Part shown: positions 1 to 64,000 of the stretch, in pieces | How positions within the stretch are numbered: position 1 is the first letter of the stretch | How the letters are laid out: each line of letters starts with the position of its first letter | Assembly: GCF_018459925.1 (NCBI RefSeq) | Contig: NZ_CP075371.1 | Location: forward strand, 2,852,001 to 2,916,000 | DNA: 64,000 nt | Source: Nocardioides aquaticus | GTDB taxonomy: Bacteria > Actinomycetota > Actinomycetes > Propionibacteriales > Nocardioidaceae | Reading direction: 5' to 3' | Translations under genes and position numbers: made by a program | The notes under the pieces: model-generated | The model's database searches: none | What the model was told of the DNA's origin: nothing | What the model saw: only the letters and a program-made list of their open reading frames with translations

Positions 1-234
1 GACCGGGGGCCCGAGGATGAACCCGCGCGCCTCCATCCCGACCACCTTGTCGACGTGGACGGCCCCGTCGGCGTCGCGCCCGGCGGTGGCCAGGCCGCCC
101 ACGACCGCGACCAGCGCGTCGTGGTCGGCCAGGACCGGGGTGATGTCCTTGAACACGATGCCCGGCTGCGGGTAGTCGGCGACGTCGACGATCAGCCGGT
201 CCAGGGCCTGCCCACCGCGCTCGACGGCGCTCAC
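1..234 (-). CDS. apt: Adenine phosphoribosyltransferase, N-terminal part (cut by window edge)
   Basis: Purine salvage enzyme that converts adenine and PRPP to AMP in the cytoplasm. Only the first 78 codons are present; the gene runs off the left end. The motifs FKDITPVL and GMEARGFI are typical of Apt. The GTG start overlaps the secF stop as GTGA, so the two are probably translationally coupled. secD-secF-apt is the usual actinobacterial order, often followed by relA. Confidence 0.9.
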   Translation of the reverse strand, partial: MSAVERGGQALDRLIVDVADYPQPGIVFKDITPVLADHDALVAVVGGLATAGRDADGAVHVDKVVGMEARGFILGPPV

Positions 235-1481
235 GTGTCGCGCTTCGAGCGGGGCCGGCGGGTGGGCTGGGGACGGCCGGAGGTGCCGCCCTCGGAGACG
301 GGCCCGCGCGAGGGCGGGACCGTTCGGCCCTTGCCGGCTGCCTCCGGGCGGCGCGGCGGTGCGGTGCGCGGAGCGGCGGGCGCGCCGGCGGCCTCCTGGC
401 CACCGACCGCGGGCTCGCCGAGGTCGTCGCCCTCGGGCGCGTCGGCGACCGGCATGTCCTCGACGTAGGTCGGCACGGTGGCGTACGGGTCCGCGGCACG
501 CGCGCGGGCCTTGGCGCGCTGCTCGGCCTGCACGATGTCGGGCTCGTTGCGCTTGAGCTGCACCGCGAGGGGCGTGGCGATGAAGATCGAGGAGTACGCC
601 CCGACCGCCATCCCGATGAACAGCGACAGGGACAGGTCCTTCAGCGCCCCGGCGCCGAGCTGGACCGCACCGATGTAGAGGATCGCGCCGACCGGCAGCA
701 GCGCCACGATCGAGGTGTTCACCGACCGCACCACGGTCTGGTTGACCGCGAGGTTGGCGCCCTGGCTGTAGGACATCTTCAGCGCCGGCAGGTTGCGGGT
801 GTTCTCGCGCACCTTGTCGAAGACGACCACGGTGTCGTAGAGCGAGAACCCGAGGATGGTGAGCAGGCCGGTGACGCTGGCCGGGGTGACCTCGAAGCCG
901 ACGATGGCGTAGATGCCGATCGTGATCACGACGTCGTGGATCAGCGCGACCAGGGCCGCGACCGACATCTTCCACTCACGGAAGTACGCCCAGATCATCA
1001 GCGCGACGAGGACCAGGAACACCCCGATGCCGAGCAGCGCCCGCTCGGCGATCTCGGCGCCCCAGCTGGGGCCGATCTCCTCCTGGGAGATGTCGGCGGG
1101 GTTGGTGCCGGTCGTGTCCAGGATGACCTGGACGACCTCGGCGCTCTCCTCGTCGGTGAGCGTCTCGGTCTGGACCTGGACCGCCTGGTCGCCGGACGTG
1201 GTCACGATCGGTGACGACGCCTCGGGGATCCCGGTGCCGGCGACGGCCTCGCGCAGGTCGTCGGCGGTGTCCTGCGTGGCGTCGGCGGCCGGCAGCGACA
1301 CGGTGTACTGCGCACCGCCGGTGAACTCGATGCCGAGGTTGAGGCCCCGCACCAGCAGCCCGCTGATCGCGATGGCCAGCAGGACCGCGGAGACGGTGTA
1401 CCAGAGCCACTTGCGGCCGACGAAGTCGTACGAGCGGCGCCCGGTGTAGAGGTCGTGGCCCAGCCGTGAGTACTTGCCCAT
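231..1481 (-). CDS. secF: Protein translocase subunit SecF
   Basis: Membrane partner of SecD in the SecDF complex, which uses the proton gradient to assist SecYEG export. The 416-residue protein starts MGKYSRLGHDLYTG and has a first membrane segment at about residues 26-46, a periplasmic domain with the GIEFTGG signature, and a cluster of five membrane segments in the middle. Residues from about 320 onward form a Pro/Ala/Arg-rich cytoplasmic tail, longer than in E. coli SecF. It begins at the secD stop (1-base overlap) and overlaps apt by 4 bases. Confidence 0.95.
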   Translation of the reverse strand: MGKYSRLGHDLYTGRRSYDFVGRKWLWYTVSAVLLAIAISGLLVRGLNLGIEFTGGAQYTVSLPAADATQDTADDLREAVAGTGIPEASSPIVTTSGDQAVQVQTETLTDEESAEVVQVILDTTGTNPADISQEEIGPSWGAEIAERALLGIGVFLVLVALMIWAYFREWKMSVAALVALIHDVVITIGIYAIVGFEVTPASVTGLLTILGFSLYDTVVVFDKVRENTRNLPALKMSYSQGANLAVNQTVVRSVNTSIVALLPVGAILYIGAVQLGAGALKDLSLSLFIGMAVGAYSSIFIATPLAVQLKRNEPDIVQAEQRAKARARAADPYATVPTYVEDMPVADAPEGDDLGEPAVGGQEAAGAPAAPRTAPPRRPEAAGKGRTVPPSRGPVSEGGTSGRPQPTRRPRSKRDT

Positions 1482-3337
1482 CAGGCTCTCCCTCCCACGC
1501 CGACGGCGTGGTCGCGCTCAACCGGCGCGGTGGTGGTCGTGTCGAGACCGAGCGTCTCGTCGGACAGCCCGGAGAACCGGTGGCCGGTGTTGAAGAACTT
1601 CAGCCGGGCCAGCGAGGAGACCATGGGCTTGGTGAAGAAGAAGAACACCACCAGGTCGATGATCGTGGACAGGCCGAGCGCGAACGCGAAGCCCTTCACC
1701 ACGCCCGCGGCGAAGATGTAGAGCACCACCGCGGCCAGGATCGACACCGCGTCGGCCGCCACGCAGGTGGCCCTGGCCCGCGGCCAGGCGGACTCGACGG
1801 CGACCCGCATCGACTTGCCGTCGCGCATCTCGTCGCGGATCCGCTCGAAGTAGACGATGAACGAGTCCGCGGTGATGCCCACCGCGACGATCAGCCCGGC
1901 GATGCCGGGCAGGGTCAGCGTGAAGCCGGCCGCCTCGGCGAGCAGCAGCACGCTGGAGTAGGTGACCGCACCGGCGACGAGCAGCGAGGCGATGATCACC
2001 AGCCCGAGACCGCGGTAGTAGAGCATGCAGTAGATCATCACCAGGCCGAGGCCGATCAGGCCGGCGAGGATGCCGGCGCCGAGCTGGTTGCCGGCCAGGG
2101 TCGGGCCGACGTTGACCACGTTGGGGTCGTCGCCGAACGAGATCGGCAGGGCGCCGTACTGGAGGCTCGTGGTGAGGCTGGTCGCGGTGACCTCGTTGAA
2201 GTTGCCGCTGATCTGGGCCTGGCCGTTGGGGATGACCCCGTCCATGGTGGGGGCGGAGATGACCGACCCGTCCAGGACGACCGCGAACTGCTCGCCGGTG
2301 CCGACGAGCTCGCGCGAGATGGTGGCGAAGGTGCCGACGGCGTCGCCGCCGAGCTGCAGGCTCACGACCCACTGGAGCTGGCCCTGCGGGATGCCCGCGG
2401 AGGCCTCGGTCAGCGAGGTGCCCTGGATGACGGCCTCGGAGAGCAGGTACTTCTGCGCCGGGACGTAGTCGGTGCTGCCGACCGAGCCCTCGGGCTCGGA
2501 GCAGGCGACCAGCGGCTGCGTTGAGTCGTCGGGCAGCCGGGTGGGCTCGCCGTCGGAGTTCAGCAGGACGCCGTCGTCGCGGCAGGTGTAGGAGTTGAAC
2601 GCCTCCACCGCCGCGGGCGTCGGGCTGTTCATGAAGGCCAGGGCCTCCTGGACGTCCTGGACCGCGTCCGGGTCGGCCGGCGCCTCGGAGGCGGCGTCCG
2701 AGGGGCTCGCGGACGGGTTCTCCGCCGGGCTCTCGGAGGGGCTGGCGGCGTCCGACGGGCTGGCCTCGCCGGAGGGGGCCGGCGTGGTGTCGGAGAACCC
2801 GACCGGGGCGCGGTTGGCGTTGCCGCCGTTGCCGGTGTCGTTCCCGCCGGCGTTGCCACCGTTCCCGCCACCGTTGCCGCCGTTGCCGGCGCCGTTGCCG
2901 CCGCCGGGGGCGGTGTCGGGGATCAGCGAGTCGGCGCCGCCGGGGACCGGGGCGTTCGAGGGCGCGCCGCAGGGGTTGGAGTCCGAGCAGGCCACGAGGC
3001 GGAAGCGGAGCTGGGCCTGGCGGCTGACCGTCTCGACGAGGTCGCGCTGGTTCTCACCCGGGACCTCGACCACGATCTGGTCGCCGCCCTGGGTGGTGAC
3101 CTCGGCCTCGGCGACGCCGGAGCCGTTGACGCGCTGGTCGATGATCGCGCGGGCCTCGCTGAGGCTGTCCCCGCTCGGGTCGCCCTCGGCCTGCAGGGTG
3201 ATCTGGGTGCCGCCCTGGAGGTCGAGCCCGAGCCGGGGGCTCCAGCTGGCGGCCACGGCCACCAGGCCGTAGGACAGGGCGACGAGGACGAAGAAGACCG
3301 TCAGCGTGCGCAGCGGGCGGGGCTTGCGACGCGCCAC
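1481..3337 (-). CDS. secD: Protein translocase subunit SecD
   Basis: Large subunit of SecDF, a proton-driven accessory of the Sec translocon. The 618-residue protein has an N-terminal membrane segment, the LGLDLQGGTQ signature of the P1 head, and a C-terminal membrane bundle from about residue 415. The periplasmic domain is interrupted at about residues 135-225 by a Gly/Asn-rich then Ser/Pro/Ala/Glu-rich low-complexity stretch, an actinobacterial-style linker probably exposed outside the membrane. It lies 1 base after yajC and directly before secF in one operon. Confidence 0.95.
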   Translation of the reverse strand: MARRKPRPLRTLTVFFVLVALSYGLVAVAASWSPRLGLDLQGGTQITLQAEGDPSGDSLSEARAIIDQRVNGSGVAEAEVTTQGGDQIVVEVPGENQRDLVETVSRQAQLRFRLVACSDSNPCGAPSNAPVPGGADSLIPDTAPGGGNGAGNGGNGGGNGGNAGGNDTGNGGNANRAPVGFSDTTPAPSGEASPSDAASPSESPAENPSASPSDAASEAPADPDAVQDVQEALAFMNSPTPAAVEAFNSYTCRDDGVLLNSDGEPTRLPDDSTQPLVACSEPEGSVGSTDYVPAQKYLLSEAVIQGTSLTEASAGIPQGQLQWVVSLQLGGDAVGTFATISRELVGTGEQFAVVLDGSVISAPTMDGVIPNGQAQISGNFNEVTATSLTTSLQYGALPISFGDDPNVVNVGPTLAGNQLGAGILAGLIGLGLVMIYCMLYYRGLGLVIIASLLVAGAVTYSSVLLLAEAAGFTLTLPGIAGLIVAVGITADSFIVYFERIRDEMRDGKSMRVAVESAWPRARATCVAADAVSILAAVVLYIFAAGVVKGFAFALGLSTIIDLVVFFFFTKPMVSSLARLKFFNTGHRFSGLSDETLGLDTTTTAPVERDHAVGVGGRA

Positions 3338-3338
3338 C

Positions 3339-3641
3339 TCAGACGTCCTCGGGACGGGCGGTGTCCGCCGGTCCGTCGAGCGTGGCGGTGGTGCGGGCCG
3401 CGATGGAGCCGCGGACCACGGTGACGTGGACGCCGGGGGCGACCTCGATCTGCGCGCGGTCGTCGTCGAGCGAGCGCAGGGTGCCGATCAGGCCGGAGCC
3501 GAGCAGCACCTCGTCGCCGGGCGTCAGCGACGCCTGCAGGGCACGCATCTCCTTCTGGCGCTTCTGTGCGGGGCGCAGGATCAGCAGCCAGAAGATGAGG
3601 ACGAGCCCCACGATCGGCAACAGGTTGACGAGCTGTGACAC
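3339..3641 (-). CDS. yajC: Preprotein translocase subunit YajC
   Basis: Small single-pass membrane protein that joins SecDF. The 100 residues contain one N-terminal membrane segment (LLPIVGLVLIFWLLILRPAQ) followed by the family pattern RPAQKRQKEM and a soluble domain with a GDEVLLGSGLIGT motif. The stop codon is 1 base before the secD start. About 100 bp separates it from ruvB upstream. Confidence 0.93.
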   Translation of the reverse strand: MSQLVNLLPIVGLVLIFWLLILRPAQKRQKEMRALQASLTPGDEVLLGSGLIGTLRSLDDDRAQIEVAPGVHVTVVRGSIAARTTATLDGPADTARPEDV

Positions 3642-3745
3642 AGCACAACCTCTCGAGGTCGTCGGGTACGGGTGGTCCGACCCGCGCCGAGGGGCGCCGA
3701 GGGCCGACAGGTCACTCTAACGGCAGCACCCAGACGGGTGACCCA

Positions 3746-4879
3746 CTAGTCCTCGAAGAGTGTCGGCGCGGCGGCCGGGGCGTCCGCAGTCGTGCCCGGG
3801 GCGTCCTCGACGGCCTCCGGCATGCTCGAGGCCGGGGGGACGAGCCCGAGGTGGCGCCAGGCGGCGGCGGTGGCCACGCGCCCGCGCGGCGTACGGGCCA
3901 GGAACCCGATCCGGACCAGGAACGGCTCCGCCACCTCCTCGACGGTCTCGCGCTCCTCCCCGACGGCGACCGCGATGGTGGAGACGCCGACCGGTCCCCC
4001 GCCGAAGCGGCGGCACAGCACGTCGACGACGCCGCGGTCGAGCCGGTCCAGGCCCAGCTCGTCGACCTCGTAGAGATCGAGCGCGCGCCGGGAGATGTCG
4101 TGGGTGACCACGCCGTCGGCGCGGACCTGGGCGTAGTCGCGCACCCGGCGCAGCAGCCGGTTGGCGATCCGGGGGGTGCCGCGGGAGCGGGAGGCGATCT
4201 CGGCGGAGCCGTCGACGGCCAGGTCAACGCCGAGCAGGCCGGACGAGCGGCGCAGGATCTGGTCGAGCTCGTCGGGCTCGTAGAACTCCAGGCGTGCGGT
4301 GAACCCGAACCGGTCGCGCAGCGGCCCGGGCAGCAGGCCGGCGCGGGTGGTCGCGCCGACCAGGGTGAAGGGCGGTATCTCCAGCGGGATCGCGGTGGCG
4401 CCGGGGCCCTTGCCGATGATGACGTCGACCCGGAAGTCCTCCATGGCCATGTAGAGCATCTCCTCGGCCGGGCGCGACATCCGGTGGATCTCGTCGACGA
4501 AGAGGACGTCGCCCTCGTTGAGGCCCGACAGGATCGCGGCGAGGTCGCCGGCGTGGGTGATCGCGGGGCCGCTGGTCAGCCGCAGCGGGGAGCCCATCTC
4601 GTGGGCGATGATCATCGCCAGGGTGGTCTTGCCCAGGCCGGGCGGCCCGGAGAGCAGGACGTGGTCGGGCGGCTTGTCGCGCATCCGGGCGGCCTCGAGG
4701 ACCAGGCCGAGCTGCTCGCGCACCCGGGACTGGCCGACGACCTCGTCCAGGGAGCGGGGGCGCAGCGCCGCCTCGACGGCACGCTCGTCGCCCTCGGCCT
4801 CCGCGGCGGTCAGCGCGGACCCGCCGGTCATCCGCGCCAAGTGCGCCTCCTCGAGCGCGCCGAGCTCGTCCTCGCCCAC
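3746..4879 (-). CDS. ruvB: Holliday junction branch migration helicase RuvB
   Basis: Hexameric AAA+ motor that drives branch migration of Holliday junctions with RuvA. The 377-residue protein has Walker A GPPGLGKT at residues 78-85 and Walker B/sensor LFVDEIH at about 126-132, with the winged-helix C-terminal domain expected for RuvB. The N-terminus is about 35 residues longer than E. coli RuvB. Its start lies 1 base after the ruvA stop. The C-terminus carries an extra Ala/Pro-rich tail. Confidence 0.96.
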
Positions 4880-4880
4880 G

Positions 4881-5477
4881 TCAGGCCCTGCTCAGGGTGC
4901 GCAGGGCGGCGCGGAGGAGGGCGGCGACGTCGGGCGTGGGTCCGGCGTCCGGGGCGACGGCGTCGACGGCGCCGTCCGCGTCGCGGGCGGGCCAGCCGAG
5001 CCCGACCAGACCCTGGTGCACCTGCTCGCGCCAGGCCTCGGCCGGGGCGGGGGCGAGCGCGGGGCGTACGCCGGTGGGCCCGCCGAGGCGGTCCTTGAGC
5101 TCCAGGATGATCCGCTGCGCGCCCTTCTGACCGATGCCCGGCACGCGGGTCAGGGTCTTGACGTCCTCGGTGGAGACGGCGCGGCGCAGGTCGTCGGGGG
5201 CGAGCACGGCGAGCATCGCCTGAGCCAGCTTCGGGCCGACACCGGAGGCGGTCTGGACGAGCTCGAAGACCTGCTTCTCGTCGGCGTCGGCGAAGCCGAA
5301 GAGGGTCAGGGAGTCCTCGCGGACCACCATCGAGGTCGGCAGGTGCGCGGTCTGGCCGGCGCGCAGCCCGGCCAGCGTGCCGGGGTTGCACATCAGCTCG
5401 AGGCCGACCCCGCCGACCTCGAGGACGGCGCTGGTCAGGCCGACCTCGGCCACCTGGCCTCGGACGAAGGCGATCAT
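4881..5477 (-). CDS. ruvA: Holliday junction DNA helicase subunit RuvA
   Basis: Tetrameric junction-binding protein that loads RuvB. The start [12 protein letters not shown] at 5477 overlaps the ruvC stop as ATGA and gives 198 residues, normal for the family. The OB-fold N-terminus is followed by two helix-hairpin-helix motifs (SGVGPKLAQ and [10 protein letters not shown]) and a C-terminal RuvB-binding three-helix domain. An open frame continues upstream through ruvC but that part is not RuvA. Confidence 0.96.
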
Positions 5478-6055
5478 CGGGTCCTCCCGGGGGCTCGTGC
5501 GGGGGTGCGGGCGGGGGTGCGGGTGCGGGCCGCCGCCGTGGCGGTCGCGGCCGCAGCGGCGGCGGCCGCGAGGCGGGCCTGGGCGCCGCCGCGCCAGATG
5601 TGGGTGACGGCCAGCGCGAGGGCGTCGGCGGCGTCGGCGGGCTTGGGCGGGGCGTCGAGGCGCAGGATGCGGGTGATCATCAGCCCCACCTGCTGCTTGG
5701 TGGCGCGGCCGTTGCCGGAGACCGCGGCCTTGACCTCGCTCGGGGTGTGCAGCGCGACGGGCAGTCCCATCCGCGCCGCGACGACCATGGCGATGCCGCT
5801 GGCCTGGGCGGTGCCCATCACGGTGCTGACGTCGGAGCGGGCGAAGACCCGCTCGATGGCCACCGCGTCGGGGCGGTGCTCCTCGATCCACGCCTGGACG
5901 CCGCGCTCGATGGTCACCAGCCGCTGGGGCACCGGCAGGTCGCTGGAGGTGCGCAGGACGTTGACGTCGACCAGGGTCAGCGGCCGGCCGGTCTCGCCGT
6001 CGACGACACCCATCCCGCAGCGCGTCAGGCCGGGGTCGATCCCGAGCACCCGCAC
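5474..6055 (-). CDS. ruvC: Crossover junction endodeoxyribonuclease RuvC
   Basis: Dimeric resolvase that nicks Holliday junctions with RuvAB. I chose GTG at 6055 because an AGGAGG ribosome site sits about 7 bases upstream and the protein then begins VRVLGIDPGLTRCG, with the first catalytic Asp at residue 7. An in-frame upstream start would add 12 residues and would have to be read through that ribosome site. The last 35 residues are an Ala-run and Arg/Thr/Pro-rich extension absent from E. coli RuvC, encoded by G-rich repeats. A LexA-type box lies just upstream. Confidence 0.95.
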   Translation of the reverse strand: MRVLGIDPGLTRCGMGVVDGETGRPLTLVDVNVLRTSSDLPVPQRLVTIERGVQAWIEEHRPDAVAIERVFARSDVSTVMGTAQASGIAMVVAARMGLPVALHTPSEVKAAVSGNGRATKQQVGLMITRILRLDAPPKPADAADALALAVTHIWRGGAQARLAAAAAAAATATAAARTRTPARTPARAPGRTR

Positions 6056-6074
6056 CTGCCCACCTCCTGCCGTC

Positions 6075-6088
6075 CGAACGTGTGTTCG
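6075..6088 (-). promoter_or_regulatory. LexA/SOS box upstream of ruvC
   Basis: CGAACGTGTGTTCG is a perfect GAAC-N4-GTTC palindrome, the LexA site form used by mycobacteria and relatives. It is about 20 bases upstream of the ruvC start, so it predicts DNA-damage induction of ruvC-ruvA-ruvB. Confidence 0.8.
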
Positions 6089-6169
6089 CACGGCACGCTA
6101 TCCGGCGGCGCCGACGGGGCGTACGCCGACACGCCCGCAGCACGCCGGCGGCGGGTCGGGTCCTGGGGG

Positions 6170-6937
6170 TCAGGCGTCCTGCAGCTGCTCCATGACCTCG
6201 TCGGCGATGTCGAAGTTGGCGTAGATGTTCTGCACGTCGTCGAGGTCCTCGAGCACGTCGACCAGGCGCAGCACCTTGCCGGCGGCGTCGCTCTCGAGCT
6301 CCACCTGCATGTCGGGGCGGAACTCCGCCTCGGCGGAGTCGTAGTCGACCCCGGCGGCCTGCAGCGCGGTGCGGACCGCGATCAGGTCGGTGGGCTCGGA
6401 GAGCACCTCGAAGACCTCGCCGAGGTCCGAGACGTCCTCGGCGCCGGCCTCGAGGGTGGCCTCCAGGACGGTGTCCTCGTCGACCTCGCGGCCCTCCTGG
6501 TGCACCGGCACCACGACGACGCCCTTGCGGTGGAACAGGAACGACACCGAGCCGGGGTCGGCCAACGAGCCGCCGTTGCGGTTCATCGCGGTGCGGACCT
6601 CCATCGCGGCCCGGTTCTTGTTGTCGGTCAGGCACTCGATGAGCATCGCGACGCCGCCGGGGCCGTAGCCCTCGTACATGATCGTCTGGTAGTCCGCTCC
6701 CCCGGTCTCGGCACCGGAGCCGCGCTTGAGCGCGCGGTCGATGTTGTCGTTGGGGACCGAGGCCTTCTTCGCCTTCTGCACCGCGTCGTAGAGCGTCGGG
6801 TTGCCCGACATGTCGCCCCCGCCCATCCGGGCGGCGACCTCGACGTTCTTGACCAGCTTGGCGAACATCTTGCCGCGCTTGGCGTCGACGATGGCCTTCT
6901 TGTGCTTCGTGGTCGCCCACTTGGAGTGGCCTGACAT
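6170..6937 (-). CDS. YebC/PmpR family protein
   Basis: 255 residues beginning [15 protein letters not shown], the hallmark of the YebC/PmpR family. Members act as transcription regulators or as ribosome-associated factors that help translate polyproline stretches; which role applies here is not visible. The conserved GYGPGG and ENKNRA-like segments (here [20 protein letters not shown]) are present and the length is normal. It lies upstream of the ruv genes with a 114-bp gap that holds the SOS box. Confidence 0.93.
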
Positions 6938-7038
6938 GCGGTCCCTCTTCGGTCCTCGGGGTGGTGACGGCGCCTAGGGCTCGTCCGATGACGGTGGCGG
7001 CCCGGAGGCCGGGCCCCGAGCCTACCGCCGACGGGCGG

Positions 7039-7653
7039 TCAGGCCAGAGCCGCGACCCCGTCGAGGAACACCCGGTGCACCCGCAGGTCGCCGCCGACCT
7101 CGGGGTGGAACGACGTGGCCAGCAGCGGGCCCTGGCGTACGGCGACCGCGTGGCCGGCCGCCCGGGCCAGGACCTCGACCCCCGGACCGACCTCCTCCAC
7201 CCACGGGGCGCGGATGAACACGGCGTGCACGGGTTCGGCCAGGCCGCTCATCGTCACGTCGGTCTCGAAGGAGTCGACCTGACGGCCGAAGGCGTTGCGG
7301 CGCACCGTCACGTCGAGCCCGCCGATGGTCTGCTGGCCCGGCTCGCCGTCCAGGACGCGGTCGGCGAGCAGGATCATCCCGGCACAGGTGCCGAGCACGG
7401 GCATCCCGCCCGCGATCCGCTCGCGCAGCGGTCCAAGCAGGTCGAAGGTGCGGGCCAGCCGGGCGATGGTCGTCGACTCGCCCCCGGGCAGGACCAGCGC
7501 GTCGCAGCGGTCGAGCTCCTCGACGCGGCGCACCCGTACGGCGGTCGCGCCGAGCGCCTCGAGGGCCACGACGTGCTCGCGGACGTCGCCCTGCAGGGCC
7601 AGCACGCCGACGGTGAGGCCGTGGGTGCCGGCGGAGGCGGGGGGCTGGGACAC
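7039..7653 (-). CDS. pdxT: Pyridoxal 5'-phosphate synthase glutaminase subunit PdxT
   Basis: Glutaminase that supplies ammonia to PdxS for PLP synthesis from ribose 5-phosphate, glyceraldehyde 3-phosphate and glutamine. 204 residues from a GTG start. The catalytic Cys is in GTCAGM (about C90), with His and Glu in SFHPEV (about H183/E185) and the PGGEST loop near 57-62. It is separated from pdxS by a divergent lipoprotein gene, which is unusual because pdxS-pdxT are commonly adjacent. Confidence 0.95.
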
Positions 7654-7680
7654 GGGCCGATCGTAGGAGAGGGTGGCGTC

Positions 7681-8526
7681 GTGCGATGTCGCCCGGTCCC
7701 CCGCCTGGTACCCCGCCTGGTACTCCGGCTGGTCCCCCGCCTGCGTCACGGCGCGGTGGCGCTCGTGCTGGCGTGCCTGGCCGGGACGACGGGGTGCGGC
7801 GGCGCCGAGGACGGCACCGAGGAGCCGCGCTCCTTCGTGTCCGTGTGGACGACCTCCCCGTCCCCCTCCCCGCTCGCCTCCTCCCAGGCGCCGGCGGCCG
7901 ACGACCCCGACGGGCCCGCGGCGGCGTACCGGGCCTGGCTCGGAGCCCTGGCCGCCCGCGACGCCGCGCGGGCGTGCGCGCTGCAGGCGCCGGAGCTGAC
8001 GATCGAGCTGCGGCAGCGGGCGATCCTCGAGGACCGCGCCGAGCAGGGCGACCCGTGCGTCGGCTTCGAGGCGCTGCTGTGGGAGGACCCGGTGCGCGAG
8101 ACCGACCCGCGCGGCGTCGAGGTCACCCAGGAGACCGCGGAGGACGCGGTGCTCGCCGTCGACCTGGCCGGGGTCGACCTGACCGTACGGATGGTGGTCG
8201 CCGACGCCGCCTGGCACGTCCTCGACGAGTCACCCCGGGCGGCGGCCGGGAGTGCCGCGGACACCGGGCGCTGGGTGCGGGCGTGGTGCTCGCTGGAGGT
8301 CGGGTCCGGGCTCGACGAGGTGGTGCAGGCGATGGGCGGACCGTCCGGGGTCTACACCGTCTCGGACGGGGGCGAGCCGCAGCTGTGGTGGGCGGCGGGA
8401 CAGTACGACTTCCGCGCCTACCTCGACGGCGACGGAGCCGACGCGCGGGTGCTGGACCTGGTCGGCGACTACGACGCGCTGGGCGCCGCCGACCGCGCCC
8501 GGCTGGACTGCCCGGAGCTGCGGTAG
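7681..8526 (+). CDS. Putative secreted lipoprotein, function unknown
   Basis: 281 residues from GTG at 7681, with GGAGAG about 9 bases upstream. The N-terminus is Arg-rich with repeated PRLV units encoded by 12-bp near-repeats, then a hydrophobic stretch ([16 protein letters not shown]) with a possible lipobox at its Cys. The mature part starts with a Ser/Pro linker and a helical region ([21 protein letters not shown]) typical of actinobacterial lipoproteins with an NTF2/SnoaL-like fold; that fold is inference. It is divergent from pdxT (27 bp between starts) and convergent with pdxS. Confidence 0.75.
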
Positions 8527-8566
8527 TCGGGTCGGGCCGGCAGCCCGGGCCGGCCGGGCCCACAGC

Positions 8567-8644
8567 GCGCTGTAACGCTGTGTTACTTCCTCTGGTGCGG
8601 CACCGTGACGCCGCACCAGGTCAAGTAACACAGCGTTACAGCGC
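8567..8644. repeat. Long perfect palindrome between convergent genes
   Basis: The outer arms 8567-8588 and 8623-8644 are perfect 22-bp inverted copies; the inner arms 8592-8601 and 8610-8619 are perfect 10-bp copies around an 8-base loop. Each outer arm itself contains GTAAC-N5-GTTAC. It lies between the stops of the lipoprotein gene and pdxS, so it could be a two-way terminator, but the AT-rich arm ends and nested structure also resemble a REP or MITE-like element. Confidence 0.8.
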
Positions 8645-8718
8645 CGGGTGGGTCGTCGCCGCCGCCGCCGCCGGTCCGCCCCGCGGGGGAGTTGGTGGGC
8701 CGAGCCGGCCCGGGCCGC

Positions 8719-9636
8719 CTACCAGCCGCGCTGCGCGAGCCGGTGCGGCTCGGGGAGCTCCTCGACGTTGATCCCGACCATCGCCTCACCGAGCCCGCGG
8801 GAGACCTTGGCGATCATGTCGGGGTCGTCGTGGAAGGTGGTGGCCTTCACGATCGCCTCGGCACGCTCGGCGGGGTTGCCGGACTTGAAGATGCCCGAGC
8901 CCACAAACACGCCGTCGGCACCGAGCTGCATCATCATCGCGGCGTCGGCGGGGGTGGCGATGCCACCGGCGGTGAAGAGCACCACGGGCAGCGAGCCGCG
9001 CTCGGCGACCTCGCGGACTAGGGCGTACGGCGCCTGCATCTCCTTGGCGGCGACGTAGAGCTCCTGCTCGTCGAGCCCGGCGAGCCGGCGGAGCTCGCCG
9101 CGGATGGTGCGCATGTGCATCACGGCGTTGGAGACGTCGCCGGTGCCGGCCTCGCCCTTGGAGCGGACCATGGCCGCGCCCTCGTTGATCCGGCGCAGCG
9201 CCTCACCGAGGTTGGTCGCCCCGCAGACGAAGGGCACGGTGAACGCCCACTTGTCGATGTGGTGGGTGTAGTCGGAGGGGGTCAGCACCTCGGACTCGTC
9301 GACGTAGTCGACGCCCAGGCTCTGCAGGACCTGCGCCTCGACGAAGTGCCCGATCCGCGCCTTGGCCATCACCGGGATCGACACGGCCGCCTGGATGCCC
9401 TCGATCATGTCGGGGTCGCTCATCCGGGCCACGCCGCCCTGGGCGCGGATGTCGGCCGGCACGCGCTCGAGCGCCATCACCGCGACGGCGCCGGCGTCCT
9501 CGGCGATCTTCGCCTGCTCGGCGGTGACCACGTCCATGATCACGCCGCCCTTGAGCATCTCCGCCATCCCGCGCTTGACGCGGTCGGAGCCGGTCGTGGG
9601 GGTGGTGGCGGCGGGGTCGTGCTGGGTCGCGGACAT
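8719..9636 (-). CDS. pdxS: Pyridoxal 5'-phosphate synthase lyase subunit PdxS
   Basis: TIM-barrel synthase that makes PLP with PdxT ammonia. I chose ATG at 9636 (MSATQHDP), giving 305 residues; an upstream in-frame ATG adds 13 residues lacking any family pattern. The core shows [33 protein letters not shown] and VMAKARIGH with the catalytic Lys residues. High conservation makes the call secure. Confidence 0.97.
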
Positions 9637-9721
9637 GCCCCGATCGTACGTCCGGCGCCTCACCGCAGGTCCCACCGGGCCGGGGGTCCCAGGCCCCCGG
9701 GATCCGCAGGTCAGACGCAGG

Positions 9722-10351
9722 TCAGACGGTCGCCGGCCCGGCGTCGGCCGCGACGGCCTGGCGGTGCACCTTGCGGATCCGAAAGACCACGGTGGCGGTG
9801 TTGGCCACGGCCAGGATCCACAGCGCGACGTAGGTGAACCACTCGAGCCCGAAGATCGCCCCGAGCCCGGTCGCGACCAGGATCAGCACCAGCCGGTCGG
9901 CGCGCTCGGCGACGCCGCCGCGGGCGTCCATGCCCAGGGACTCGGCCCGGGCGCGGGCGTAGGAGGTGACCGCGCCCATCACCACGCAGTACAGCGACAG
10001 GCAGAGGTAGAGGTAGTTGTCCCCGGGGCCGGCGAAGTAGAGGACCAGCCCGCCGAAGACGGCGCCGTCGCCGATCCGGTCCAGCGTGGAGTCCCAGAAG
10101 GCGCCGAACTTCGAGGTACGCCCCGACAGCCGCGCCATCTGCCCGTCGACGAGGTCGCTGAACACGAACGCGGTGATGAACAGGACCCCGGTCAGCAGCA
10201 TCCCCTGCGGGAAGAAGATCAGCGCCCCGGCCGCGACCCCGAGGGTCCCCACGAGCGTCACCGCGTCCGGGCTGATGCCCAGGCGCAGGAAGAGGCGGAC
10301 GAACGGCATCAGCACGACGCCCTGCCAGAAACCCTTGAACCGCTCCAACAT
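9722..10351 (-). CDS. pgsA: CDP-alcohol phosphatidyltransferase, probably phosphatidylinositol phosphate synthase
   Basis: Membrane enzyme that transfers a phosphatidyl group from CDP-diacylglycerol to an alcohol. The complete CDP-alcohol motif D-x2-DG-x2-AR-x8-G-x3-D-x3-D is present with Asp at 66, 69, 87 and 91, and about six membrane segments follow the family plan in 209 residues. The inositol-phosphate assignment comes from the mycobacterial neighbourhood thrS - HIT - pgsA1, which this locus resembles with insertions; substrate is therefore inferred. Confidence 0.85.
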
Positions 10352-10437
10352 GGTGCCCGCAGGCTAGCGGTCCCCCGGGCCCGGACGGACCGCCGGCCCG
10401 CGCGCGGGCGCCGCCCGGCCCGAGGCGGCAGGCGTAG

Positions 10438-10474
10438 TGTCGGTGGACGGGGCCATCCAGGCCCTCCACCGACA
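10438..10474 (+). promoter_or_regulatory. 5' leader hairpin before the small basic protein
   Basis: TGTCGGTGGA at 10438-10447 pairs perfectly with TCCACCGACA at 10465-10474, with a further GGGCC/GGCCC pairing inside. It abuts the AGGA ribosome site of the following gene. It could be an attenuating leader or a terminator for something upstream; nothing upstream on this strand needs one. Confidence 0.5.
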
Positions 10475-10482
10475 GGACTGCC

Positions 10483-10629
10483 ATGAGCGACAAGTCACCG
10501 CGCCAAGCCATGTCCAAGAAGTCCGGCGCCTCTCTCAAGGAGAAGCGCAGCGCCAAGCGCGACAAGAACGACGCCGCCTCGCAGGCGATCAGCGCCGTCG
10601 AGAAGGTCGTCAGCAAGAAGAAGAAGTAG
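10483..10629 (+). CDS. Small Lys-rich protein, conserved-looking, unknown function
   Basis: 48 residues from ATG with AGGA 6 bases upstream. The protein is strongly basic with an amphipathic middle (SLKEKRSAKRDKNDAAS) and ends in a Lys run. Tight fit of start signal, codon use and basic composition suggest a real gene, perhaps nucleic-acid binding; that role is a guess. Confidence 0.65.
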   Translation: MSDKSPRQAMSKKSGASLKEKRSAKRDKNDAASQAISAVEKVVSKKKK

Positions 10630-10683
10630 CCCGCCCCGGCCCCCGCCGCCGACCGGGAGCACCACGGCGCGGCGGGTGCCGGG

Positions 10684-11412
10684 TCAGCGCCCGCCGACCG
10701 GCGGGGTGCCGAAGGTGACCTCGTCGAGGCTCGCCACGGTACGGACGTCGCGCGCCCGACCGTCTCCGCTGCGGTCGACGAGGACCGCGTCCAGACCCGC
10801 GCGCAGCGCCCCGCGGACGTCCTCCTCGAGGCTGTCGCCGATCATCAGCGCCTCCTCGGCGTGGGCGCCGATCCGGGCGAGGGCCCCGCGGAAGGCACGC
10901 ACGTCGGGCTTCCCGGCAGGCAGCGACGAGGCCGCGACGAGGACGTCGACCTCGTCCTCCAGCCCGACCAGGTGGAGCTTGCGCCGCTGCTGCTCCTCGT
11001 CACCGTTGGTGAGGACCGCGACGACGAGCCCGGCGGACCGTGCGCGCCGCAGCGCCGGACGCGCGTCGTCGAACAGTCTCCAGCCGGCCTCGTACCGCCT
11101 CAGGTACCCGGTGAAGAGGTCGTCGGCGTCGGCGTCGGCGACCTCGAGCGAGAGGAGCTCGCGCACCCGGGCCCGCCGCTGGTCGGCGAAGGACAGCTCG
11201 CGACGCTGGTAGCGCCCGTAGTGGACTTCCGAGACGGCCGCCCACCGCCGGCGCACCCCCGGGTCGTGGATGCCGTGCTCCGCCGCCCAGGCGACCGCGG
11301 CCGCGTCCGCCGTGCCCTGGTGGTCCACGAGGGTGTCGTCGAGGTCGAGCAGCACCGTCCGAGCAGGTCGTGCCGCGGATGCCCCGGTGTCGCGCACGTC
11401 CCGCGACCGCAC
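10684..11412 (-). CDS. HAD-superfamily hydrolase
   Basis: Haloacid-dehalogenase-like phosphatase with motif I DLDDTLVDH, motif II VLTNG, the Lys in AGKPDVRAF and motif IV IGDSLEEDV, together with a helical cap domain of the YjjG/PyrP type. The GTG at 11412 starts 2 bases after the HIT gene stop; GTG at 11397 is an alternative. Substrate is not evident. It is cotranscribed with the HIT protein. Confidence 0.85.
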   Translation of the reverse strand: MRSRDVRDTGASAARPARTVLLDLDDTLVDHQGTADAAAVAWAAEHGIHDPGVRRRWAAVSEVHYGRYQRRELSFADQRRARVRELLSLEVADADADDLFTGYLRRYEAGWRLFDDARPALRRARSAGLVVAVLTNGDEEQQRRKLHLVGLEDEVDVLVAASSLPAGKPDVRAFRGALARIGAHAEEALMIGDSLEEDVRGALRAGLDAVLVDRSGDGRARDVRTVASLDEVTFGTPPVGGR

Positions 11413-11414
11413 CC

Positions 11415-11984
11415 CTAGCCCCAGGCGTCGGCCAGCAGGCCGCGGGTGTCGGTGAGCAGCTCGGGCAGCGTCTTGGTGCGCCCGATCACCGGCATGAAGT
11501 TCTGGTCGCCCGGCCACCGCGGCACGACGTGCTGGTGCAGGTGGGCCGCGATCCCGGCGCCGGCGATGTCACCCTGGTTCATGCCGACGTTGAAGCCGGC
11601 CGCGTTCGAGACCCGCCGCAGCGTGCGCATCGCGGTGCGGGTGAGGTCGGCCATCTCGGCGGCCTCGGCGTCGGTGGTCTCGGTGTAGTCGGCGATGTGG
11701 CGGTAGGGGCAGACCAGGAGGTGCCCGGGGGCGTACGGGTAGAGGTTCAGCACCGCGAAGACCAGCTCGCCGCGGCGCACGACCAGGCCCTCGTCGTCGG
11801 GCAGGGACGGGATGCGGCAGAACGGGCAGGTGCCGGACGTGTCGTCGTCGGGCTTGTTCTCGCCGCGGATGTAGGCCATCCGGTGCGGGGTCCACAGGCG
11901 CTCCAGGCCGTCGGGCTCGCCGAGCCCGTCCTGGTGCAGCACCTCGGTGCCGTCGGTGCCGTCGGTGCCGTCGGGCGTGCTCAC
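11415..11984 (-). CDS. HIT domain protein, Ap4A phosphorylase type
   Basis: Histidine-triad nucleotide phosphorylase or hydrolase, homologous in plan to mycobacterial Rv2613c (diadenosine tetraphosphate phosphorylase). HLHQH at 148-152 is the catalytic triad, and CPFC at about 53-56 begins a zinc site. 189 residues from GTG, overlapping the upstream TetR stop by 4 bases. The N-terminal DGT repeats come from three tandem 9-bp units at about 11950-11979, likely length-variable between strains. Confidence 0.9.
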   Translation of the reverse strand: MSTPDGTDGTDGTEVLHQDGLGEPDGLERLWTPHRMAYIRGENKPDDDTSGTCPFCRIPSLPDDEGLVVRRGELVFAVLNLYPYAPGHLLVCPYRHIADYTETTDAEAAEMADLTRTAMRTLRRVSNAAGFNVGMNQGDIAGAGIAAHLHQHVVPRWPGDQNFMPVIGRTKTLPELLTDTRGLLADAWG

Positions 11985-12745
11985 TGCTCTCCCTCGTCGT
12001 CGGTGCTCATCGCGGGCGTGCCGCCCGGGGCCGGCTCGTCAAAGGCGTCGGCCAGCAGCACCTCGAGCGGCACGTCGCGCTCGAGCACCACGCCGCGGGT
12101 CGCGGCGAGGCCGGCGATCTGGTGGAAGATCGCCTCGCTGAGCCGCTCGACGAACGCCGGGGCGGCCGGCTCGCGCACCGCGCGGCCCATCCAGCGGCGT
12201 ACGGCGGTGAACACCGCCCCGACCATCCCGAAGACCAGCGGGTCCAGGGACTGCCGGTCGTCGTCGTCGAGGCGGACCCCGAGGACCTGCACGGCCATCG
12301 AGAACAGGTCCTCGATCTGCTGGGCGATCTGGGCGATCGCCGCCTCCATGTGGGAGCCGCCGCCGTTCGGCGGCTCCTGCTCGGCGAAGCGGTGCAGCGC
12401 GGGGTGGGCCGCGGCCCAGCCGACGTACGCCGCGATGATCCGCTTCACGATGTCCAGCGGCGTCCCGTCCAGGGACACCACGGGCTGGACCTCGTCGCGG
12501 ATCTGCTCGACGATCCGCTCGCGCACGGCACCGTCGAGGTCGGCGCGGTCGTCGAAGTGGCGGTAGACGACGGTCCGGCTCAGGCCGGCCGCCACGGCGA
12601 CCTCCTGCACCTTCACCTCGACGCCGGGGCCGACCTCCTCGAGCACGTCGAGGGCGGCGTCGAGGATGTGCCGGCGGCGCACGAGGTTGTGGCGGTCCCA
12701 GCGGGCCTGGCGCCCGTCGGTGCCCTTGCCCCCCGTGCCCGCCAT
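11981..12745 (-). CDS. TetR-family transcriptional regulator
   Basis: 254 residues from ATG at 12745. An N-terminal HTH is seen at about residues 20-70 (ILDAALDVLEEVG...VAVAAGLSRTVVYRHF), followed by a helical ligand domain of TetR_C type and an acidic tail. It lies 1 base after the ferredoxin reductase gene and overlaps the HIT gene, so it belongs to the AurF-FprB-TetR transcription unit and may autoregulate it. Confidence 0.88.
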   Translation of the reverse strand: MAGTGGKGTDGRQARWDRHNLVRRRHILDAALDVLEEVGPGVEVKVQEVAVAAGLSRTVVYRHFDDRADLDGAVRERIVEQIRDEVQPVVSLDGTPLDIVKRIIAAYVGWAAAHPALHRFAEQEPPNGGGSHMEAAIAQIAQQIEDLFSMAVQVLGVRLDDDDRQSLDPLVFGMVGAVFTAVRRWMGRAVREPAAPAFVERLSEAIFHQIAGLAATRGVVLERDVPLEVLLADAFDEPAPGGTPAMSTDDEGEQ

Positions 12746-12746
12746 G

Positions 12747-14474
12747 TCATCCCCGTCCGACTGCTCGTCTCCCCCGCGCGACGACCGCGCCGGAAGTCTG
12801 CACAGCGTAGTCGCGCACGGACCGGTCGCGACCGCCCCTGGCCACGGCCGCCGCCTCACCCGGGTCGAGCACCTTGACCCGCGGCCGCCCGAGCAGCGCG
12901 CCGCGGCGGCGCTCCTCGGCGTCGAGCCGGCGCCAGGCGGCGAGGTCGAGCGCGCCGGACTCGCGGCGCAGCCGGCGTCGCAGGTCGGTACGCCGGGCCC
13001 GGGCCGCGGCCTCGTCGACCGCGTCGGCGCGGTGGCCCGCGTCGAGGTCGTCGAGCAGCACCCCGACGGTCTCCTGGGCGTCGGTCTTGTTGGTGCCGAT
13101 GAACCCGGTCGGGCCGCGCTTGACCCACCCCGCGACGTAGACGCCGGCGCGGACCCGGCCGCGCTCGTGCGGGACGGTGCCGGTCGCGGCGTCGTGCGGC
13201 AGGTCGGGCACGGGGTGGCCGCGGTAGCCGACCGAGCGCACCACGAGCCCGGTCTCCAGGTCCTCGGTGAGCCCGGTGGGCACAGCGGCGACCCGGCCGT
13301 CGGCCTCGACCAGCCGGGTGCGCTCGACGCGCAGCCCGGCGACCCGTTCGCCGGCGGCGTCGCCGAGCACCTCCACGGGCCGGGTCAGGAACCGCAGGAC
13401 CACCCGCGGGGTGCCGGCCGCCGGGCGGGGCAGCGCGGCGATCTCGGCCAGCACCCGTTCGCGGGGCGTGGCCCCGAGCACCTCTCCCCCGGTGTCGACG
13501 ACGACCTCGAGCCGACCGGCCTCGGCCAGCCCGCGCAGGCCCACCAGCTCGGGCACGGTGAAGGCGGCCTGGGCCGGCCCCCGCCGCCCGAGGACGACGA
13601 CCTCCCGCACCCCGCCGGCGCGCAGGACCTCCAGGGCCTCGGTCGAGACGTCGGTGCCGGCCAGCACGGCCGGGTCCAGGGTGAGCACCCGGGCGACGTC
13701 CAGGGCGACGTTGCCGTTGCCGACCACCACCGCGCGCTCGTGGGAGAGGTCGACGGCCAGGCCGCGCCGGTCGGGGTGGCCGTTGTACCAGCCCACCAGG
13801 TCGGTGGCCGCGAGCGAACCGGCGAGATCCTCACCGGGCACGTCGAGGCGCTGGTCGGCCGAGGCGCCCACGGCGTAGACCACGGCGTCGTACGCCCCGG
13901 CGAGCTCGACCAGCCGGACGTCACGCCCGACCTCGACGCCGAGCAGGTAGCCGAACCCCGGCTGGTCCTCGATCATCGCGAACAGCCGCTCGACCTGCTT
14001 GGTCGCCTGGTGGTCGGGGGCGACGCCCGAGCGGACCAGCCCGTACGGCGTGGGCAGCCGGTCCAGCACGTCGACCGTGACCTCGGGGTGGCGCAGCAGC
14101 TCGTCGGCGACCTGGAGGCCGGCCGGTCCGGCGCCGACGACCGCGACCGCGAAGGTCCCGTCGGCGCGCAGCCGGCGCTGGCGCGGAACGACGGCCAGCG
14201 GGGTGCGGTCGCGGTGCGGGAAGACCGCGAAGTAGTCGGCGTTGAGCTGGCGGAACGGCTCCTGGTCGGGCGTCAGCGCGGTGTGCGGGACGACCGCGTC
14301 GACCGGGCAGGCCGTCGCGCAGGCACCGCAGTCGACGCAGGAGTCGGGGTCGACGTAGAGCATCTCGGCCTCGGCGAAGCCGGGCTCGCCGGGGGCCGGG
14401 TGCAGGCAGTTGACCGGGCAGGCGACGACGCACGAGGCGTCGGCGCAGCAGGACTGCGTGACGACGTAGGGCAC
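12747..14474 (-). CDS. Ferredoxin / ferredoxin-NADP reductase, FprB type
   Basis: 575-residue fusion. The N-terminus is a 7Fe or 8Fe ferredoxin with Cys motifs CCADASCVVACPVNC and CVDCGACATACPVD. The rest is an adrenodoxin-reductase-like flavoprotein with FAD motif GAGPAGLQ, the PTPYGLVRSGVAPDH signature, and NADP motif GNGNVALD. It moves electrons between NADPH and ferredoxins. Its position 28 bp downstream of the AurF-like oxygenase suggests it feeds electrons to that di-iron enzyme; this pairing is inference. Confidence 0.92.
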   Translation of the reverse strand: MPYVVTQSCCADASCVVACPVNCLHPAPGEPGFAEAEMLYVDPDSCVDCGACATACPVDAVVPHTALTPDQEPFRQLNADYFAVFPHRDRTPLAVVPRQRRLRADGTFAVAVVGAGPAGLQVADELLRHPEVTVDVLDRLPTPYGLVRSGVAPDHQATKQVERLFAMIEDQPGFGYLLGVEVGRDVRLVELAGAYDAVVYAVGASADQRLDVPGEDLAGSLAATDLVGWYNGHPDRRGLAVDLSHERAVVVGNGNVALDVARVLTLDPAVLAGTDVSTEALEVLRAGGVREVVVLGRRGPAQAAFTVPELVGLRGLAEAGRLEVVVDTGGEVLGATPRERVLAEIAALPRPAAGTPRVVLRFLTRPVEVLGDAAGERVAGLRVERTRLVEADGRVAAVPTGLTEDLETGLVVRSVGYRGHPVPDLPHDAATGTVPHERGRVRAGVYVAGWVKRGPTGFIGTNKTDAQETVGVLLDDLDAGHRADAVDEAAARARRTDLRRRLRRESGALDLAAWRRLDAEERRRGALLGRPRVKVLDPGEAAAVARGGRDRSVRDYAVQTSGAVVARGRRAVGRG

Positions 14475-14502
14475 GGGGTGGCCGGGTCGGTGGGGTCGGC
14501 GA

Positions 14503-15510
14503 TCAGTGCGCGGCGGAGGCCGGTTCGCTGCGGTAGCGCGAGCGGCGGCCGTCGATCTTCAGCAGCCGCCACAGCACCCGCGAGAGACGGTTGGTCAGCC
14601 CGGCCTCCTCGGCCAGCATCCGCACGTCGGCGAACAGGTCGCGCAGCAGCTTGCGCGACTCCGGGCGCCGCCACCACAGGTCCCGGACGACGTGGCGCGG
14701 GATGCCCATCTCGCGCTGCGCGCGCCGGCTCGGGACGAGGATCTGGTCGCACAGCACCCGCATGATCACCGGGAAGGCGAGCGACAGCCAGAAGCGCTGG
14801 ACGAAGCCGAGCTGCGGGGCCTTGTGGGTGATGAACTCGTGGGCGAAGCCGATGTGGCGGGCCTCTTCGGCGACGTGGATCTGCATCACGCGGCTCAGCA
14901 GCGGGTGCAGGTCGTCGCCGGAGCGGAGCATCGACTTCTGCACGTGGTCGATCGGCTCCTCCCCGGCGAGCACGCCGACGAAGAACGCCACCGGCAGCCA
15001 GCGGGCGAACAGCGGCAGGAACGGCGCCAGGACCCGGAAGCCCCAGGTGCCGCCGGTGACGTCGGCGCCGGTGCGGTTCACCAGCTCCTGGAACATCTGG
15101 GTGTGGTGGCACTCCTCGGTCGCCTCGTGGGTGGCGTACCGGAACTCGGGGGAGCCGTTGGGCCGGGTGAAGGCGTAGTTCATCAGCCCGGCGACCAGGA
15201 TCTGCTCGAACTGCAGCCCCACCTTGGCCACGTTGGCCTGGCGGTAGCGGCCGACCTCGACCTGCCGGTCGTGCGGCAGCGCCTGGTACCACTCGTGGCC
15301 GCCCAGGGTGTCGATCGCCGGGAGGACCCACCGCGGGTCGTCGGGGCGGACCTCGTTCTCCGGGGCGTCCCAGGCGATGTCGGCGAACGCGTCGAAGTGC
15401 TGGGTGACCGACGCCTCGCTCAACGTGCGGAGACGGGCCTCGTACGCCGCCCGGCGCGCGTCGGCCTCGAGGTCCTGCCGTGCGTGCTGCGAGTGCTGCG
15501 TGAGCGTCAT
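14503..15510 (-). CDS. AurF-like di-iron oxygenase
   Basis: 335 residues with the ferritin-like carboxylate pattern ATEECHHTQMF and HVAEEARHIGF that supplies di-iron ligands, as in the p-aminobenzoate N-oxygenase AurF family. Substrate unknown. I chose ATG at 15510 because GAGAGG sits 7-8 bases upstream; the ATG at 15516 is too near it. First gene of the unit that continues into FprB and TetR. Confidence 0.82.
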   Translation of the reverse strand: MTLTQHSQHARQDLEADARRAAYEARLRTLSEASVTQHFDAFADIAWDAPENEVRPDDPRWVLPAIDTLGGHEWYQALPHDRQVEVGRYRQANVAKVGLQFEQILVAGLMNYAFTRPNGSPEFRYATHEATEECHHTQMFQELVNRTGADVTGGTWGFRVLAPFLPLFARWLPVAFFVGVLAGEEPIDHVQKSMLRSGDDLHPLLSRVMQIHVAEEARHIGFAHEFITHKAPQLGFVQRFWLSLAFPVIMRVLCDQILVPSRRAQREMGIPRHVVRDLWWRRPESRKLLRDLFADVRMLAEEAGLTNRLSRVLWRLLKIDGRRSRYRSEPASAAH

Positions 15511-15554
15511 GGCCATGCCTCTCGCCGGGGGTGTGGTGCCGGTCACTCACGTTA

Positions 15555-15600
15555 GTGCGACGCCCTGTCACGTGTAAAGAGGTGAGTGCGACAGCGTGTC
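15555..15600 (-). promoter_or_regulatory. Direct repeats upstream of the AurF-like gene, possible operator
   Basis: GTGCGACGCCCTGTC at 15555-15569 and GTGCGACAGCGTGTC at 15586-15600 agree at 12 of 15 positions with starts 31 bases apart. They sit 45-90 bases upstream of the AurF-like start, a suitable place for the unit's own TetR. Operator role is inferred. Confidence 0.45.
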
Positions 15601-15671
15601 GCGACATCTGGACCGGACTTGTCGGCGCGCTCGGCGCTCGATACGCGCCCCACCCGGACGCCCGACCCCCG

Positions 15672-15818
15672 CCACGAGCAACGAGCAGGGAGCAGGAGCA
15701 AGGAGCAAGGAGCAACGAAAGAACGTACAGAGGGCCGATCTGATCGAACGCACACCTCGCTGACCTGCGACGACGCAGGGCCTCTGGGCCGAAAACACCC
15801 TTGTGTACGTTCTTTCGT
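15672..15818. repeat. Short tandem repeats plus 15-bp inverted repeat
   Basis: The intergenic region between the AurF-like and the TetR genes holds about six imperfect copies of a GAGCAAG/GGAGCAA unit at 15675-15716. Then come perfect 15-bp inverted arms at 15715-15729 and 15804-15818 (ACGAAAGAACGTACA and its complement) enclosing 74 bases. No gene is visible inside. It resembles a small non-coding repeat cassette. Confidence 0.65.
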
Positions 15819-15842
15819 CGCGCGGCGCGGGCCGGCCGACGG

Positions 15843-16448
15843 TCAGGCGGTGGTGAAGGCGTCGATCACCAGCTCGGCGGTGGCGCGGGCGCGGGACAGC
15901 TGGTCGTCGCCGGGCTCCCGCAGGCGCATCGCCAGGCAGCCGGTGACCACGACGAGCAGGTGCGCACCCAGCTCCTCGGCACGCTCCTGCGCACGCTCGC
16001 CCTCCCCGACCACCGGACCGGCGAGCGCGACCAGGCGGTCGCGGAGCAGGGCGGAGTCGCGGCGTACGGCGTCGGCCACCGCCTCGTCCGAGGTCGTGCC
16101 CTCGGCGGCGGCGCCGAGGAAGCTGCACCAGCGGGTGCGGCCGTAGGCCTCGCCGAACGAGTCGAGCGCGTCGAAGACGGCGAGCAGCCGGCCGCGGTCG
16201 CCGTCGGCCTCGTCGACCGCGGTGGCCCAGGCCTCGTCCCAGCGGGCCAGGCGCCGGTCGAGGGTGGCCGCGAGCAGCCGGTCCTTGCTGCCGAAGTGGG
16301 CGTAGAGCGTCGCCGGCGCGACCTCGGCCCGGGCCAGCACGACGTCCACGGGGGTGGCGGCCCAGCCGCGGGCTGCGACGAGGTCGTCGGCGGCGTCGAG
16401 GAGCCGGTCGTGAGCGGGTGGGCGGGCGGGTGAGCGGGGAGCCATCAC
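15843..16448 (-). CDS. TetR-family regulator, divergent from an MFS transporter
   Basis: 201 residues with an N-terminal HTH (about 15-60: LLDAADDLVAARGWAATPVDVVLARAEVAPATLYAHFGSKD shortened here to its DxVLxxAxVxPATLYxHFxSK pattern). The gap to the divergent transporter start is only about 20 bp and contains the partly symmetrical AACGTGCGTT, so it very likely represses that gene. Neither gene has a clear ribosome site, so both may be leaderless. Confidence 0.85.
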   Translation of the reverse strand: MMAPRSPARPPAHDRLLDAADDLVAARGWAATPVDVVLARAEVAPATLYAHFGSKDRLLAATLDRRLARWDEAWATAVDEADGDRGRLLAVFDALDSFGEAYGRTRWCSFLGAAAEGTTSDEAVADAVRRDSALLRDRLVALAGPVVGEGERAQERAEELGAHLLVVVTGCLAMRLREPGDDQLSRARATAELVIDAFTTA

Positions 16449-16468
16449 TCGACTGTAACGTGCGTTCT

Positions 16469-17680
16469 ATGAAACGACCGTTTCACTCCCTGTCCCTCGT
16501 CCTCGCCGGCACCGCCCTGGTCGCGGCCACCTACGGCCTGGTCCGCGGCGCGTACGGCCTGGTGCTCCCGGCCGTCCAGCAGGACCTCGGGCTGACCTCG
16601 GTCGACGCCGGCGTCGTGTCCGGCCTGACCTCGTTGGCCTACTGCGTCGCGGCCTCGCTGTCGCTGCTCACCTGCCAGCGCCACCCGCGCGCGGTCGTCC
16701 TGACCGCCGGGGTGGCCGGCACGATCGGCGCGGCCGGGGTCGCCGCCGCACCCACCGTCGGCTGGTTCGCCGCCGCGGTCGTCCTCGGCAGCGGCGGCGC
16801 CGGTGCCGTGTCGCCCGCCCTGGTGGTCCTGGTGGCCCGGGCGGTGCGCGGTCCGCGGTCCGCCGGCGCGCAGTCCCTGGTCAACGCCGGCCCCGGCCCG
16901 GGCCTCGTCGTGGCCGGGCTGCTGGCCCTGGCGGTCGGGCAGCAGTGGCGTACGGCGTGGGTGGTCGCCGCCGTCGTCACGGCGCTCGCCACGGCGTGGA
17001 CCCTGCACGCCTCCCGCCGCCTGCCCGCCCCCGACCCGGACGGTGACGACCACGACCACGACCACGAGCACGGCGAGGCCGTCGACCTGTCGGCCGCCTG
17101 GGTCGCCCCGGCCCTGGGCGCGTTCGCCTTCGGCGTCGGCAGCGCGGCGGTGTGGACCTACGGCCGGACGGTGCTCCAGGACGCCGGCGTCGCACCGACC
17201 GACGCGATCCTGGCCTGGGTGGCGCTCGGCGTCGGCGCCGCGCTGTCGGCGCCGGTCGCCCCGTGGCTGCTGCGCCGCGGCCCGCACCGCGGGTGGGTGG
17301 CGTGCCTGGCGATCACCGCCGCCGCGACCACCCTGCTCGCGGTGGCCGACGACCGGTGGACGGGGTGGGCGGCGACGCTGCTGTTCGGGCTCGGGTTCAA
17401 CGCCGGCACGACGGTGCTGATCGCCTACGCCGTGCAGGTCTCGCGCACGCCCGGCCCGGCGGCGTCGGCGTTCTTCGTCGCCGCGCTGCTCGGTCAGGCC
17501 GCGGGCGCGCCGCTGGTCGGGCGGCTGCTCGAGACCGGCCCGCTCCTCGCCTTCGGCGCCGCCGCGACGGCGACGCTGCTCGGCACCCTCTCGGCCGTCA
17601 CCCGCCCCCGCGACCGCCCCCGCGCGCAGGAGGAGGAGCCGTCAGCGCGGGTCGGCGAACCAGCGGCCCAGGTCGGCTGA
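16469..17680 (+). CDS. Major facilitator superfamily transporter
   Basis: 403 residues, about 12 membrane segments, with no obvious substrate motif. The central cytoplasmic loop carries an acidic, His-rich patch (DGDDHDHDHEHGE, about residues 190-202) that could bind metal. ATG at 16469 follows the start of the divergent TetR by about 20 bp with no Shine-Dalgarno, suggesting a leaderless mRNA. Its last 39 bp overlap the convergent lipoprotein gene. Confidence 0.85.
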   Translation: MKRPFHSLSLVLAGTALVAATYGLVRGAYGLVLPAVQQDLGLTSVDAGVVSGLTSLAYCVAASLSLLTCQRHPRAVVLTAGVAGTIGAAGVAAAPTVGWFAAAVVLGSGGAGAVSPALVVLVARAVRGPRSAGAQSLVNAGPGPGLVVAGLLALAVGQQWRTAWVVAAVVTALATAWTLHASRRLPAPDPDGDDHDHDHEHGEAVDLSAAWVAPALGAFAFGVGSAAVWTYGRTVLQDAGVAPTDAILAWVALGVGAALSAPVAPWLLRRGPHRGWVACLAITAAATTLLAVADDRWTGWAATLLFGLGFNAGTTVLIAYAVQVSRTPGPAASAFFVAALLGQAAGAPLVGRLLETGPLLAFGAAATATLLGTLSAVTRPRDRPRAQEEEPSARVGEPAAQVG

Positions 17681-18643
17681 GACGCCGGGGCAGGTCACGT
17701 TGTGGTCGCGGGAGTCGGCCAGCCACTGCCCCATCACCGGCTCCCCGCCCTGGATCGACGACTCGGGCCCGCACCGCGCGAGCGCCTCGGCCCGCGAGGT
17801 CTCCCCCGCCGCGCGCCACTCGGGCAGGCCCAGCTCGAGGTCGCCGACGATCTCGGCCCACAGGTAGGCCGTGGAGTAGATCCCGACCTCGTAACCCGCG
17901 TCCTCGTAGCCGCGCACGACCCCGCGCACCACCGCCGCGTTGGCGTCGAGGTCGCTGCTCCACTCGAAGTCGGCGACCGGCTCGACGTCCACCCACACCA
18001 CGGGGGTCTCCAGGCCGGTGCGCTCCATCTCGGCCACCCCGAACGCGGCCTGCTGATACCCGGTGTTGGCCAGCGCCCCGCCCGCGGTCGACCCGTCGTA
18101 CGGGCCGTCGTCGCCGACCGCCTCCAGCGCCTCGTCGTCGGGGTAGCTGGTCACGGCGTACGACGCGAGCAGCCGCCCCGAGGAGCGGACCGAGGCCACC
18201 TGGTCGGCCAGGCACGGGTTCTCGGTGAACGCGGGGCCGTTGGTCAGGCCGATGATCACGTACTCCGCCTCGGGCAGCGGCGGCGGCAGGCCGAGCGTGG
18301 GGCGCTCGGGGATGCCCAGCCCCTTCGGGCACTGCGGCCAGGAGATGTCGGCGCCGAGGACGATGCCGGTGCGGGCCAGGTCGTCCTGCTCGCGCGCGCT
18401 CTGCTCGGCCAGCTCGGCGAGGTCGCCGAGCGCGTCCTCGTCGATGGACGGCGCGGACTCCGGGATCTGCGTCGGCGCGTCGGAGGCGTCACCGCCCGGC
18501 GCCGGACCCGGCCGGTCGTCCTCGACCGCCGGCGCTGACGAGACGGCCTCCTCCACGGCCGTCTCCTCCGGGCCCGACCCGCACCCGGCGAGCAGGAGCG
18601 CCGCCGCCGACGCGGCGACGGCGACCCCCCGTGCGTACGACAC
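17642..18643 (-). CDS. Lipoprotein with glycoside-hydrolase-like domain
   Basis: 333 residues from GTG, 15 bp after thrS. Signal peptide with lipobox LLLAGC, then an acidic Pro/Ser linker, then a domain starting GADISWPQCPKG and containing YVIIGLTNG, TPVVWVDVEP and VGIYST. The pattern of a barrel with acidic strand ends resembles GH25/DUF1906-type proteins. The Asp/Glu in VDVEP may be catalytic. The family assignment is inferred from pattern only. Confidence 0.65.
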   Translation of the reverse strand: MSYARGVAVAASAAALLLAGCGSGPEETAVEEAVSSAPAVEDDRPGPAPGGDASDAPTQIPESAPSIDEDALGDLAELAEQSAREQDDLARTGIVLGADISWPQCPKGLGIPERPTLGLPPPLPEAEYVIIGLTNGPAFTENPCLADQVASVRSSGRLLASYAVTSYPDDEALEAVGDDGPYDGSTAGGALANTGYQQAAFGVAEMERTGLETPVVWVDVEPVADFEWSSDLDANAAVVRGVVRGYEDAGYEVGIYSTAYLWAEIVGDLELGLPEWRAAGETSRAEALARCGPESSIQGGEPVMGQWLADSRDHNVTCPGVSADLGRWFADPR

Positions 18644-18657
18644 CCGAGCGCGCCGGG

Positions 18658-20661
18658 TCAGACCTGCGCGCGGGAGGCGACCGCGTCGACGACCCGCTGG
18701 ATCGCCTCCTCGATCGGCACCCCGTTGTCCTGGTGGCCGTCGCGGTAGCGGAAGGAGACCGCGCCGGCCTCGACGTCCTGGTCGCCGGCGATGACCATGA
18801 AGGGCACCTTCTGCAGCTGGGCGTTGCGGATCTTCTTCTGCATCCGGTCGTCGGAGTCGTCGACCTCGACCCGGATCCCGCGCGCCTTCATCTGCCGCGC
18901 CACGTCGTAGAGGTGGTCGGCGTGCCTCTCGGCGATCGCGATGCCCTGCACCTGGACCGGGGCCAGCCACGGGGGGAAGGCGCCGGCGTAGTGCTCGACG
19001 AGCACCCCGAGGAACCGCTCGATGGAGCCGAACTTCGCCGAGTGGATCATCACCGGGCGCTGCCGCGAGCCGTCGGCGGCCTGGTACTCGAGCTCGAAGC
19101 CGCGGGGCTGGTTGAAGTCGTACTGGATGGTCGACATCTGCCAGGTGCGCCCGATCGCGTCGCGGGCCTGCACCGAGATCTTGGGGCCGTAGTAGGCCGC
19201 CCCGCCCGGGTCGGGCACGAGCTCGAGACCGGTGTCGGTGGCGACCTTCGCCAGCACCTCGGTGGCCCGGGCCCACTCGTCCTCGTCGCCGACGAACTTG
19301 TCCGGCTTGGAGTCGTCGCGGGTGGACAGCTCGAGGTAGAAGTCGTCGAGGCCGAAGTCGCGCAGCAGGCTCAGCACGAAGTCGAGCAGGTGCTTGATCT
19401 CGCCCGGCGCCTGCTCGGGGGTGACGTAGGAGTGCGAGTCGTCCTGGGCGAAGCCGCGCACCCGGGTCAGGCCGTGGATGACGCCGGACTTCTCGTAGCG
19501 GTACACGTGGCCGAACTCGAACAGCCGCAGCGGCAGCTCGCGGTAGGAGCGCCCGCGGGAGCGGAAGATCAGGTTGTGCATCGGGCAGTTCATCGCCTTG
19601 AGGCGGTACTCGTTGCCGTCCAGGCCGAACGCCGGGAACATCCCCTCGGCGTAGTACGGCAGGTGCCCGGAGGTGTGGAAGAGCCCCTCCTTGGAGATGT
19701 GGGGGGTGCCGACGTAGTCGAAGCCCTCCTCGATGTGCCGGCGGCGGACGTAGTCCTCCATCTCCCGCTTGATCACCCCGCCCTTGGGGTGGAAGACGGG
19801 CAGGCCGGAGCCGATCTCGTCGGGGAAGCTGTAGAGGTCGAGGTCGCGCCCGAGCTTGCGGTGGTCGCGGCGCTCGGCCTCCTCGATGCGGTGCAGGTGG
19901 GCGTCGAGCTCCTCCTTGGAGGGCCACGCGGTGCCGTAGATGCGCTGCAGCTGCTTGTTCTTCTCGTCGCCGCGCCAGTACGCCGCCGCCGAGCGCATCA
20001 GCGTGAACGCCGGGATCCGCTTGGTGGTCGGCAGGTGCGGGCCGCGGCACAGGTCGCTCCAGGCGACCTCGCCCTTGCGGTTGACGTTGTCGTAGATCGT
20101 CAGCTCGCCGGCGCCGACCTCGACCGACGCCCCCTCGGCGGCGTCGTCGCTCTTCCCAGAGCCCTTCAGGCCGATCAGCTCGATCTTGTACGGCTCCTCG
20201 GCCAGCTCGGCCAGCGCGTCGGCGTCGGTGGTGACCCGCCGGGAGAACCGCTGGCCCTCCTTGATGATCTTGCGCATCCGGGTCTCGATCTTGGCGAGGT
20301 CCTCCGGCACGAACGGGGTCTCGACGTCGAAGTCGTAGTAGAACCCGTCGACGACCGGCGGCCCGATCCCGAGCTTGGCGTCCGGGAAGAGGTCCTGCAC
20401 GGCCTGGGCCATCACGTGCGCGGCCGAGTGACGCAGGATGTCGAGACCGTCGCGGCTGTCGATCGCGACCGGCTCCACCTCGTCGCCGTCGACGAGGTCG
20501 TAGGCCAGGTCCTTCAGCGCGCCGCCGACGCGCGCGGCGATGACCTCGGGCTCGTCGGCGAAGAGCTGCCAGGCCTTGGTGCCGTCGTCCACCTGGGTGG
20601 TGGTCGTCTCCCGCTGGCCCTCACGCTCGGCGTGGGCGCGGACGACGTGGATCTCTGGCAC
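18658..20661 (-). CDS. thrS: Threonyl-tRNA synthetase
   Basis: Class II synthetase that charges tRNA-Thr. The 667 residues hold a TGS domain, the second additional domain with [10 protein letters not shown], the catalytic core with the zinc-binding Cys in [12 protein letters not shown], class II motif 2 ([23 protein letters not shown]), motif 3 region [11 protein letters not shown], and a C-terminal anticodon-binding domain. Length is normal. In mycobacteria it directly precedes the HIT and pgsA genes; here about 6 kb of other genes is inserted. Confidence 0.97.
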
Positions 20662-20788
20662 CGGGTGCTCCTCGGTTGATCAACTCGGACGGTCCGCCCG
20701 GACGGTCGGCCGGGCGGGGGCGCGGCGCAGGGGCGCGCCGCCCGGCGATCGTAACGAGGACCGGCGACGCCGCGCGCCCCGGTTTGCC

Positions 20789-21472
20789 TCACATGTCGCG
20801 GTAGCGCTTGGACTCGGCGAGCTTCGCGCGGATCCGGTCGGCGTCGGCGGCGATCGGGTGCTCCCAGTCGTCGCCCTCGACGTAGGTGCCGACGTACGCC
20901 GCGGTGTCCCGCTGGAAGCGCCACGACTCCTCGAGCGTGCCGCCGTCGAAGGTGTCGTAGCCGATCGAGTCGAGGAACTCCGCGACCGTGCGCTTGGCCG
21001 GCATCTCGTCGCCGGCGATGATCAGCGTGGTCCGCTCGGGGTCGCTGTCGGGGCGGGCCATCGTGGCGAGGTGCTTGAAGAAGATGTTGTTGAACGTCTT
21101 CACGACGTGGCTCTCGGCGAGGTGGGCCTGGACCATCTCGCTGGTGGTCGTGGTCTCCTCGTCGAGCGCGGCGACCTGGCCGTCCCGCTCGGGGTAGTAG
21201 TTCAGCGTGTCCATCACGACCTTGCCGGCCAGCTGCTTGGCGGGGAGGTCCGCCAGCGCCTTGAGCGGCACGGTGACGACGGCCAGCTCGGCGGCCTCGG
21301 CCGCCTCCGTGGCGGTGGCGGCGCGGGCGCGGGGGCCCAGCTGCTCGATCAGGTCGGCGAGCGTCTCCGGGCCGCGGGAGTTCGCGATCACGACCTCGTG
21401 CCCGCCGTCGATCGCCAGCTTCGCGACCGTGCTACCGATGTTGCCTGCTCCGATGATTCCGATGGTGGTCAT
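20789..21472 (-). CDS. NADPH-dependent F420 reductase-like dinucleotide-binding protein
   Basis: 227 residues from ATG at 21472. It begins with a Rossmann motif (TIGIIGAGNIGSTVAK) and contains ANSRGPETL, a Ser-Arg pattern typical of NADP(H) binding in F420:NADP oxidoreductases, plus DTLNYYPERDG and VKTFNNI. It probably shuttles hydride between NADP and a flavin/deazaflavin partner; F420 use is inferred. Confidence 0.75.
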   Translation of the reverse strand: MTTIGIIGAGNIGSTVAKLAIDGGHEVVIANSRGPETLADLIEQLGPRARAATATEAAEAAELAVVTVPLKALADLPAKQLAGKVVMDTLNYYPERDGQVAALDEETTTTSEMVQAHLAESHVVKTFNNIFFKHLATMARPDSDPERTTLIIAGDEMPAKRTVAEFLDSIGYDTFDGGTLEESWRFQRDTAAYVGTYVEGDDWEHPIAADADRIRAKLAESKRYRDM

Positions 21473-21633
21473 GGGAGGGGAACGGACCACCCGCCGTCGT
21501 CATTCCTGGCGGCGCCCGGCCCGGGTCGGCGCAGGACCGGCCGGGCGACCTACGGCGCGGCTGGTGGACGGGGGTGCGGCCTCAGGCCAGGGTGGGGCGA
21601 CTAACACCGTCGAGCCCACGAAGAGGTACCCCC

Positions 21634-21705
21634 ATGAACACCCGGACCATCGCCATCGCAGCCCTCGTCATCGCCGTGATCCTGCTGCTGTTCTTCCTGC
21701 TCTGA
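21634..21705 (+). CDS. Tiny hydrophobic membrane peptide
   Basis: 23 residues (MNTRTIAIAALVIAVILLLF start) forming a single membrane helix. AGAGG lies 8-9 bases upstream and a strong hairpin terminator follows at 21722-21753, which supports a stand-alone gene. Similar tiny hydrophobic proteins are common in actinobacteria; function unknown. Confidence 0.65.
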   Translation: MNTRTIAIAALVIAVILLLFFLL

Positions 21706-21721
21706 GCGACCGCTGACGTTC

Positions 21722-21753
21722 GATGCCCCGTCACCGTGAGGTGGCGGGGCATC
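21722..21753 (+). terminator. Hairpin terminator
   Basis: GATGCCCCG at 21722-21730 pairs with CGGGGCATC at 21745-21753; CACC/GGTG and one U-G pair extend it to 14 bp around a GTGA loop. It follows the tiny membrane gene and also faces the end of the convergent lipoprotein gene, so it may serve both. The U tract is weak. Confidence 0.7.
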
Positions 21754-21768
21754 GTCGTCTCGTCGACC

Positions 21769-22107
21769 TCAGGCGGCGTTGCACTCCTCGACCGCGGCCT
21801 CGTACTCGGCCGACCCGGCCGACGCCTCGGTGATCTCGCCGCCGAGCACGGCGAAGAACCGGTCGTCGTAGGTCGTGAACTGGTCGCCGGACTCGCAGGT
21901 GACCACGCTCGGCAGCTCGGGCTGCCCGTCGACGCTGCAGCCCTGGTAGCCGGCGTCGAGGGTCTCGCCGTCGATCCAGACGTCGGCGCACTCCCCCAGC
22001 TCGTCGGCGCGGCCGGCCGTACCGGACTCGTTGTTCTCGGTCTGGTCCGAGCAGGCGACGCCCGTGGCGGCGAGGACGAGGGCGGAGAGGCCGAGAGCGA
22101 TACGCAT
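21769..22107 (-). CDS. Small putative lipoprotein
   Basis: 112 residues with signal peptide MRIALGLSALVLAATGVAC ending in a lipobox Cys. The mature part has several Cys (ECADVW, GCSVDG, VTCESGD, EECNAA) that could form disulfides outside the membrane. Family not recognised. Confidence 0.7.
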   Translation of the reverse strand: MRIALGLSALVLAATGVACSDQTENNESGTAGRADELGECADVWIDGETLDAGYQGCSVDGQPELPSVVTCESGDQFTTYDDRFFAVLGGEITEASAGSAEYEAAVEECNAA

Positions 22108-22191
22108 GCTGCGACGGTACGGGCGCCGGCGGTCACCCCCTGCCACCCCTGCGGGCGGCTCACGCAGCCCGCGCTCCGGCTCCCGGGACTG

Positions 22192-22866
22192 CTACTCCCG
22201 GCGCTCGTAGCGCGCCGGCTTCAGGCGGTCCGGGGCGTCGTGGGCCTCGACGAAGTCGCAGGTGAACTCCCCGTCGTAGCCGAAGAGGAACCCGAAGACC
22301 GGGTTCGACACCACGAGGTCGATCCGGAAGACGCCGGCCGCGTCGTCGTAGCTCTCCCGGAGCACCGCCCGCCCGCTGAACGCCATCGGGAAGCGGAACC
22401 CGACGGCGCGCTCGTAGAACCGCTGCGCGTGCGAGGTCAGCAGCAGGCTGCCGTCGGCCTCGACGCGCAGGTCGAGGTCGACGGCGAGGTGCTGGTGGGT
22501 GCCGAGGTAGTCCAGGACGCGGCCGTCGGCACCGGCGGCGACCATGGTGGCGTCGAAGCGACGCGTCCGCCCGCGCAGCCGGTACTCGCGCACGAACGTC
22601 ACCGCCTCGCGGCCGTACGGGTCCCGGTAGGGGTAGTTCTCGATTGTGAACGGCACGTCCGTGCCGGTGTCGGGGACCAGGATGTTCCGCATCCGACCCA
22701 GCTGCAGGAACGGCACCGTCCACCAGGGCCCGCGCCGGATCCGGTGCATGGTGCCGCGGCCGGTGCAGGCGTACCCGGCCTCCAGCCCGACGCCGAACCG
22801 GCGCTGCAGCATGGGGTGCAGGCGGGCGAAGTCGTCCCCCATGGCGGCCTCGAAGATGCTGGTCAC
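22192..22866 (-). CDS. DUF4166-type protein
   Basis: 224 residues beginning MTSIFEAAMGDDFARLHPMLQRRFG, the usual opening of the DUF4166 family, with conserved Trp/Phe/Tyr-rich segments and a start overlapping the upstream SRPBCC gene as ATGA. Function unknown; a lipid- or cofactor-binding fold is possible. Last gene of a three-gene overlap chain. Confidence 0.75.
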   Translation of the reverse strand: MTSIFEAAMGDDFARLHPMLQRRFGVGLEAGYACTGRGTMHRIRRGPWWTVPFLQLGRMRNILVPDTGTDVPFTIENYPYRDPYGREAVTFVREYRLRGRTRRFDATMVAAGADGRVLDYLGTHQHLAVDLDLRVEADGSLLLTSHAQRFYERAVGFRFPMAFSGRAVLRESYDDAAGVFRIDLVVSNPVFGFLFGYDGEFTCDFVEAHDAPDRLKPARYERRE

Positions 22867-23486
22867 GGTGCCTCCAGGGTGTCGAGGGTGGCCGGTGCGG
22901 ACTCCATCACGCGGCCGTCGGACGCGCTACGGCGGCAGCGGCCGGCCCGCGGTCGCTCGGGGCGCCACCACCACAGCACGGAACGGACCGGCCACTGCTC
23001 GGGCTCGGCGCCGTCCTCGGCCCAGATCCGGAGCCGGTCGAAGCTCCACGCGGTCAGCCAGCCGATGAACCGGCGCAGCACCAGCCGGTCGACCAGACCG
23101 CCCCAGCCGGGCCGGTAGTCGTACCCGGTGGTGAACCGCACGCCGCCGTCGAGGGGCTCGTAGCGCCAGTACCCCCGGCCGTCGCCGAGCGGGCTGAGCC
23201 GGTCCGGCGTGGTGAAGCGCAGCGCCGAGGTACGGGTGCCGTCGGGCCGTCGCTTCTCGCCGATGGTGGTGCCGGTGCCTGCGAGCAGGTGGCCCGGGAG
23301 GCGCAGCTCGTAGCGGAACCGTCGGCCCCCGCCGGGCAGGTCCTCCACCGGCTCGATCGTGCTGAAGCGCAGGTCCCAGCGGGAGTGGAGGCTGGTGTCC
23401 TGGGTCAGCCGCCAGACCTCGTCCATCGGCGCCGCGATGTCGACCGAGACGTAGATCGGCGGACCGCCCCGTGCCGGCACGCTCAC
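22863..23486 (-). CDS. SRPBCC-family protein
   Basis: 207 residues from GTG overlapping the stop of the upstream DUF2945 gene. The segment SVDIAAPMDEVWRLTQD and the later HSRWDLRFSTIEPVE are typical of the START/Bet v1-like lipid-binding fold. The C-terminus is Arg/Trp-rich. Translationally coupled on both sides (DUF2945 and DUF4166). Confidence 0.75.
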   Translation of the reverse strand: MSVPARGGPPIYVSVDIAAPMDEVWRLTQDTSLHSRWDLRFSTIEPVEDLPGGGRRFRYELRLPGHLLAGTGTTIGEKRRPDGTRTSALRFTTPDRLSPLGDGRGYWRYEPLDGGVRFTTGYDYRPGWGGLVDRLVLRRFIGWLTAWSFDRLRIWAEDGAEPEQWPVRSVLWWWRPERPRAGRCRRSASDGRVMESAPATLDTLEAP

Positions 23487-23686
23487 GCCTCGTCGAGCGT
23501 GGACTCCTTGTGCGCCGCCTTCGAGCCGGACTTCGACGACTCCACGATCCAGTACGGCTCGTCGTCGCTGGCCTTGAACTTCTGGTTGTCGTGCTGGAAC
23601 TCGGAGGTCTTCTTCTCGACCGCCGTGCCCTCGGTCGTGCCCTGCGGGGTGTTCCAGGTGACCTTGTCGCCCTTGCTGATAGCCAT
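23483..23686 (-). CDS. DUF2945 / hypervirulence-associated TUDOR-domain protein
   Basis: 67 residues with the family opening KGDKVTWNTPQGTTEGTAVEK, a small beta-barrel common in stress operons. First gene of the overlapping trio with SRPBCC and DUF4166. Confidence 0.85.
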   Translation of the reverse strand: MAISKGDKVTWNTPQGTTEGTAVEKKTSEFQHDNQKFKASDDEPYWIVESSKSGSKAAHKESTLDEA

Positions 23687-23707
23687 GCGTCGGAGAGTAG
23701 GGCGCCC

Positions 23708-24256
23708 TCAGGCCGGGGTCCCCCGCCCACGGGGGTGACGGGCCGCGAGGGCGCGGGCGCCGTTGCGGTGCACCAGCATCCCGCCGACCACGAGGAGGAC
23801 GCCGAATGCCAGGAAGCCGAGGTCCCACGACAGCGGGGCTCCGAGGTCGTCGCGCAGGTGGTGCACCCCGAGGATCTGGTGGTTGATCAGGCCCTCGACG
23901 AGGTTGAAGATCCCCCACCCGGCGGCGACGAGGCCGAGGTGGAAGCGCCAGGTCGGCGCGAGCCGGCCCTGCTGCCAGGCCCGGATCGCCAGCAGCGAGG
24001 CGGCCAGCAGGAACAGCCAGGTGGCGACGTGGAAGAACCCGTCGGCCAGCGTGTTGGCCTCGAGCCCGGCGACGGTGGTCGTGGGGTAGCCGTCGACGTC
24101 GCTGACCATGTGGTGCCACTGCAGGATCTGGTGCAGCACGATCCCGTCCACGAACCCGCCGAAGCCGATGCCGTAGAGCAGGCCGAAGGCCTTGGTGGGC
24201 GGACGGGCGTCGGGATCCGCCGTGGTGCGGGCCGGGGTCGCGGGCGCGGACGTCAT
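23708..24256 (-). CDS. DUF2243 membrane protein
   Basis: 182 residues with four or five membrane segments and repeated His motifs (FVDGIVLHQILQWHHM and EGLINHQILGVHHL) that are diagnostic of DUF2243. The His pairs could bind metal or heme; role unknown. 21 bp upstream of the DUF2945 trio on the same strand. Confidence 0.85.
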   Translation of the reverse strand: MTSAPATPARTTADPDARPPTKAFGLLYGIGFGGFVDGIVLHQILQWHHMVSDVDGYPTTTVAGLEANTLADGFFHVATWLFLLAASLLAIRAWQQGRLAPTWRFHLGLVAAGWGIFNLVEGLINHQILGVHHLRDDLGAPLSWDLGFLAFGVLLVVGGMLVHRNGARALAARHPRGRGTPA

Positions 24257-24466
24257 GCGAAAAGGTAGCCCGCGACAACCCCTCGCCGCGTCTCCCCCCG
24301 CCTCCCTCCGCGTCTCGCCGGTGGGACCGGAACCGGGGCGAAGGGCCAACCCATGGGTCCTTGGTCCTCATCTGAGGGGTGGAACCTCCCGTGATCGGCG
24401 CCTGCCCCGGTAGCCGGCCGGATCTGTGGTCCTCTTGACTTCCCCCACGCAGGAGATCGGCCCCCC

Positions 24467-26128
24467 ATGGATGATGTCGCGCTCGACCGACCCTTCCCCC
24501 TCGCCCGACCCTTCACCTTCGACGACCCCACCCCGACGGTCCTCGACGCCGGGCGGCTGCGGGCGCTGCGCAACACGGGCCTGCTCGCCCTCGGGCGGCA
24601 CCCCGCGCTCGACGCGATCACCCGGCTCGCGGCCCGTGCGACCGACTCCCCCACCGCCCTGGTGTCGTTGATCGACGCCGAGCGTCAGGTGTTCCCCAGC
24701 CGGCACGGCTGGACCGACGACCTCGCGGACGTGACCAGGGAGACGCCGCTGGCCCTCTCGTTCTGCAAGTACGTCGTCGCCAACGACGCCCCGCTGGTCG
24801 TGGAGGACGCCCGGGTGCACCCGACCCTGGCCACCAGCCCCGGAACCCTCGAGGGCGGCGCGGTGGCCTACGCCGGCGTGCCCCTGCACGACCCGTGCGG
24901 GCACGTGCTGGGGGCGTTGTGCGTGACCGACGTGGTGCCCCGGCAGTGGAGCGAGCAGCACCTCGAGGGTCTGCGCGACCTGGCGACCGCGGCCGAGACG
25001 AAGATCGCGCTGCGGTTGAGCACCCGCGAGATCGAGCTCGACCGCGAGCGGCTGATGCACGTGCTCGACGGGGCCGCGAACACAATGGTCGTCATCGCCG
25101 CCGCCGACGGCGTGATCACCACGATGAACGAGCAGGCGGCCGAGCTCCTGGGGCACGAGGCGTCGGCGTTCGTCGGCTCCGCGACACTCCTGGACCTGGC
25201 GGCGCTCGCCGACCCGACCGTCCCCAAGGCCGCGCGCGGCGAGGCCCAGGACTGGACGGTGGCGACGGCTGACGACGGACCGCGCGTCGTCTCGGTGCGC
25301 ACCAGCACGCTGCTGGACGGTGTCGGGGACGTCGAGGGCTACGTCGTGATCGGCGACGACGTCAGCGCCCACCGGCAGGCCGAGCAGGTGCTGCGCGACA
25401 CCGTCTCCCGCCAGGCCGAGGCCGTACGGCGCCTCGAGGCGCTCGAGGTGGCGCGCAACGACTTCATCGCGACCGCCAGCCACGAGCTGCGGACACCCGT
25501 GACCAGCATCAACGGCTTCACCGAGCTCCTGGCCGAGGGGATCGTCGGCGAGCTCACGCCGCCCCAGCGCGACCTCGTGGCACGGATCGGGCGCAACAGC
25601 CGGCGGCTGCTGCACCTGATCGAGGACCTGCTCAACCTGACCCGCCTCGACGCGACCGTCCCGGACGTCCGCACCGACGTCGCGGTCGGCCCGCTCGCCC
25701 TCCGCGCCTGGGAGAGCATCCAGCCCGAGCTCGCGGCCCGCGACCTCGAGACGGCCCTCGAGGTCAGCGCCGGAGACGTCGTCGTGCAGGGCGACCCCGT
25801 GCAGCTCGAACGGGCGCTGCTGAACCTGCTCACCAACGCCGTGAAGTTCACCCCCGACGGCGGCGCGGTCGCCCTGTCGGTGCTGCCCCACGAGGCCGGC
25901 GTCATGTTCGAGGTCGCCGACACCGGCCGCGGCATCGCCGCGGACGAGCAGGCCCACGTCTACGAGCCGTTCTTCCGCACGCGCGACACCCACGAGAAGG
26001 CCGTGCCCGGCTCGGGCGTGGGACTGACCGTGGTCAAGCGTGTGGTCGACGCCCACGGGGGGCAGGTGCTCCTGGACTCCGAGGTCGGGCGCGGGACGAC
26101 GGTACGGGTCGTGCTCCCGGTCGACTAG
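24467..26128 (+). CDS. Sensor histidine kinase with GAF and PAS domains
   Basis: 553-residue soluble kinase. A GAF domain lies at about 45-190, a PAS domain at about 205-310, then HisKA with the phospho-acceptor in SHELRTP (His 339), and a HATPase_c with NLLTNAVKF, DTGRGI and GSGVGLTVV. No membrane segment, so it probably senses a cytosolic signal. No response regulator is adjacent. Its TAG stop shares CTAG with the stop of the convergent hydrolase gene. Confidence 0.92.
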   Translation: MDDVALDRPFPLARPFTFDDPTPTVLDAGRLRALRNTGLLALGRHPALDAITRLAARATDSPTALVSLIDAERQVFPSRHGWTDDLADVTRETPLALSFCKYVVANDAPLVVEDARVHPTLATSPGTLEGGAVAYAGVPLHDPCGHVLGALCVTDVVPRQWSEQHLEGLRDLATAAETKIALRLSTREIELDRERLMHVLDGAANTMVVIAAADGVITTMNEQAAELLGHEASAFVGSATLLDLAALADPTVPKAARGEAQDWTVATADDGPRVVSVRTSTLLDGVGDVEGYVVIGDDVSAHRQAEQVLRDTVSRQAEAVRRLEALEVARNDFIATASHELRTPVTSINGFTELLAEGIVGELTPPQRDLVARIGRNSRRLLHLIEDLLNLTRLDATVPDVRTDVAVGPLALRAWESIQPELAARDLETALEVSAGDVVVQGDPVQLERALLNLLTNAVKFTPDGGAVALSVLPHEAGVMFEVADTGRGIAADEQAHVYEPFFRTRDTHEKAVPGSGVGLTVVKRVVDAHGGQVLLDSEVGRGTTVRVVLPVD

Positions 26129-27015
26129 CTCCAGCGGCCGAGGAACTCCACCGTCGCCGCGTTCACCACGTCGGGGTCCGAGGCGCTGAGGAAGTGCTGG
26201 CCGCCCTCGACGACCCGCAGCTCGGTGTCGGCGGCTTGGGAGAACCGGCCGATCTCGTCCTCGGCGTTGGCCACGGAGTAGACCGCGTCGGCGGTGCCCT
26301 GCATCCACAGCACCGGGCAGCGCACGCCGTCCAGCCGACCGTGCAGGCCGTCGCGGTCACGCAGGTTGATGGTGCTGACCCGGAGCCGGTGCCGGCCGGC
26401 GTCCCCGGTGTAGTTCTGCTGGTAGGTGGTGTGCCAGAACGCCCGCTCGTCGTCGGTGACGGCCTCGCCCAGACCGGCACCCAGGACGGCGTCGACGAAC
26501 TCGCCCGGGACGACCCAGTCGTCGCCCACGGGCTCGGCCAGGGCGTCGATCGACGGCGTGCAGAAGTCGAGGCCGTCCCAGCACCCCAGGTCGCGGCTGC
26601 GCTGGCTCTCGTAGTCCATCGAGGTGCCGAGCGGGACGATGCCCTGGATGACGTCGGGCGCGAGGATCGCCATCCGGGTGGCCACCCAGCCGCCCTGGGA
26701 CGTGCCCAGCACGAACGCCCGCGGGATGCCGAGCGCCTCGAGGACCTGCAGGTTGGCGATCGCGCTGTCCCAGTAGGTGAACTGCTCGTACGCCGCCCGC
26801 GTCGCGCCGTGGCCGTACAGCTCGATGGCCAGCAGGTTGGCGGCCTCACCCAGCCCGGCGTGGGCGAACTGCGGGCGGTAGAGCTCCACCGAGGTGCTGA
26901 ACGAGTTCACCATCACCAGCGTCGGGAGCGCGGGGTCGTACGGCTTGCCGAGCTTGTAGCCGATGGTGGACCCGCCGAGGTGCGGGACGGTGACTGTCTG
27001 GGCGCCGTTGCTCAT
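26125..27015 (-). CDS. Alpha/beta hydrolase
   Basis: 296 residues with the nucleophile elbow GTSQGG, oxyanion region VMVNSFSTS, a late Asp in GTADAVYSV and a C-terminal His in EGGQHFLSAS. The plan fits the esterase/enol-lactonase group. Substrate unknown. Convergent with the histidine kinase. Confidence 0.85.
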   Translation of the reverse strand: MSNGAQTVTVPHLGGSTIGYKLGKPYDPALPTLVMVNSFSTSVELYRPQFAHAGLGEAANLLAIELYGHGATRAAYEQFTYWDSAIANLQVLEALGIPRAFVLGTSQGGWVATRMAILAPDVIQGIVPLGTSMDYESQRSRDLGCWDGLDFCTPSIDALAEPVGDDWVVPGEFVDAVLGAGLGEAVTDDERAFWHTTYQQNYTGDAGRHRLRVSTINLRDRDGLHGRLDGVRCPVLWMQGTADAVYSVANAEDEIGRFSQAADTELRVVEGGQHFLSASDPDVVNAATVEFLGRWS

Positions 27016-27101
27016 CGCGTCTCCTGTGGTCGTGGGGAGGGTGATGTTGCTCCGGCGCCCGGCACGCGTCAACGGAAGCGTGCTGTTGGTCCCGGCTGAT
27101 G

Positions 27102-27497
27102 TCAGTCGGCGAGCTCGTGGTCGCCACGCAGGATGCAGAACTGGTTGCCCTCGGGGTCGGCCAGGACGACCCAGCCGGTCCCCGGGCCGTAGATGCCGCG
27201 GTGGTCGGCGACCTCCGTCGCCCCGAGGCCGAGGAGCACCTCGAGCTCCTCGTCGCGGGTGCGCTCGGTGGGGCGCAGGTCGAGGTGGATCCGCTTCGGG
27301 ATCGACGTGTCGAAGCCGGGCACCTCGAGGAAAAGGACGTGCTCCCCCGTCGTCGGGGAGAGGATCATGCACTCCTCGTCGCCGGGGCCGTTGGGGTCCT
27401 CCTCGACGTCGACGAAGCCGAGGACCTGCTTCCACCACTCCGAGAGCTCGTAGGCGTTGACGCAGTCGATGCTGAGGTGCGAGATGCGGGCCGTCAT
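27102..27497 (-). CDS. VOC/glyoxalase-fold protein
   Basis: 131 residues with paired beta-alpha-beta-beta-beta modules (ISHLSIDCVNAYELSEWW; RIHLDLRP; VVLADPEGNQFCIL) of the vicinal-oxygen-chelate superfamily. Metal-site His and Glu positions are partly present. The start overlaps the stop of the nuclease-helicase gene as ATGA. Confidence 0.82.
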   Translation of the reverse strand: MTARISHLSIDCVNAYELSEWWKQVLGFVDVEEDPNGPGDEECMILSPTTGEHVLFLEVPGFDTSIPKRIHLDLRPTERTRDEELEVLLGLGATEVADHRGIYGPGTGWVVLADPEGNQFCILRGDHELAD

Positions 27498-30400
27498 CAC
27501 GGCATCCTGGCAGGCACCGGCTCCCCCAGCCCGAGGAAACCACCGAGCTCGAGCAGGCCGTGCGTGCTCGTCGGCATGAACGCCGTCAACGACCTCGACC
27601 GGACCACGACCGCCTTCCACTGCGCCCGGGACACCGCGACGTTCACGCGGTTGCGGTTCAGCAGGAACTCCATCCCCCGAGGGACGTCCTCCTGCGACGA
27701 CGCCGTCATCGACACGACGACCACCGGCGCCTCCTGGCCCTGGAACTTGTCGACGGTGCCGACCCGTACGGCACCGAGCCCCGCCTCGGCCAACCGCTCG
27801 CCCAGCAGGACCCGCTGGGCGTTGTACGGCGCGACCACCAGCACGTCCGCCGCCCCGAGGGTCCGTGACGCCGCGCCGTCGTGCCACCGCGCGCCCACGT
27901 GGCGCCGGACCTGCTCGACGACGACCGCGGCCTCCTCCAGGCTCGACACACTCCGCCCGCCGTGGTCGACGAGGACGATCTCGACGCCGGGGTCGACGCC
28001 CTCGAGCGACCTCGCGCTCGCGGCGTCGGCGGCGTGCAGCTTGCCGTCGTAGGACAGCCGCGACACGACCTCGCAGACGGCCGGGTGCATCCGGTAGGAC
28101 GTCTCGAGGAAGTAGCCGAGGTCCTCGGGGAGCGTCGCGCTGGCCCCGATCACCCAGCTCAGCGCCGAGTCGTCCACCGGCTCCCCGTGGCACCCCTGGC
28201 TGACCTGGGGCAGCTGCTGGGGGTCGCCGAGCAGCAGGAGCCGCTGCGCGGCGGTCGAGACCGCGAGGGTGTTGGCCAGGCAGAACTGTCCGGCCTCGTC
28301 GACTACCAGGAGGTCGAGACCCTCGGGTTCGACGGCGTTCCCGACGAAGCCCCACACGGTGCCGCCGACGACGTACCCGGCCGTCTGCTCGGCCTTCCAC
28401 GTCGCCAGGGAGGCCGGGCTCAGACCGACCCACGTGGCGGCCTTGTTCCGCTTGTCGCGCTTGGCGACCACCGCGGGCGAGAGCCCCTTGCCGACCACCG
28501 CGTCCAGGAGGTTCTCGACGACGGCGTGCGACTGACCGACGACCCCGATCCGCCAGCCGTGCTCCTCGACCAGCCGCTTGATGACCAGCGAGCCGAGGTA
28601 CGTCTTGCCGGTCCCGGGCGGGCCCTGGACGGCGAGGTACGACCGGTCCAGCGCCAGCAGCGTGGACACGAGGTCGGACTCGCGTTCCCCCGTCCGGGCG
28701 ACGCCGGGGAGACCGACCAGCCGCGGCCCGCGCCGGGCCAGGACGTCCACCGCCGGCTGCGCGGGCAGGGCATCGCCTTCGGCTGCCCGCTGGGCCAGGG
28801 AGCCGATGGTCGCGGCGATCTGCGCCGTAGGCGGACCGGGCGTCGGCGCGAGGGCGAGCGGCAGTGCCTCCCAGGTGCTCTGCCCCTTCCTCACCACCTC
28901 GACGACGGTCACCGTCACCGTGCCGTCGGCGTGCTGCTCGACGTCGGTGAGCTCCATGTCGCCGGTCGCCCCGTGGAGGCCGCGGGCCGGGACGACGACG
29001 CCGTCCGGAGCGGGGGCGGCGTACACGCACCGGACCGAGCCCGGTGCGGCCAGGGTGCTGCCCGGTCCGGGCCGGCCGGTCAGGCGCAGCGTGCGCCGGC
29101 GGTTCTTCTGCTTCCCGGTCGTGCCCCAGTCCTCGACGACCTCGGCGGTCTGCACGAGGACGACGTCCTTGGTGTCGGCCCACTCGTCCGGCTCGTGCAT
29201 CAGCCGGTCGAAGTGCGCCCACCAGAAGGGCTTGTCCTCCCGCCGGTGGTAGTCCAGCGCGCCCTCGAGCAGCGCCCACGCCTGCTCCTCATCGGTCCTC
29301 TCGGAGCGCAGCTCGGGCCCGGAGCGCGCCAGGAGGTCGCGGGAGAGCGCGACCCGCTCCGGGGGTTGCTCCCGGACGACCTGCCCGGTCAGCTCGACGT
29401 CGTCGTCCGGCCCCGCAGCGTGAGCCCCCGGCGGCAGCTGGTTCAGCAGCCAGTCCCGCAGCTCCAGGGTCGACTCGCAGTCGTAGTGGTTGTACTGCAG
29501 CAGGTCGTCCCGCTCCGCCGATCTACTCGGGTCGTCGAGCGCGAGCTTCTCGCGGTAGATCCCGTACTGGACGATCGAGTCGTCCCCGGCGGCCAGCCCC
29601 TCGCGCTCGTGATCCATGTAGAGCGGCTCGAGCTTCTTGATGCTGTAGGACGGCTGCGAGACCCGGACCGACCCGCGGACGGTGGCGTAGAGGTCGACGA
29701 ACACCCCGTGGCGGAGCAGGTCGTCGAGCTCCTCCTCGTGCGTCTTGAACTCCGCGACCAGGCGCTTGAGCGCGGAGACCTCGTAGGCCGCGTAGTGGTA
29801 CACGTGCATCCCCGGGTACGCCTCGCGCAGCGCGGCCACCGTGTCCAGGAACGTGACCAGCGCGGCCCGCTCCTGCACCCGGTCGTCGGCCCACAGGTGC
29901 CAGAACTCCCCCAGCGACCCGTCGGCCCTGCGCGCGGTCTGCACGCCCCAGAGGTATTCCAGGCCCCACCGCTCGCTGCCCGGCTCGTGGTGGATCGGGT
30001 CGCCCTCGAAGTCGAAGAACAGGTCGCCCGGCGTCGGCTTCGGCAGCGCCCGGATCGGCAGCGGGTCGAACACCTCGAACCGGACCCCCTCGTCGGCGAG
30101 CTGCGCGGCCTGGAGCGTTGCCTGGGCGACGAGGCGGTCGAAGACGCCGTGGTTCATCCCGGTGGGGCAGGTCCCGGCAGCCGCGAGGTCAGTCATGGTG
30201 TGGATCCCGGCGTCCTTGAGGCGGGCTCGCTGCGAGCGGCGGAGGTTGGCGACCTGCAGGAGGTCGTCGGTGTCGGTCACCGCCGTCGCGCAGTCGTCGC
30301 AGGACCCGCAGAAGACCAGCCCCGGGGTGTCCCACGCCGCCTTCCCCGGGCTCGCGCGATGCTCCGTGATCAGGTCACGCAGCCGCGCCCGGCGCTCGCG

Positions 30401-30979
30401 GAAGACCGCCATCAGGTCGGCACGGGGGAAGGAGACCGTGTCGCCGGTGCCGAGGATCAGCCTCACCTCCGGGGCGACGTCGAACCCGAGGCGCTCGAGC
30501 TGGTCGGCGTACGCCGCGACCTGCAGCAGCGCGGTCGTCTTCGCGCGCCGCGCGATCTTGGAGTCGGCCACGACCCAGCCGTCCGGGGAGGCGAGCAGGA
30601 AGTCGGCGTACCCGTGGAACTCCCCGTCGGCGAACCCCGCCTGGAAGACGACGTCGGCGCCCGACCCCAGCGCGTCCGTGGTGCGGCGCACCAGGTCGGC
30701 GAGATCCGCAGGAGCCTTGCCGGTGGCGCGGGCGACGGTGACGACGCCGTCGCCGTGGGTCGCGACGAGATCGTCCAGGACCTGCCGCTCGTGGCGGTCC
30801 CCGGCGGCGGAAAGCTGGTCGCGCAGCGGGCTGGGGGTCGCGTCGGCGACGTCCGTGGGGTCCGTCAGGCGGTCCAGCGACCGCAGCAGGGCGAACTCGC
30901 AGGTCGCGGCGGAGGCGAGGTCGGAGGCGCTCCAGTGCACCCCGGTCTCGTTCTGGAACACAGGACTCCTCGGGGTCAC
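27497..30979 (-). CDS. TM0106-family RecB-like nuclease fused to SF1 helicase
   Basis: 1160-residue fusion. The N-terminal half is a TM0106/RecB-type nuclease with a CxxC-like metal or Fe-S region (FCGSCDDCATAV) and an RNase-H-like segment (DLFFDFEGDP, ESTLELRDWL). The C-terminal half is a Dna2/UPF1-like helicase with Walker A GPPGTGKT near residue 786, DEAGQF Walker B, and VDKFQGQEA and NVAVSRAQ late motifs. It probably processes DNA ends; pathway unknown. Confidence 0.88.
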   Translation of the reverse strand: MTPRSPVFQNETGVHWSASDLASAATCEFALLRSLDRLTDPTDVADATPSPLRDQLSAAGDRHERQVLDDLVATHGDGVVTVARATGKAPADLADLVRRTTDALGSGADVVFQAGFADGEFHGYADFLLASPDGWVVADSKIARRAKTTALLQVAAYADQLERLGFDVAPEVRLILGTGDTVSFPRADLMAVFRERRARLRDLITEHRASPGKAAWDTPGLVFCGSCDDCATAVTDTDDLLQVANLRRSQRARLKDAGIHTMTDLAAAGTCPTGMNHGVFDRLVAQATLQAAQLADEGVRFEVFDPLPIRALPKPTPGDLFFDFEGDPIHHEPGSERWGLEYLWGVQTARRADGSLGEFWHLWADDRVQERAALVTFLDTVAALREAYPGMHVYHYAAYEVSALKRLVAEFKTHEEELDDLLRHGVFVDLYATVRGSVRVSQPSYSIKKLEPLYMDHEREGLAAGDDSIVQYGIYREKLALDDPSRSAERDDLLQYNHYDCESTLELRDWLLNQLPPGAHAAGPDDDVELTGQVVREQPPERVALSRDLLARSGPELRSERTDEEQAWALLEGALDYHRREDKPFWWAHFDRLMHEPDEWADTKDVVLVQTAEVVEDWGTTGKQKNRRRTLRLTGRPGPGSTLAAPGSVRCVYAAPAPDGVVVPARGLHGATGDMELTDVEQHADGTVTVTVVEVVRKGQSTWEALPLALAPTPGPPTAQIAATIGSLAQRAAEGDALPAQPAVDVLARRGPRLVGLPGVARTGERESDLVSTLLALDRSYLAVQGPPGTGKTYLGSLVIKRLVEEHGWRIGVVGQSHAVVENLLDAVVGKGLSPAVVAKRDKRNKAATWVGLSPASLATWKAEQTAGYVVGGTVWGFVGNAVEPEGLDLLVVDEAGQFCLANTLAVSTAAQRLLLLGDPQQLPQVSQGCHGEPVDDSALSWVIGASATLPEDLGYFLETSYRMHPAVCEVVSRLSYDGKLHAADAASARSLEGVDPGVEIVLVDHGGRSVSSLEEAAVVVEQVRRHVGARWHDGAASRTLGAADVLVVAPYNAQRVLLGERLAEAGLGAVRVGTVDKFQGQEAPVVVVSMTASSQEDVPRGMEFLLNRNRVNVAVSRAQWKAVVVRSRSLTAFMPTSTHGLLELGGFLGLGEPVPARMP

Positions 30980-31154
30980 GGGCGTGGTTTACGCCGACGG
31001 ACCGGGGCCGCTGGCGGGGCCAGTGTGCAAGGTGCACGGCGTTGTCGCAGCGACTCGGCGGGTTCGGGGTGTGCCGGAAGGAACGAGATGGTGGAGTAAC
31101 CGCGACAGAGGCGGGATCAGCAGACCCATCAAGTCCGGTCGGAGGCGTACGCGC

Positions 31155-31874
31155 GTGTGGGAGTGGTTGCTCAAGGCGTTCGGCGTCGCGGACGAACCCC
31201 TCATCTCGCCCACGCCCGTCCCGGCCCGCATGACGCCCTCCCTGGCCCACGAGGCGCTCCTGATCTGCGTCCACCCGGTCACCGGCACGCTGTGGGACCA
31301 CACCCGGCACATCTGGTCCGCGGCGCTCCTCATCGAGCTCGCGCACGAGGGGCGGTTGCAGGTGACCGGGTCCGGGAAGGCCACCCGCCACACCCTGGTC
31401 GGCTCCTCCCTGCTCGGGGACCCTGAGCTCGACATGACCCTGACGCGCCTGGAGCTCTACCGGCCGGGATGGAAGACGGTGGGCCAGGTGGACTTCCTGC
31501 CGGGTCCCGAGCACCTGGTCGAGCGGCTGGTCGCCGAGGGCCTGGTCGTGGAGGAGGAGCGGGTGACCGGCGGGCTCTTCAAACGTCGCCGCCTGCACCT
31601 CACGGCGGCCGGCCGCGACGAGCCGGCTGCCCGGGTGCGTGCGGCCCTGCTCGGTGAGGCGGTCCCGGACGAGCGGACGGCGCTGCTCGTCGCGGCGCTC
31701 AACGTCGCGATGCCGACGAGGCTCCTCGTCCCGAAGGACAGGGTCAAGGAGGCCGACCGCCGGATGAGGGAGATCGTCGCGGGGGTCGGCGAGGCCGAGC
31801 GAGCCCTGATCTCGGCGGTGCGGGCGGCGCGGGCCCGCAGCGAGGGCGGTGGCGACGGGGGTGGTGGCGACTAG
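31155..31874 (+). CDS. GPP34 (GOLPH3/VPS74-like) family protein
   Basis: 239 residues from GTG at 31155 with GGAGG 9 bases upstream, preferred over the longer open frame. The core TPSLAHEALLICVHPVTG, AALLIELAHEGRLQVTG, and a C-terminal AALLVAALNVAMPTRLLVP follow the GPP34 plan of bacterial relatives of the Golgi phosphoinositide-binding protein. Gly-rich C-terminus. Function in bacteria unclear. Confidence 0.75.
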   Translation: MWEWLLKAFGVADEPLISPTPVPARMTPSLAHEALLICVHPVTGTLWDHTRHIWSAALLIELAHEGRLQVTGSGKATRHTLVGSSLLGDPELDMTLTRLELYRPGWKTVGQVDFLPGPEHLVERLVAEGLVVEEERVTGGLFKRRRLHLTAAGRDEPAARVRAALLGEAVPDERTALLVAALNVAMPTRLLVPKDRVKEADRRMREIVAGVGEAERALISAVRAARARSEGGGDGGGGD

Positions 31875-32072
31875 TGCTTGGCCGAGTTGTCGCAGAACTG
31901 GGGCAGCGGGGAAATGGCCCTTGTCAACGTCACCCCGCGGCAGAGGGTAAGCCTCGCGTCAGTCGTTGCCCCCGAGACCTCGGACGGCAATGAGGCGCCC
32001 CGCTCGTCACGGGTTTCTGCGCCACGTGCGTCCGGGCCCCGTCCCTCTCGCGGCTGAGCGAGCTAACTTTAC
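31875..32072. other. Intergenic region, nothing recognised
   Basis: No ORF with start signals, no strong hairpin and no repeat seen. It marks the change to the looser accessory stretch. Confidence 0.5.
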
Positions 32073-32591
32073 TCAGCGATACCGGACGACTGTTCTGGTC
32101 AGGGTGTCTGCGAACTCGCGGTTCGGTAGGCCGATCGAGGTGTACGCGGTCTGCTTGCCCACACCTTCTCCGAGGCAGGCCTGCGGGACGCGTACTACAA
32201 ATCGGTCCTGGTCGAGCTTCCATGTGGCGCGAAGGCCACTGCAGTTCAGTCGGTCCCAGGTGCCGCCGCTCCGGCTGTACAACACCTTCGTTCTTGCGCC
32301 GCCACGCGCACGCTTGGCGTAGACCTCGAACTGGGAGTTCCTGCGTTTCATCGCGGGGGTCGCGAAGCTGACGCGGACCTGGGTCGTCACGTTCTGCAGG
32401 TTGGCGACCTTGGCATTGACGCTGAAGGCCTGCGCGCTGTTGACGTACTTCCCCGACAACAGGTCGTACTTGGCGGCCGCATCGCCACGCGGATCGGTGC
32501 GCGTGGCGTCAGCAGCACTCGTGGGAGGGGCCAAACCCAGGACGAGTGCTGAGGAAGCGCCGAGGATGAGCGCACGCATCGCAGTTGCCAT
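32073..32591 (-). CDS. Secreted protein, unknown function
   Basis: 172 residues with a signal peptide (MATAMRALILGASSALVLGL, cleavage probably after the following APPTSA). The mature domain is beta-rich with two Cys (NCSGL, QACLG). A second ATG at 32579 would also give a good signal peptide. Family not recognised. Confidence 0.65.
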   Translation of the reverse strand: MATAMRALILGASSALVLGLAPPTSAADATRTDPRGDAAAKYDLLSGKYVNSAQAFSVNAKVANLQNVTTQVRVSFATPAMKRRNSQFEVYAKRARGGARTKVLYSRSGGTWDRLNCSGLRATWKLDQDRFVVRVPQACLGEGVGKQTAYTSIGLPNREFADTLTRTVVRYR

Positions 32592-32982
32592 GAGGCAGAC
32601 CTTAGATCGAATCGTGCGGACCGAGACCTTTTTCCGAGGCCTTGCCTTCTCTTGCTCACGACGGGTGGTTTGAGGCTTACTCGACGGCGCGTCGGCCGAC
32701 CGCGAACCGGTCCGACAGCACGGCTGAGGGAAACGAACGGCTGAGGGTGGCAGGCAAGGCCAACCCTGCATTGGTCGGCTGGGAGCGGTACGAGGCTGCT
32801 CGGATCGAGGTCACCGACATGAAGACGGGCGACGTCGTGCCGGAGTCCGTGGGGCGGCCGCCGATCCTGCCGCACCACAGAGGCCTGTAGTTCCCAGCCG
32901 AGGAACCCGGGACGCCTTCGCGTCGGCCGCCTTCTTGCCAGAGCCTGGGTCTCGACGACGTCCCCTTGACGGGAGGATCGTC
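32592..32982. other. Gap of about 390 bp without a clear gene
   Basis: Short frames exist on both strands but none has a good ribosome site or recognisable composition. No tRNA, terminator or repeat is visible. Confidence 0.5.
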
Positions 32983-33561
32983 TTAGAGGCGCGCCAGCAA
33001 CTCAGTCTTCTTCGCCACGAACTCGTCTTCGGTGAGCACACCTTGGTCGCGGAGTGCAGCGAGTTTCGCGATCTGCTCGGTGAGGTCCGGCACCGACGTC
33101 GGCGGGGCCGGAACAGCCATCGGCTGGGGAAAGTCCTGGGTCCGCGCGGCGGGCTCGGGCGGCGGCGCGGCGAGCAACGCTTGGCGGTCTTTCAATACGA
33201 TCGCGAGGTGCGTGAACAACTTCTCCGGCAGTTGGATCAGGGACTGATCCCCGTCGGCCCAATCGATCCGAAGGGTGCGAGCCGGGCGCATCGTATCGAC
33301 CGTGGAACCGATAGCGGCTGAGGCCAGCTTACCGACAAGTCCTGGCAAGACAGCGCCCGCCATCGCTTGACCGACGGCACCGACGGCACCGGCAGCACCG
33401 GCCCGCGTTTCCGTGTTGAGCTCTTCCCAAGCCAGAACTGTTTCCCGATTAAGCGGCACCTTCCTGAACTTGAGAGGAACCTGCAGGGCGAGTTCGCCCT
33501 TAGGGGTCAGCAAGACCATTGCGGTCATATACCGGCCGCCGACCACTTTCCCGTTTGCCAT
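32983..33561 (-). CDS. SHOCT-domain protein
   Basis: 192 residues. The C-terminal segment DLTEQIAKLAALRDQGVLTEDEFVAKKTELLARL has the SHOCT pattern (LxxLxxxGxITxEEFxxKKxxLL). The N-terminal part is a soluble beta domain with a central Ala/Gly-rich hydrophobic helix (about 55-85). Role unknown. Confidence 0.8.
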   Translation of the reverse strand: MANGKVVGGRYMTAMVLLTPKGELALQVPLKFRKVPLNRETVLAWEELNTETRAGAAGAVGAVGQAMAGAVLPGLVGKLASAAIGSTVDTMRPARTLRIDWADGDQSLIQLPEKLFTHLAIVLKDRQALLAAPPPEPAARTQDFPQPMAVPAPPTSVPDLTEQIAKLAALRDQGVLTEDEFVAKKTELLARL

Positions 33562-33924
33562 GGCGCCACATTACGGGTGTTGACACACCGGAGTTGGTGG
33601 ACTGACCAGCCCCGCCGACGTCCACCGAACGGATGCAGGATGCCGCCACCCAGAGTTGCCGCACGAACGGGTCCCCGCGCCCGTCCCGGGCGGGTACAGC
33701 CGTGATTACCCAGCCCTGCCACCCGCGACCCTCGAGCGGAGGGCGCCACGCCAGCAGGAGCCCCGGCGCGACGTCTTCGCCCCAGCGGCCGGTGAAGCAG
33801 ACCTCGACGCGCTCGGCACGCTGGTGATCAAGGCCGGTGAGGTTACGACCCGGGCGCCGACGAGGGGAGCGTTCGGGCCGGTCCCCGCCCCTGGCAGGCC
33901 AGGTTTCCGGTCCGGAAACGGACC
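33562..33924. other. Gap of about 360 bp without a clear gene
   Basis: Small frames on both strands overlap each other; none is convincing. No structured element noticed. Confidence 0.45.
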
Positions 33925-34392
33925 TCAGATCAGGTCTCGGACCTTGTTGTTGGCCTGAGCAGTATCGCTAGCCAGGGCACGGACCTTCTTTGCGGCGGCC
34001 GGGTCACACCTGTCATAGAGGGCACAAAGCGACAGTTCGTAGTTCATCTCGGTCAGCGGAACCATGGTCCGCTGGACAGCTCGGTACAGCTCCTTGGAGC
34101 AGAGAACGCTCATTTCGCTGTCCAACGCCCGGAGGTTGTCCAGGTTCACAGTCTCGGCAAACGCTGGTGCCGTCGTGGAACCGTCGAGGGAGTGCTCCCC
34201 GACCCGGTCAGTCCAGGTCGCGGCCGCGACGCGACAGTCGTCGCTCTCACCTTCGGGTGCCGGCTCCTCGCTCGGAGATGGCGGCGCCTCGGTCGACGGT
34301 GCGGACGTGGACTCCCCCTCGGACGAGTCGTCTCCGCACCCGGCCAGCACCACCGCCAGCGCGGGCAAGAGCAGCAGGATTCGAGACGGCAT
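33925..34392 (-). CDS. Putative lipoprotein, unknown function
   Basis: 155 residues. Signal peptide MPSRILLLLPALAVVLAGC ends in a perfect lipobox. A Ser/Glu/Pro linker follows, then a helical domain with Cys pairs (DDCRVA, VLCSKE, LCALYDRCDP). Last chromosomal gene before attL. Confidence 0.7.
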   Translation of the reverse strand: MPSRILLLLPALAVVLAGCGDDSSEGESTSAPSTEAPPSPSEEPAPEGESDDCRVAAATWTDRVGEHSLDGSTTAPAFAETVNLDNLRALDSEMSVLCSKELYRAVQRTMVPLTEMNYELSLCALYDRCDPAAAKKVRALASDTAQANNKVRDLI

Positions 34393-34526
34393 GGGCACAG
34401 TGTGGGGGCTCCGGACCGTCCATAGTCCGTTTCCTCAGGTAAGTGCTGCCCGTCGTGCTATCCCTCCGCATCCGTCCGGATAACACGTGGGTAGCACGAA
34501 GGCAGGTCCTCGCGAAGCAGAACCAG

Positions 34527-34687
34527 CCCTGACCTGCGCAAGTGACGGTGGGCGATACTGGGTTCGAACCAGTTTCCGACGTACTTGGCGTCACTGGCCC
34601 TGACCTGCTCAAACCCGGTCGTGACCTGCGAACACTCGGAACAGTAGCGCGGTACGTAGCGGAACACAACGGAACAGACTGCTAAAC
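34527..34687. repeat. Recombinase-arm-like repeats around attL
   Basis: CCCTGACCTGC occurs at 34527-34537 and 34598-34608, with TGACCTGC again at 34622-34629; the same 11-mer lies just outside the core at 51541-51551. CGGAACA-type repeats occur three times between 34637 and 34677. Direct repeats beside an att core and an integrase gene are expected arm-type binding sites; this role is inferred. Confidence 0.55.
34547..34573. repeat. attL: attL core (27 bp, 3' end of tRNA-Val)
   Basis: Identical to 51561-51587. The sequence is the T arm, acceptor 3' strand and ACC of tRNA-Val(CAC) in reverse. This copy has no 5' tRNA part, so it is the displaced 3' end left by integration. The integrase gene starts about 150 bp inside. 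Confidence 0.92.
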
Positions 34688-34723
34688 TGATCTGGCATGC
34701 TGGTGGCACGACACGGAGGTCAG

Positions 34724-35857
34724 ATGCCCAACACCAAGGGGAGCCGGACCGGCTTCGGCAACACCCGACGACTCCCCTCGGGCCGCTGGCAAGCGCGGTA
34801 CACCGGCCCTGACGGTCATTCGCATAAGGCTCACGTCACCTTTGACACCAAGGGCGACGCAGAGTCCTGGCTGTCGACAGTCCGCACTGACATCGTGCGC
34901 GAGACATGGCGACCACCGACCGGGGCGCCGGGAGCCAAGGTGCTGACGTTCGGTGACTACGCCGAGGCGTGGATCGCGGGCAGGTTGGTGCGGGGCCGAC
35001 CCCTGGCTGATCGCACCCTCGAGCACTACCGGACGCTGCTGGACACCTACATCCTGCCCACGTTCGGCGGGACTCCCCTGCGCTACATCACGCCTGAGCT
35101 CGTCGACCACTGGTATGCCGTAACTGCCGTCGGGAAGCCGACCACCCAGGCACACGCCTACTCCCTGCTGCGGACCATCCTGGGCACTGCGGTGGACCGA
35201 AACCTCATCACGACGGCCAACCCGGCCAAGGTGCGCGGAGGTGGCTCGACCCAGCGCGTGAAGAAGGTCCGGCCGGCCACGCTCGGCGAGCTCGAGGCCA
35301 TCGTCGCCGCCATGCCCGAGCGGTATCGGTTGATGGCTCTGCTGGCGTCCTGGTGCGCCCTGCGGTTCGGCGAGCTGACCGAGCTGCGCCGCGAGGACGT
35401 CGACACCAAGACCGGCACGCTTCGCATCCGTCGTGGCGTCGTGCGTGCCGCAGGGCGGACGATCATCAAGGCGCCCAAGAGCGACGCGGGCAGCCGTGAC
35501 GTGGCGATCCCGCCCCACTTGATGCCGCTGGTGCGCGAGCACCTGTTGCAGCACGCCGAGCCGGGTCGTGGCGGGTTGCTGTTCCCAGCCAAGGGCGGTG
35601 GGCACCTGGCCCCCTCGAGCCTCTATCGCGTGTTCTACCGCGCCCGTGACGTCGCTGGACGCCCGGACCTCCGATGGCACGACCTTCGGCACACCGGAGC
35701 CGTGCTGGCCGCGCAGACCGGCGCCACGTTGATCGAACTGATGGGCAGGCTGGGGCACTCGACGCCGGCAGCGGCGCTGCGATACCAGCATGCCGCGCAG
35801 GAGCGTGACGTCGAGATTGCACGGCGCCTGTCGGCCATGGTGGAGGTGAGTGAGTAG
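34724..35857 (+). CDS. int: Tyrosine recombinase / prophage integrase
   Basis: 377 residues. Arm-binding N-terminus (FGNTRRLPSGRWQARYTGPDG), SAM-like core-binding domain, and catalytic domain with R214 (ALRFGEL), H319-R322 (HDLRHTG), H345 (GHS) and nucleophile Y354 (RYQHA). ATG at 34724 has GGAGG 4 bases upstream; ATG at 34697 is possible on a leaderless mRNA because TAAACT lies just before it. It sits next to attL and integrates at tRNA-Val(CAC). Confidence 0.95.
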   Translation: MPNTKGSRTGFGNTRRLPSGRWQARYTGPDGHSHKAHVTFDTKGDAESWLSTVRTDIVRETWRPPTGAPGAKVLTFGDYAEAWIAGRLVRGRPLADRTLEHYRTLLDTYILPTFGGTPLRYITPELVDHWYAVTAVGKPTTQAHAYSLLRTILGTAVDRNLITTANPAKVRGGGSTQRVKKVRPATLGELEAIVAAMPERYRLMALLASWCALRFGELTELRREDVDTKTGTLRIRRGVVRAAGRTIIKAPKSDAGSRDVAIPPHLMPLVREHLLQHAEPGRGGLLFPAKGGGHLAPSSLYRVFYRARDVAGRPDLRWHDLRHTGAVLAAQTGATLIELMGRLGHSTPAAALRYQHAAQERDVEIARRLSAMVEVSE

Positions 35858-36441
35858 TGGGAGGCGAGCTTCCCGAGGGCCACATGATCCAGTGGGCCTA
35901 CGACAACGACTACCTGATTGTCGGCGGCAAGATTGTTCCGATCGGCAAGTCGGTCGCGCCGGAGTTCGCGTACCGAATACTGAGCGAGGAGGAACCGCCA
36001 GAAGGTGGCTGGACTGACGAACAACTGTCGGCTGCGGCCGACTTCCACTGGTACCGGATCACATCGCACTTCGACCCGTCACCCATGATGAATCCGGAGT
36101 TGCACGCCCCCCGCGACCAGGCCGTGATGTGGCGTCTCGACTGCCCGTCCTGCTCGGCCAAGATGGCCTTGTTCGGAATTGACGCGGAGGCGGTCAAGTT
36201 TCGACAGGATGCGGTCTGGATTCATACCTACCGCCGCGTGGGGCAGCAGTACCACGGCCTGAGCGAGTCCTTTAGTGAGGGTGAGTACGAGGCCTTTACC
36301 CAAGTGCGACTGACCTGCGGGACGCCGAAGTGTCGCGGGTTCGAGAAGTATCGAATCGAGACGGTGGTCAACCGGATGCACCGGCTGAGGCTGGCATACG
36401 AACCGGGCAAGATCGTGACCGGCGCACTCCCTTCCAGTTGA
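35857..36441 (+). CDS. Unknown phage protein with paired Cys motifs
   Basis: 194 residues; GTG start overlaps the integrase stop by one base. Contains CPSCSAKM and a later TCGTPKCRG, probably a zinc ribbon, in a C-terminal half with many aromatic residues. Function not recognised; could be a regulator coupled to integrase. Confidence 0.65.
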   Translation: MGGELPEGHMIQWAYDNDYLIVGGKIVPIGKSVAPEFAYRILSEEEPPEGGWTDEQLSAAADFHWYRITSHFDPSPMMNPELHAPRDQAVMWRLDCPSCSAKMALFGIDAEAVKFRQDAVWIHTYRRVGQQYHGLSESFSEGEYEAFTQVRLTCGTPKCRGFEKYRIETVVNRMHRLRLAYEPGKIVTGALPSS

Positions 36442-36498
36442 TGTAGGATGGTTCCACCAGCAGCTCCATTCGGGGTTGGCGGATGACAGGATGAACTT

Positions 36499-36536
36499 GC
36501 TCCTTAGGCAAGGCTTAATTGCCATGCCCAAGGAGC
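36499..36536 (+). promoter_or_regulatory. Hairpin that covers the excisionase ribosome site
   Basis: GCTCCTT (36499-36505) pairs with AAGGAGC (36530-36536) and GGCA (36507-36510) with TGCC (36525-36528), one mismatch between. The right arm contains the AAGGAG ribosome site of the next gene (ATG at 36543) and TTTT follows, so it may act as a translation switch or an intrinsic terminator. Confidence 0.6.
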
Positions 36537-36542
36537 TTTTGC

Positions 36543-36746
36543 ATGTCCATCAGAATCACCGACCGCCGTTGGCTTAGCCAGCAGGAGGCCGCCGACTATC
36601 TCGGCGTGACCGATCGCACGGTTCGCAACTACATCTCCCGCGGCACCCTCGACGGCCACCGCGTCCGTGGCTCTCGTCTAGTCCGTATCGACCGCGCGGA
36701 CCTCGATGCCCTAATGCGTCGCATCCCGGCCGGGGGGTCCGCCTGA
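36543..36746 (+). CDS. xis: Excisionase-type MerR/BldC-like HTH protein
   Basis: 67 residues, almost entirely one winged HTH: WLSQQEAADYLGVTDRTVRNYISRGTL followed by the RVRGSRLVRI wing and RADLDALM. Such proteins act as recombination directionality factors or AlpA-like regulators in phages and satellites. First gene of a long run of overlapping genes; AAGGAG 7 bases upstream. Confidence 0.82.
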   Translation: MSIRITDRRWLSQQEAADYLGVTDRTVRNYISRGTLDGHRVRGSRLVRIDRADLDALMRRIPAGGSA

Positions 36747-36991
36747 TGGCCCGCCGGCTGAACCAGTCGGACCCGACCGCCAACAGGGCGGTCGCCAACG
36801 TCGATCGCGAGGCGAAGGCTGCCCCCAAGCGCAAACTGCTCCACGAGTTTCCTGAGGTCTTCGATGACCTCAGCGACTACGGCTGCCGCTTCGTCGCGTT
36901 CCGCGCCCTCGGTCTCGCCGGGGACAACGTCTGGGCTATCCGGCTTGAGCACCTTGAGAAGGCCCGAGCGGAGTACGGGGCGCAGGCATGA
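36746..36991 (+). CDS. Small phage protein, unknown
   Basis: 81 residues, basic N-terminus then an amphipathic helix pair (LLHEFPEVFDDLSDYGCRF, LEHLEKARAEYG). Start overlaps the excisionase stop by one base; end overlaps the next start. Not recognised. Confidence 0.6.
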   Translation: MARRLNQSDPTANRAVANVDREAKAAPKRKLLHEFPEVFDDLSDYGCRFVAFRALGLAGDNVWAIRLEHLEKARAEYGAQA

Positions 36992-37290
36992 GGCGCCGGC
37001 GCACCCTCGAGGTGGAGATCGACCGGCACCAGAGCATCCTGCGCGGCCGCGGAAGCCGCGAGATCCTGATCCAGATCACGGGCCGAGCTCCAGTCTGGGT
37101 CGCCAGCGCACGCGGCTGGAGTTGTCAGGAGCGTTCGGCTCGGTCATCGATCGCGCTCGCCGAACACCTTGGCTACGACATCGAGGTGATCGGCAGACGA
37201 TCGGCACGAGCCCGTGCGATTGACGCGTTGCTGGCCGCGCCCGCCCCTCGCTTCCCCGAGCAAGCTGACCCGGGTGGTGGTCGCTGGTGA
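36988..37290 (+). CDS. Small phage protein, unknown
   Basis: 100 residues, basic, with a compact predicted alpha/beta middle (EILIQITGRAPVWVASARGW; IALAEHLGYDIEVIG). ATGA and GTGA overlaps on both sides indicate coupled translation. Not recognised. Confidence 0.6.
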   Translation: MRRRRTLEVEIDRHQSILRGRGSREILIQITGRAPVWVASARGWSCQERSARSSIALAEHLGYDIEVIGRRSARARAIDALLAAPAPRFPEQADPGGGRW

Positions 37291-37565
37291 CGCCGGAGCA
37301 GCAGGACCACGTCGAGCACTTCCGCGCACGGGTCCTCGCCCAGGCCCTGCTCGACGGGTGGAGCATCCACAACGAGCGGCAGGCCGCACGCTGGGCCGCC
37401 GCACGACCCCGAGCAGACGACTACCTCGGCCAGTCGACCCTCGAGCAGCAGCGTGAGCGCTACTACCGGATGACTGCGGTCGCCTCGGCGTACCGCAACC
37501 GGTCGACGATCGTCCCGTTCGTCGAGCTGGTCGACACCTTCGACTCATTGTGGGAGGCGTCTTGA
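37287..37565 (+). CDS. Small helical phage protein, unknown
   Basis: 92 residues from GTG, mostly helical with Arg/Gln/Tyr-rich surface (STLEQQRERYYRMTAVASAY). Overlaps its neighbours by 4 bases. Not recognised. Confidence 0.6.
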   Translation: MTPEQQDHVEHFRARVLAQALLDGWSIHNERQAARWAAARPRADDYLGQSTLEQQRERYYRMTAVASAYRNRSTIVPFVELVDTFDSLWEAS

Positions 37566-38203
37566 GCAACCGCCGCACCTACACCGAGCGCCGGACCTAC
37601 TCCGCGCGCGTCATGCAGTTCCGCAAAGCCGTCTACGCGGACCGCGAGCCGGTCGAGGTCGTCGTTGAGAAAGGGAAGCGGCGCGGTCAGGTGGAGTCAG
37701 TGGCGATGACCAATGGGGCTCGGCTGCTGCTCCTGCGCCTGTCTGACGACATGAATGCGAACGGCATAGTCTCTGTGCCCAGCGGCGAGCTGGCCAAGCA
37801 CTTCGGCGTGGCTCCCGCGCGGATCTCGGAATGGATCAAGGCGGCGCGTGCGCACCGGTTCCTCGACCCAGTGACCCGTCCTCGCCAGGGCCACACCGCG
37901 GTCTACCAGGGCCTGAATCCAGACAAGCGAGATGTACGCGAGAGCCGTCATCTCGATGTACGCCCTGGCGTACATCTCACCGAACAGGAGCACGGTGAGA
38001 TGTACGCCCTGGGGGGTAGCCACGAAGAAGCAGTAACCGCACCGGAGGCGCACATCGGTCCGGAGGCCTCTACTCGCCGTCGCCGACGAGGCAGAGAAGA
38101 AGGGACCCAGCACGACCCGGTGGCCTTCCATCTCGCGGTCTGCGCGGCTCACGGCGATCTCGCCTGCACTTCCTGTCGCACAGACCAGCGCGAGGTGTCG
38201 TGA
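37562..38203 (+). CDS. HTH protein, putative replication initiator
   Basis: 213 residues from TTG with GGGAGG 4 bases upstream, overlapping the previous stop; GTG at 37550 is the alternative. The N-terminal half holds a winged-helix HTH (LLLLRLSDDMNANGIVSVPS, LAKHFGVAPARISEWIKAAR) like phage replication-initiator proteins. The DNA just after the HTH contains four 9-bp iteron-like sites, as in lambda O/ori. C-terminal Cys/His (HLAVCAAHGDLACTSC) may bind zinc. Initiator role is inferred. Confidence 0.6.
   Translation: MSNRRTYTERRTYSARVMQFRKAVYADREPVEVVVEKGKRRGQVESVAMTNGARLLLLRLSDDMNANGIVSVPSGELAKHFGVAPARISEWIKAARAHRFLDPVTRPRQGHTAVYQGLNPDKRDVRESRHLDVRPGVHLTEQEHGEMYALGGSHEEAVTAPEAHIGPEASTRRRRRGREEGTQHDPVAFHLAVCAAHGDLACTSCRTDQREVS
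37931..38007. repeat. Four iteron-like 9-mers, candidate replication origin
   Basis: GATGTACGC occurs at 37931-37939, 37955-37963, inverted at 37968-37976, and at 37999-38007. Copies 2 and 3 form a perfect palindrome with 10-bp arms and a 2-bp spacer; copies 3 and 4 share a 14-bp extended form. All are inside the putative initiator gene. Confidence 0.65.
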
Positions 38204-38424
38204 TGACCGCAACCGTCATCCCATTCCCCAGCCAAGACCGCGACCCCGCGCCCTGCCGATGCCCGCGCTGCGAGCTCGACGCCCTAGCCGACCGCGTGCG
38301 AGCAGCTCTCGACCAGACCGAGGGCGAGTTGCTGATCTCGCGAGACGAGCTCGGCATTGCCTACGCCGACCTGCTGGCCACGACTGACCGGCTGCTGCCG
38401 ACCGAGAGGAACACCAAGCCATGA
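38203..38424 (+). CDS. Small phage protein with CxCPRC motif
   Basis: 73 residues. PCRCPRCELDAL is a likely zinc knuckle, followed by a coiled-coil-like helix (LADRVRAALDQTEGELL). ATG overlaps the upstream stop as ATGA-type coupling. Confidence 0.6.
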   Translation: MTATVIPFPSQDRDPAPCRCPRCELDALADRVRAALDQTEGELLISRDELGIAYADLLATTDRLLPTERNTKP

Positions 38425-38699
38425 CCGTCCTCGACCAGCAGGTAAGCAACCACTACCTCCCAGCCTGGGCGCGGGTGTGGGTCTGGGCTCTGGCCAACGC
38501 CGACAGACACGGCCACGCTCGGGCCTACCCGGGTCAACTGCGCGACGTGCTGGATACCCGTGACTCACGGCAGGTAAGCCGGGCTATCAAGCTCGCCCGC
38601 GAACGCCGCGTCATCGACGGGTGCAGCAGCGCCGGGTGTCTGGTCCTGCCCGGCCACGCCGGCCACCCGTGTCCTGCCATCCACCGGGGTGGCGCATGA
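38421..38699 (+). CDS. Winged-helix-like small phage protein
   Basis: 92 residues; YPGQLRDVLDTRDSRQVSRAIKLARERRVI looks like an HTH of the replication or regulator type. Cys/His-rich end (CSSAGCLVLPGHAGHPC). It directly precedes the HNH-terminase gene; I considered a small terminase but the pattern fits a wHTH better. Confidence 0.55.
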   Translation: MTVLDQQVSNHYLPAWARVWVWALANADRHGHARAYPGQLRDVLDTRDSRQVSRAIKLARERRVIDGCSSAGCLVLPGHAGHPCPAIHRGGA

Positions 38700-40528
38700 G
38701 CGGCAGTTGGTCAGGACGCAGGGTCACCACCGCACGCACCATCGTGGGTGCATGGCTGCCGGTGCAGTGCGGGCGCTGCCCCCGCATCGTGGACGGCACC
38801 GAGCCCTGGGTCGTGGGCCACCGGGTCAGCCGCGTGATGCGGCCCGACCTGATCGACGACCCTGGCAACTGGCAGGCCGAGCACCGGGGGTGCTCCGACG
38901 CCAGCGCGCAGGCAGCCGTGATCGAGAAGGCCCGAGCAGAGGGCGCACGCGCCGCACTGAGCGATTTTCCCCACGACGACGGCCCCGGGCAGCCCCCGCT
39001 CCTTCCGACACACACACGGGAGGCCTCAGTGCCGCTCGTCGAGGCTCGAGACGGTCTCGCGTGGGCCGATCTCTGCCGGGACGCACCGCAGTGGCTCACG
39101 CCGTACCTCGACGTCCCTGGGGATGGTGCTCCACCGCTGTGGGTCACGGGCGTTCACCCCGATGCGGTCGGCAGCATGGGGCCGGCGGCCATCGAGTGGA
39201 TGGAGTCCAACGTCATGGAGCGCGGTCGGCCTCTGCGTCTGCGCTGGTGGCAGAAGCTGGCGATCGTCCTTCAGCTTCAGCACCGCGCGGACGGCACGCT
39301 GTGCTGGCGGGTCATCCTCGAGTCGGGGCCGCGGCGGATCGGCAAGTCGGTTCGCCTGCGTGGGATGGCGTTGTGGCGACTGGCGAACGGCCCGACGCTC
39401 TTCGAGCCCGAGCAGCTGGTGCTGCACACCGGCAAGGACCTCGCGATCGTGCGTGAGGTCATGCGCAAGGCGTGGGCGTGGGCGCAGCCGCTGGAGGACT
39501 GGGACATCAAGCGCGGCATGACCGAGCCGGAGGTCTCCTACCTCGGCGTGAACCGCTGGGTCGCCCGCAGCAAGGACTCCACGACCGGGTACGACGCCTG
39601 CCTGGCGCTGTGTGACGAGGCGTGGGACGTGCCGCCCTCCAGCATTGACGACGACCTCGAGCCGACGATGCTGGAGCGGCAGTCACCGCAGCTCGTGCTG
39701 ACCTCGACGGCGCACCGACGGGCGACCAGCCTGATGCGTGGGCGGATCCTCGACGCTCTGGCTACCGACGACGGGGAGACGCTGCTGCTGGTCTGGGCGA
39801 TGCCTCCTGGTGCGGACCCGGGTGATGAGACGGCTTGGCGCTCAGCGTCGCCGCATTGGTCGGAGGATCGCCGTCGGATGGTCGGCAGCAAGTACGCGAA
39901 GGCGCTGGCCGGCGAGGCCGACCCGGAGGCAGACGACCCCGATCCCATGCAGGGTTTCATCGCGCAGTACGGCAACGTCTGGCGCTTCCGGGAACGTCGT
40001 CAGCAGCGGGGCGAAGGGATCACCACCGAGACCAGGTGGGGCGCCCTTGTCGAGACCGCAGGTGTAAATACACCCGACGGCGCTGCGATCGAGTCCTGGT
40101 TCGGCCGCGGGATCAGTCTTTCGCTGGTCTGGCGCCTCGACGAGCGCCTGGTGGTCTCGGTCTCCGACCATGCCGACTTCGACTCTGCGGTCGACGCTCT
40201 GCGGGCCACCGGCTACCGGGGGCGGACCCCGCTGGGTGCCTCGCTGATGACGGAGCCGGCAGCCAGGCGCGTCAACCGCACGAAGGGCGAGAGCCGCACC
40301 GCCACCTCGGTCAACGACCTCTCCCGGATGCTGTCTGAGGATCTGGTGCGCCACGACGGAGGGCAGCACCTCACCGATCAGGTGCTCGCCGTGCGCACGT
40401 TGCCGGGAGCCGACGGGCCTCGCATGGTCTCCTCGAGCAGGGCCGATGCGATCAAGGCCGCGGTCTGGGCGATCCGCGTTGCCAGAGCTCGAATCGGCAA
40501 GCCGCGCGTGGTGGTGGCCAGTTCCTGA
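38696..40528 (+). CDS. terL: Terminase large subunit with N-terminal HNH-like domain
   Basis: 610 residues. Residues about 20-70 look like an HNH nuclease (CGRC at 25-28, GHRVSR with H42, NWQAEH with N58/H63, C66). A terminase ATPase follows with Walker A GPRRIGKS at 211-218 and CLALCDEAWDV as Walker B, and then a C-terminal nuclease region with scattered acidic residues (DHADFDSAV). It cuts and packages phage DNA. HNH proteins usually sit beside terminase as separate genes, so the fusion is notable. No separate small terminase was seen. Confidence 0.82.
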   Translation: MSGSWSGRRVTTARTIVGAWLPVQCGRCPRIVDGTEPWVVGHRVSRVMRPDLIDDPGNWQAEHRGCSDASAQAAVIEKARAEGARAALSDFPHDDGPGQPPLLPTHTREASVPLVEARDGLAWADLCRDAPQWLTPYLDVPGDGAPPLWVTGVHPDAVGSMGPAAIEWMESNVMERGRPLRLRWWQKLAIVLQLQHRADGTLCWRVILESGPRRIGKSVRLRGMALWRLANGPTLFEPEQLVLHTGKDLAIVREVMRKAWAWAQPLEDWDIKRGMTEPEVSYLGVNRWVARSKDSTTGYDACLALCDEAWDVPPSSIDDDLEPTMLERQSPQLVLTSTAHRRATSLMRGRILDALATDDGETLLLVWAMPPGADPGDETAWRSASPHWSEDRRRMVGSKYAKALAGEADPEADDPDPMQGFIAQYGNVWRFRERRQQRGEGITTETRWGALVETAGVNTPDGAAIESWFGRGISLSLVWRLDERLVVSVSDHADFDSAVDALRATGYRGRTPLGASLMTEPAARRVNRTKGESRTATSVNDLSRMLSEDLVRHDGGQHLTDQVLAVRTLPGADGPRMVSSSRADAIKAAVWAIRVARARIGKPRVVVASS

Positions 40529-40585
40529 CCGTGGGGTCGGCCAGGACTGACAACGCAGCCCCGCGCGGGCGCGACGCCCGACACG

Positions 40586-41773
40586 GTGGTGCTCGTGGGG
40601 TGGATGTGGGATGCGCTCCGGGCTGGTCCTCCGGCAGTAGACACGGACTCGGCGTCGACCTTCGCGGTCGACGCCGAGTCAGTCCCGCCCTCAGTGATCG
40701 GCCTGGAGTCCTACGCCTCCGCCACCGCGATCGCTCCCCGCGTCTCGCGCCGTGAGGCCATCCAGGTCCCGGCCGTCAAGCGGTCCCGCGACCTGATCGT
40801 TGGCTCGCTCGGCCAGCTCCCGCTCAGCGTGGTCAAGGCCGATCTCAGCATCGAGTCCGCCTCCTGGCTCCAGCAGCCCGAGCGCAACGTCCCCCGCTCG
40901 GTGACCATGTCCCGCCTGGTCGAGGATCTCCTCTTCGAGCAGGTCGCCTGGTGGCGGATCATCGAGTCCGACTACCGCAACTTCCCGGCCCGCGTGAAGC
41001 GCCTCAAGCCCGACGAGGTCTCCCTCGACGAGGATCAGGGCAAGGTCTACGTCGGCGGCAAGCACGTCCCTGACGACGAGCTGATCCGCTTCGACTCCCC
41101 GAACGACGCGCTGCTCGTTGCCGGCGCCCGCGCGATCCGTCAGTGCCTCCTGCTCGACCAGGCCGCTCAGCGTTACGCCGACGGTGCGCCTCCCGGTGAC
41201 TACTTCACCCCGGCCGAGGGCGCCGACCCGTTCGACGACGACACCGAGGCCCAGTCGCTGCTGCTCGACCCTTGGGCGTCTGCCCGGAAGCGCCGGTCGA
41301 CCGCATGGGTCCCGGCCGCGGTGAACTACCACACCGCCACCTTCAATCCCGAGCAGCTCGAGCTGGCCGACCAGCGCCAGCACGCCGTGCTCGAGATCGC
41401 CCGCGTGGCCGGCGTCGACCCCGAAGAGCTGGGCGTCTCGACCACCTCGCGGACCTACGCCAACCAGTTCGACCGCCGCAAGAACTTCCTCGACTTCACC
41501 CTCGGCAGCTACCGCGCCGCCGTCGAGGACCGCCTCTCGATGGGCGACGTCACCCCGCGCGGCTCGCTGGTGCGCTTCGACCTCGACGGGTTCCTGCGCT
41601 CGTCTGCCAAGGAGCGTTTCGAGGCTTACAAGCTCGGCCTGGAGGTCGGCGCCATCGGGCCCGAGGAGATCCGGCCCGCCGAGGGCAAGCCGCAGTTGAT
41701 CGCTGAGCGCCCCATCGCTCCCGTGCGCGCGATCGGCAGCACGCCCACCCAGCGCACCGAGGAGACCGCATGA
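40586..41773 (+). CDS. Phage portal protein (HK97 family)
   Basis: Portal ring subunit through which DNA enters the capsid. The VSRREAIQVPAVKRSRDLIVG and FNPEQLELADQRQHAVLEIARVAGVDPEELGV segments are typical of HK97-type portals. The start is uncertain: GTG 40586 or ATG 40604 both work; 389-395 residues. A perfect 15-bp hairpin lies in the first codons. ATGA overlap with the capsid gene. Confidence 0.88.
   Translation: MVLVGWMWDALRAGPPAVDTDSASTFAVDAESVPPSVIGLESYASATAIAPRVSRREAIQVPAVKRSRDLIVGSLGQLPLSVVKADLSIESASWLQQPERNVPRSVTMSRLVEDLLFEQVAWWRIIESDYRNFPARVKRLKPDEVSLDEDQGKVYVGGKHVPDDELIRFDSPNDALLVAGARAIRQCLLLDQAAQRYADGAPPGDYFTPAEGADPFDDDTEAQSLLLDPWASARKRRSTAWVPAAVNYHTATFNPEQLELADQRQHAVLEIARVAGVDPEELGVSTTSRTYANQFDRRKNFLDFTLGSYRAAVEDRLSMGDVTPRGSLVRFDLDGFLRSSAKERFEAYKLGLEVGAIGPEEIRPAEGKPQLIAERPIAPVRAIGSTPTQRTEETA
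40646..40680 (+). repeat. Perfect 15-bp hairpin in the portal gene start region
   Basis: Arms 40646-40660 and 40666-40680 are exact inverted copies (GACTCGGCGTCGACC) around TTCGC. It encodes about DSASTFAVDAES of the portal. A hairpin this strong near a start may limit transcription or translation of the head genes. Confidence 0.75.
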
Positions 41774-43398
41774 GCGAGACCGTGACCATGGACGTCGCCG
41801 CACCCGCCGGGACTGTCTTCGCCGTCGACGTCGAGAAGCGGATCATCCGCGGCCGAGCCGTCCCCTACGGCGTGCAGGGCCTCAAGGACGGCAAGCAGTT
41901 CCAGTTCAGCAAGGGCACCATCCGCCCCCGCGAGGGGATGAAGGTCAAGCTGTGGGCCCTCCACGACAAGACCCAGGCCGCTGGGGTCGTCACCGAGTGG
42001 GACGACAACGACGAGGGCCTCGACGTCGCCTTCCGGGTCGCCCGTGGCGCCGACGGTGACCGCGCCCTGTCCCTTGCCGAGGACGAGGTCTGGGACGGCC
42101 TCTCCATCGGCCCCAGCGAGGGAGCCAAGTACGCCATCCGTGGCGGCGTCTACCACGCCGTCGACATCCCGATCCACGAGATCAGCCTCACGCCTGCGCC
42201 GGTCTTCGGCGGGGCGCGAGTTACCAGCGTCGCTTTCGACACCGAGGAGAACCACATGACCGACACCACGACCGAGCCGGTCGTCGAGGCCCCCGGTCTC
42301 GACTTCTCGGCGCTCACCGACGCCCTGAGCGCCGGCATCCAGACCGGCTTCGCGAACCTCCAGGCCCCGCAGGGAGGCCGCGAGAGCGTCTCGGCCACCG
42401 AGGGTCTCGAGGTCACCGAGGCCCTGCCGTACCGCTTCGACGGCCTCGCGGGCGACCACAGCCTGGTCGAGGACATGCGGGCGGCGCAGAACGGCGACAG
42501 CGTTGCCAAGCAGCGTTTCGAGACCTTCGTCGAGGAAGCCTTCGCGGTCACCACGACCAACACCGGCACGCTGAACCCGACCAAGAACCGGCCCGAGCTC
42601 TACGTGCCGAACCTGACCTACGCGACGCCGCTGTGGGACTCGGTCTCCACCGGCACGATCGATGACCGCACCCCGTTCACGGTGCCCAAGTTCTCCTCAA
42701 CCTCCGGCCTGGTGAGCGTTCACACCGAGGGCGTCGAGCCCACCCCCGGCGCCTTCGCGGCGACCTCGCAGACCATCACCCCCGGCGCACTGTCGGGCAA
42801 GATCGAGATCAACCGCGAGGTCCTCGACCAGGGCGGCTCGCCGCAGGCCGACGGGATCATCTGGGGCGAGATGCTCAACGCCTGGTTCGAGGCGCGAGAG
42901 GCCCGCGTGGCCGCCGTCCTGGCCGCCGTTCCCACCGCCGAGCTGAACCTCGCCAGTGCCGTCGACGCACCCCTGATCAACGCGCTGACCGACTACTTCG
43001 CCGGCCTCCAGTTCGTCCGAGGCGGCAACCGCTTCACCCGCTTCGTCGCCGACGGTCAGCTCTTCCCCAAGCTGGTGTCTGCTGCCGACTCGACCGGCCG
43101 CAAGCTCCTGCCCGTCCTCGGCGCCACCAACGCCCAGGGCACCGTCGACGCAGGCTTCGACCGAGTCCAGCTCGGCAACCAGACCATGCGCGCCGCGTGG
43201 GCCCTGGGTGCGACCGCGGCCAGCAAGTCCTACTCCTTCGTCCCCTCCAGCGTCTACGCCTGGTCCTCGGCCCCGAAGCGGTTCACCTTCGAGTACCAGG
43301 TCAAGTCCGTCGACATGGCGATCTGGGGCTACGCAGCCGGCGCAGTGCTCCGCGACTCCGACGTCAAGCCCATCGACTACACCACGGCGGATGCCTGA
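41770..43398 (+). CDS. Prohead protease-major capsid fusion (HK97 fold)
   Basis: 542 residues. Residues 1-160 match prohead proteases (RAVPYGV, the catalytic His in ALHDKT, Ser in GLSIGP). From about 163 an HK97-type capsid protein begins (MTDTTTEPVVEAPG), with capsid segments SALTDALS, VPKFSSTSG and EINREVLDQGG. An internal ATG at 42256 has GAGGAG about 6 bases upstream, so a free capsid chain could also be made. Confidence 0.88.
   Translation: MSETVTMDVAAPAGTVFAVDVEKRIIRGRAVPYGVQGLKDGKQFQFSKGTIRPREGMKVKLWALHDKTQAAGVVTEWDDNDEGLDVAFRVARGADGDRALSLAEDEVWDGLSIGPSEGAKYAIRGGVYHAVDIPIHEISLTPAPVFGGARVTSVAFDTEENHMTDTTTEPVVEAPGLDFSALTDALSAGIQTGFANLQAPQGGRESVSATEGLEVTEALPYRFDGLAGDHSLVEDMRAAQNGDSVAKQRFETFVEEAFAVTTTNTGTLNPTKNRPELYVPNLTYATPLWDSVSTGTIDDRTPFTVPKFSSTSGLVSVHTEGVEPTPGAFAATSQTITPGALSGKIEINREVLDQGGSPQADGIIWGEMLNAWFEAREARVAAVLAAVPTAELNLASAVDAPLINALTDYFAGLQFVRGGNRFTRFVADGQLFPKLVSAADSTGRKLLPVLGATNAQGTVDAGFDRVQLGNQTMRAAWALGATAASKSYSFVPSSVYAWSSAPKRFTFEYQVKSVDMAIWGYAAGAVLRDSDVKPIDYTTADA
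42247..42258 (+). promoter_or_regulatory. Internal ribosome site and start within the protease-capsid gene
   Basis: GAGGAGAACCACATG gives a GAGGAG motif with 6-base spacing to an in-frame ATG at 42256, at the boundary between protease and capsid domains. It would yield a 380-residue capsid protein alone. Confidence 0.5.
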
Positions 43399-43586
43399 TG
43401 GCCCGTCAGCGTCGCACCGTCGAGACCGACGACGGCGAGACCCGCACCGCTCCCACGGCTGAGGAGCGCAAGGGCATGCGTGCCCACGACGACAACGGCA
43501 ACGTCCGCCCGGCCGATGGCCGCTGGGACCTGCACGAGCCGGCCGAGGAGTCGGTCCACGTGCGCACCTCGAAGGGGAACGAGTGA
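43398..43586 (+). CDS. Small phage protein, unknown
   Basis: 62 residues, strongly charged (RRTVETDDGETRTAP), overlapping capsid and the next gene by one base each. Position after capsid suggests a head-associated role; not recognised. Confidence 0.6.
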   Translation: MARQRRTVETDDGETRTAPTAEERKGMRAHDDNGNVRPADGRWDLHEPAEESVHVRTSKGNE

Positions 43587-43759
43587 TGGCTGAGACCGAG
43601 AAGAAGACGACCTACAAGGTCGGCGACACGATGGCGGTGAAGCCTGCTGGGATCGTCATCCGCCCCGACGGCTCGACGCACATCGTCATCCGCGGCACGT
43701 TCTACCTCGACCAGCCCGGCAAGTTCCTGGTCGACGGCACCGAGGTCATGGTCAAGTGA
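43586..43759 (+). CDS. Small phage beta-rich protein
   Basis: 57 residues (MAETEKKTTYKVGDTMAVKP start). Beta-strand-rich with VIRPDGSTHIVIRGTFYLD. Could be a head decoration or stopper-type protein; the function is a guess. Coupled on both sides. Confidence 0.6.
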   Translation: MAETEKKTTYKVGDTMAVKPAGIVIRPDGSTHIVIRGTFYLDQPGKFLVDGTEVMVK

Positions 43760-44049
43760 CCGCGTCGGTGCCCGAGGCCTCTGACGTCGCGATCGCCCTC
43801 GGCAGGGACGCGTTCGTGATCCAGGACGTGTACGAGGCCGAGGTCGCCGACCAGTCCCGCCGATGCCGCGTCGAGCCGTACAACGCGGCGCTCGCCTCTG
43901 CGCTGGTGCGCCGGGTCAGCCGGTCTCTGGCCATGCGCAACCTGCCGCTCGGCGTGCTCCAGGACGAGACCGGCGCAACCCGCGTCGGATCGGTCGACCC
44001 GGAGGTTCGTCGGCTCGAGGCCCCCTACCGCAGGGTCGTGATCGGGTGA
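43756..44049 (+). CDS. Head-tail connector-like protein
   Basis: 97 residues from GTG overlapping the previous stop. Helical (AALASALVRRVSRSLAMRN) with a C-terminal beta hairpin; size and position between capsid and tail tube fit HK97 gp6-like adaptors. Confidence 0.6.
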   Translation: MTASVPEASDVAIALGRDAFVIQDVYEAEVADQSRRCRVEPYNAALASALVRRVSRSLAMRNLPLGVLQDETGATRVGSVDPEVRRLEAPYRRVVIG

Positions 44050-44393
44050 ACGGCCGAGGCGACATCGCCGCCGCGGCCAGCTCGGTCCCAGGCATCATCG
44101 GCCACGAGTACGTGGTCGGTGAGACCGACCCGGGCACGGTCTACCCGCGCCTGGACCGCATCGAATATCCCAACGCCTTCGGCGGGGTCGCGCACTGGAA
44201 CGTCGTTCTCGTGCTGCCTCAGGACCTTGCCGAGGCCGAGCGTTACGCCGAGGACACGCTGCCCGTCCTCAAGGCCGCGCTCGACCCGCACCTCGTCATC
44301 ACCGCCGTGCTGCTGCAACGGCTCCAGCTCGACGGCGTCGGCACTCTGCCGGTCGCCTTCATCAACGGACACAGAGAGGCGGATCTGTCATGA
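44046..44393 (+). CDS. Head-tail joining / tail terminator-like protein
   Basis: 115 residues from GTG. Alpha/beta pattern (WNVVLVLPQDLAEAERYAEDTLPVLKAALDP) common to tail terminator or stopper proteins upstream of the tail tube. Not recognised by motif. Confidence 0.55.
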   Translation: MNGRGDIAAAASSVPGIIGHEYVVGETDPGTVYPRLDRIEYPNAFGGVAHWNVVLVLPQDLAEAERYAEDTLPVLKAALDPHLVITAVLLQRLQLDGVGTLPVAFINGHREADLS

Positions 44394-44809
44394 CCGCACT
44401 GGGAACCCGACTGCTCACCCTGACCATCGGCGGGGAGGAGTACGCCGCGCAGGTCTCCAACTGCCGCATCACCACGGGCGAGGCCGACTCCGACTTCGTC
44501 TCCTTCGCACAGGCTGCGGCCGGCGGTGGCCGGGAGTACAAGCTGGCCTTCACCGCCGTGCAGGACCCCGACGCCGACACGATCTGGGACCTGGTGTGGA
44601 CCCAGGCCGGCTCCACCGTCGCCGCGGTCATCAAGCCCAACGGCGGCACCGTAGCGGGCCCCGCTACACCGCACTTCACGGGCAACGTCGTCATCACCGA
44701 GCCTGACGGCGACATCCTCGGTGGGGAGGCGAACGCCTCGAGCACCGCCAAGTTCACCTTCGAGGCCGAGTGGACCTACACCGCCAAGCCCGTCCGCGTC
44801 ATCGCCTGA
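44390..44809 (+). CDS. Major tail (tube) protein, copy 1
   Basis: 139 residues; beta-rich with VSNCRITTGEADSDFVSF, FTAVQDPDADTIWDLVW and KFTFEAEWTYTAKPVRV. Position before chaperone and tape measure indicates the tail tube subunit. Shares its whole plan with the next gene. Confidence 0.78.
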   Translation: MTALGTRLLTLTIGGEEYAAQVSNCRITTGEADSDFVSFAQAAAGGGREYKLAFTAVQDPDADTIWDLVWTQAGSTVAAVIKPNGGTVAGPATPHFTGNVVITEPDGDILGGEANASSTAKFTFEAEWTYTAKPVRVIA

Positions 44810-44822
44810 GCGCCCGGTCACG

Positions 44823-45248
44823 ATGCACCTGTCGCGGCGCTCGCTCACCCTGACCGTCCACGGGACTTCGCGTACCGCGGACGTCAGCAACTGCCGCATC
44901 GTCAGCGGAGCGATCCCCGCGACCGAGAGGCGGTTGTGCGGGCCCACGCGCCAGTACCGACTCCAGGGCACGGCCGCGCAGGACCCCGGCAAGGACTCCT
45001 TCTGGGACCTGGTCTGGAGCAATGCCGACGAGCACGTCGACATTGCCCTGCGCCCTGCCGGCGGAGAGGTCCCGACCGACGAGCAGCCCTGGTTCATCGG
45101 AACGGTGCTCATCGGAGAGGCCGACGGAGACCTGCTCGGGGGTGAGGCAGACGCAGCGCCGGGCGCCCGCTTCGTGTTCGGGTTCGACTGGGCATTCACA
45201 GCCAAGCCGACCCGCGTGACGGACCCCCAGGACGAGGCGCTGCTGTGA
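44823..45248 (+). CDS. Major tail protein-like paralogue, copy 2
   Basis: 141 residues. Matches the previous gene along the full length (VSNCRI..G, TAAQDPGKDSFWDLVW, GEADGDLLGGEADA, FDWAFTAKPTRV). A tandem duplication that has since diverged. Could be a second tube or a tail-end protein. Confidence 0.75.
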   Translation: MHLSRRSLTLTVHGTSRTADVSNCRIVSGAIPATERRLCGPTRQYRLQGTAAQDPGKDSFWDLVWSNADEHVDIALRPAGGEVPTDEQPWFIGTVLIGEADGDLLGGEADAAPGARFVFGFDWAFTAKPTRVTDPQDEALL

Positions 45249-45628
45249 ACCGCGTCGGCTTCCGAGTCCAAGGCCTCACCCAGGTGGTGCGGGCCCTGCA
45301 AGACCTGGGCGTCGACGTCGAGGACCTCAAGGGCGCCTTCTCTGCCATCGCAGCCAAGGGCGCAGGCCTGGCCTCCGACTTCGCGCCGAAGAAGTCCGGC
45401 CGCCTCGCCAGTGACATCCGGGGCAACCGCGCCAAGTCCAAGGCCGTCATCACCGCCGGACGGTCCTCAGTGCCCTACGCCGGCCCCATCAACTACGGGT
45501 GGCCCAAGCGCGGCATCGAGGCCGCCGGCTTCATGCAGCAAGCCGACCAGGCCCTCCAGCCCACCGTGCTCAGCGAGCTGGAGAACGAGATCAACGACCG
45601 CATTCGAGCCAGAGGACTGAACCAGTGA
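45245..45628 (+). CDS. HK97 gp10-like tail completion protein
   Basis: 127 residues from GTG. VVRALQDLGVDVEDLKGAF, PKKSGRLASDIRG and YAGPINYG fit the HK97 gp10/tail-completion family. Overlaps copy 2 and the chaperone gene by 4 bases. Confidence 0.75.
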   Translation: MNRVGFRVQGLTQVVRALQDLGVDVEDLKGAFSAIAAKGAGLASDFAPKKSGRLASDIRGNRAKSKAVITAGRSSVPYAGPINYGWPKRGIEAAGFMQQADQALQPTVLSELENEINDRIRARGLNQ

Positions 45629-45954
45629 CCAAGACCCAGGACAAGACTCAGCCCACCACCCCGCTGACCGTCAACGAGTACGTCGAGTCGCTGACCGGGT
45701 ACGAGGAGGACGGCATCCTCAAGCACTTCGGAGCCGAGGTGCTGGACCTGCTGACCACGCGGCCGATCAAGGCCGGCCGCGGCCTGATCTACGTCGACCG
45801 CAAGCGCGGGGGCGACAACGACACCGACGCCGTCAAGGCCGCCATGAGCCTGTCCATGCGAGACGTCGACGCCTACTTCACCCCCGAGCCCGTCGAGGTC
45901 GACCCCGACGAGCCGGAGACGCCTGAGGGAAAAGACGACTCGCAGGCCGCCTGA
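45625..45954 (+). CDS. Tail assembly chaperone, zero-frame product
   Basis: 109 residues from GTG (MTKTQDKTQPTTPLTVNEYV start) with a Pro/Glu-rich end. Together with the shifted product it coats the tape measure protein during tail assembly (lambda G/GT system). Contains the slippery heptamer at 45927-45933. Confidence 0.75.
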   Translation: MTKTQDKTQPTTPLTVNEYVESLTGYEEDGILKHFGAEVLDLLTTRPIKAGRGLIYVDRKRGGDNDTDAVKAAMSLSMRDVDAYFTPEPVEVDPDEPETPEGKDDSQAA

Positions 45955-46070
45955 GGGCTGAGGAGCAGGCCGCGTGGTGCCTGCTGACCGGTCAGGCACC
46001 TGAGGTCTACCGGAGCCTCACGCGGCTCGAGCGGGACGCATTCGTAGACGTAGCAACAAGGAAGAGGTGA
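45625..46070 (+). CDS. Tail assembly chaperone, -1 frameshift product
   Basis: Reading to AAA at 45931-45933, slipping back one base and continuing gives 148 residues ending at the TGA at 46068-46070. The -1 frame reads LRAEEQAAWCLLTGQAPEVY and then SLTRLERDAFVDVATRKR, a typical chaperone C-terminus. This frame is the only coding explanation for the 120 bp before the tape measure gene. Confidence 0.75.
45927..45933 (+). promoter_or_regulatory. Programmed -1 frameshift slippery site GGGAAAA
   Basis: In zero frame the codons are GAG GGA AAA, so GGGAAAA has the X XXY YYZ register. It precedes the zero-frame stop by 21 bases and the -1 frame is open to 46070. Same arrangement as lambda G-T. Confidence 0.75.
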
Positions 46071-46074
46071 CCTG

Positions 46075-49002
46075 ATGGCCGGGCCGATCCGTATCTCCGT
46101 ACTGGCCAACGCCTCGCAGGCGCGTCGGGAGCTCGACTCCACCGGACGGGCCGCAAGCGGGATGGGTGACAAGTTCGCCCGAGCAGGCCGCGCGGTCGCC
46201 ATCGGAGCCGGAGCCGGTCTGGCGATCGCCGCCGTCGGTATTGCCAAGCTGGGCATCGCCTCCACCCGGCTGGCATCGGACGCTGAGCAGTCGCTCGGCG
46301 CCACCGAGACCGTGTTCGGCCGCTACGCCGACAACGTCACCCGCGCCAGCAACAAGGCCGCAACGTCGGTCGGGCTGAGCGCCAACGAGTACCGCGAGAG
46401 CGCGAACCTGATCGGCTCGCTGCTGGGCAACCAGGGCGTGGCCACCGACCAGTTGGCCGGCAAGACTGACCGCCTGGTCAAGATCGGCGCTGACCTCGCG
46501 GCCACCTTCGGCGGCACGACCCGCGAGTCCGTCGAGGCGCTCGGGTCGGCCTTCAAGGGCGAGTTCGACCCTCTCGAGCGGTACGGCATCAGCGTCAAGC
46601 AGTCCACGGTGAACACCGAGGCGCTGCGCGTTGCCAACGTCAAGAGCACCTCGGCCTTCGAGTCACTGAGCACGGCCCAGCAGACCGCCGCCAAGCAGCA
46701 GGCCACCACCAACCTGATCCTGTCGCAGTCCTCGAAGGCCTCCGGTGCGTTCGCCCGCGAGACCGACACCCTCGCCGGGCAGCAGCAGCGCCTGACCGCG
46801 CAGACGCAGAACCTCGGCGCAACGATCGGCACCGGGCTGACCCCGGGCCTGACCACCCTCGGCAAGGTCGTCAACCGCGACGTGCTGCCCCCGCTCCAAT
46901 CCCTGGCCGAGGAGTACGCCCCCAAGGTCGGCCAAGCGTTGGGCAACCTCGCCGAGCAGGCAGGGCCGAAGCTCCAGCAAGTCCTGACCAACCTCCCCGC
47001 CGCCTTCGACCGCTTCCGCAGCAGCAACGCCGCCGGCACGGTCGGTCAGATCGCCGGGAGCCTTGCTCAACTGCGCCCGGTCGCCGAGGCCACCCTCCCG
47101 ATCCTCGCGGACGGCCTCCAGGTCACCGCGACCGTCCTGCGAGTCGCAGCAGCGAACTCCGACGTCCTCGCCCGTGCGCTGCCGGTGCTCGCTGCCGGCT
47201 ACGTCGCGGTCAAGACAGCCACCGTCGCCAGCAACATCGCCAAGGCCGCCGAGGTCGCCCTCAACCGCTCCGTGGCCGCATCCTCGACCCAGGTAGCCGG
47301 CGCCCACCGCGCAGAGACAGCCGCGATCAGCAAGATCGGTCTGGCCGCCCGAGGTGCTGCCGGTATCGGCGGACTGGGTGCCCTGGCAGTAGGCGCCAGC
47401 ACGTCGAACGACGCGCTGAGCACGCTCGCCAACGTCGGCGGTGGCGCACTGACCGGGTTCGCCGTCGGAGGCCCCATCGGAGCCGCGATCGGAGGTGGCG
47501 CCGGGCTGCTGCTGTCCCTGGCCACCAACACCGACAGTGCCGCAGACTCGTTGGCCCAGGCGCAGCCCCCGGCCGTGACGTTCGCCGACTCCCTCGACCA
47601 GGTCTCCGGCGCGGCACAGAGCAGCACCCGCTCCCTGGTGCTGATGCGCCTTGAGCAGCTCGGCGCGATCGAGTCGGCGTCCGCGCTCGGCGTCTCCACC
47701 CGCGACCTGGTCTCCTCCACCCTCGGCAATGCCTCCGCGCAGCAGCGCGTGCGTGCCGCCATCAAGGGCGCCCCGAGCGAGGTGCAGCTCACCGCCGGCG
47801 CCTACGGCAGCCTGGGGTCCGCGTACTCCGTCGCGAACAAGGATGCGACCGCGCTTGCCAAGGCTCTCGGCATCACCAAGGGCGAGTTGCGCGCCCAGCA
47901 GGCCGAGACCAGGTCGACTGCGCTGGCCACCGCCAACCTCGGGCAGGTCTACCGCGGCGTCCCGAAGGACGTCATCACCAAGATCCGAGCCCTCGGCGGC
48001 GAGGTCACGCGTCGCCAGCTCGCCGATCTGGCGCGCAGCGCGAACCTCACGCCCAAGGAAATCCGCATCATCATGCGGGCCAACAACATCAAGGGCACCG
48101 TCAAGGACATCCGCGGAGTCGGCGACACGATCCGTGAGGTCGACGAGACCCGAGCCAACCTGAAGGCCTACAGCGACAGCACGCAGCGCGGCGTCAACCT
48201 CGCAGACCGCAACGCCCGGCGCGGCGTCACCGACCTCACCCGCACCCTCGAGGGCGTCCAGCGATCCCGGGCGAACCTGAACCCGTTCCTACAGGGCGTC
48301 AACCAGGGGATGTCTCGGTCGACGTCGTCGGCGAAGAAGGGCAGCGACAACATCCGCCAGGCCGCCGAGCGCGGCCCCAGAGAGGCTCGGGCAAACCTTT
48401 CGGGCATGCAGTCCTCGGTCACGTCCGGACTGGCCGGCGTCCGCGGCGCAGCGGCGTCGGGAGGGTCCTCGGTCGGCGTCGCGCTGAAGCAAGGCATCGA
48501 GGGCGGGTTCTCCGGCGTCGTGTCATCGCTGGTGAATACCGCAGCGTCCGCAGTCAACGCCGCCGTCGCAGCCGCGAGGCGCGCGGCCGAGTCCCGGTCA
48601 CCGTCGCGGAAGATGATGCGCGTTGGGCGGGACCTCGGCCTCGGCGGAGTCATCGGCATGGACGCCGAGCGCCACCGCTGGTCCCGCGCTGGTGGCGACC
48701 TCAGCCGGGGCGCCCTGCGCGGCGCCCAGGACGCACTCAAGCGTCAGCCCGCGCTGCGGTTGGGGCTGGACGAGACCTATGCCCGTTCCCGCGGAGGACG
48801 GTCGCAGTACGTCGAGGGCATCTCGTCGGCTGCCGCTGACCGTGTCGCCGGCAGGCGCGAGCGAGGCATCAGCGTCACCTTCGAGCCCGCCGTCATCGAC
48901 CTCCGCCTGCCCGACGGCCGGACCCAGCGCGCAGAGATCCGCGCGATCGCCCGCCAAGAGTTCGCATCCATCGAGCGTGACGACGAGAGGGAGTTCCGGT
49001 GA
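46075..49002 (+). CDS. Tail tape measure protein
   Basis: 975 residues that set tail length (about 0.15 nm per residue in siphophages, so roughly 145 nm by that rule). Ala/Gln/Ser-rich helical protein with hydrophobic stretches near residues 41-63 (IGAGAGLAIAAVGIAKLGIA) and 462-485, and an Arg-rich tail. GAGGTG ribosome site 5-8 bases upstream. It is the last recognisable structural gene. Confidence 0.9.
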   Translation: MAGPIRISVLANASQARRELDSTGRAASGMGDKFARAGRAVAIGAGAGLAIAAVGIAKLGIASTRLASDAEQSLGATETVFGRYADNVTRASNKAATSVGLSANEYRESANLIGSLLGNQGVATDQLAGKTDRLVKIGADLAATFGGTTRESVEALGSAFKGEFDPLERYGISVKQSTVNTEALRVANVKSTSAFESLSTAQQTAAKQQATTNLILSQSSKASGAFARETDTLAGQQQRLTAQTQNLGATIGTGLTPGLTTLGKVVNRDVLPPLQSLAEEYAPKVGQALGNLAEQAGPKLQQVLTNLPAAFDRFRSSNAAGTVGQIAGSLAQLRPVAEATLPILADGLQVTATVLRVAAANSDVLARALPVLAAGYVAVKTATVASNIAKAAEVALNRSVAASSTQVAGAHRAETAAISKIGLAARGAAGIGGLGALAVGASTSNDALSTLANVGGGALTGFAVGGPIGAAIGGGAGLLLSLATNTDSAADSLAQAQPPAVTFADSLDQVSGAAQSSTRSLVLMRLEQLGAIESASALGVSTRDLVSSTLGNASAQQRVRAAIKGAPSEVQLTAGAYGSLGSAYSVANKDATALAKALGITKGELRAQQAETRSTALATANLGQVYRGVPKDVITKIRALGGEVTRRQLADLARSANLTPKEIRIIMRANNIKGTVKDIRGVGDTIREVDETRANLKAYSDSTQRGVNLADRNARRGVTDLTRTLEGVQRSRANLNPFLQGVNQGMSRSTSSAKKGSDNIRQAAERGPREARANLSGMQSSVTSGLAGVRGAAASGGSSVGVALKQGIEGGFSGVVSSLVNTAASAVNAAVAAARRAAESRSPSRKMMRVGRDLGLGGVIGMDAERHRWSRAGGDLSRGALRGAQDALKRQPALRLGLDETYARSRGGRSQYVEGISSAAADRVAGRRERGISVTFEPAVIDLRLPDGRTQRAEIRAIARQEFASIERDDEREFR

Positions 49003-49724
49003 CCGGTCTAGGAGTGGCACAGATCGCCGAGCTGGCCTGGGGCTACACAATGGCCGACATCGACAGCATGTCGTTCAAGGCGGCTCGCCGATCCCGCGGC
49101 GGGTGGACCCTGGACTTCAAAGATAAGCAGGAGACTGCCTGGGGAGCCATCGTCGAGATGCTCTATACCAGCACCGACCAGCCCGCCTACTTCACGCTCC
49201 TCACCTGTGGGACCGACGCCGTCGACCGCGAGGCCCGACACGTCAACAGAAGTCACGGCGTCAGGGAGGGCAGGCCGGGCGACGACGAGAAGCCGCGGTT
49301 TCTCCAGTACTGGTTGCCCGTCATCGGACCCATGAGCGACTTCACCGACAAGATCTGCGAGCGCGAGGCGCTGCCGCAGATCCTCTCGAAGCTGACCCCA
49401 AGCGAGTACGAGACCATCGTGACGCTGGCCGCTTACGGCACCCAGAAGGCGGCAGCCGAAGCACTCGGCCTAAAGCTCCCCACCTACAGCGCCCGGCTGT
49501 GGAACGCCCGTATGCGGCTGTGGCGCTTCTGGTTCGAAGGCGAGACCCCGCCCCCGAAGACCAGGTCGTCCGCCACGACTTGCCGGTACGGGCACCTGCG
49601 CTCCGAGTACGGCTTCATCAACAACCACGGCAGCCAGTCGTGCCGGCGATGCTCACGAAACAGGACCAACAAGCACTACGGGAAGAAGCGCGACGACCGC
49701 CTCAAACTGGACCTTGACGACTAA
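48999..49724 (+). CDS. Sigma-factor-like DNA-binding protein with C-terminal zinc motif
   Basis: 241 residues from GTG overlapping the tape measure stop. The N-terminus resembles sigma region 2 (LDFKDKQETAWGAIVEMLY); LTPSEYETIVTLAAYGTQKA, continuing as AAEALGLKLPTYSARLWNAR, resembles region 4. The end has CRYGHL and CRRCSRN, a zinc motif seen in actinophage HNH-type proteins. In ordinary siphophages a distal tail gene would be here. Function inferred. Confidence 0.55.
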   Translation: MTGLGVAQIAELAWGYTMADIDSMSFKAARRSRGGWTLDFKDKQETAWGAIVEMLYTSTDQPAYFTLLTCGTDAVDREARHVNRSHGVREGRPGDDEKPRFLQYWLPVIGPMSDFTDKICEREALPQILSKLTPSEYETIVTLAAYGTQKAAAEALGLKLPTYSARLWNARMRLWRFWFEGETPPPKTRSSATTCRYGHLRSEYGFINNHGSQSCRRCSRNRTNKHYGKKRDDRLKLDLDD

Positions 49725-49746
49725 GAACTTAGTGCGACGATAAAGC

Positions 49747-49977
49747 ATGGACGTCACGTACAGCGCCAGCAGCGAGGCCATGCAGCGCGAAATTGTGAAG
49801 GCATTTGATCGAGAGGGTTACCGAACCTCGACGCGCATGATCCTCCGCAATCATCGGTGGACGGTCCGCGTCTGGCGGGTCGAGCCAGCCAACGAACAGA
49901 CCGTGATTGACCTGATCCAGTCGACTGACCCGCAGTCCAAGCCGGTCATCCCGAAGCCGTCCTACGCATTCGGCTGA
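49747..49977 (+). CDS. Small phage protein, unknown
   Basis: 76 residues, alternating helix and strand (EAMQREIVKAFDREGYRTST; HRWTVRVWRVEP). No good ribosome site. Not recognised. Confidence 0.45.
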   Translation: MDVTYSASSEAMQREIVKAFDREGYRTSTRMILRNHRWTVRVWRVEPANEQTVIDLIQSTDPQSKPVIPKPSYAFG

Positions 49978-50008
49978 CGGCCGAGAAGCCACCAAGCGAG
50001 CTCGAGCG

Positions 50009-50215
50009 TTAGGGCGCATCGCCGTAACGCGCCGAATGTGGGTCATTCAGTTCGCACTCGGGGTTCAGGCACTCTCTCGCTCGCATGACGGACGGCTCGC
50101 CATCGCCGCGCACATTGCCCCCAACGACCTTCCAGCAGACTGGTTTTTTGCAATAGCTGCACGGCGGTTCGCCTGCGGCGGGTTCGCGATGGCTGGGGCG
50201 AAGAGGTTCGGCCAT
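50009..50215 (-). CDS. Small zinc-ribbon-like protein
   Basis: 68 residues from ATG at 50215 (MAEPLRPSHREPAAGEPP start). CSYCKKPVCW and ECLNPECE give two Cys pairs. Reverse to the structural genes; its start lies 20 bp from a strong terminator hairpin. Function unknown. Confidence 0.5.
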   Translation of the reverse strand: MAEPLRPSHREPAAGEPPCSYCKKPVCWKVVGGNVRGDGEPSVMRARECLNPECELNDPHSARYGDAP

Positions 50216-50235
50216 AGTCCAGCCTGACACACAGA

Positions 50236-50268
50236 ACCGCCCCGGCCGGTTCTTGCGGCCGGGGCGGT
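50236..50268. terminator. Strong hairpin terminator
   Basis: Perfect 13-bp GC-rich stem (ACCGCCCCGGCCG and complement, 50236-50248 / 50256-50268) with a 7-base loop and TCTGCTGTCTTCT after it on the + strand. Best explained as the terminator of the late operon. Confidence 0.75.
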
Positions 50269-50307
50269 CTGCTGTCTTCTCGCTGGTCAAGTTCTGGCAT
50301 ACCAACT

Positions 50308-50499
50308 TTGACCCGACTGGAGTTCAGCCCGCCAGGTTGGTTGAAGCCATGGTCCCGTGGAGACCTAGGTTTCGAAGTTCACCAACCTGTACTTCGACTG
50401 GTCCACTCCGTACCAGTTCAGAATGGACGGGCGAGCTTCCAGGTCTGGAAGACGGTCGCACCGGTCTTCCAGTGGGTCTGGACGACCGATGGCAGATGA
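50308..50499 (+). other. Possible structured RNA or Trp-rich ORF remnant
   Basis: Three inverted repeats lie in a row: CAGGTTGGT 50333-50341 / 50381-50389, ACTGGT 50397-50402 / 50412-50417, and CTGGAAGAC 50445-50453 / 50464-50472. The same stretch can encode 63 residues from TTG with many Trp (LKPWSRGDLG, FQVWKTVAPVFQWVW), perhaps a degraded gene. I cannot decide between them. Confidence 0.35.
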
Positions 50500-50524
50500 C
50501 CGCTGCAATCCAGCCATCATGACC

Positions 50525-50809
50525 TCACGAGTCCTGCAGGCCTGCCTCTGCTCGCCGTAGGCACACCTTGCAGTCCCGCGACTTCGACACGACCATCAGT
50601 CCGCCGACGACTGGCAGGTCACGCTGGGTCCGCGGTGACGTGACGCGCTTCGAGTACCTGCCACAGAGGTACGGGGTGGGGAGACCGACCGACTCGGCCA
50701 AACGGGCCTGCGCAGCGACGTAGTAGTGGGTGACCTTGGTACGTCGGGCGATGTCGGGGTGGTCGAGATCGGTCAACTTGGCGTTGCCAACGCCGAGTTG
50801 AATCATCAC
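50525..50809 (-). CDS. Small reverse-strand element protein, unknown
   Basis: 94 residues with DHPDIARRTKVTHYYVAAQARLAESVGLP, possibly HTH-like, and CKVCLRRAE near the end. Overlaps the next upstream gene by 4 bases. Last gene of a reverse operon by attR. Confidence 0.5.
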   Translation of the reverse strand: MMIQLGVGNAKLTDLDHPDIARRTKVTHYYVAAQARLAESVGLPTPYLCGRYSKRVTSPRTQRDLPVVGGLMVVSKSRDCKVCLRRAEAGLQDS

Positions 50810-51003
50810 GCCTCCTGGCTGGTCGGCGCGAAGGCGGACGTGGGTGACGGCTTGATCAGCCCGTAGCCCCCCGCGTCAACGCCCAGCAGGAACGCGTTGC
50901 GCTCGTGCTCATGCATGGTGCTGCGGCGCACCAGGACGACCGGCAAGCGGTCGGCCGTGTGGTCTGCCAGCGCGTTCCAGCACTCCCGCGCCCAGGCCCT
51001 CAC
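50806..51003 (-). CDS. Small reverse-strand element protein, unknown
   Basis: 65 residues (MRAWARECWNALADHTADRL start). Overlaps both neighbours by 4 bases, indicating coupled translation. Not recognised. Confidence 0.5.
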   Translation of the reverse strand: MRAWARECWNALADHTADRLPVVLVRRSTMHEHERNAFLLGVDAGGYGLIKPSPTSAFAPTSQEA

Positions 51004-51140
51004 TGGCGGGCCTCCAGACGCTCGATGCGCTCCACGAGGCCGGTCAGGTGTTCCCGCGTCTCCTGCAACCCGCGGTCAATCTCCCTCAGCAGCTCGAGGC
51101 ACTGAGCGGTCACGTCGCGCTCGTCCGTCGCGGCGCTCAC
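51000..51140 (-). CDS. Small coiled-coil protein
   Basis: 46 residues from GTG; ECLELLREI-type helix continuing to HLTGLVERIERLEARQ forms heptads. GTGA overlap with the upstream gene. Short, but overlaps and heptad pattern support it. Confidence 0.55.
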   Translation of the reverse strand: MSAATDERDVTAQCLELLREIDRGLQETREHLTGLVERIERLEARQ

Positions 51141-51460
51141 TGGTGGGCCTCCGCACGGTCCGCGCCATCGAGCAGCAGGCGTGCCAGCTCGCGGGCCTCG
51201 GTGGGCGTGAGGTCGGCGGGACCGTCGTGGCCGTCCACGAAGATCTCGACCACGGCGGGACGCATTGTGCGATCGGCCTGCTCGACGGAGCAGACCTCGA
51301 CACCGACGCATCGGACCGTGACCGGGTCCTCGCAGTGGTCGCGAAGAGTGGCGTCGTCGGTCTCGTACCAGTGCTGGTAGCCCTCTCCGTCGTGGCCGGC
51401 GCACCAGGGCGGGCAGATGGCCTCTGTCGGGCGCTGGGTGGGGTGGGTGGTGATGGTCAT
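51137..51460 (-). CDS. DUF6907-like actinobacterial protein
   Basis: 107 residues. CPPWCAGH near residue 16 and the beta-rich VTVRCVGVEVCSVEQ and C-terminal LTPTEARELARLLLDGAD pattern recur in actinobacterial mobile elements. AGGAACCGCCC precedes the ATG (AGGAAC ribosome site). First gene of the reverse operon beside attR, likely a regulator or cargo. Confidence 0.65.
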   Translation of the reverse strand: MTITTHPTQRPTEAICPPWCAGHDGEGYQHWYETDDATLRDHCEDPVTVRCVGVEVCSVEQADRTMRPAVVEIFVDGHDGPADLTPTEARELARLLLDGADRAEAHQ

Positions 51461-51560
51461 GGGCGGTTCCTCTCAGGGAGGGCCGCGTACCTGTCTGGCA
51501 CAGACATGGCACGGGGCCGGGTTCCTTGTCGGAAACCGGCCCCTGACCTGCAACGATGCT

Positions 51561-51587
51561 GGTGGGCGATACTGGGTTCGAACCAGT
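51561..51587. repeat. attR: attR core (27 bp) inside the intact tRNA-Val(CAC)
   Basis: Identical to attL. Here the core supplies the 3' end of the tRNA, so the element restored the tRNA gene on integration. CCCTGACCTGC lies 9-10 bases outside the core on the element side. Confidence 0.92.
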
Positions 51588-51634
51588 GACCTCTTCGGTG
51601 TGAACGAAGCGCGCTACCACTGCGCCAATCGCCC
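51564..51634 (-). tRNA. tRNA-Val (anticodon CAC)
   Basis: 71 nt: acceptor GGGCGAT/ATCGCCC, D stem GCGC, anticodon loop TTCACAC (CAC), T arm ACTGG-TTCGAAC-CCAGT. Its 3' part comes from the integrated element. No CCA is encoded. Confidence 0.95.
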
Positions 51635-51713
51635 GTCCCCGGCGTGAGCCGGTGCGGTCGCAGACTCTAGCCCATGGGGCGCCCAGGACTCGCATCAGCC
51701 TCGTCGGAGGCTG

Positions 51714-52535
51714 CTACCGCCCCAGCATCTCGGGCTCGCGACGCTTCCAGGTCTCTTGCGCGTCCCAGGTGACGGGACCGGGGGCCGGCAGGGCGCGGTC
51801 GTCCCAGGACGAGACCGCCTGCACGTCGCGGGTGGTGGAGACGAGGAAGACCTCGGTTGCCTCGGCCACCACCTCGATCGGCTCGTCGACCTCCCGGCCG
51901 CCGACCCAGTCGAGGACCAGCCCGCGGGTGACGCCGGCCAGGCACCCGCTGGCCAGGGACGGCGTGCGCAGCTCGCCGTCGACGACGTAGAAGACGTTGG
52001 TGCCGGTCCCCTCGCACAGGTGGCCACGGGTGTTGGCGAAGATCGCCTCACTGGCCCCGCGCCGCTGCGCCTCGGCGAGCGCGATCACGTTCTCGGCGTA
52101 CGACGTGGTCTTCAGTCCGGCGGTGGCGCCGCGCTCGTTGCGCGGCCACGGGACGGTGGCCACGGTGGTGACGTCGGGGGTGGGCGCCATCGGGACGGCG
52201 ACCACGGCCAGGCGGGGCGCTCCCCCGCTGCGCCCGGACCCCAGCGGCGCCGACCCGGCGGTCAGGGTGACGCGCAGCCGACCCAGTGGGAGGTGCTCGG
52301 CTCCCAGTACGGCGCGCACGCCGGCGCGTACGGCGTCGAGGTCGGGCGTCGCCAGGCCGAGGCCCTCGGCGCTGCGGACCAGCCGGTCCAGGTGCAGCCC
52401 CAGCGCGAACGGCTGCCCGTCGACGACCTTGACCGCCTCGAAGACGCCGTCGCCGACGGTGAACCCGTGGTCGGTGACGGGGACGACGGGGGCCTCGGGG
52501 TCGGCGAGGAGCTCGCCGTCGATCCAGGTGTGCAT
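51714..52535 (-). CDS. Class IV PLP aminotransferase (aminodeoxychorismate lyase-like)
   Basis: 273 residues. The PLP Lys is in GLKTTSYAENV, with EAIFANTRGHLCEGTGTNVF and SGCLAGVTRG typical of PabC/DAAT/BCAT fold IV enzymes. Length and neighbour pattern suit 4-amino-4-deoxychorismate lyase (p-aminobenzoate for folate) but substrate is not certain. Confidence 0.85.
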   Translation of the reverse strand: MHTWIDGELLADPEAPVVPVTDHGFTVGDGVFEAVKVVDGQPFALGLHLDRLVRSAEGLGLATPDLDAVRAGVRAVLGAEHLPLGRLRVTLTAGSAPLGSGRSGGAPRLAVVAVPMAPTPDVTTVATVPWPRNERGATAGLKTTSYAENVIALAEAQRRGASEAIFANTRGHLCEGTGTNVFYVVDGELRTPSLASGCLAGVTRGLVLDWVGGREVDEPIEVVAEATEVFLVSTTRDVQAVSSWDDRALPAPGPVTWDAQETWKRREPEMLGR

Positions 52536-52627
52536 GAGATGAACCCTAGGTAGCGGGGGGTCGGTTTTGCCCTCCGGTGGGCGTGGGCTAATGTTTCGAC
52601 CGCACCGCAGGTCAGCCTGGGGTGCAG

Positions 52628-52700
52628 GCGGACGTAGCTCAGTTGGTAGAGCGCAACCTTGCCAAGGTTGAGGTCGCGAGTTCGAGCCTCGTCGTCCGCT
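52628..52700 (+). tRNA. tRNA-Gly (anticodon GCC)
   Basis: 73 nt with acceptor GCGGACG/CGTCCGC and discriminator T, D arm GCTC...GAGC, anticodon loop TTGCCAA, T arm with GAGTTCGAGCCTC core. First of three clustered tRNAs. Confidence 0.95.
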
Positions 52701-52730
52701 CGGAGAGGTACCTCATGGTTTGGCCTCCAT

Positions 52731-52801
52731 GGTGGGTTGGCCGAGAGGCGAGGCAACGGACTGCAAATCCGTGTACACGGGTTCAAATCCCGTACCCACC
52801 T
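52731..52801 (+). tRNA. tRNA-Cys (anticodon GCA)
   Basis: 71 nt with acceptor GGTGGGT/ACCCACC, discriminator T, anticodon loop CTGCAAA, T arm GGGTTCAAATCCC. Confidence 0.95.
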
Positions 52802-52827
52802 CGACACCACCACACAACTCCACACCC

Positions 52828-52898
52828 GGGCGATTGGCGCAGCGGTAGCGCGCTTCCTTGACACGGAAGAGGTCACTGGTTCAAACCCAGTATCGCCC
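52828..52898 (+). tRNA. tRNA-Val (anticodon GAC)
   Basis: 71 nt, nearly identical to tRNA-Val(CAC); anticodon loop TTGACAC. The defence island starts right after its 3' end, so this is a likely integration site. Confidence 0.95.
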
Positions 52899-53320
52899 AC
52901 CACGTTTGTGCAGGTCAGAGGCTTGTTTTAGCGATCAGGACCGCAGCGGGGAACATTTGGGGAACAGGGGGCCTGTTCTGGCTGACCTTGTGCCGACCAC
53001 ATCGTTCTCGGCGACGTCGCACTCCTCGGCGCCGCCAATCGCCTGCGGCGGCTTCTGCATCGACGTTTGCGATTCTCTGTGGTGACCGTTGGCCACGAGG
53101 CGTCCGTCCAGGTCTGTCGCCCAAGCGCTGGCTGCGGCGGCCCTCCGGGTGCGAGTCAGCAGCGCCACCCTGCCCCAGGCGGCAGCGCGCCGCACTTCGA
53201 TCTGCGTCGGCCGATTCGGCTCGTCTGACATCCCTCGCTCAGCAGGACGATAGGTTTACGTGGCCGCCTGCCGCATGTCGATGGGGGTTGCCCGTGCTGG
53301 CCGAATCTGAGGATGTGGAT
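52899..53320. other. Island junction: att-like repeats, no gene
   Basis: After the tRNA come ACC, an 8-base spacer and GCAGGTCAG (52910-52918, complement of the CTGACCTGC seen at attL and attR), then GGGGAACA twice at 52948-52955 and 52959-52966. No convincing gene up to the methylase; I would expect its promoter near 53230-53300 but no clear box is seen. Confidence 0.55.
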
Positions 53321-55435
53321 ATGCCCTTGAGCGAATCGCTGGCGAGTGAGGTGATGGAATCCCAAGTCCATCACCTCGATGACGGTCACGTCGTTGACTT
53401 CCTCAGGAACATTCCGGTTAGGGACACCCCCAAGGAACAGGTCCGGCAACGGATCATGCGCGTGCTGTTCCACGAGTACCAAATCACCCCAGAGGACATG
53501 GAGGCCGACTTCCCGATCAGAGCCAACGTGAATGGCAAGGCCCGGACGAAAAAGGTCGACATCGCGATCTTCGCGCCCGGCCAAGAACACACCGCGGAGA
53601 ACTTGCGTCGGGTCGTGACATGCAAACCCGAACCCAAACGCGCCAAAAATGTCGTCAAGCTCCGCACCCTTGATGAAGCCCGATCTGAGATGGACGAGCT
53701 CCAGGCCCTACTCGGTGCCGAAGATCAACCCGAGCGCAACTACGGGATGTGGACCGACAACGTCGACTTCTTCTTCTTGCAGAAGGTCAGCACCCGGTTC
53801 GGCGCCGACTATCTTGTGCGCCACGACTGGCCGCTGGCCGACGGCACAATCGGCAGCGGCCAAGCGGCCTCGAACACACAGCTGCGCCGCGCCGAGCCGG
53901 AGATGCTCAAGATCACCTTCCGGCGGTGTCACAACTACATCCACGGCAACGAGGGGCGATCCAAGGATGCCGCCTTCTGGCAGGTCCTCTACTTGCTGTT
54001 CGCCAAGATGTACGACGAGCGCGCCGCTCGCCAGGGACGGCAGCGCCGCTTTTATGTCTCCATGACGGAGCCTTATGACGACGAGGGCCGTGCTGCTATA
54101 CGTGAGCGGATCACTGATCTCTTCGAGGACGTCAAGAGGCAGTACGCCGACTCCGGCCTATTTAAGGCCAACGACGAGATTTCCCTCTCCGACCGCGCCC
54201 TCGCCTTCATTGTCAGCGAGCTTGCTCCCTACGACCTGGGCCTGACTGACATCGACGCCAAGGGGCTTGCCTACCAAGAGATCGTTGGGACGAACCTGCG
54301 TGGAGACAAGGGGCAGTACTTCACACCCCGAGGCGCGGTGAAACTGATGATCGACATCCTCGACCCGCAGGAGGACGAGACAGTCCTTGACCCGACATGC
54401 GGCACGGGCGGGTTCTTGCACGCCACCCTTACCCACCTTCACCACAGGATGCAGGCTGAAGACGAGACCCTAGGCTTGCCCGACTCGCCCGAGCAGTCCG
54501 AGCGCTACCGCGACCGGTTGCGCAAGTACGCGGACGAGCACCTCTTCGGAGCTGACTTCGACCCGGATCTGGTGCGAGCTACCGCGATGAACATCATGAC
54601 TCTGGCCGGCACCCCAGGGAACGTCTATTACATGGACTCGCTCGGATTTCCGCGTGGGCACCTCTCAGGTGTCGCGGAGGCGGGCAAGCGGATCCCTCTG
54701 GCACGGGACGGCCACCCCGGTGTCGTCGATGTCGTCCTCACGAACCCACCCTTCGGCGCCGACATCCCCATCAGCGACGAGTCCGTACTCGGCGACTTCC
54801 GGGCCGGCGTTGCCAAGTCGTGGTCGCGCGACAAGAGAACCGGTCAACTTGTCGAGAGCGCCAACGCGCCAACCTCGATGTCCCCCGAACAGCTCTTCGT
54901 CCAGCGCGCCATCGAGTGGCTCAAGCCCGGCGGGCGACTCGGCATCGTCCTGCCCAACGGCATCCTCTCCAACCCCGGCCCCAGCGATGAGGGACTTCGC
55001 CGGTTCATCCTCAAGGAGTGCTATGTGCTGGCCAGTGTTGAGCTGCCCGTGGAAACCTTCATCGTGGACGCTAACGTGAACATCCTCACCACACTGCTCT
55101 TCCTCAAGCGGAAGACCACCGACGAGAAAATCGCCGAAGAGCTCAACGGCCCCGTCTCTTACCCGATCTTCATGGCGGTTGCCGAGAAGGTCGGATTCGA
55201 CCGCCGCGGCAACGACCTCTACAAACGCCACCCGAACGGCGACATCGTGATGGAGACATACGAAGAGACCGAGTACATCACCCGCAAGGGCGTGCGCCAC
55301 ACGAAGGTGATCAAGCGCAACCGTCCGGAGATCGACAACGACCTGCCAGTCATCGCCGAAAAGTACGCGGACTTCCGGAGCGTTTATCCGATCCCCGGCA
55401 TTGACCTGCGGGCCGTCAGAAAGGCTGGGGCATGA
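53321..55435 (+). CDS. mad2: Type I-like N6-adenine DNA methyltransferase, MADS MAD2-like
   Basis: 704 residues. HsdM-type enzyme that methylates adenine in a target set by the specificity subunit. SAM motif DPTCGTGGFL at 357-366 and catalytic NPPFG at about 475-479 are intact; a helical N-terminal domain precedes them. ATG 53321 has AGGA 7 bases upstream; upstream in-frame GTGs exist. Overlaps the specificity gene (ATGA). The MADS assignment comes from the gene set and order. Confidence 0.8.
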   Translation: MPLSESLASEVMESQVHHLDDGHVVDFLRNIPVRDTPKEQVRQRIMRVLFHEYQITPEDMEADFPIRANVNGKARTKKVDIAIFAPGQEHTAENLRRVVTCKPEPKRAKNVVKLRTLDEARSEMDELQALLGAEDQPERNYGMWTDNVDFFFLQKVSTRFGADYLVRHDWPLADGTIGSGQAASNTQLRRAEPEMLKITFRRCHNYIHGNEGRSKDAAFWQVLYLLFAKMYDERAARQGRQRRFYVSMTEPYDDEGRAAIRERITDLFEDVKRQYADSGLFKANDEISLSDRALAFIVSELAPYDLGLTDIDAKGLAYQEIVGTNLRGDKGQYFTPRGAVKLMIDILDPQEDETVLDPTCGTGGFLHATLTHLHHRMQAEDETLGLPDSPEQSERYRDRLRKYADEHLFGADFDPDLVRATAMNIMTLAGTPGNVYYMDSLGFPRGHLSGVAEAGKRIPLARDGHPGVVDVVLTNPPFGADIPISDESVLGDFRAGVAKSWSRDKRTGQLVESANAPTSMSPEQLFVQRAIEWLKPGGRLGIVLPNGILSNPGPSDEGLRRFILKECYVLASVELPVETFIVDANVNILTTLLFLKRKTTDEKIAEELNGPVSYPIFMAVAEKVGFDRRGNDLYKRHPNGDIVMETYEETEYITRKGVRHTKVIKRNRPEIDNDLPVIAEKYADFRSVYPIPGIDLRAVRKAGA

Positions 55436-56856
55436 GAGTCGCCAGCCTCGATAATCCTGTACGGGTCGACTGGTTTTACGATCAACGCCTGCGGCTTGAC
55501 CCAGCGCCGTACATTTCTGGTGCACTCGAGGCGCGCAAGCGGCTAGAAGCGTTCCCGAACACCGTCCGCCTTGACAGCGTTACTGCAGGCCACAACGGCG
55601 GCATCTTCAACGGGCCGATCTTTCGCCGAATCTATCTCTCCGATCCGGAACATAGTGTTCCATTCCTTGGCAGCAAGGACATGATGACCAGCGACCTCAC
55701 AGGGCTGCCGCGCCTGAGAAGATCTGACGCCGAATCTGGCAGTCTCTCCTACCTCCGACTGGCGCCCGGGATGACGCTCATCTCATGCTCGGGGTTCTAC
55801 GCGGGACGGAGATCCTACGTGCGGCCCGACATGGCCAACATCTGGTCCTCGCAGGACGTTCTCAAAGTCGATCCTGACCCAGAAAAAATCAGGTCTGGGT
55901 ACCTTTACGCGTTCCTCGAAAGCCGATTTGGTGAAGCATTCATCAAGGCTTCAGTTTACGGGTCAGCGGTGAAGCATATCGAGCCGCACCATCTCGCAGA
56001 CCTGCCCGTGCCGCGATTCGGTGGAGACCTCGAGCAGCAGATCCATGATTTGGTCGAGGAAGGCGCACACCTGCGTGCTGCATTCCAAGCTGGCCTCGAT
56101 ACCGCCACCGAGGACTTGTTTCACAGTGTCGGTCTTCCCGAGCTCATCGACCACCGCTGGCACGACACAGAGCGGGAACTTGGCTTCGCCGAGTCACGCT
56201 GGAGCTCGGTTTCGCTACGTGCCCTCAATTACTCGCCCCGTGTGCGGCGTCTGCTTGACGCGATAGGTTCTGTCGAACATACGACCCTTGGCGAGGTTTG
56301 TGAGACTGGGCAGCTCGCATCTGGCGTGCGCTTCAAAAGGATCGATGCTGACCCGGACCACGGAGCACGACTGCTTGGTCAACGACAGGGGTTTTGGGCT
56401 CGTCCGGAAGGGCGGTGGATCAGCCTGGCGGCGGCTCCGGCCGGTGTCCGCGCGGAGGACGAAACGGTCATGATCGCTTCACAAGGCACTCTCGGCGAGC
56501 GCGAGGTCTTTTGCCGCCCAATTTTCGTGACAGGATCGTGGCTCGATCACGTCTATTCGCAGCACTTTCTCCGGGTCGTTAGTGGTGATCCAACCGTGAC
56601 GGGCGCCTACCTGTTCGCTTTCCTGCGGTCGGAGATCGCGTTCCGGATCCTACGTTCAATGAGCACCGGCGGAAAGCAGCAAGACATCCACGAGAGATTG
56701 CGACGCGAGATCCCAATTCCATTGGCGTCACTTGCTGATCGTGAGCGGATCGCCGAGACGGTCCGTCAGGCATACCGCGACCGTGATCGAGCGGATCTGT
56801 TGGACGATGAGGCGCGGGACCTGCTGACGCAGGCGGTCGAGGGAGCCGACGCCTGA
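55432..56856 (+). CDS. mad5: Type I-like specificity subunit, MADS MAD5-like
   Basis: 474 residues. Two target-recognition halves (FLGSKDMMTSDLTGLPRL region and LGEVCETGQLASGVRFKRID region), each followed by long helices (e.g. LEQQIHDLVEEGAHLRAAFQ) as in HsdS. It should choose the methylation site with MAD2. No HsdR gene is nearby. Overlaps both neighbours. Confidence 0.8.
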   Translation: MRVASLDNPVRVDWFYDQRLRLDPAPYISGALEARKRLEAFPNTVRLDSVTAGHNGGIFNGPIFRRIYLSDPEHSVPFLGSKDMMTSDLTGLPRLRRSDAESGSLSYLRLAPGMTLISCSGFYAGRRSYVRPDMANIWSSQDVLKVDPDPEKIRSGYLYAFLESRFGEAFIKASVYGSAVKHIEPHHLADLPVPRFGGDLEQQIHDLVEEGAHLRAAFQAGLDTATEDLFHSVGLPELIDHRWHDTERELGFAESRWSSVSLRALNYSPRVRRLLDAIGSVEHTTLGEVCETGQLASGVRFKRIDADPDHGARLLGQRQGFWARPEGRWISLAAAPAGVRAEDETVMIASQGTLGEREVFCRPIFVTGSWLDHVYSQHFLRVVSGDPTVTGAYLFAFLRSEIAFRILRSMSTGGKQQDIHERLRREIPIPLASLADRERIAETVRQAYRDRDRADLLDDEARDLLTQAVEGADA

Positions 56857-59800
56857 TGGCGAGGATCGTTGCGGTCAGTCCGCCAGTAAACGATGCAGAG
56901 CGACGGGTAATCGCACACCTGCGCGACGAGGCACCTGCCGACTGGACGGTCCTGCACTCCCTGGAGATTCCAGACTCCCGGGGCAACCTTTTCGAGGTGG
57001 ACCTGGTGATTGTCACCGGCCACATGGTCTACGTCATCGACGTCAAGGGCACTTTCGGCCGCATCGACGTGCACGGCAGTCGATGGATGCCTGCGGGTAG
57101 GGCCGGCTTTCACACGCCACTGCCGAAACTGCGGGAGAACGCCAAGCGACTTAAGGGACTCCTGGAAACCGCGCACGCTCAACTCTCACGAGTATACGTC
57201 GATGCGGCCGTCGTTTTGCGAGCGCCGAATGCACGTCTCGTCGACCACAACACCCCGCAGCGCGACGCCGGGGCGACGGTCAACCTCCAACACCTAGTCG
57301 CGCTACTCTCCGACGTCTCCCGGGTCCCGACCGGTGCGTTCGCGGTCGACGACGACATCGAGCGTCATCACGACACGATCGTGGAGGCGGTCGAGAACAT
57401 CGCGCAGGTGCCGTCAGGACCGCTGCAGTTTGGCAATTGGCTGGTTCTCGAGACCCTCAGCGAAACACAGCACGCCCCGGGCGTCGATGTGGTCGCCGAG
57501 TACCGGGCGAAGAACGCCAACGCTGTCCAGGGCTCCGGCACGGTGCGGCTCGTCGTCCGTCGGGCCGACCTGTACGCGGAGAAGGCCGACCGCGACAAGC
57601 AGCAGAAGCAGATCGGTGTCGCCTACGAGGCACTCGGCAAATTACCGCCGCACCCCACCATCGTCGGGGTGCGTGACTTCTTCCCCGATCCCGAGGATCG
57701 CGGATTCGTCACTGTCTACGACGACATCCCGGGCCAGGCGCTTCGGCTGCACCTAGGTGAGAACGGGACCGAGCCGCTCACCAACGACCGCATGCTTCTG
57801 ATTCTGCGACAGCTCCTGCTCGGGCTTGCCCACGCCCAGAGCCGCCGTCTCGTACACCGGGCGCTTAGCCCTGCCACCGTCTTGCTGAGTCAGGACGGGC
57901 GGGCGATGCTCACCGGTTTCGACTACGCCAAGACGGCTCAACTCCGAACCCACACCGTCGCGCTCGATGCCCACGCTGCTGCTGATAACGCGTACCTCGC
58001 CCCGGAAGCGATCGCGAGCCCGAAGAGTATGACTGCGAAGGCGGACATCTACGCCCTTGGTGTGATCGGGTTCGAGATGTTCACTGGGCACCGGCCGTTC
58101 TCCTCGATCACCTCCCAGGTGCAGGTCGGCGGGGTGCTGCCGGACAAGGACCTGATCGAGGCCGATGTCCCCGCTCCGCTGCGACACTGGCTTTCCCTGC
58201 TCTGCGCCACTAAGCCGGAGGAGCGCCCGGACGCCCGGGAGGCGTTGCGTCGCTTTGACCTCGCGGTCGGTGAGGTGAGCCGACCCAGGCGCAAGGTCGC
58301 TGGCGGTGGGGGAAAGCCCCCGACGCCGCCCTCCGGTGGTGCGGTCGCGGCGGACGACGGTGAGGACCGGCGAAATGACCCGAACTACTGGCGTCGGCTG
58401 GGGCGGGACTTCCCACTGGGCAGCAAGTACCTGGTCCAGAACAAGCTCGGCAATCCCGGGGCTACGGGGGTCGCGTACCGGGTCTTCGACACGATGCGCA
58501 ACGTCGACCGAGTCATCAAACTGATCCTGCAAGACGACAACCATCCCCGCGAGCGGGCCCGGCGTGAGGCGGCCGTGCTGGAGCGGCTGCGCGGATCTAG
58601 CCATCCCAACGTGGTCACCATGCTGGACGTCGATCTGTTGCCGCCGCCGTACCCGCACCCCTACCTGGTCTTCGAGTTCGTCGCAGGCAAGGATCTCAGC
58701 GAAGTCATCAAGGCCGGCACGCTCACGGCGGCCGACGTTCTCCGGATCGGGCTCGACGTCGCCGCCGGGCTCAAGCATTTGCACGAGCTCGACGTGTGGC
58801 ACTGCGACATCAAGCCCAGCAACCTGCTGTGGACTGAGAGCGGGGTCATGATCCTTGACTTCGGGATCGCCAAGACTCCGGAGACCACCCAGGGCCACAC
58901 CTCCAACACGCCGCGTTACACCCCACCCGACCTCGATCACGTTCCCGCCAATGCCGCCGGCTATGTCGACCGCGACCTCTACGCCCTCGGCATCACGATG
59001 TACGAGGCGCTCACCGGTGCATACCCCTGGGACGGCACCAACACCCCGCCGCCCGCGCGGCCCGCCGAGGACCCGCGCGCACGGTTCACCCTGCCCGAGG
59101 ACGTCCCGACCAAGCTGGTCGAGACAATCCTCAAGGCGATCGCCGAGCAACGTGGTGAGCGGTTCGGCAGCGCCGAAGAACTCCTGACCGCGCTTCAGGC
59201 CGCGGCGCAGCCGGCTCCGGTCGTCACACCCCAGCCGGCGGCCACCCAGCCGCATCCCGGCCTCGAGCCGAAGCGTGTCAACGAATCGACTACGGGGACC
59301 AACCCGTTCGTTGCCCATCTGCAGACCCTCTACAGCCAGTCCCGACGCAGTAATCGCGGTACTCGCGGCATGGATGCGGAAGAGTTCCGGGTCTACGTGC
59401 CGACCGCCCTCGACCTCGCGCTTACCAAGGCGGTGCTCGACGGGGCGCATTCACTGGTGATCGTCACCGGCAACGCAGGCGACGGGAAGACCGCGTTCCT
59501 GGAGAATCTCGCCTCCGAGGCGAGGACGCGAGGTGCAGTCTTCACCTCGGAACGGCCCAACGGCGCCGACTTCGAGCTCGACGGGCGCCGGTTCCGCACC
59601 AACTACGACGGCAGCCAGGACGAGGATGGTGTGGTCAGCGACGTCGTCCTGGAGGACTTCTTCACGCCGTTCGCCGGCCGCGACCAGGTGGGCATCCTGA
59701 CCGGTGAGACCCGATTGATCGCGGTAAACGAGGGCCGCCTCATCGACTTCCTTAGCCATCGCCCCGACAAGTTCGGCGCTCTCGCCACCCAGGTCGACGC

Positions 59801-61118
59801 CGGCCTGTGCGGCGAGGCCGAGCCCGATGTCGTCGCCGTGGTGAACCTCAACCTCCGCGATGTCACCGTCCGGCCCGCCGACACCGCCAACGGAGAAGGA
59901 TCCGACGACTCCATCCTCGAGCGCATGCTCGACTCGATGACCCGGCCCGAGTTCTGGACCGGCTGTAACGGATGCGAGCTCTTTGACTCCTGTTACGCAC
60001 GGCGCAACTCCGCCGCCGCGGCGCAGCCGGTGCTTGGCGACCAAATTAAGGAGCGGCTGCGCCGGGTCTACGAGGTGGCCCAGTTGCGCGGCCGGCTCCA
60101 CATCACCCTGCGTGACCTGCGCTCCGCCCTCGCCTACACACTCACCTCGGGGCGGGACTGCGGCGAGATCCATGAGCTCTACGTCGCCGGCGATCGTGAC
60201 GAGATCCTCGCCGGCCATTACTTCAACGCCTACCGCGGTGGCGACCCCGCCCTGGAGCGTGACCGTTTGCTGGTCCAGCTTCGGCAGGTCGACGTCGCCC
60301 GACTGCCGCAACCGGTGCTTGACCGCCGGCTAGCCAGTGAAGGGCTGCTCGACCAGCTGCTCATCACTACTAACGGGCCGGCGCCCGAGCGGGAGCTGCT
60401 GGACCTTCTTTACGCGGCGGCCTCGGCTCCTGACGCCGCGCCGGGCGCGATGCTTCCGTTCGTGTCGACCGCACGCCGGCTGTCCTACTTCGAGATGCGA
60501 GACCCGTCAGACGCGCTGCGGATGCTGCCCTACGCCTCGGTCCAGGCTTTCCTCGACCAGCTCGACGGCCCGGGGCCGGTGCGCACCGGGCAGTTCCTCG
60601 CCGCGCTGAACCGCAGCGAAGGCGTGGTTTCCTCGGCAGCCACCGGCGACGGACTCGTGACCCAGGTCCGCGACGTCAACCGCGGCACGGTCCGCAGTCT
60701 GCGCCGCTTCCTAGGCGCAGGGTTCCGGTCCGGAAGGGTCGGCACCAACTCGCACCCGTACTTGGAGACCAGGGCAACCGCGCTCCGACTTTCCTACACC
60801 GATCCCGACCGCCCCGGCGCCCCCACGGCGGAGCTGCGGATCGGACTCGACCTGTACGAACTCATCGAGCGGTTTCGCCGTGGCTACCAGGCATCGGTCG
60901 ATGACGACCAGGGCTACGCGCTGGCTTTGACCGTCTTCAAGAACCAGCTCGCCGCTGTCCCTTACCAGGAGGTGCTCCTCACCGTCGACGGCTCGGCGAT
61001 GCATACCGTGCGTCGCACCGAGGACGGCGTACTCCACCTGACCGCTCACACCGGCCGGGCCGAGACCGAAGAAGACATACACGACATCGTTGCGACCGAG
61101 GAGACCGAATGGCGCTAG
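56856..61118 (+). CDS. mad6: Giant NERD-pseudokinase-kinase-ATPase protein, MADS MAD6-like
   Basis: 1420 residues. NERD nuclease-like domain at about 10-120 (LFEVDLVIVTG, YVIDVKG). A first kinase-like domain (about 190-470) has HRALSPATV at 334 and GFDYAK at about 355 instead of HRD and DFG, so it is probably inactive. A second kinase (about 530-790) is intact: Lys 555 (VIKLIL), HCDIKPSN at 649, DFG at 668. An ATPase domain follows with Walker A GNAGDGKT at 872 and Cys at 1037, 1040, 1046. PglW of BREX is a looser relative. Confidence 0.78.
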   Translation: MARIVAVSPPVNDAERRVIAHLRDEAPADWTVLHSLEIPDSRGNLFEVDLVIVTGHMVYVIDVKGTFGRIDVHGSRWMPAGRAGFHTPLPKLRENAKRLKGLLETAHAQLSRVYVDAAVVLRAPNARLVDHNTPQRDAGATVNLQHLVALLSDVSRVPTGAFAVDDDIERHHDTIVEAVENIAQVPSGPLQFGNWLVLETLSETQHAPGVDVVAEYRAKNANAVQGSGTVRLVVRRADLYAEKADRDKQQKQIGVAYEALGKLPPHPTIVGVRDFFPDPEDRGFVTVYDDIPGQALRLHLGENGTEPLTNDRMLLILRQLLLGLAHAQSRRLVHRALSPATVLLSQDGRAMLTGFDYAKTAQLRTHTVALDAHAAADNAYLAPEAIASPKSMTAKADIYALGVIGFEMFTGHRPFSSITSQVQVGGVLPDKDLIEADVPAPLRHWLSLLCATKPEERPDAREALRRFDLAVGEVSRPRRKVAGGGGKPPTPPSGGAVAADDGEDRRNDPNYWRRLGRDFPLGSKYLVQNKLGNPGATGVAYRVFDTMRNVDRVIKLILQDDNHPRERARREAAVLERLRGSSHPNVVTMLDVDLLPPPYPHPYLVFEFVAGKDLSEVIKAGTLTAADVLRIGLDVAAGLKHLHELDVWHCDIKPSNLLWTESGVMILDFGIAKTPETTQGHTSNTPRYTPPDLDHVPANAAGYVDRDLYALGITMYEALTGAYPWDGTNTPPPARPAEDPRARFTLPEDVPTKLVETILKAIAEQRGERFGSAEELLTALQAAAQPAPVVTPQPAATQPHPGLEPKRVNESTTGTNPFVAHLQTLYSQSRRSNRGTRGMDAEEFRVYVPTALDLALTKAVLDGAHSLVIVTGNAGDGKTAFLENLASEARTRGAVFTSERPNGADFELDGRRFRTNYDGSQDEDGVVSDVVLEDFFTPFAGRDQVGILTGETRLIAVNEGRLIDFLSHRPDKFGALATQVDAGLCGEAEPDVVAVVNLNLRDVTVRPADTANGEGSDDSILERMLDSMTRPEFWTGCNGCELFDSCYARRNSAAAAQPVLGDQIKERLRRVYEVAQLRGRLHITLRDLRSALAYTLTSGRDCGEIHELYVAGDRDEILAGHYFNAYRGGDPALERDRLLVQLRQVDVARLPQPVLDRRLASEGLLDQLLITTNGPAPERELLDLLYAAASAPDAAPGAMLPFVSTARRLSYFEMRDPSDALRMLPYASVQAFLDQLDGPGPVRTGQFLAALNRSEGVVSSAATGDGLVTQVRDVNRGTVRSLRRFLGAGFRSGRVGTNSHPYLETRATALRLSYTDPDRPGAPTAELRIGLDLYELIERFRRGYQASVDDDQGYALALTVFKNQLAAVPYQEVLLTVDGSAMHTVRRTEDGVLHLTAHTGRAETEEDIHDIVATEETEWR

Positions 61119-62748
61119 ACAGCAAGGACCGCGCCTTCCGCTGTGACGCGATCAGCCGCATCGACTACAAGACCCTCACCATGGATCGCGTACTGACCGC
61201 GTTTCTCGGCCGACTCTGGCACCATGGCGTGCCCAGCCGAATGGCGCGAGCGAACGAGCTCACCGTTGACGACTACGTCTACCTCCTCACCGACGAGGCG
61301 TACCAAGACAAATTCGACGGGTTCAACAACAATGAGGACATCTCTCGGCGCTGGGCGGCCACTCACCTGCTCGACCTCGTCAACCGTGGTCGGGTTACCG
61401 AAGGGGTCGCTGGCCCACGGCCGCTGCACGGCTTCGCCTACCGGCTGCGTAACAGCCGCCGCTCCCGACCCTACGGCGCCGACGAACAGCTGTACGAGCT
61501 TCTCGCCGTTAACGGGACAGCCGTTGAAATGCTCCGGTCGTTCTTCTTCGCCGACATCGACCCCGTCACCGGAAAGCCGGTGCCCGGTCCTGACATCGAC
61601 GTCGAATCGCAGGCGCTGCTGAGCATGGTCGCCGCCACTCGAGGCGACGCCCAGGACCGTGCCGAGACCACACCGCGAAAGGAGCAGCACCAGCCCTGCC
61701 GTCAACCGGCCGACCTGCTCGCAGAAGACGTGCTGCGCCTGCTGCTGCACCGCGAGTTCATGCCGCGGACCGTGCTGGTCGAGCACCTCAAGGTCCTGCT
61801 CTCCTTCCATATGGCCCTTTATCACTTGCGGATGTTCAAGCTCATCCCGGCGGCAGTGCGAGGCGCAGCGGTCGACCCGTCCTGCCGGTCTGGCCACCAG
61901 CCGGGGGGCAGTGTCCCTACTTGCCACACCTTCTAGTCGACGCCGTCGACTCCGAGGACAGCCCTGCGGCGGCGTACGCGGTCAAGAGCGCCGAGGTGTG
62001 GTACGGCCGGATCCCGCAGTTCGTCCGTGGCACCTTCGCCGTACTCAAGCTCACCGACTTCGCGACCGACCTCTCGCGGCACGGCAAGTTCACCATGCGT
62101 CGGGCCAAAGAGGATCTGGCGGTTACCGAGGCCGTCGCGCTTCTGGGCGAAAGGTACGCCAAGGACCGCGAGACCTTCTTCGACATGCGGGTACGCCGCA
62201 TCCTCGACGACGAGGCGGAGCCGCTCGCGCCCGAGCTGCAGACCATCGTCGACCTCGGTCTCGACCGGTTCGACACCTACCTCGAGTTGATCATGCACTA
62301 CCGCGGTACGTTCCAGCGTAAGTATCTGGTCGACTGCATGGACTCGTTGCTGATGAAGAACCGGCCCGGCCAACTGGTGGCGCAGCCTCGAGGCAAGTCG
62401 GGTCTCCGACGCTTCGTTCTGGACTCGCGGCTGCTAGAGGTGCTGCTCCAGGTGAGTCTGGTCCAGCCCGACGAGTCAGGCACGATGCGGACCAAATCGA
62501 TGCGGGTCGACGAGGTACTCGACCTGCTGCGAACTCGTTACGGCCTCTACATCGACACCCTGCCCGAGGCCGACGGCTTCCACGGCCCCGATCTACTCGA
62601 CCAAGCCGCCCTGCGCGCCAACAGTGCCGCCTTCGTCGAGCGGCTGAGAGAGATCGGGTACTACCGCGACATGTCGGATGCCTACCTAACCCAGACCGTC
62701 ACCCCGCGCTTCACCATCGGCGCCACCCGGGAGAGGAGCGGACGATGA
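61109..62748 (+). pseudogene. mad7: MAD7-like gene split by a frameshift in a G6 run
   Basis: Frame 1 (61109-61936) starts MALDSKDRAFRCDAISRIDY and stops after 275 residues; the same protein resumes in another frame to 62748 (ending VTPRFTIGATRERSGR). Adding one G to the run at 61903-61908 joins them into about 546 residues. Start overlaps mad6, end overlaps mad8 as ATGA, so both ends are under gene-like constraint. Could be a real mutation, phase variation or a sequencing error. Domain function unknown. Confidence 0.72.
61903..61908 (+). repeat. G6 homopolymer at the mad7 frame break
   Basis: The two reading frames of mad7 meet around this run; one additional G restores the frame through PGGQCPYLPHLLVD. 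Homopolymer G runs are prone to slippage and to read errors. Confidence 0.65.
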
Positions 62749-64000
62749 CGGCAGCATCCATCGGGCTCGTCGAGCCCACGCCCGCTGACCAACGCAGCGC
62801 CCTCGAAGATGTCCTGGTCCCCTACCTGCTCGGCCTCCTCACTGACCGGCAGGCGGGACACTGCATGCGGGTCACCGAGCTCGACGAGAACCTCGCCGGC
62901 CGGCTCGTGCACCGACTGCGCACCGCGACCCTCCCAGGCACCGTGGTTTGCCTACTCGCCTCCGACCAGGACGCCGCCAGCAAAGAGGACGACGCACTTG
63001 TCAGCAGCACCCAGCTAGTCGAGCTACGCAACCGACCGGTCGAGGAGTCCTCCGGCCCGTTAATGGTCTTCGTCCCGCCTGGGTTACGAGCCAGCGCCGA
63101 AGACTCCTTCGGGGTGGCGACCTTCGAAGAGGTGGAGATCCGCGACGCCTACGCCCGGCTCCACGAAGAGTTGTTGAACCGGGTGCCCGCTGCTTTACGA
63201 GATGGCCTCGACCGTCTGCGTGAGCTGTTGAAGCAGAAAGGTGACGGCCGTGGCAACGACCAGGCTTGGGTGTTCTACGTGCTGACCATCGCCGCCAACG
63301 GTTACGAGCCCGAAGCCGCCGGCGCTGCGATCTACTGCTTCGGGCTGGTGCCCGATCTCGGCCTCTTCACCTCCGGCGAAGAGGTCGCCGACCGCGCTAG
63401 CCGTAACCGCCTCCAGGTGGACGACCTCAGCCGCACCGAGCTCGATGAACGCCAGCGGGTCCTAGGTCTCGGACTCTCCGATACCAGTTTCACAGCCAAG
63501 CTCGCCCGCTTCGCCGGTGAGATCGGTTTGGAAGACCGCAACGTCTGGACCCGGCGGATCATCACCGACCGCGCCAACCGCGACCTCACATTCGACCAGT
63601 GGCCCGCCCGCCGCCAGGAAGAGGCGCTCCTGGGCATCGACGTGCGACTCCTCGACCTCCCACACGTCGGCGACAGCGCCGAGCACCTGACGACCTACCC
63701 GGTGTTGGAGTCCCTCGCCGGGCAGCCTTACCTCGTCGCCGGTGTCAACGGTGTCAAGACACTGGTCAGCCAGATCGCCGTAGAGCCGGCTCTCACTCCG
63801 AACGATGGGCTTCTCAAGCTCCGCGTAGAGGTCGTCTCCGAAGACGGCGGCCCCACCAGCCGGGCGGTCAACGTCGCCGCTGGCGTACGGCCGAGGAGCG
63901 ATTACAAGGCCACGCTCCGCAACCTCCACAAGGCCGACCTCGACGAAGGGTGGCACTACTTAGAGGTCACCCCGGTAGCCGACGCTGATCGCAGGATCGG
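62745..64000 (+). CDS. mad8: MAD8-like ATPase-type protein, 5' part (cut by window edge)
   Basis: 418 codons are open to the window end with no stop. Begins MTAASIGLVEPTPADQRSAL. The segment LMVFVPPGLRASAEDSFGVA followed by TFEEVEI resembles the N-terminal part of DptH/HerA-like ATPases of DNA-modification defence systems; the Walker motifs would lie beyond the window. ATGA overlap with mad7. Confidence 0.65.
   Translation, partial: MTAASIGLVEPTPADQRSALEDVLVPYLLGLLTDRQAGHCMRVTELDENLAGRLVHRLRTATLPGTVVCLLASDQDAASKEDDALVSSTQLVELRNRPVEESSGPLMVFVPPGLRASAEDSFGVATFEEVEIRDAYARLHEELLNRVPAALRDGLDRLRELLKQKGDGRGNDQAWVFYVLTIAANGYEPEAAGAAIYCFGLVPDLGLFTSGEEVADRASRNRLQVDDLSRTELDERQRVLGLGLSDTSFTAKLARFAGEIGLEDRNVWTRRIITDRANRDLTFDQWPARRQEEALLGIDVRLLDLPHVGDSAEHLTTYPVLESLAGQPYLVAGVNGVKTLVSQIAVEPALTPNDGLLKLRVEVVSEDGGPTSRAVNVAAGVRPRSDYKATLRNLHKADLDEGWHYLEVTPVADADRRI

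Follow-up and report, generated by a model that had tools for sequence, protein, structure and literature searches.

At the right end of the window, the 64,000-nucleotide stretch of DNA from whose first letter all window coordinates are counted, an operon encodes an adenine methylase and a specificity (S) subunit, with no HsdR among its own proteins or the ORFs scanned in about 10 kb to its right, and this raises the question of what would restrict DNA in such a system. The earlier note had read the locus as a MADS-like defence system at a tRNA-Val island and had assigned its genes as mad2-mad5-mad6-mad7-mad8. MADS, the methylation-associated defence system reportedly described by Maestri et al. 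in 2024 (Cell Host Microbe 32:1412), has an eight-gene make-up, in agreement with the MAD1–MAD8 models. Based on the homology, motifs, gene order and island observed here, we consider it likely that an integrative island here carries a restriction-modification operon of the MADS type in a compact, five-gene version, with a restriction arm of the DndFGH/SspFGH kind.

The operon and its island

The five genes lie on the + strand, with successive overlaps of 4, 1, 10, 16 (between the two mad7 frames) and 4 bases (Table 1), which bears out the claim of a single operon of overlapping genes headed by an adenine methylase. The gene assignment of the earlier note was likewise supported by curated NCBIfam models and PADLOC. 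MAD2, MAD5, MAD6 and MAD8 each exceed their NCBIfam cut-offs, and these scores, together with those of the two MAD7 halves, are far above chance. PADLOC agreed with NCBIfam on the operon genes except for the methylase, for which the type II methylase model PDLC03318 (697 bits) outscored the shorter mad2 model (245 bits). The Mad2 protein displays the motifs DPTCGTGG and NPPF. We also noted that its N-terminus weakly resembles HSDR_N (PF13588, 23.4 bits, below the cut-off of 25); this stretch holds no conserved nuclease site, given that K102 of the would-be motif differs in about half of a set comprising 71 relatives and the window. The protein that the earlier note had left as unknown is in fact MAD7, split over two frames. 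The last gene, taken there for an ATPase-type mad8, retains the mad8 assignment, but it is cut by the window end; reading past position 64,000 carried it to its stop and to its full length.

Table 1. Features of the operon and its island (window numbering unless a contig or locus is named)
Feature	Position	Strand	Description	Support
tRNA-Val(gac)	52828-52902	+	integration site	ARAGORN
attL-like repeat	52878-52900	+	23-bp repeat in tRNA 3' end	
attR-like repeat	G000:C1:2939768-2939790		twin of the attL-like repeat, 34.9 kb to the right, adjoining tyrosine integrase gene	integrase PF00589, 53.8 bits
mad2	53321-55435	+	N6-adenine DNA methylase, 704 aa	NF047738 964 bits (cut-off 720), PF02384
mad5	55432-56856	+	specificity (S) subunit, 474 aa	NF047740 583 bits (cut-off 400)
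mad6	56856-61118	+	1420 aa; NERD nuclease-like domain, pseudokinase, Ser/Thr kinase, DndF/SspF-like ATPase	NF047741 735 bits (cut-off 460)
Mad6 C-terminal DndF/SspF-like part	59343-61115	+	residues 830-1420	Walker A GNAGDGKT, residues 872-879
mad7, first half	61109-61936	+	frame 1, early stop	NF047733 positions 1-264, 285 bits
six-G run	61903-61908	+	junction of mad7 frames	
mad7, second half	61921-62748	+	other frame	NF047733 positions 269-529, 307 bits
mad8	62745-64000 in window (N-terminal 418 codons); stop at 68180 (L002:2745-8180)	+	1811 aa	NF047742 208 bits (cut-off 175), PADLOC mad8 1.8e-39

The placement on a tRNA-Val island was confirmed by the tRNA-Val(gac), the flanking 23-bp repeats and the tyrosine integrase gene. 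Between the repeats the island also includes genes for a TrwC relaxase, for a TIR-domain protein and for two transposase-type proteins that have integrase core domains. Directly to its right, the start of an ORF (L107:9108-9887) resembles a signal peptide by reading. Elsewhere in the window, an 85% match to the 3' part of the tRNA-Val occurs at 34521-34573, to the left of a tRNA-Val(cac) at 51560-51634, and between these two lies an ORF that is tape-measure-like by reading, with no Pfam match (46075-49002). This stretch is probably another integrated element.

The compact form and its relatives

No matches to mad1, mad3 or mad4 are present in the operon, and the 4.58-Mb genome yielded no match to the NCBIfam models of MAD3 (E up to 1e-15) and MAD4 (E up to 0.01). 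For MAD1 there were seven matches genome-wide (E up to 1e-4), the best reaching 40.3 bits against a cut-off of 80. Of the two possibilities that the earlier note had offered, a compact variant or genes lying past the window, these results uphold the former. The MAD3 and MAD4 negatives are weak by themselves, since neither model matched any control genome; the same curated models do match mad1, mad3 and mad4 candidates in the relatives L098, L059 and L053. These models were used in place of the PADLOC models for mad3, which gave 183 matches on an ABC-ATPase background and matched all 14 control genomes, and for mad4, which gave one match at E 0.705 and matched 11 of the 14 controls. A fusion of mad3 into mad6 was considered and ruled out, the C-terminal part of Mad6 being SspF/DndF-like and present also in the mad6 of relatives with a separate mad3, such as L052.

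A 14-protein Mad7 profile recovered 238 relatives in genome contigs, and the best 80 of the 238 were kept, so that the set leans towards Streptomyces and towards close relatives. Both mad2 and mad5 were found in 67 of these 80 loci. They are adjacent, a term that refers solely to the mad2-mad5 junction, in 39 of the 67 (the locus also includes an AIPR-family gene in 21 of the 39, and mad1 in five), are separated by mad3 and mad4 in 21, and are accompanied by a second mad2-like methylase in seven. The other 13 loci were left unscored for mad2 and mad5, and in most of them the contig or stretch ends too early; L043, L045 and L079 gave no mad2 or mad5 match despite at least 5.9 kb upstream of mad6. 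Other DNA separates mad5 from mad6 in L070, L072 and L090, and in L063 mad3 and mad4 lie downstream. In a tree of the Mad6 C-terminus (68 rows) the window falls into one group, supported at 100/100, with Haloactinopolyspora alba, Kribbella pratensis and Arthrobacter sp. B6, and the loci of all three are compact with no mad1 match. The form with mad3 and mad4 has been repeatedly gained or lost, given the nine changes on the Mad6 tree, at least eight of which are forced by starred branches.

Two further features of the relatives were noted. The loci with a tandem second mad2-like methylase (L083, L087, L089, L092, L093, L094 and L096) form one clade on the Mad6 tree that spans three phyla, and in all seven the second methylase has W replacing the second P of NPPF. 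An AIPR/AbiU-like gene is linked to MADS loci of Actinomycetota (L019-L036, L049, L055, L068, L071, L074, L077 and others), lying either ahead of mad2 or, in four loci, on the opposite strand in the interval from mad5 to mad6.

Counting the source genome, MAD7 matches occur in 6 of 341 genomes of the same family and in 3 of 396 genomes of a phylum sample. The five other same-family loci (L010-L014, from genomes G134, G320, G228, G169 and G096) contain mad6-7-8-like genes, with no mad2 or mad5 match within the 20 kb read per locus. A UvrD-like helicase gene precedes mad6 in L010, L011 and L014, and an ORF of similar length occupies that position in L012 and L013. As the NCBIfam MAD7 model passes its cut-off in four of these five loci, by itself it over-calls MADS. 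A BrxC gene lies near L012, and a type IIG enzyme and a helicase with Snf2-type matches lie near L014.

The interrupted mad7 frame

The mad7 family model matches two segments in different frames, G000:C1:2913115-2913903 and 2913906-2914712 (61115-61903 and 61906-62712 in window numbering), which are joined at a six-G run; the break was read from a three-frame translation. Hence no single intact MAD7 is encoded in this record, and each half falls below the whole-protein cut-off of 410 bits. A protein search with one mad7 half as the query returned fragment-length proteins. The break in this record may be a sequencing error, a recent mutation or switching. Unless the break is an artefact of sequencing, the operon, with its mad7 split over two frames, probably now provides modification only.

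One reading of this state, to which we give somewhat less than an even chance, is that the locus is a decaying MADS remnant, in which mad7 has become a pseudogene and this strain no longer has a working restriction arm. The junction of the frames at the G run fits such decay, as does the finding that 79 of the 80 related loci carry mad7 as one open frame spanning at least 85% of the query, the remaining one (L037) being cut by a contig end; however, the 80 loci were chosen by their Mad7 match, which biases the set towards intact copies, and a run of six, the longest G run in the window (10 such runs and none of 7-9), is equally suited to a sequencing slip. Moreover, the remaining genes of the operon are full-length with intact motifs, which would make the lone break a young one. 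Across the 80 loci, another core gene is broken or short away from a contig end in three: a stop interrupts mad6 in L075, mad6 reaches only 346 aa in L079, and mad8 changes frame in L095. The mad8 frame is full length in L052, L060, L061 and L066 despite a short BLAST span. The absence of mad1, mad3 and mad4 is not itself decay, because the same form recurs in the intact relatives L038, L039 and L042.

The position of the G run between the two frames also lends itself to a regulated frameshift, whereby the run would toggle mad7 by phase variation, or ribosomes would shift there, so as to tune restriction. The Pgl system undergoes phase variation through G runs, and both mad7 halves are well conserved against the family model, covering positions 1-264 and 269-529 of 529. 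Yet the run is short, and no split mad7 turned up among the 80 related loci, whose selection favours intact copies; we regard regulated frameshifting as very unlikely.

Relationship to DndFGH and SspFGH

The operon shares components with several known systems. With MADS the operon has the gene order and the MAD2, MAD5, MAD6 and MAD8 matches above cut-off in common, differing in the lack of mad1 (HTH), mad3 (ATPase) and mad4, the broken mad7 and the location on an integrative island. Type I systems share the methylase and S subunit, but no HsdR was found among the operon proteins or the Pfam-scanned ORFs in about 10 kb to the right of the operon, in keeping with the earlier note. BREX/Pgl systems share a methylase and a PglW-like NERD-kinase protein, whereas PglZ and BrxC are missing from the full NCBIfam lists of the operon proteins. 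In the profile comparison that the earlier note had proposed, Mad6 scored 735 bits with the MAD6 model against 206 bits with PglW, far under the PglW cut-off of 990.

In its own gene order, the mad6-mad7-mad8 part corresponds to the F-G-H order of DndFGH (DptFGH). The C-terminal part of the window Mad6 (Mad6C) matched SspF at 1.5e-24 and DndF at 3.1e-05, and among 32 chosen relatives this part matched SspF in 32 and DndF in 31, pointing to a DndF-like P-loop subunit. The predicted fold of Mad7 is, like DndG, a triple winged helix. The full Mad8 has weaker profile scores (SspH 0.0014, DndH 0.033), and the commonest DndH model missed 10 of 26 Mad8 relatives. The protein has a putative methylase-like part, a D...ExK motif (residues 1147-1168) and a HerA-type ATPase (about residues 1430-1808), an arrangement that may correspond to the DndH order of inactive methylase, REase and HerA/FtsK. 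Its predicted structure is of middling quality (pLDDT 79.4), and the fold search with it recovered generic methylase folds (top Foldseek E 7.1e-03) and no nuclease. Sequence profiles searched against the PDB gave no chain at E up to 10 for Mad7, although the PDB contains DndG, and P-loop noise only for Mad6C. The DptG model (TIGR03236) had no match in 396 genomes, the controls being likewise blank, and SspG had two weak matches in 296 genomes, one of them the second mad7 half of this genome. The putative link of Mad6C-Mad7-Mad8 to DndFGH is drawn from PADLOC profiles together with a single fold match.

The SspF, SspG and SspH profiles respectively match Mad6C, Mad7 and some Mad8 relatives; the SspFGH paper reports that SspFGH and DndFGH show no homology at the sequence level, and Ssp differs in relying on single-strand phosphorothioation (PMC8092258). 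Where Dnd loci have dndABCDE, the operon couples its FGH-like part to an adenine methylase and an S subunit, and no phosphorothioate modification genes occur among the families found for its proteins. A further difference is the fusion of NERD and kinase domains to the F part in Mad6, and such a fusion is listed for some DndF by Rakesh et al. 2024 (PMC10853773).

These links bear on whether the giant PglW-like kinase protein, rather than a DndFGH-type complex, could be the effector of a type I-like or BREX-like methylation system. Mad6 does match PglW across NERD and both kinases, but the score is far from the PglW cut-off, PglZ and BrxC are lacking, and the Dnd/Ssp links extend over Mad6C, Mad7 and Mad8 together; we therefore hold a kinase effector of this kind to be very unlikely.

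DndF, DndG and DndH are reported to form a 2:2:1 complex that couples nicking to translocation and in which the phosphorothioate mark represses ATPase activity (PMC11662687). By homology we propose the same for the operon, and in this DndFGH-type reading the identity of the methylated base, the assembly of a complex, its nicking activity, the repressive effect of methylation and the part played by the kinase are inferences. Judged by their domains, Mad2 would be the enzyme that methylates adenine, directed to a host motif by Mad5, the target-recognition subunit. A restriction complex would be built from the ATPase portion of Mad6 as F, from Mad7, a winged-helix protein that binds DNA, as G, and from Mad8, which would combine nuclease and translocase, as H. 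This complex would load on DNA, translocate along it and nick where the mark is missing, with the m6A mark restraining it much as phosphorothioate restrains DndFGH. In the least certain step, the fused Mad6 kinase, possibly along with the NERD domain, would act on this complex as a switch or as a back-up effector. A phage Ser/Thr/Tyr kinase is described as inactivating DndFGH by phosphorylation, with phosphorylation alone being insufficient in the cell (PMC12345140); our guess is therefore that the kinase that Mad6 carries on its F part may serve as a built-in switch.

A 2026 review places MADS among the systems that restrict "by unknown mechanisms", with its restriction column blank, and lists it beside the phosphorothioate systems as one of five or more subunits (PMC12904381). 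The portions of the MADS and DndFGH literature available to us state no kinship between the two. There is perhaps an even chance that the whole MADS class is an m6A restriction-modification system on a DndFGH-type engine, FGH being a general restriction motor that evolution has joined to phosphorothioate (Dnd, Ssp), to m6A (MADS) and possibly to BREX or type IIG neighbours, and that the F-fused kinase switches this motor by phosphorylation in cis. The compact form, at five genes, lends itself more readily to cloning, and should Mad6C-Mad7-Mad8 prove to be a complex of the DndFGH type, the assays of nicking, translocation and mark-repressed ATPase activity used for DndFGH would transfer directly to MADS. 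If true, this would join the worlds of methylation and phosphorothioate restriction-modification through one shared effector.
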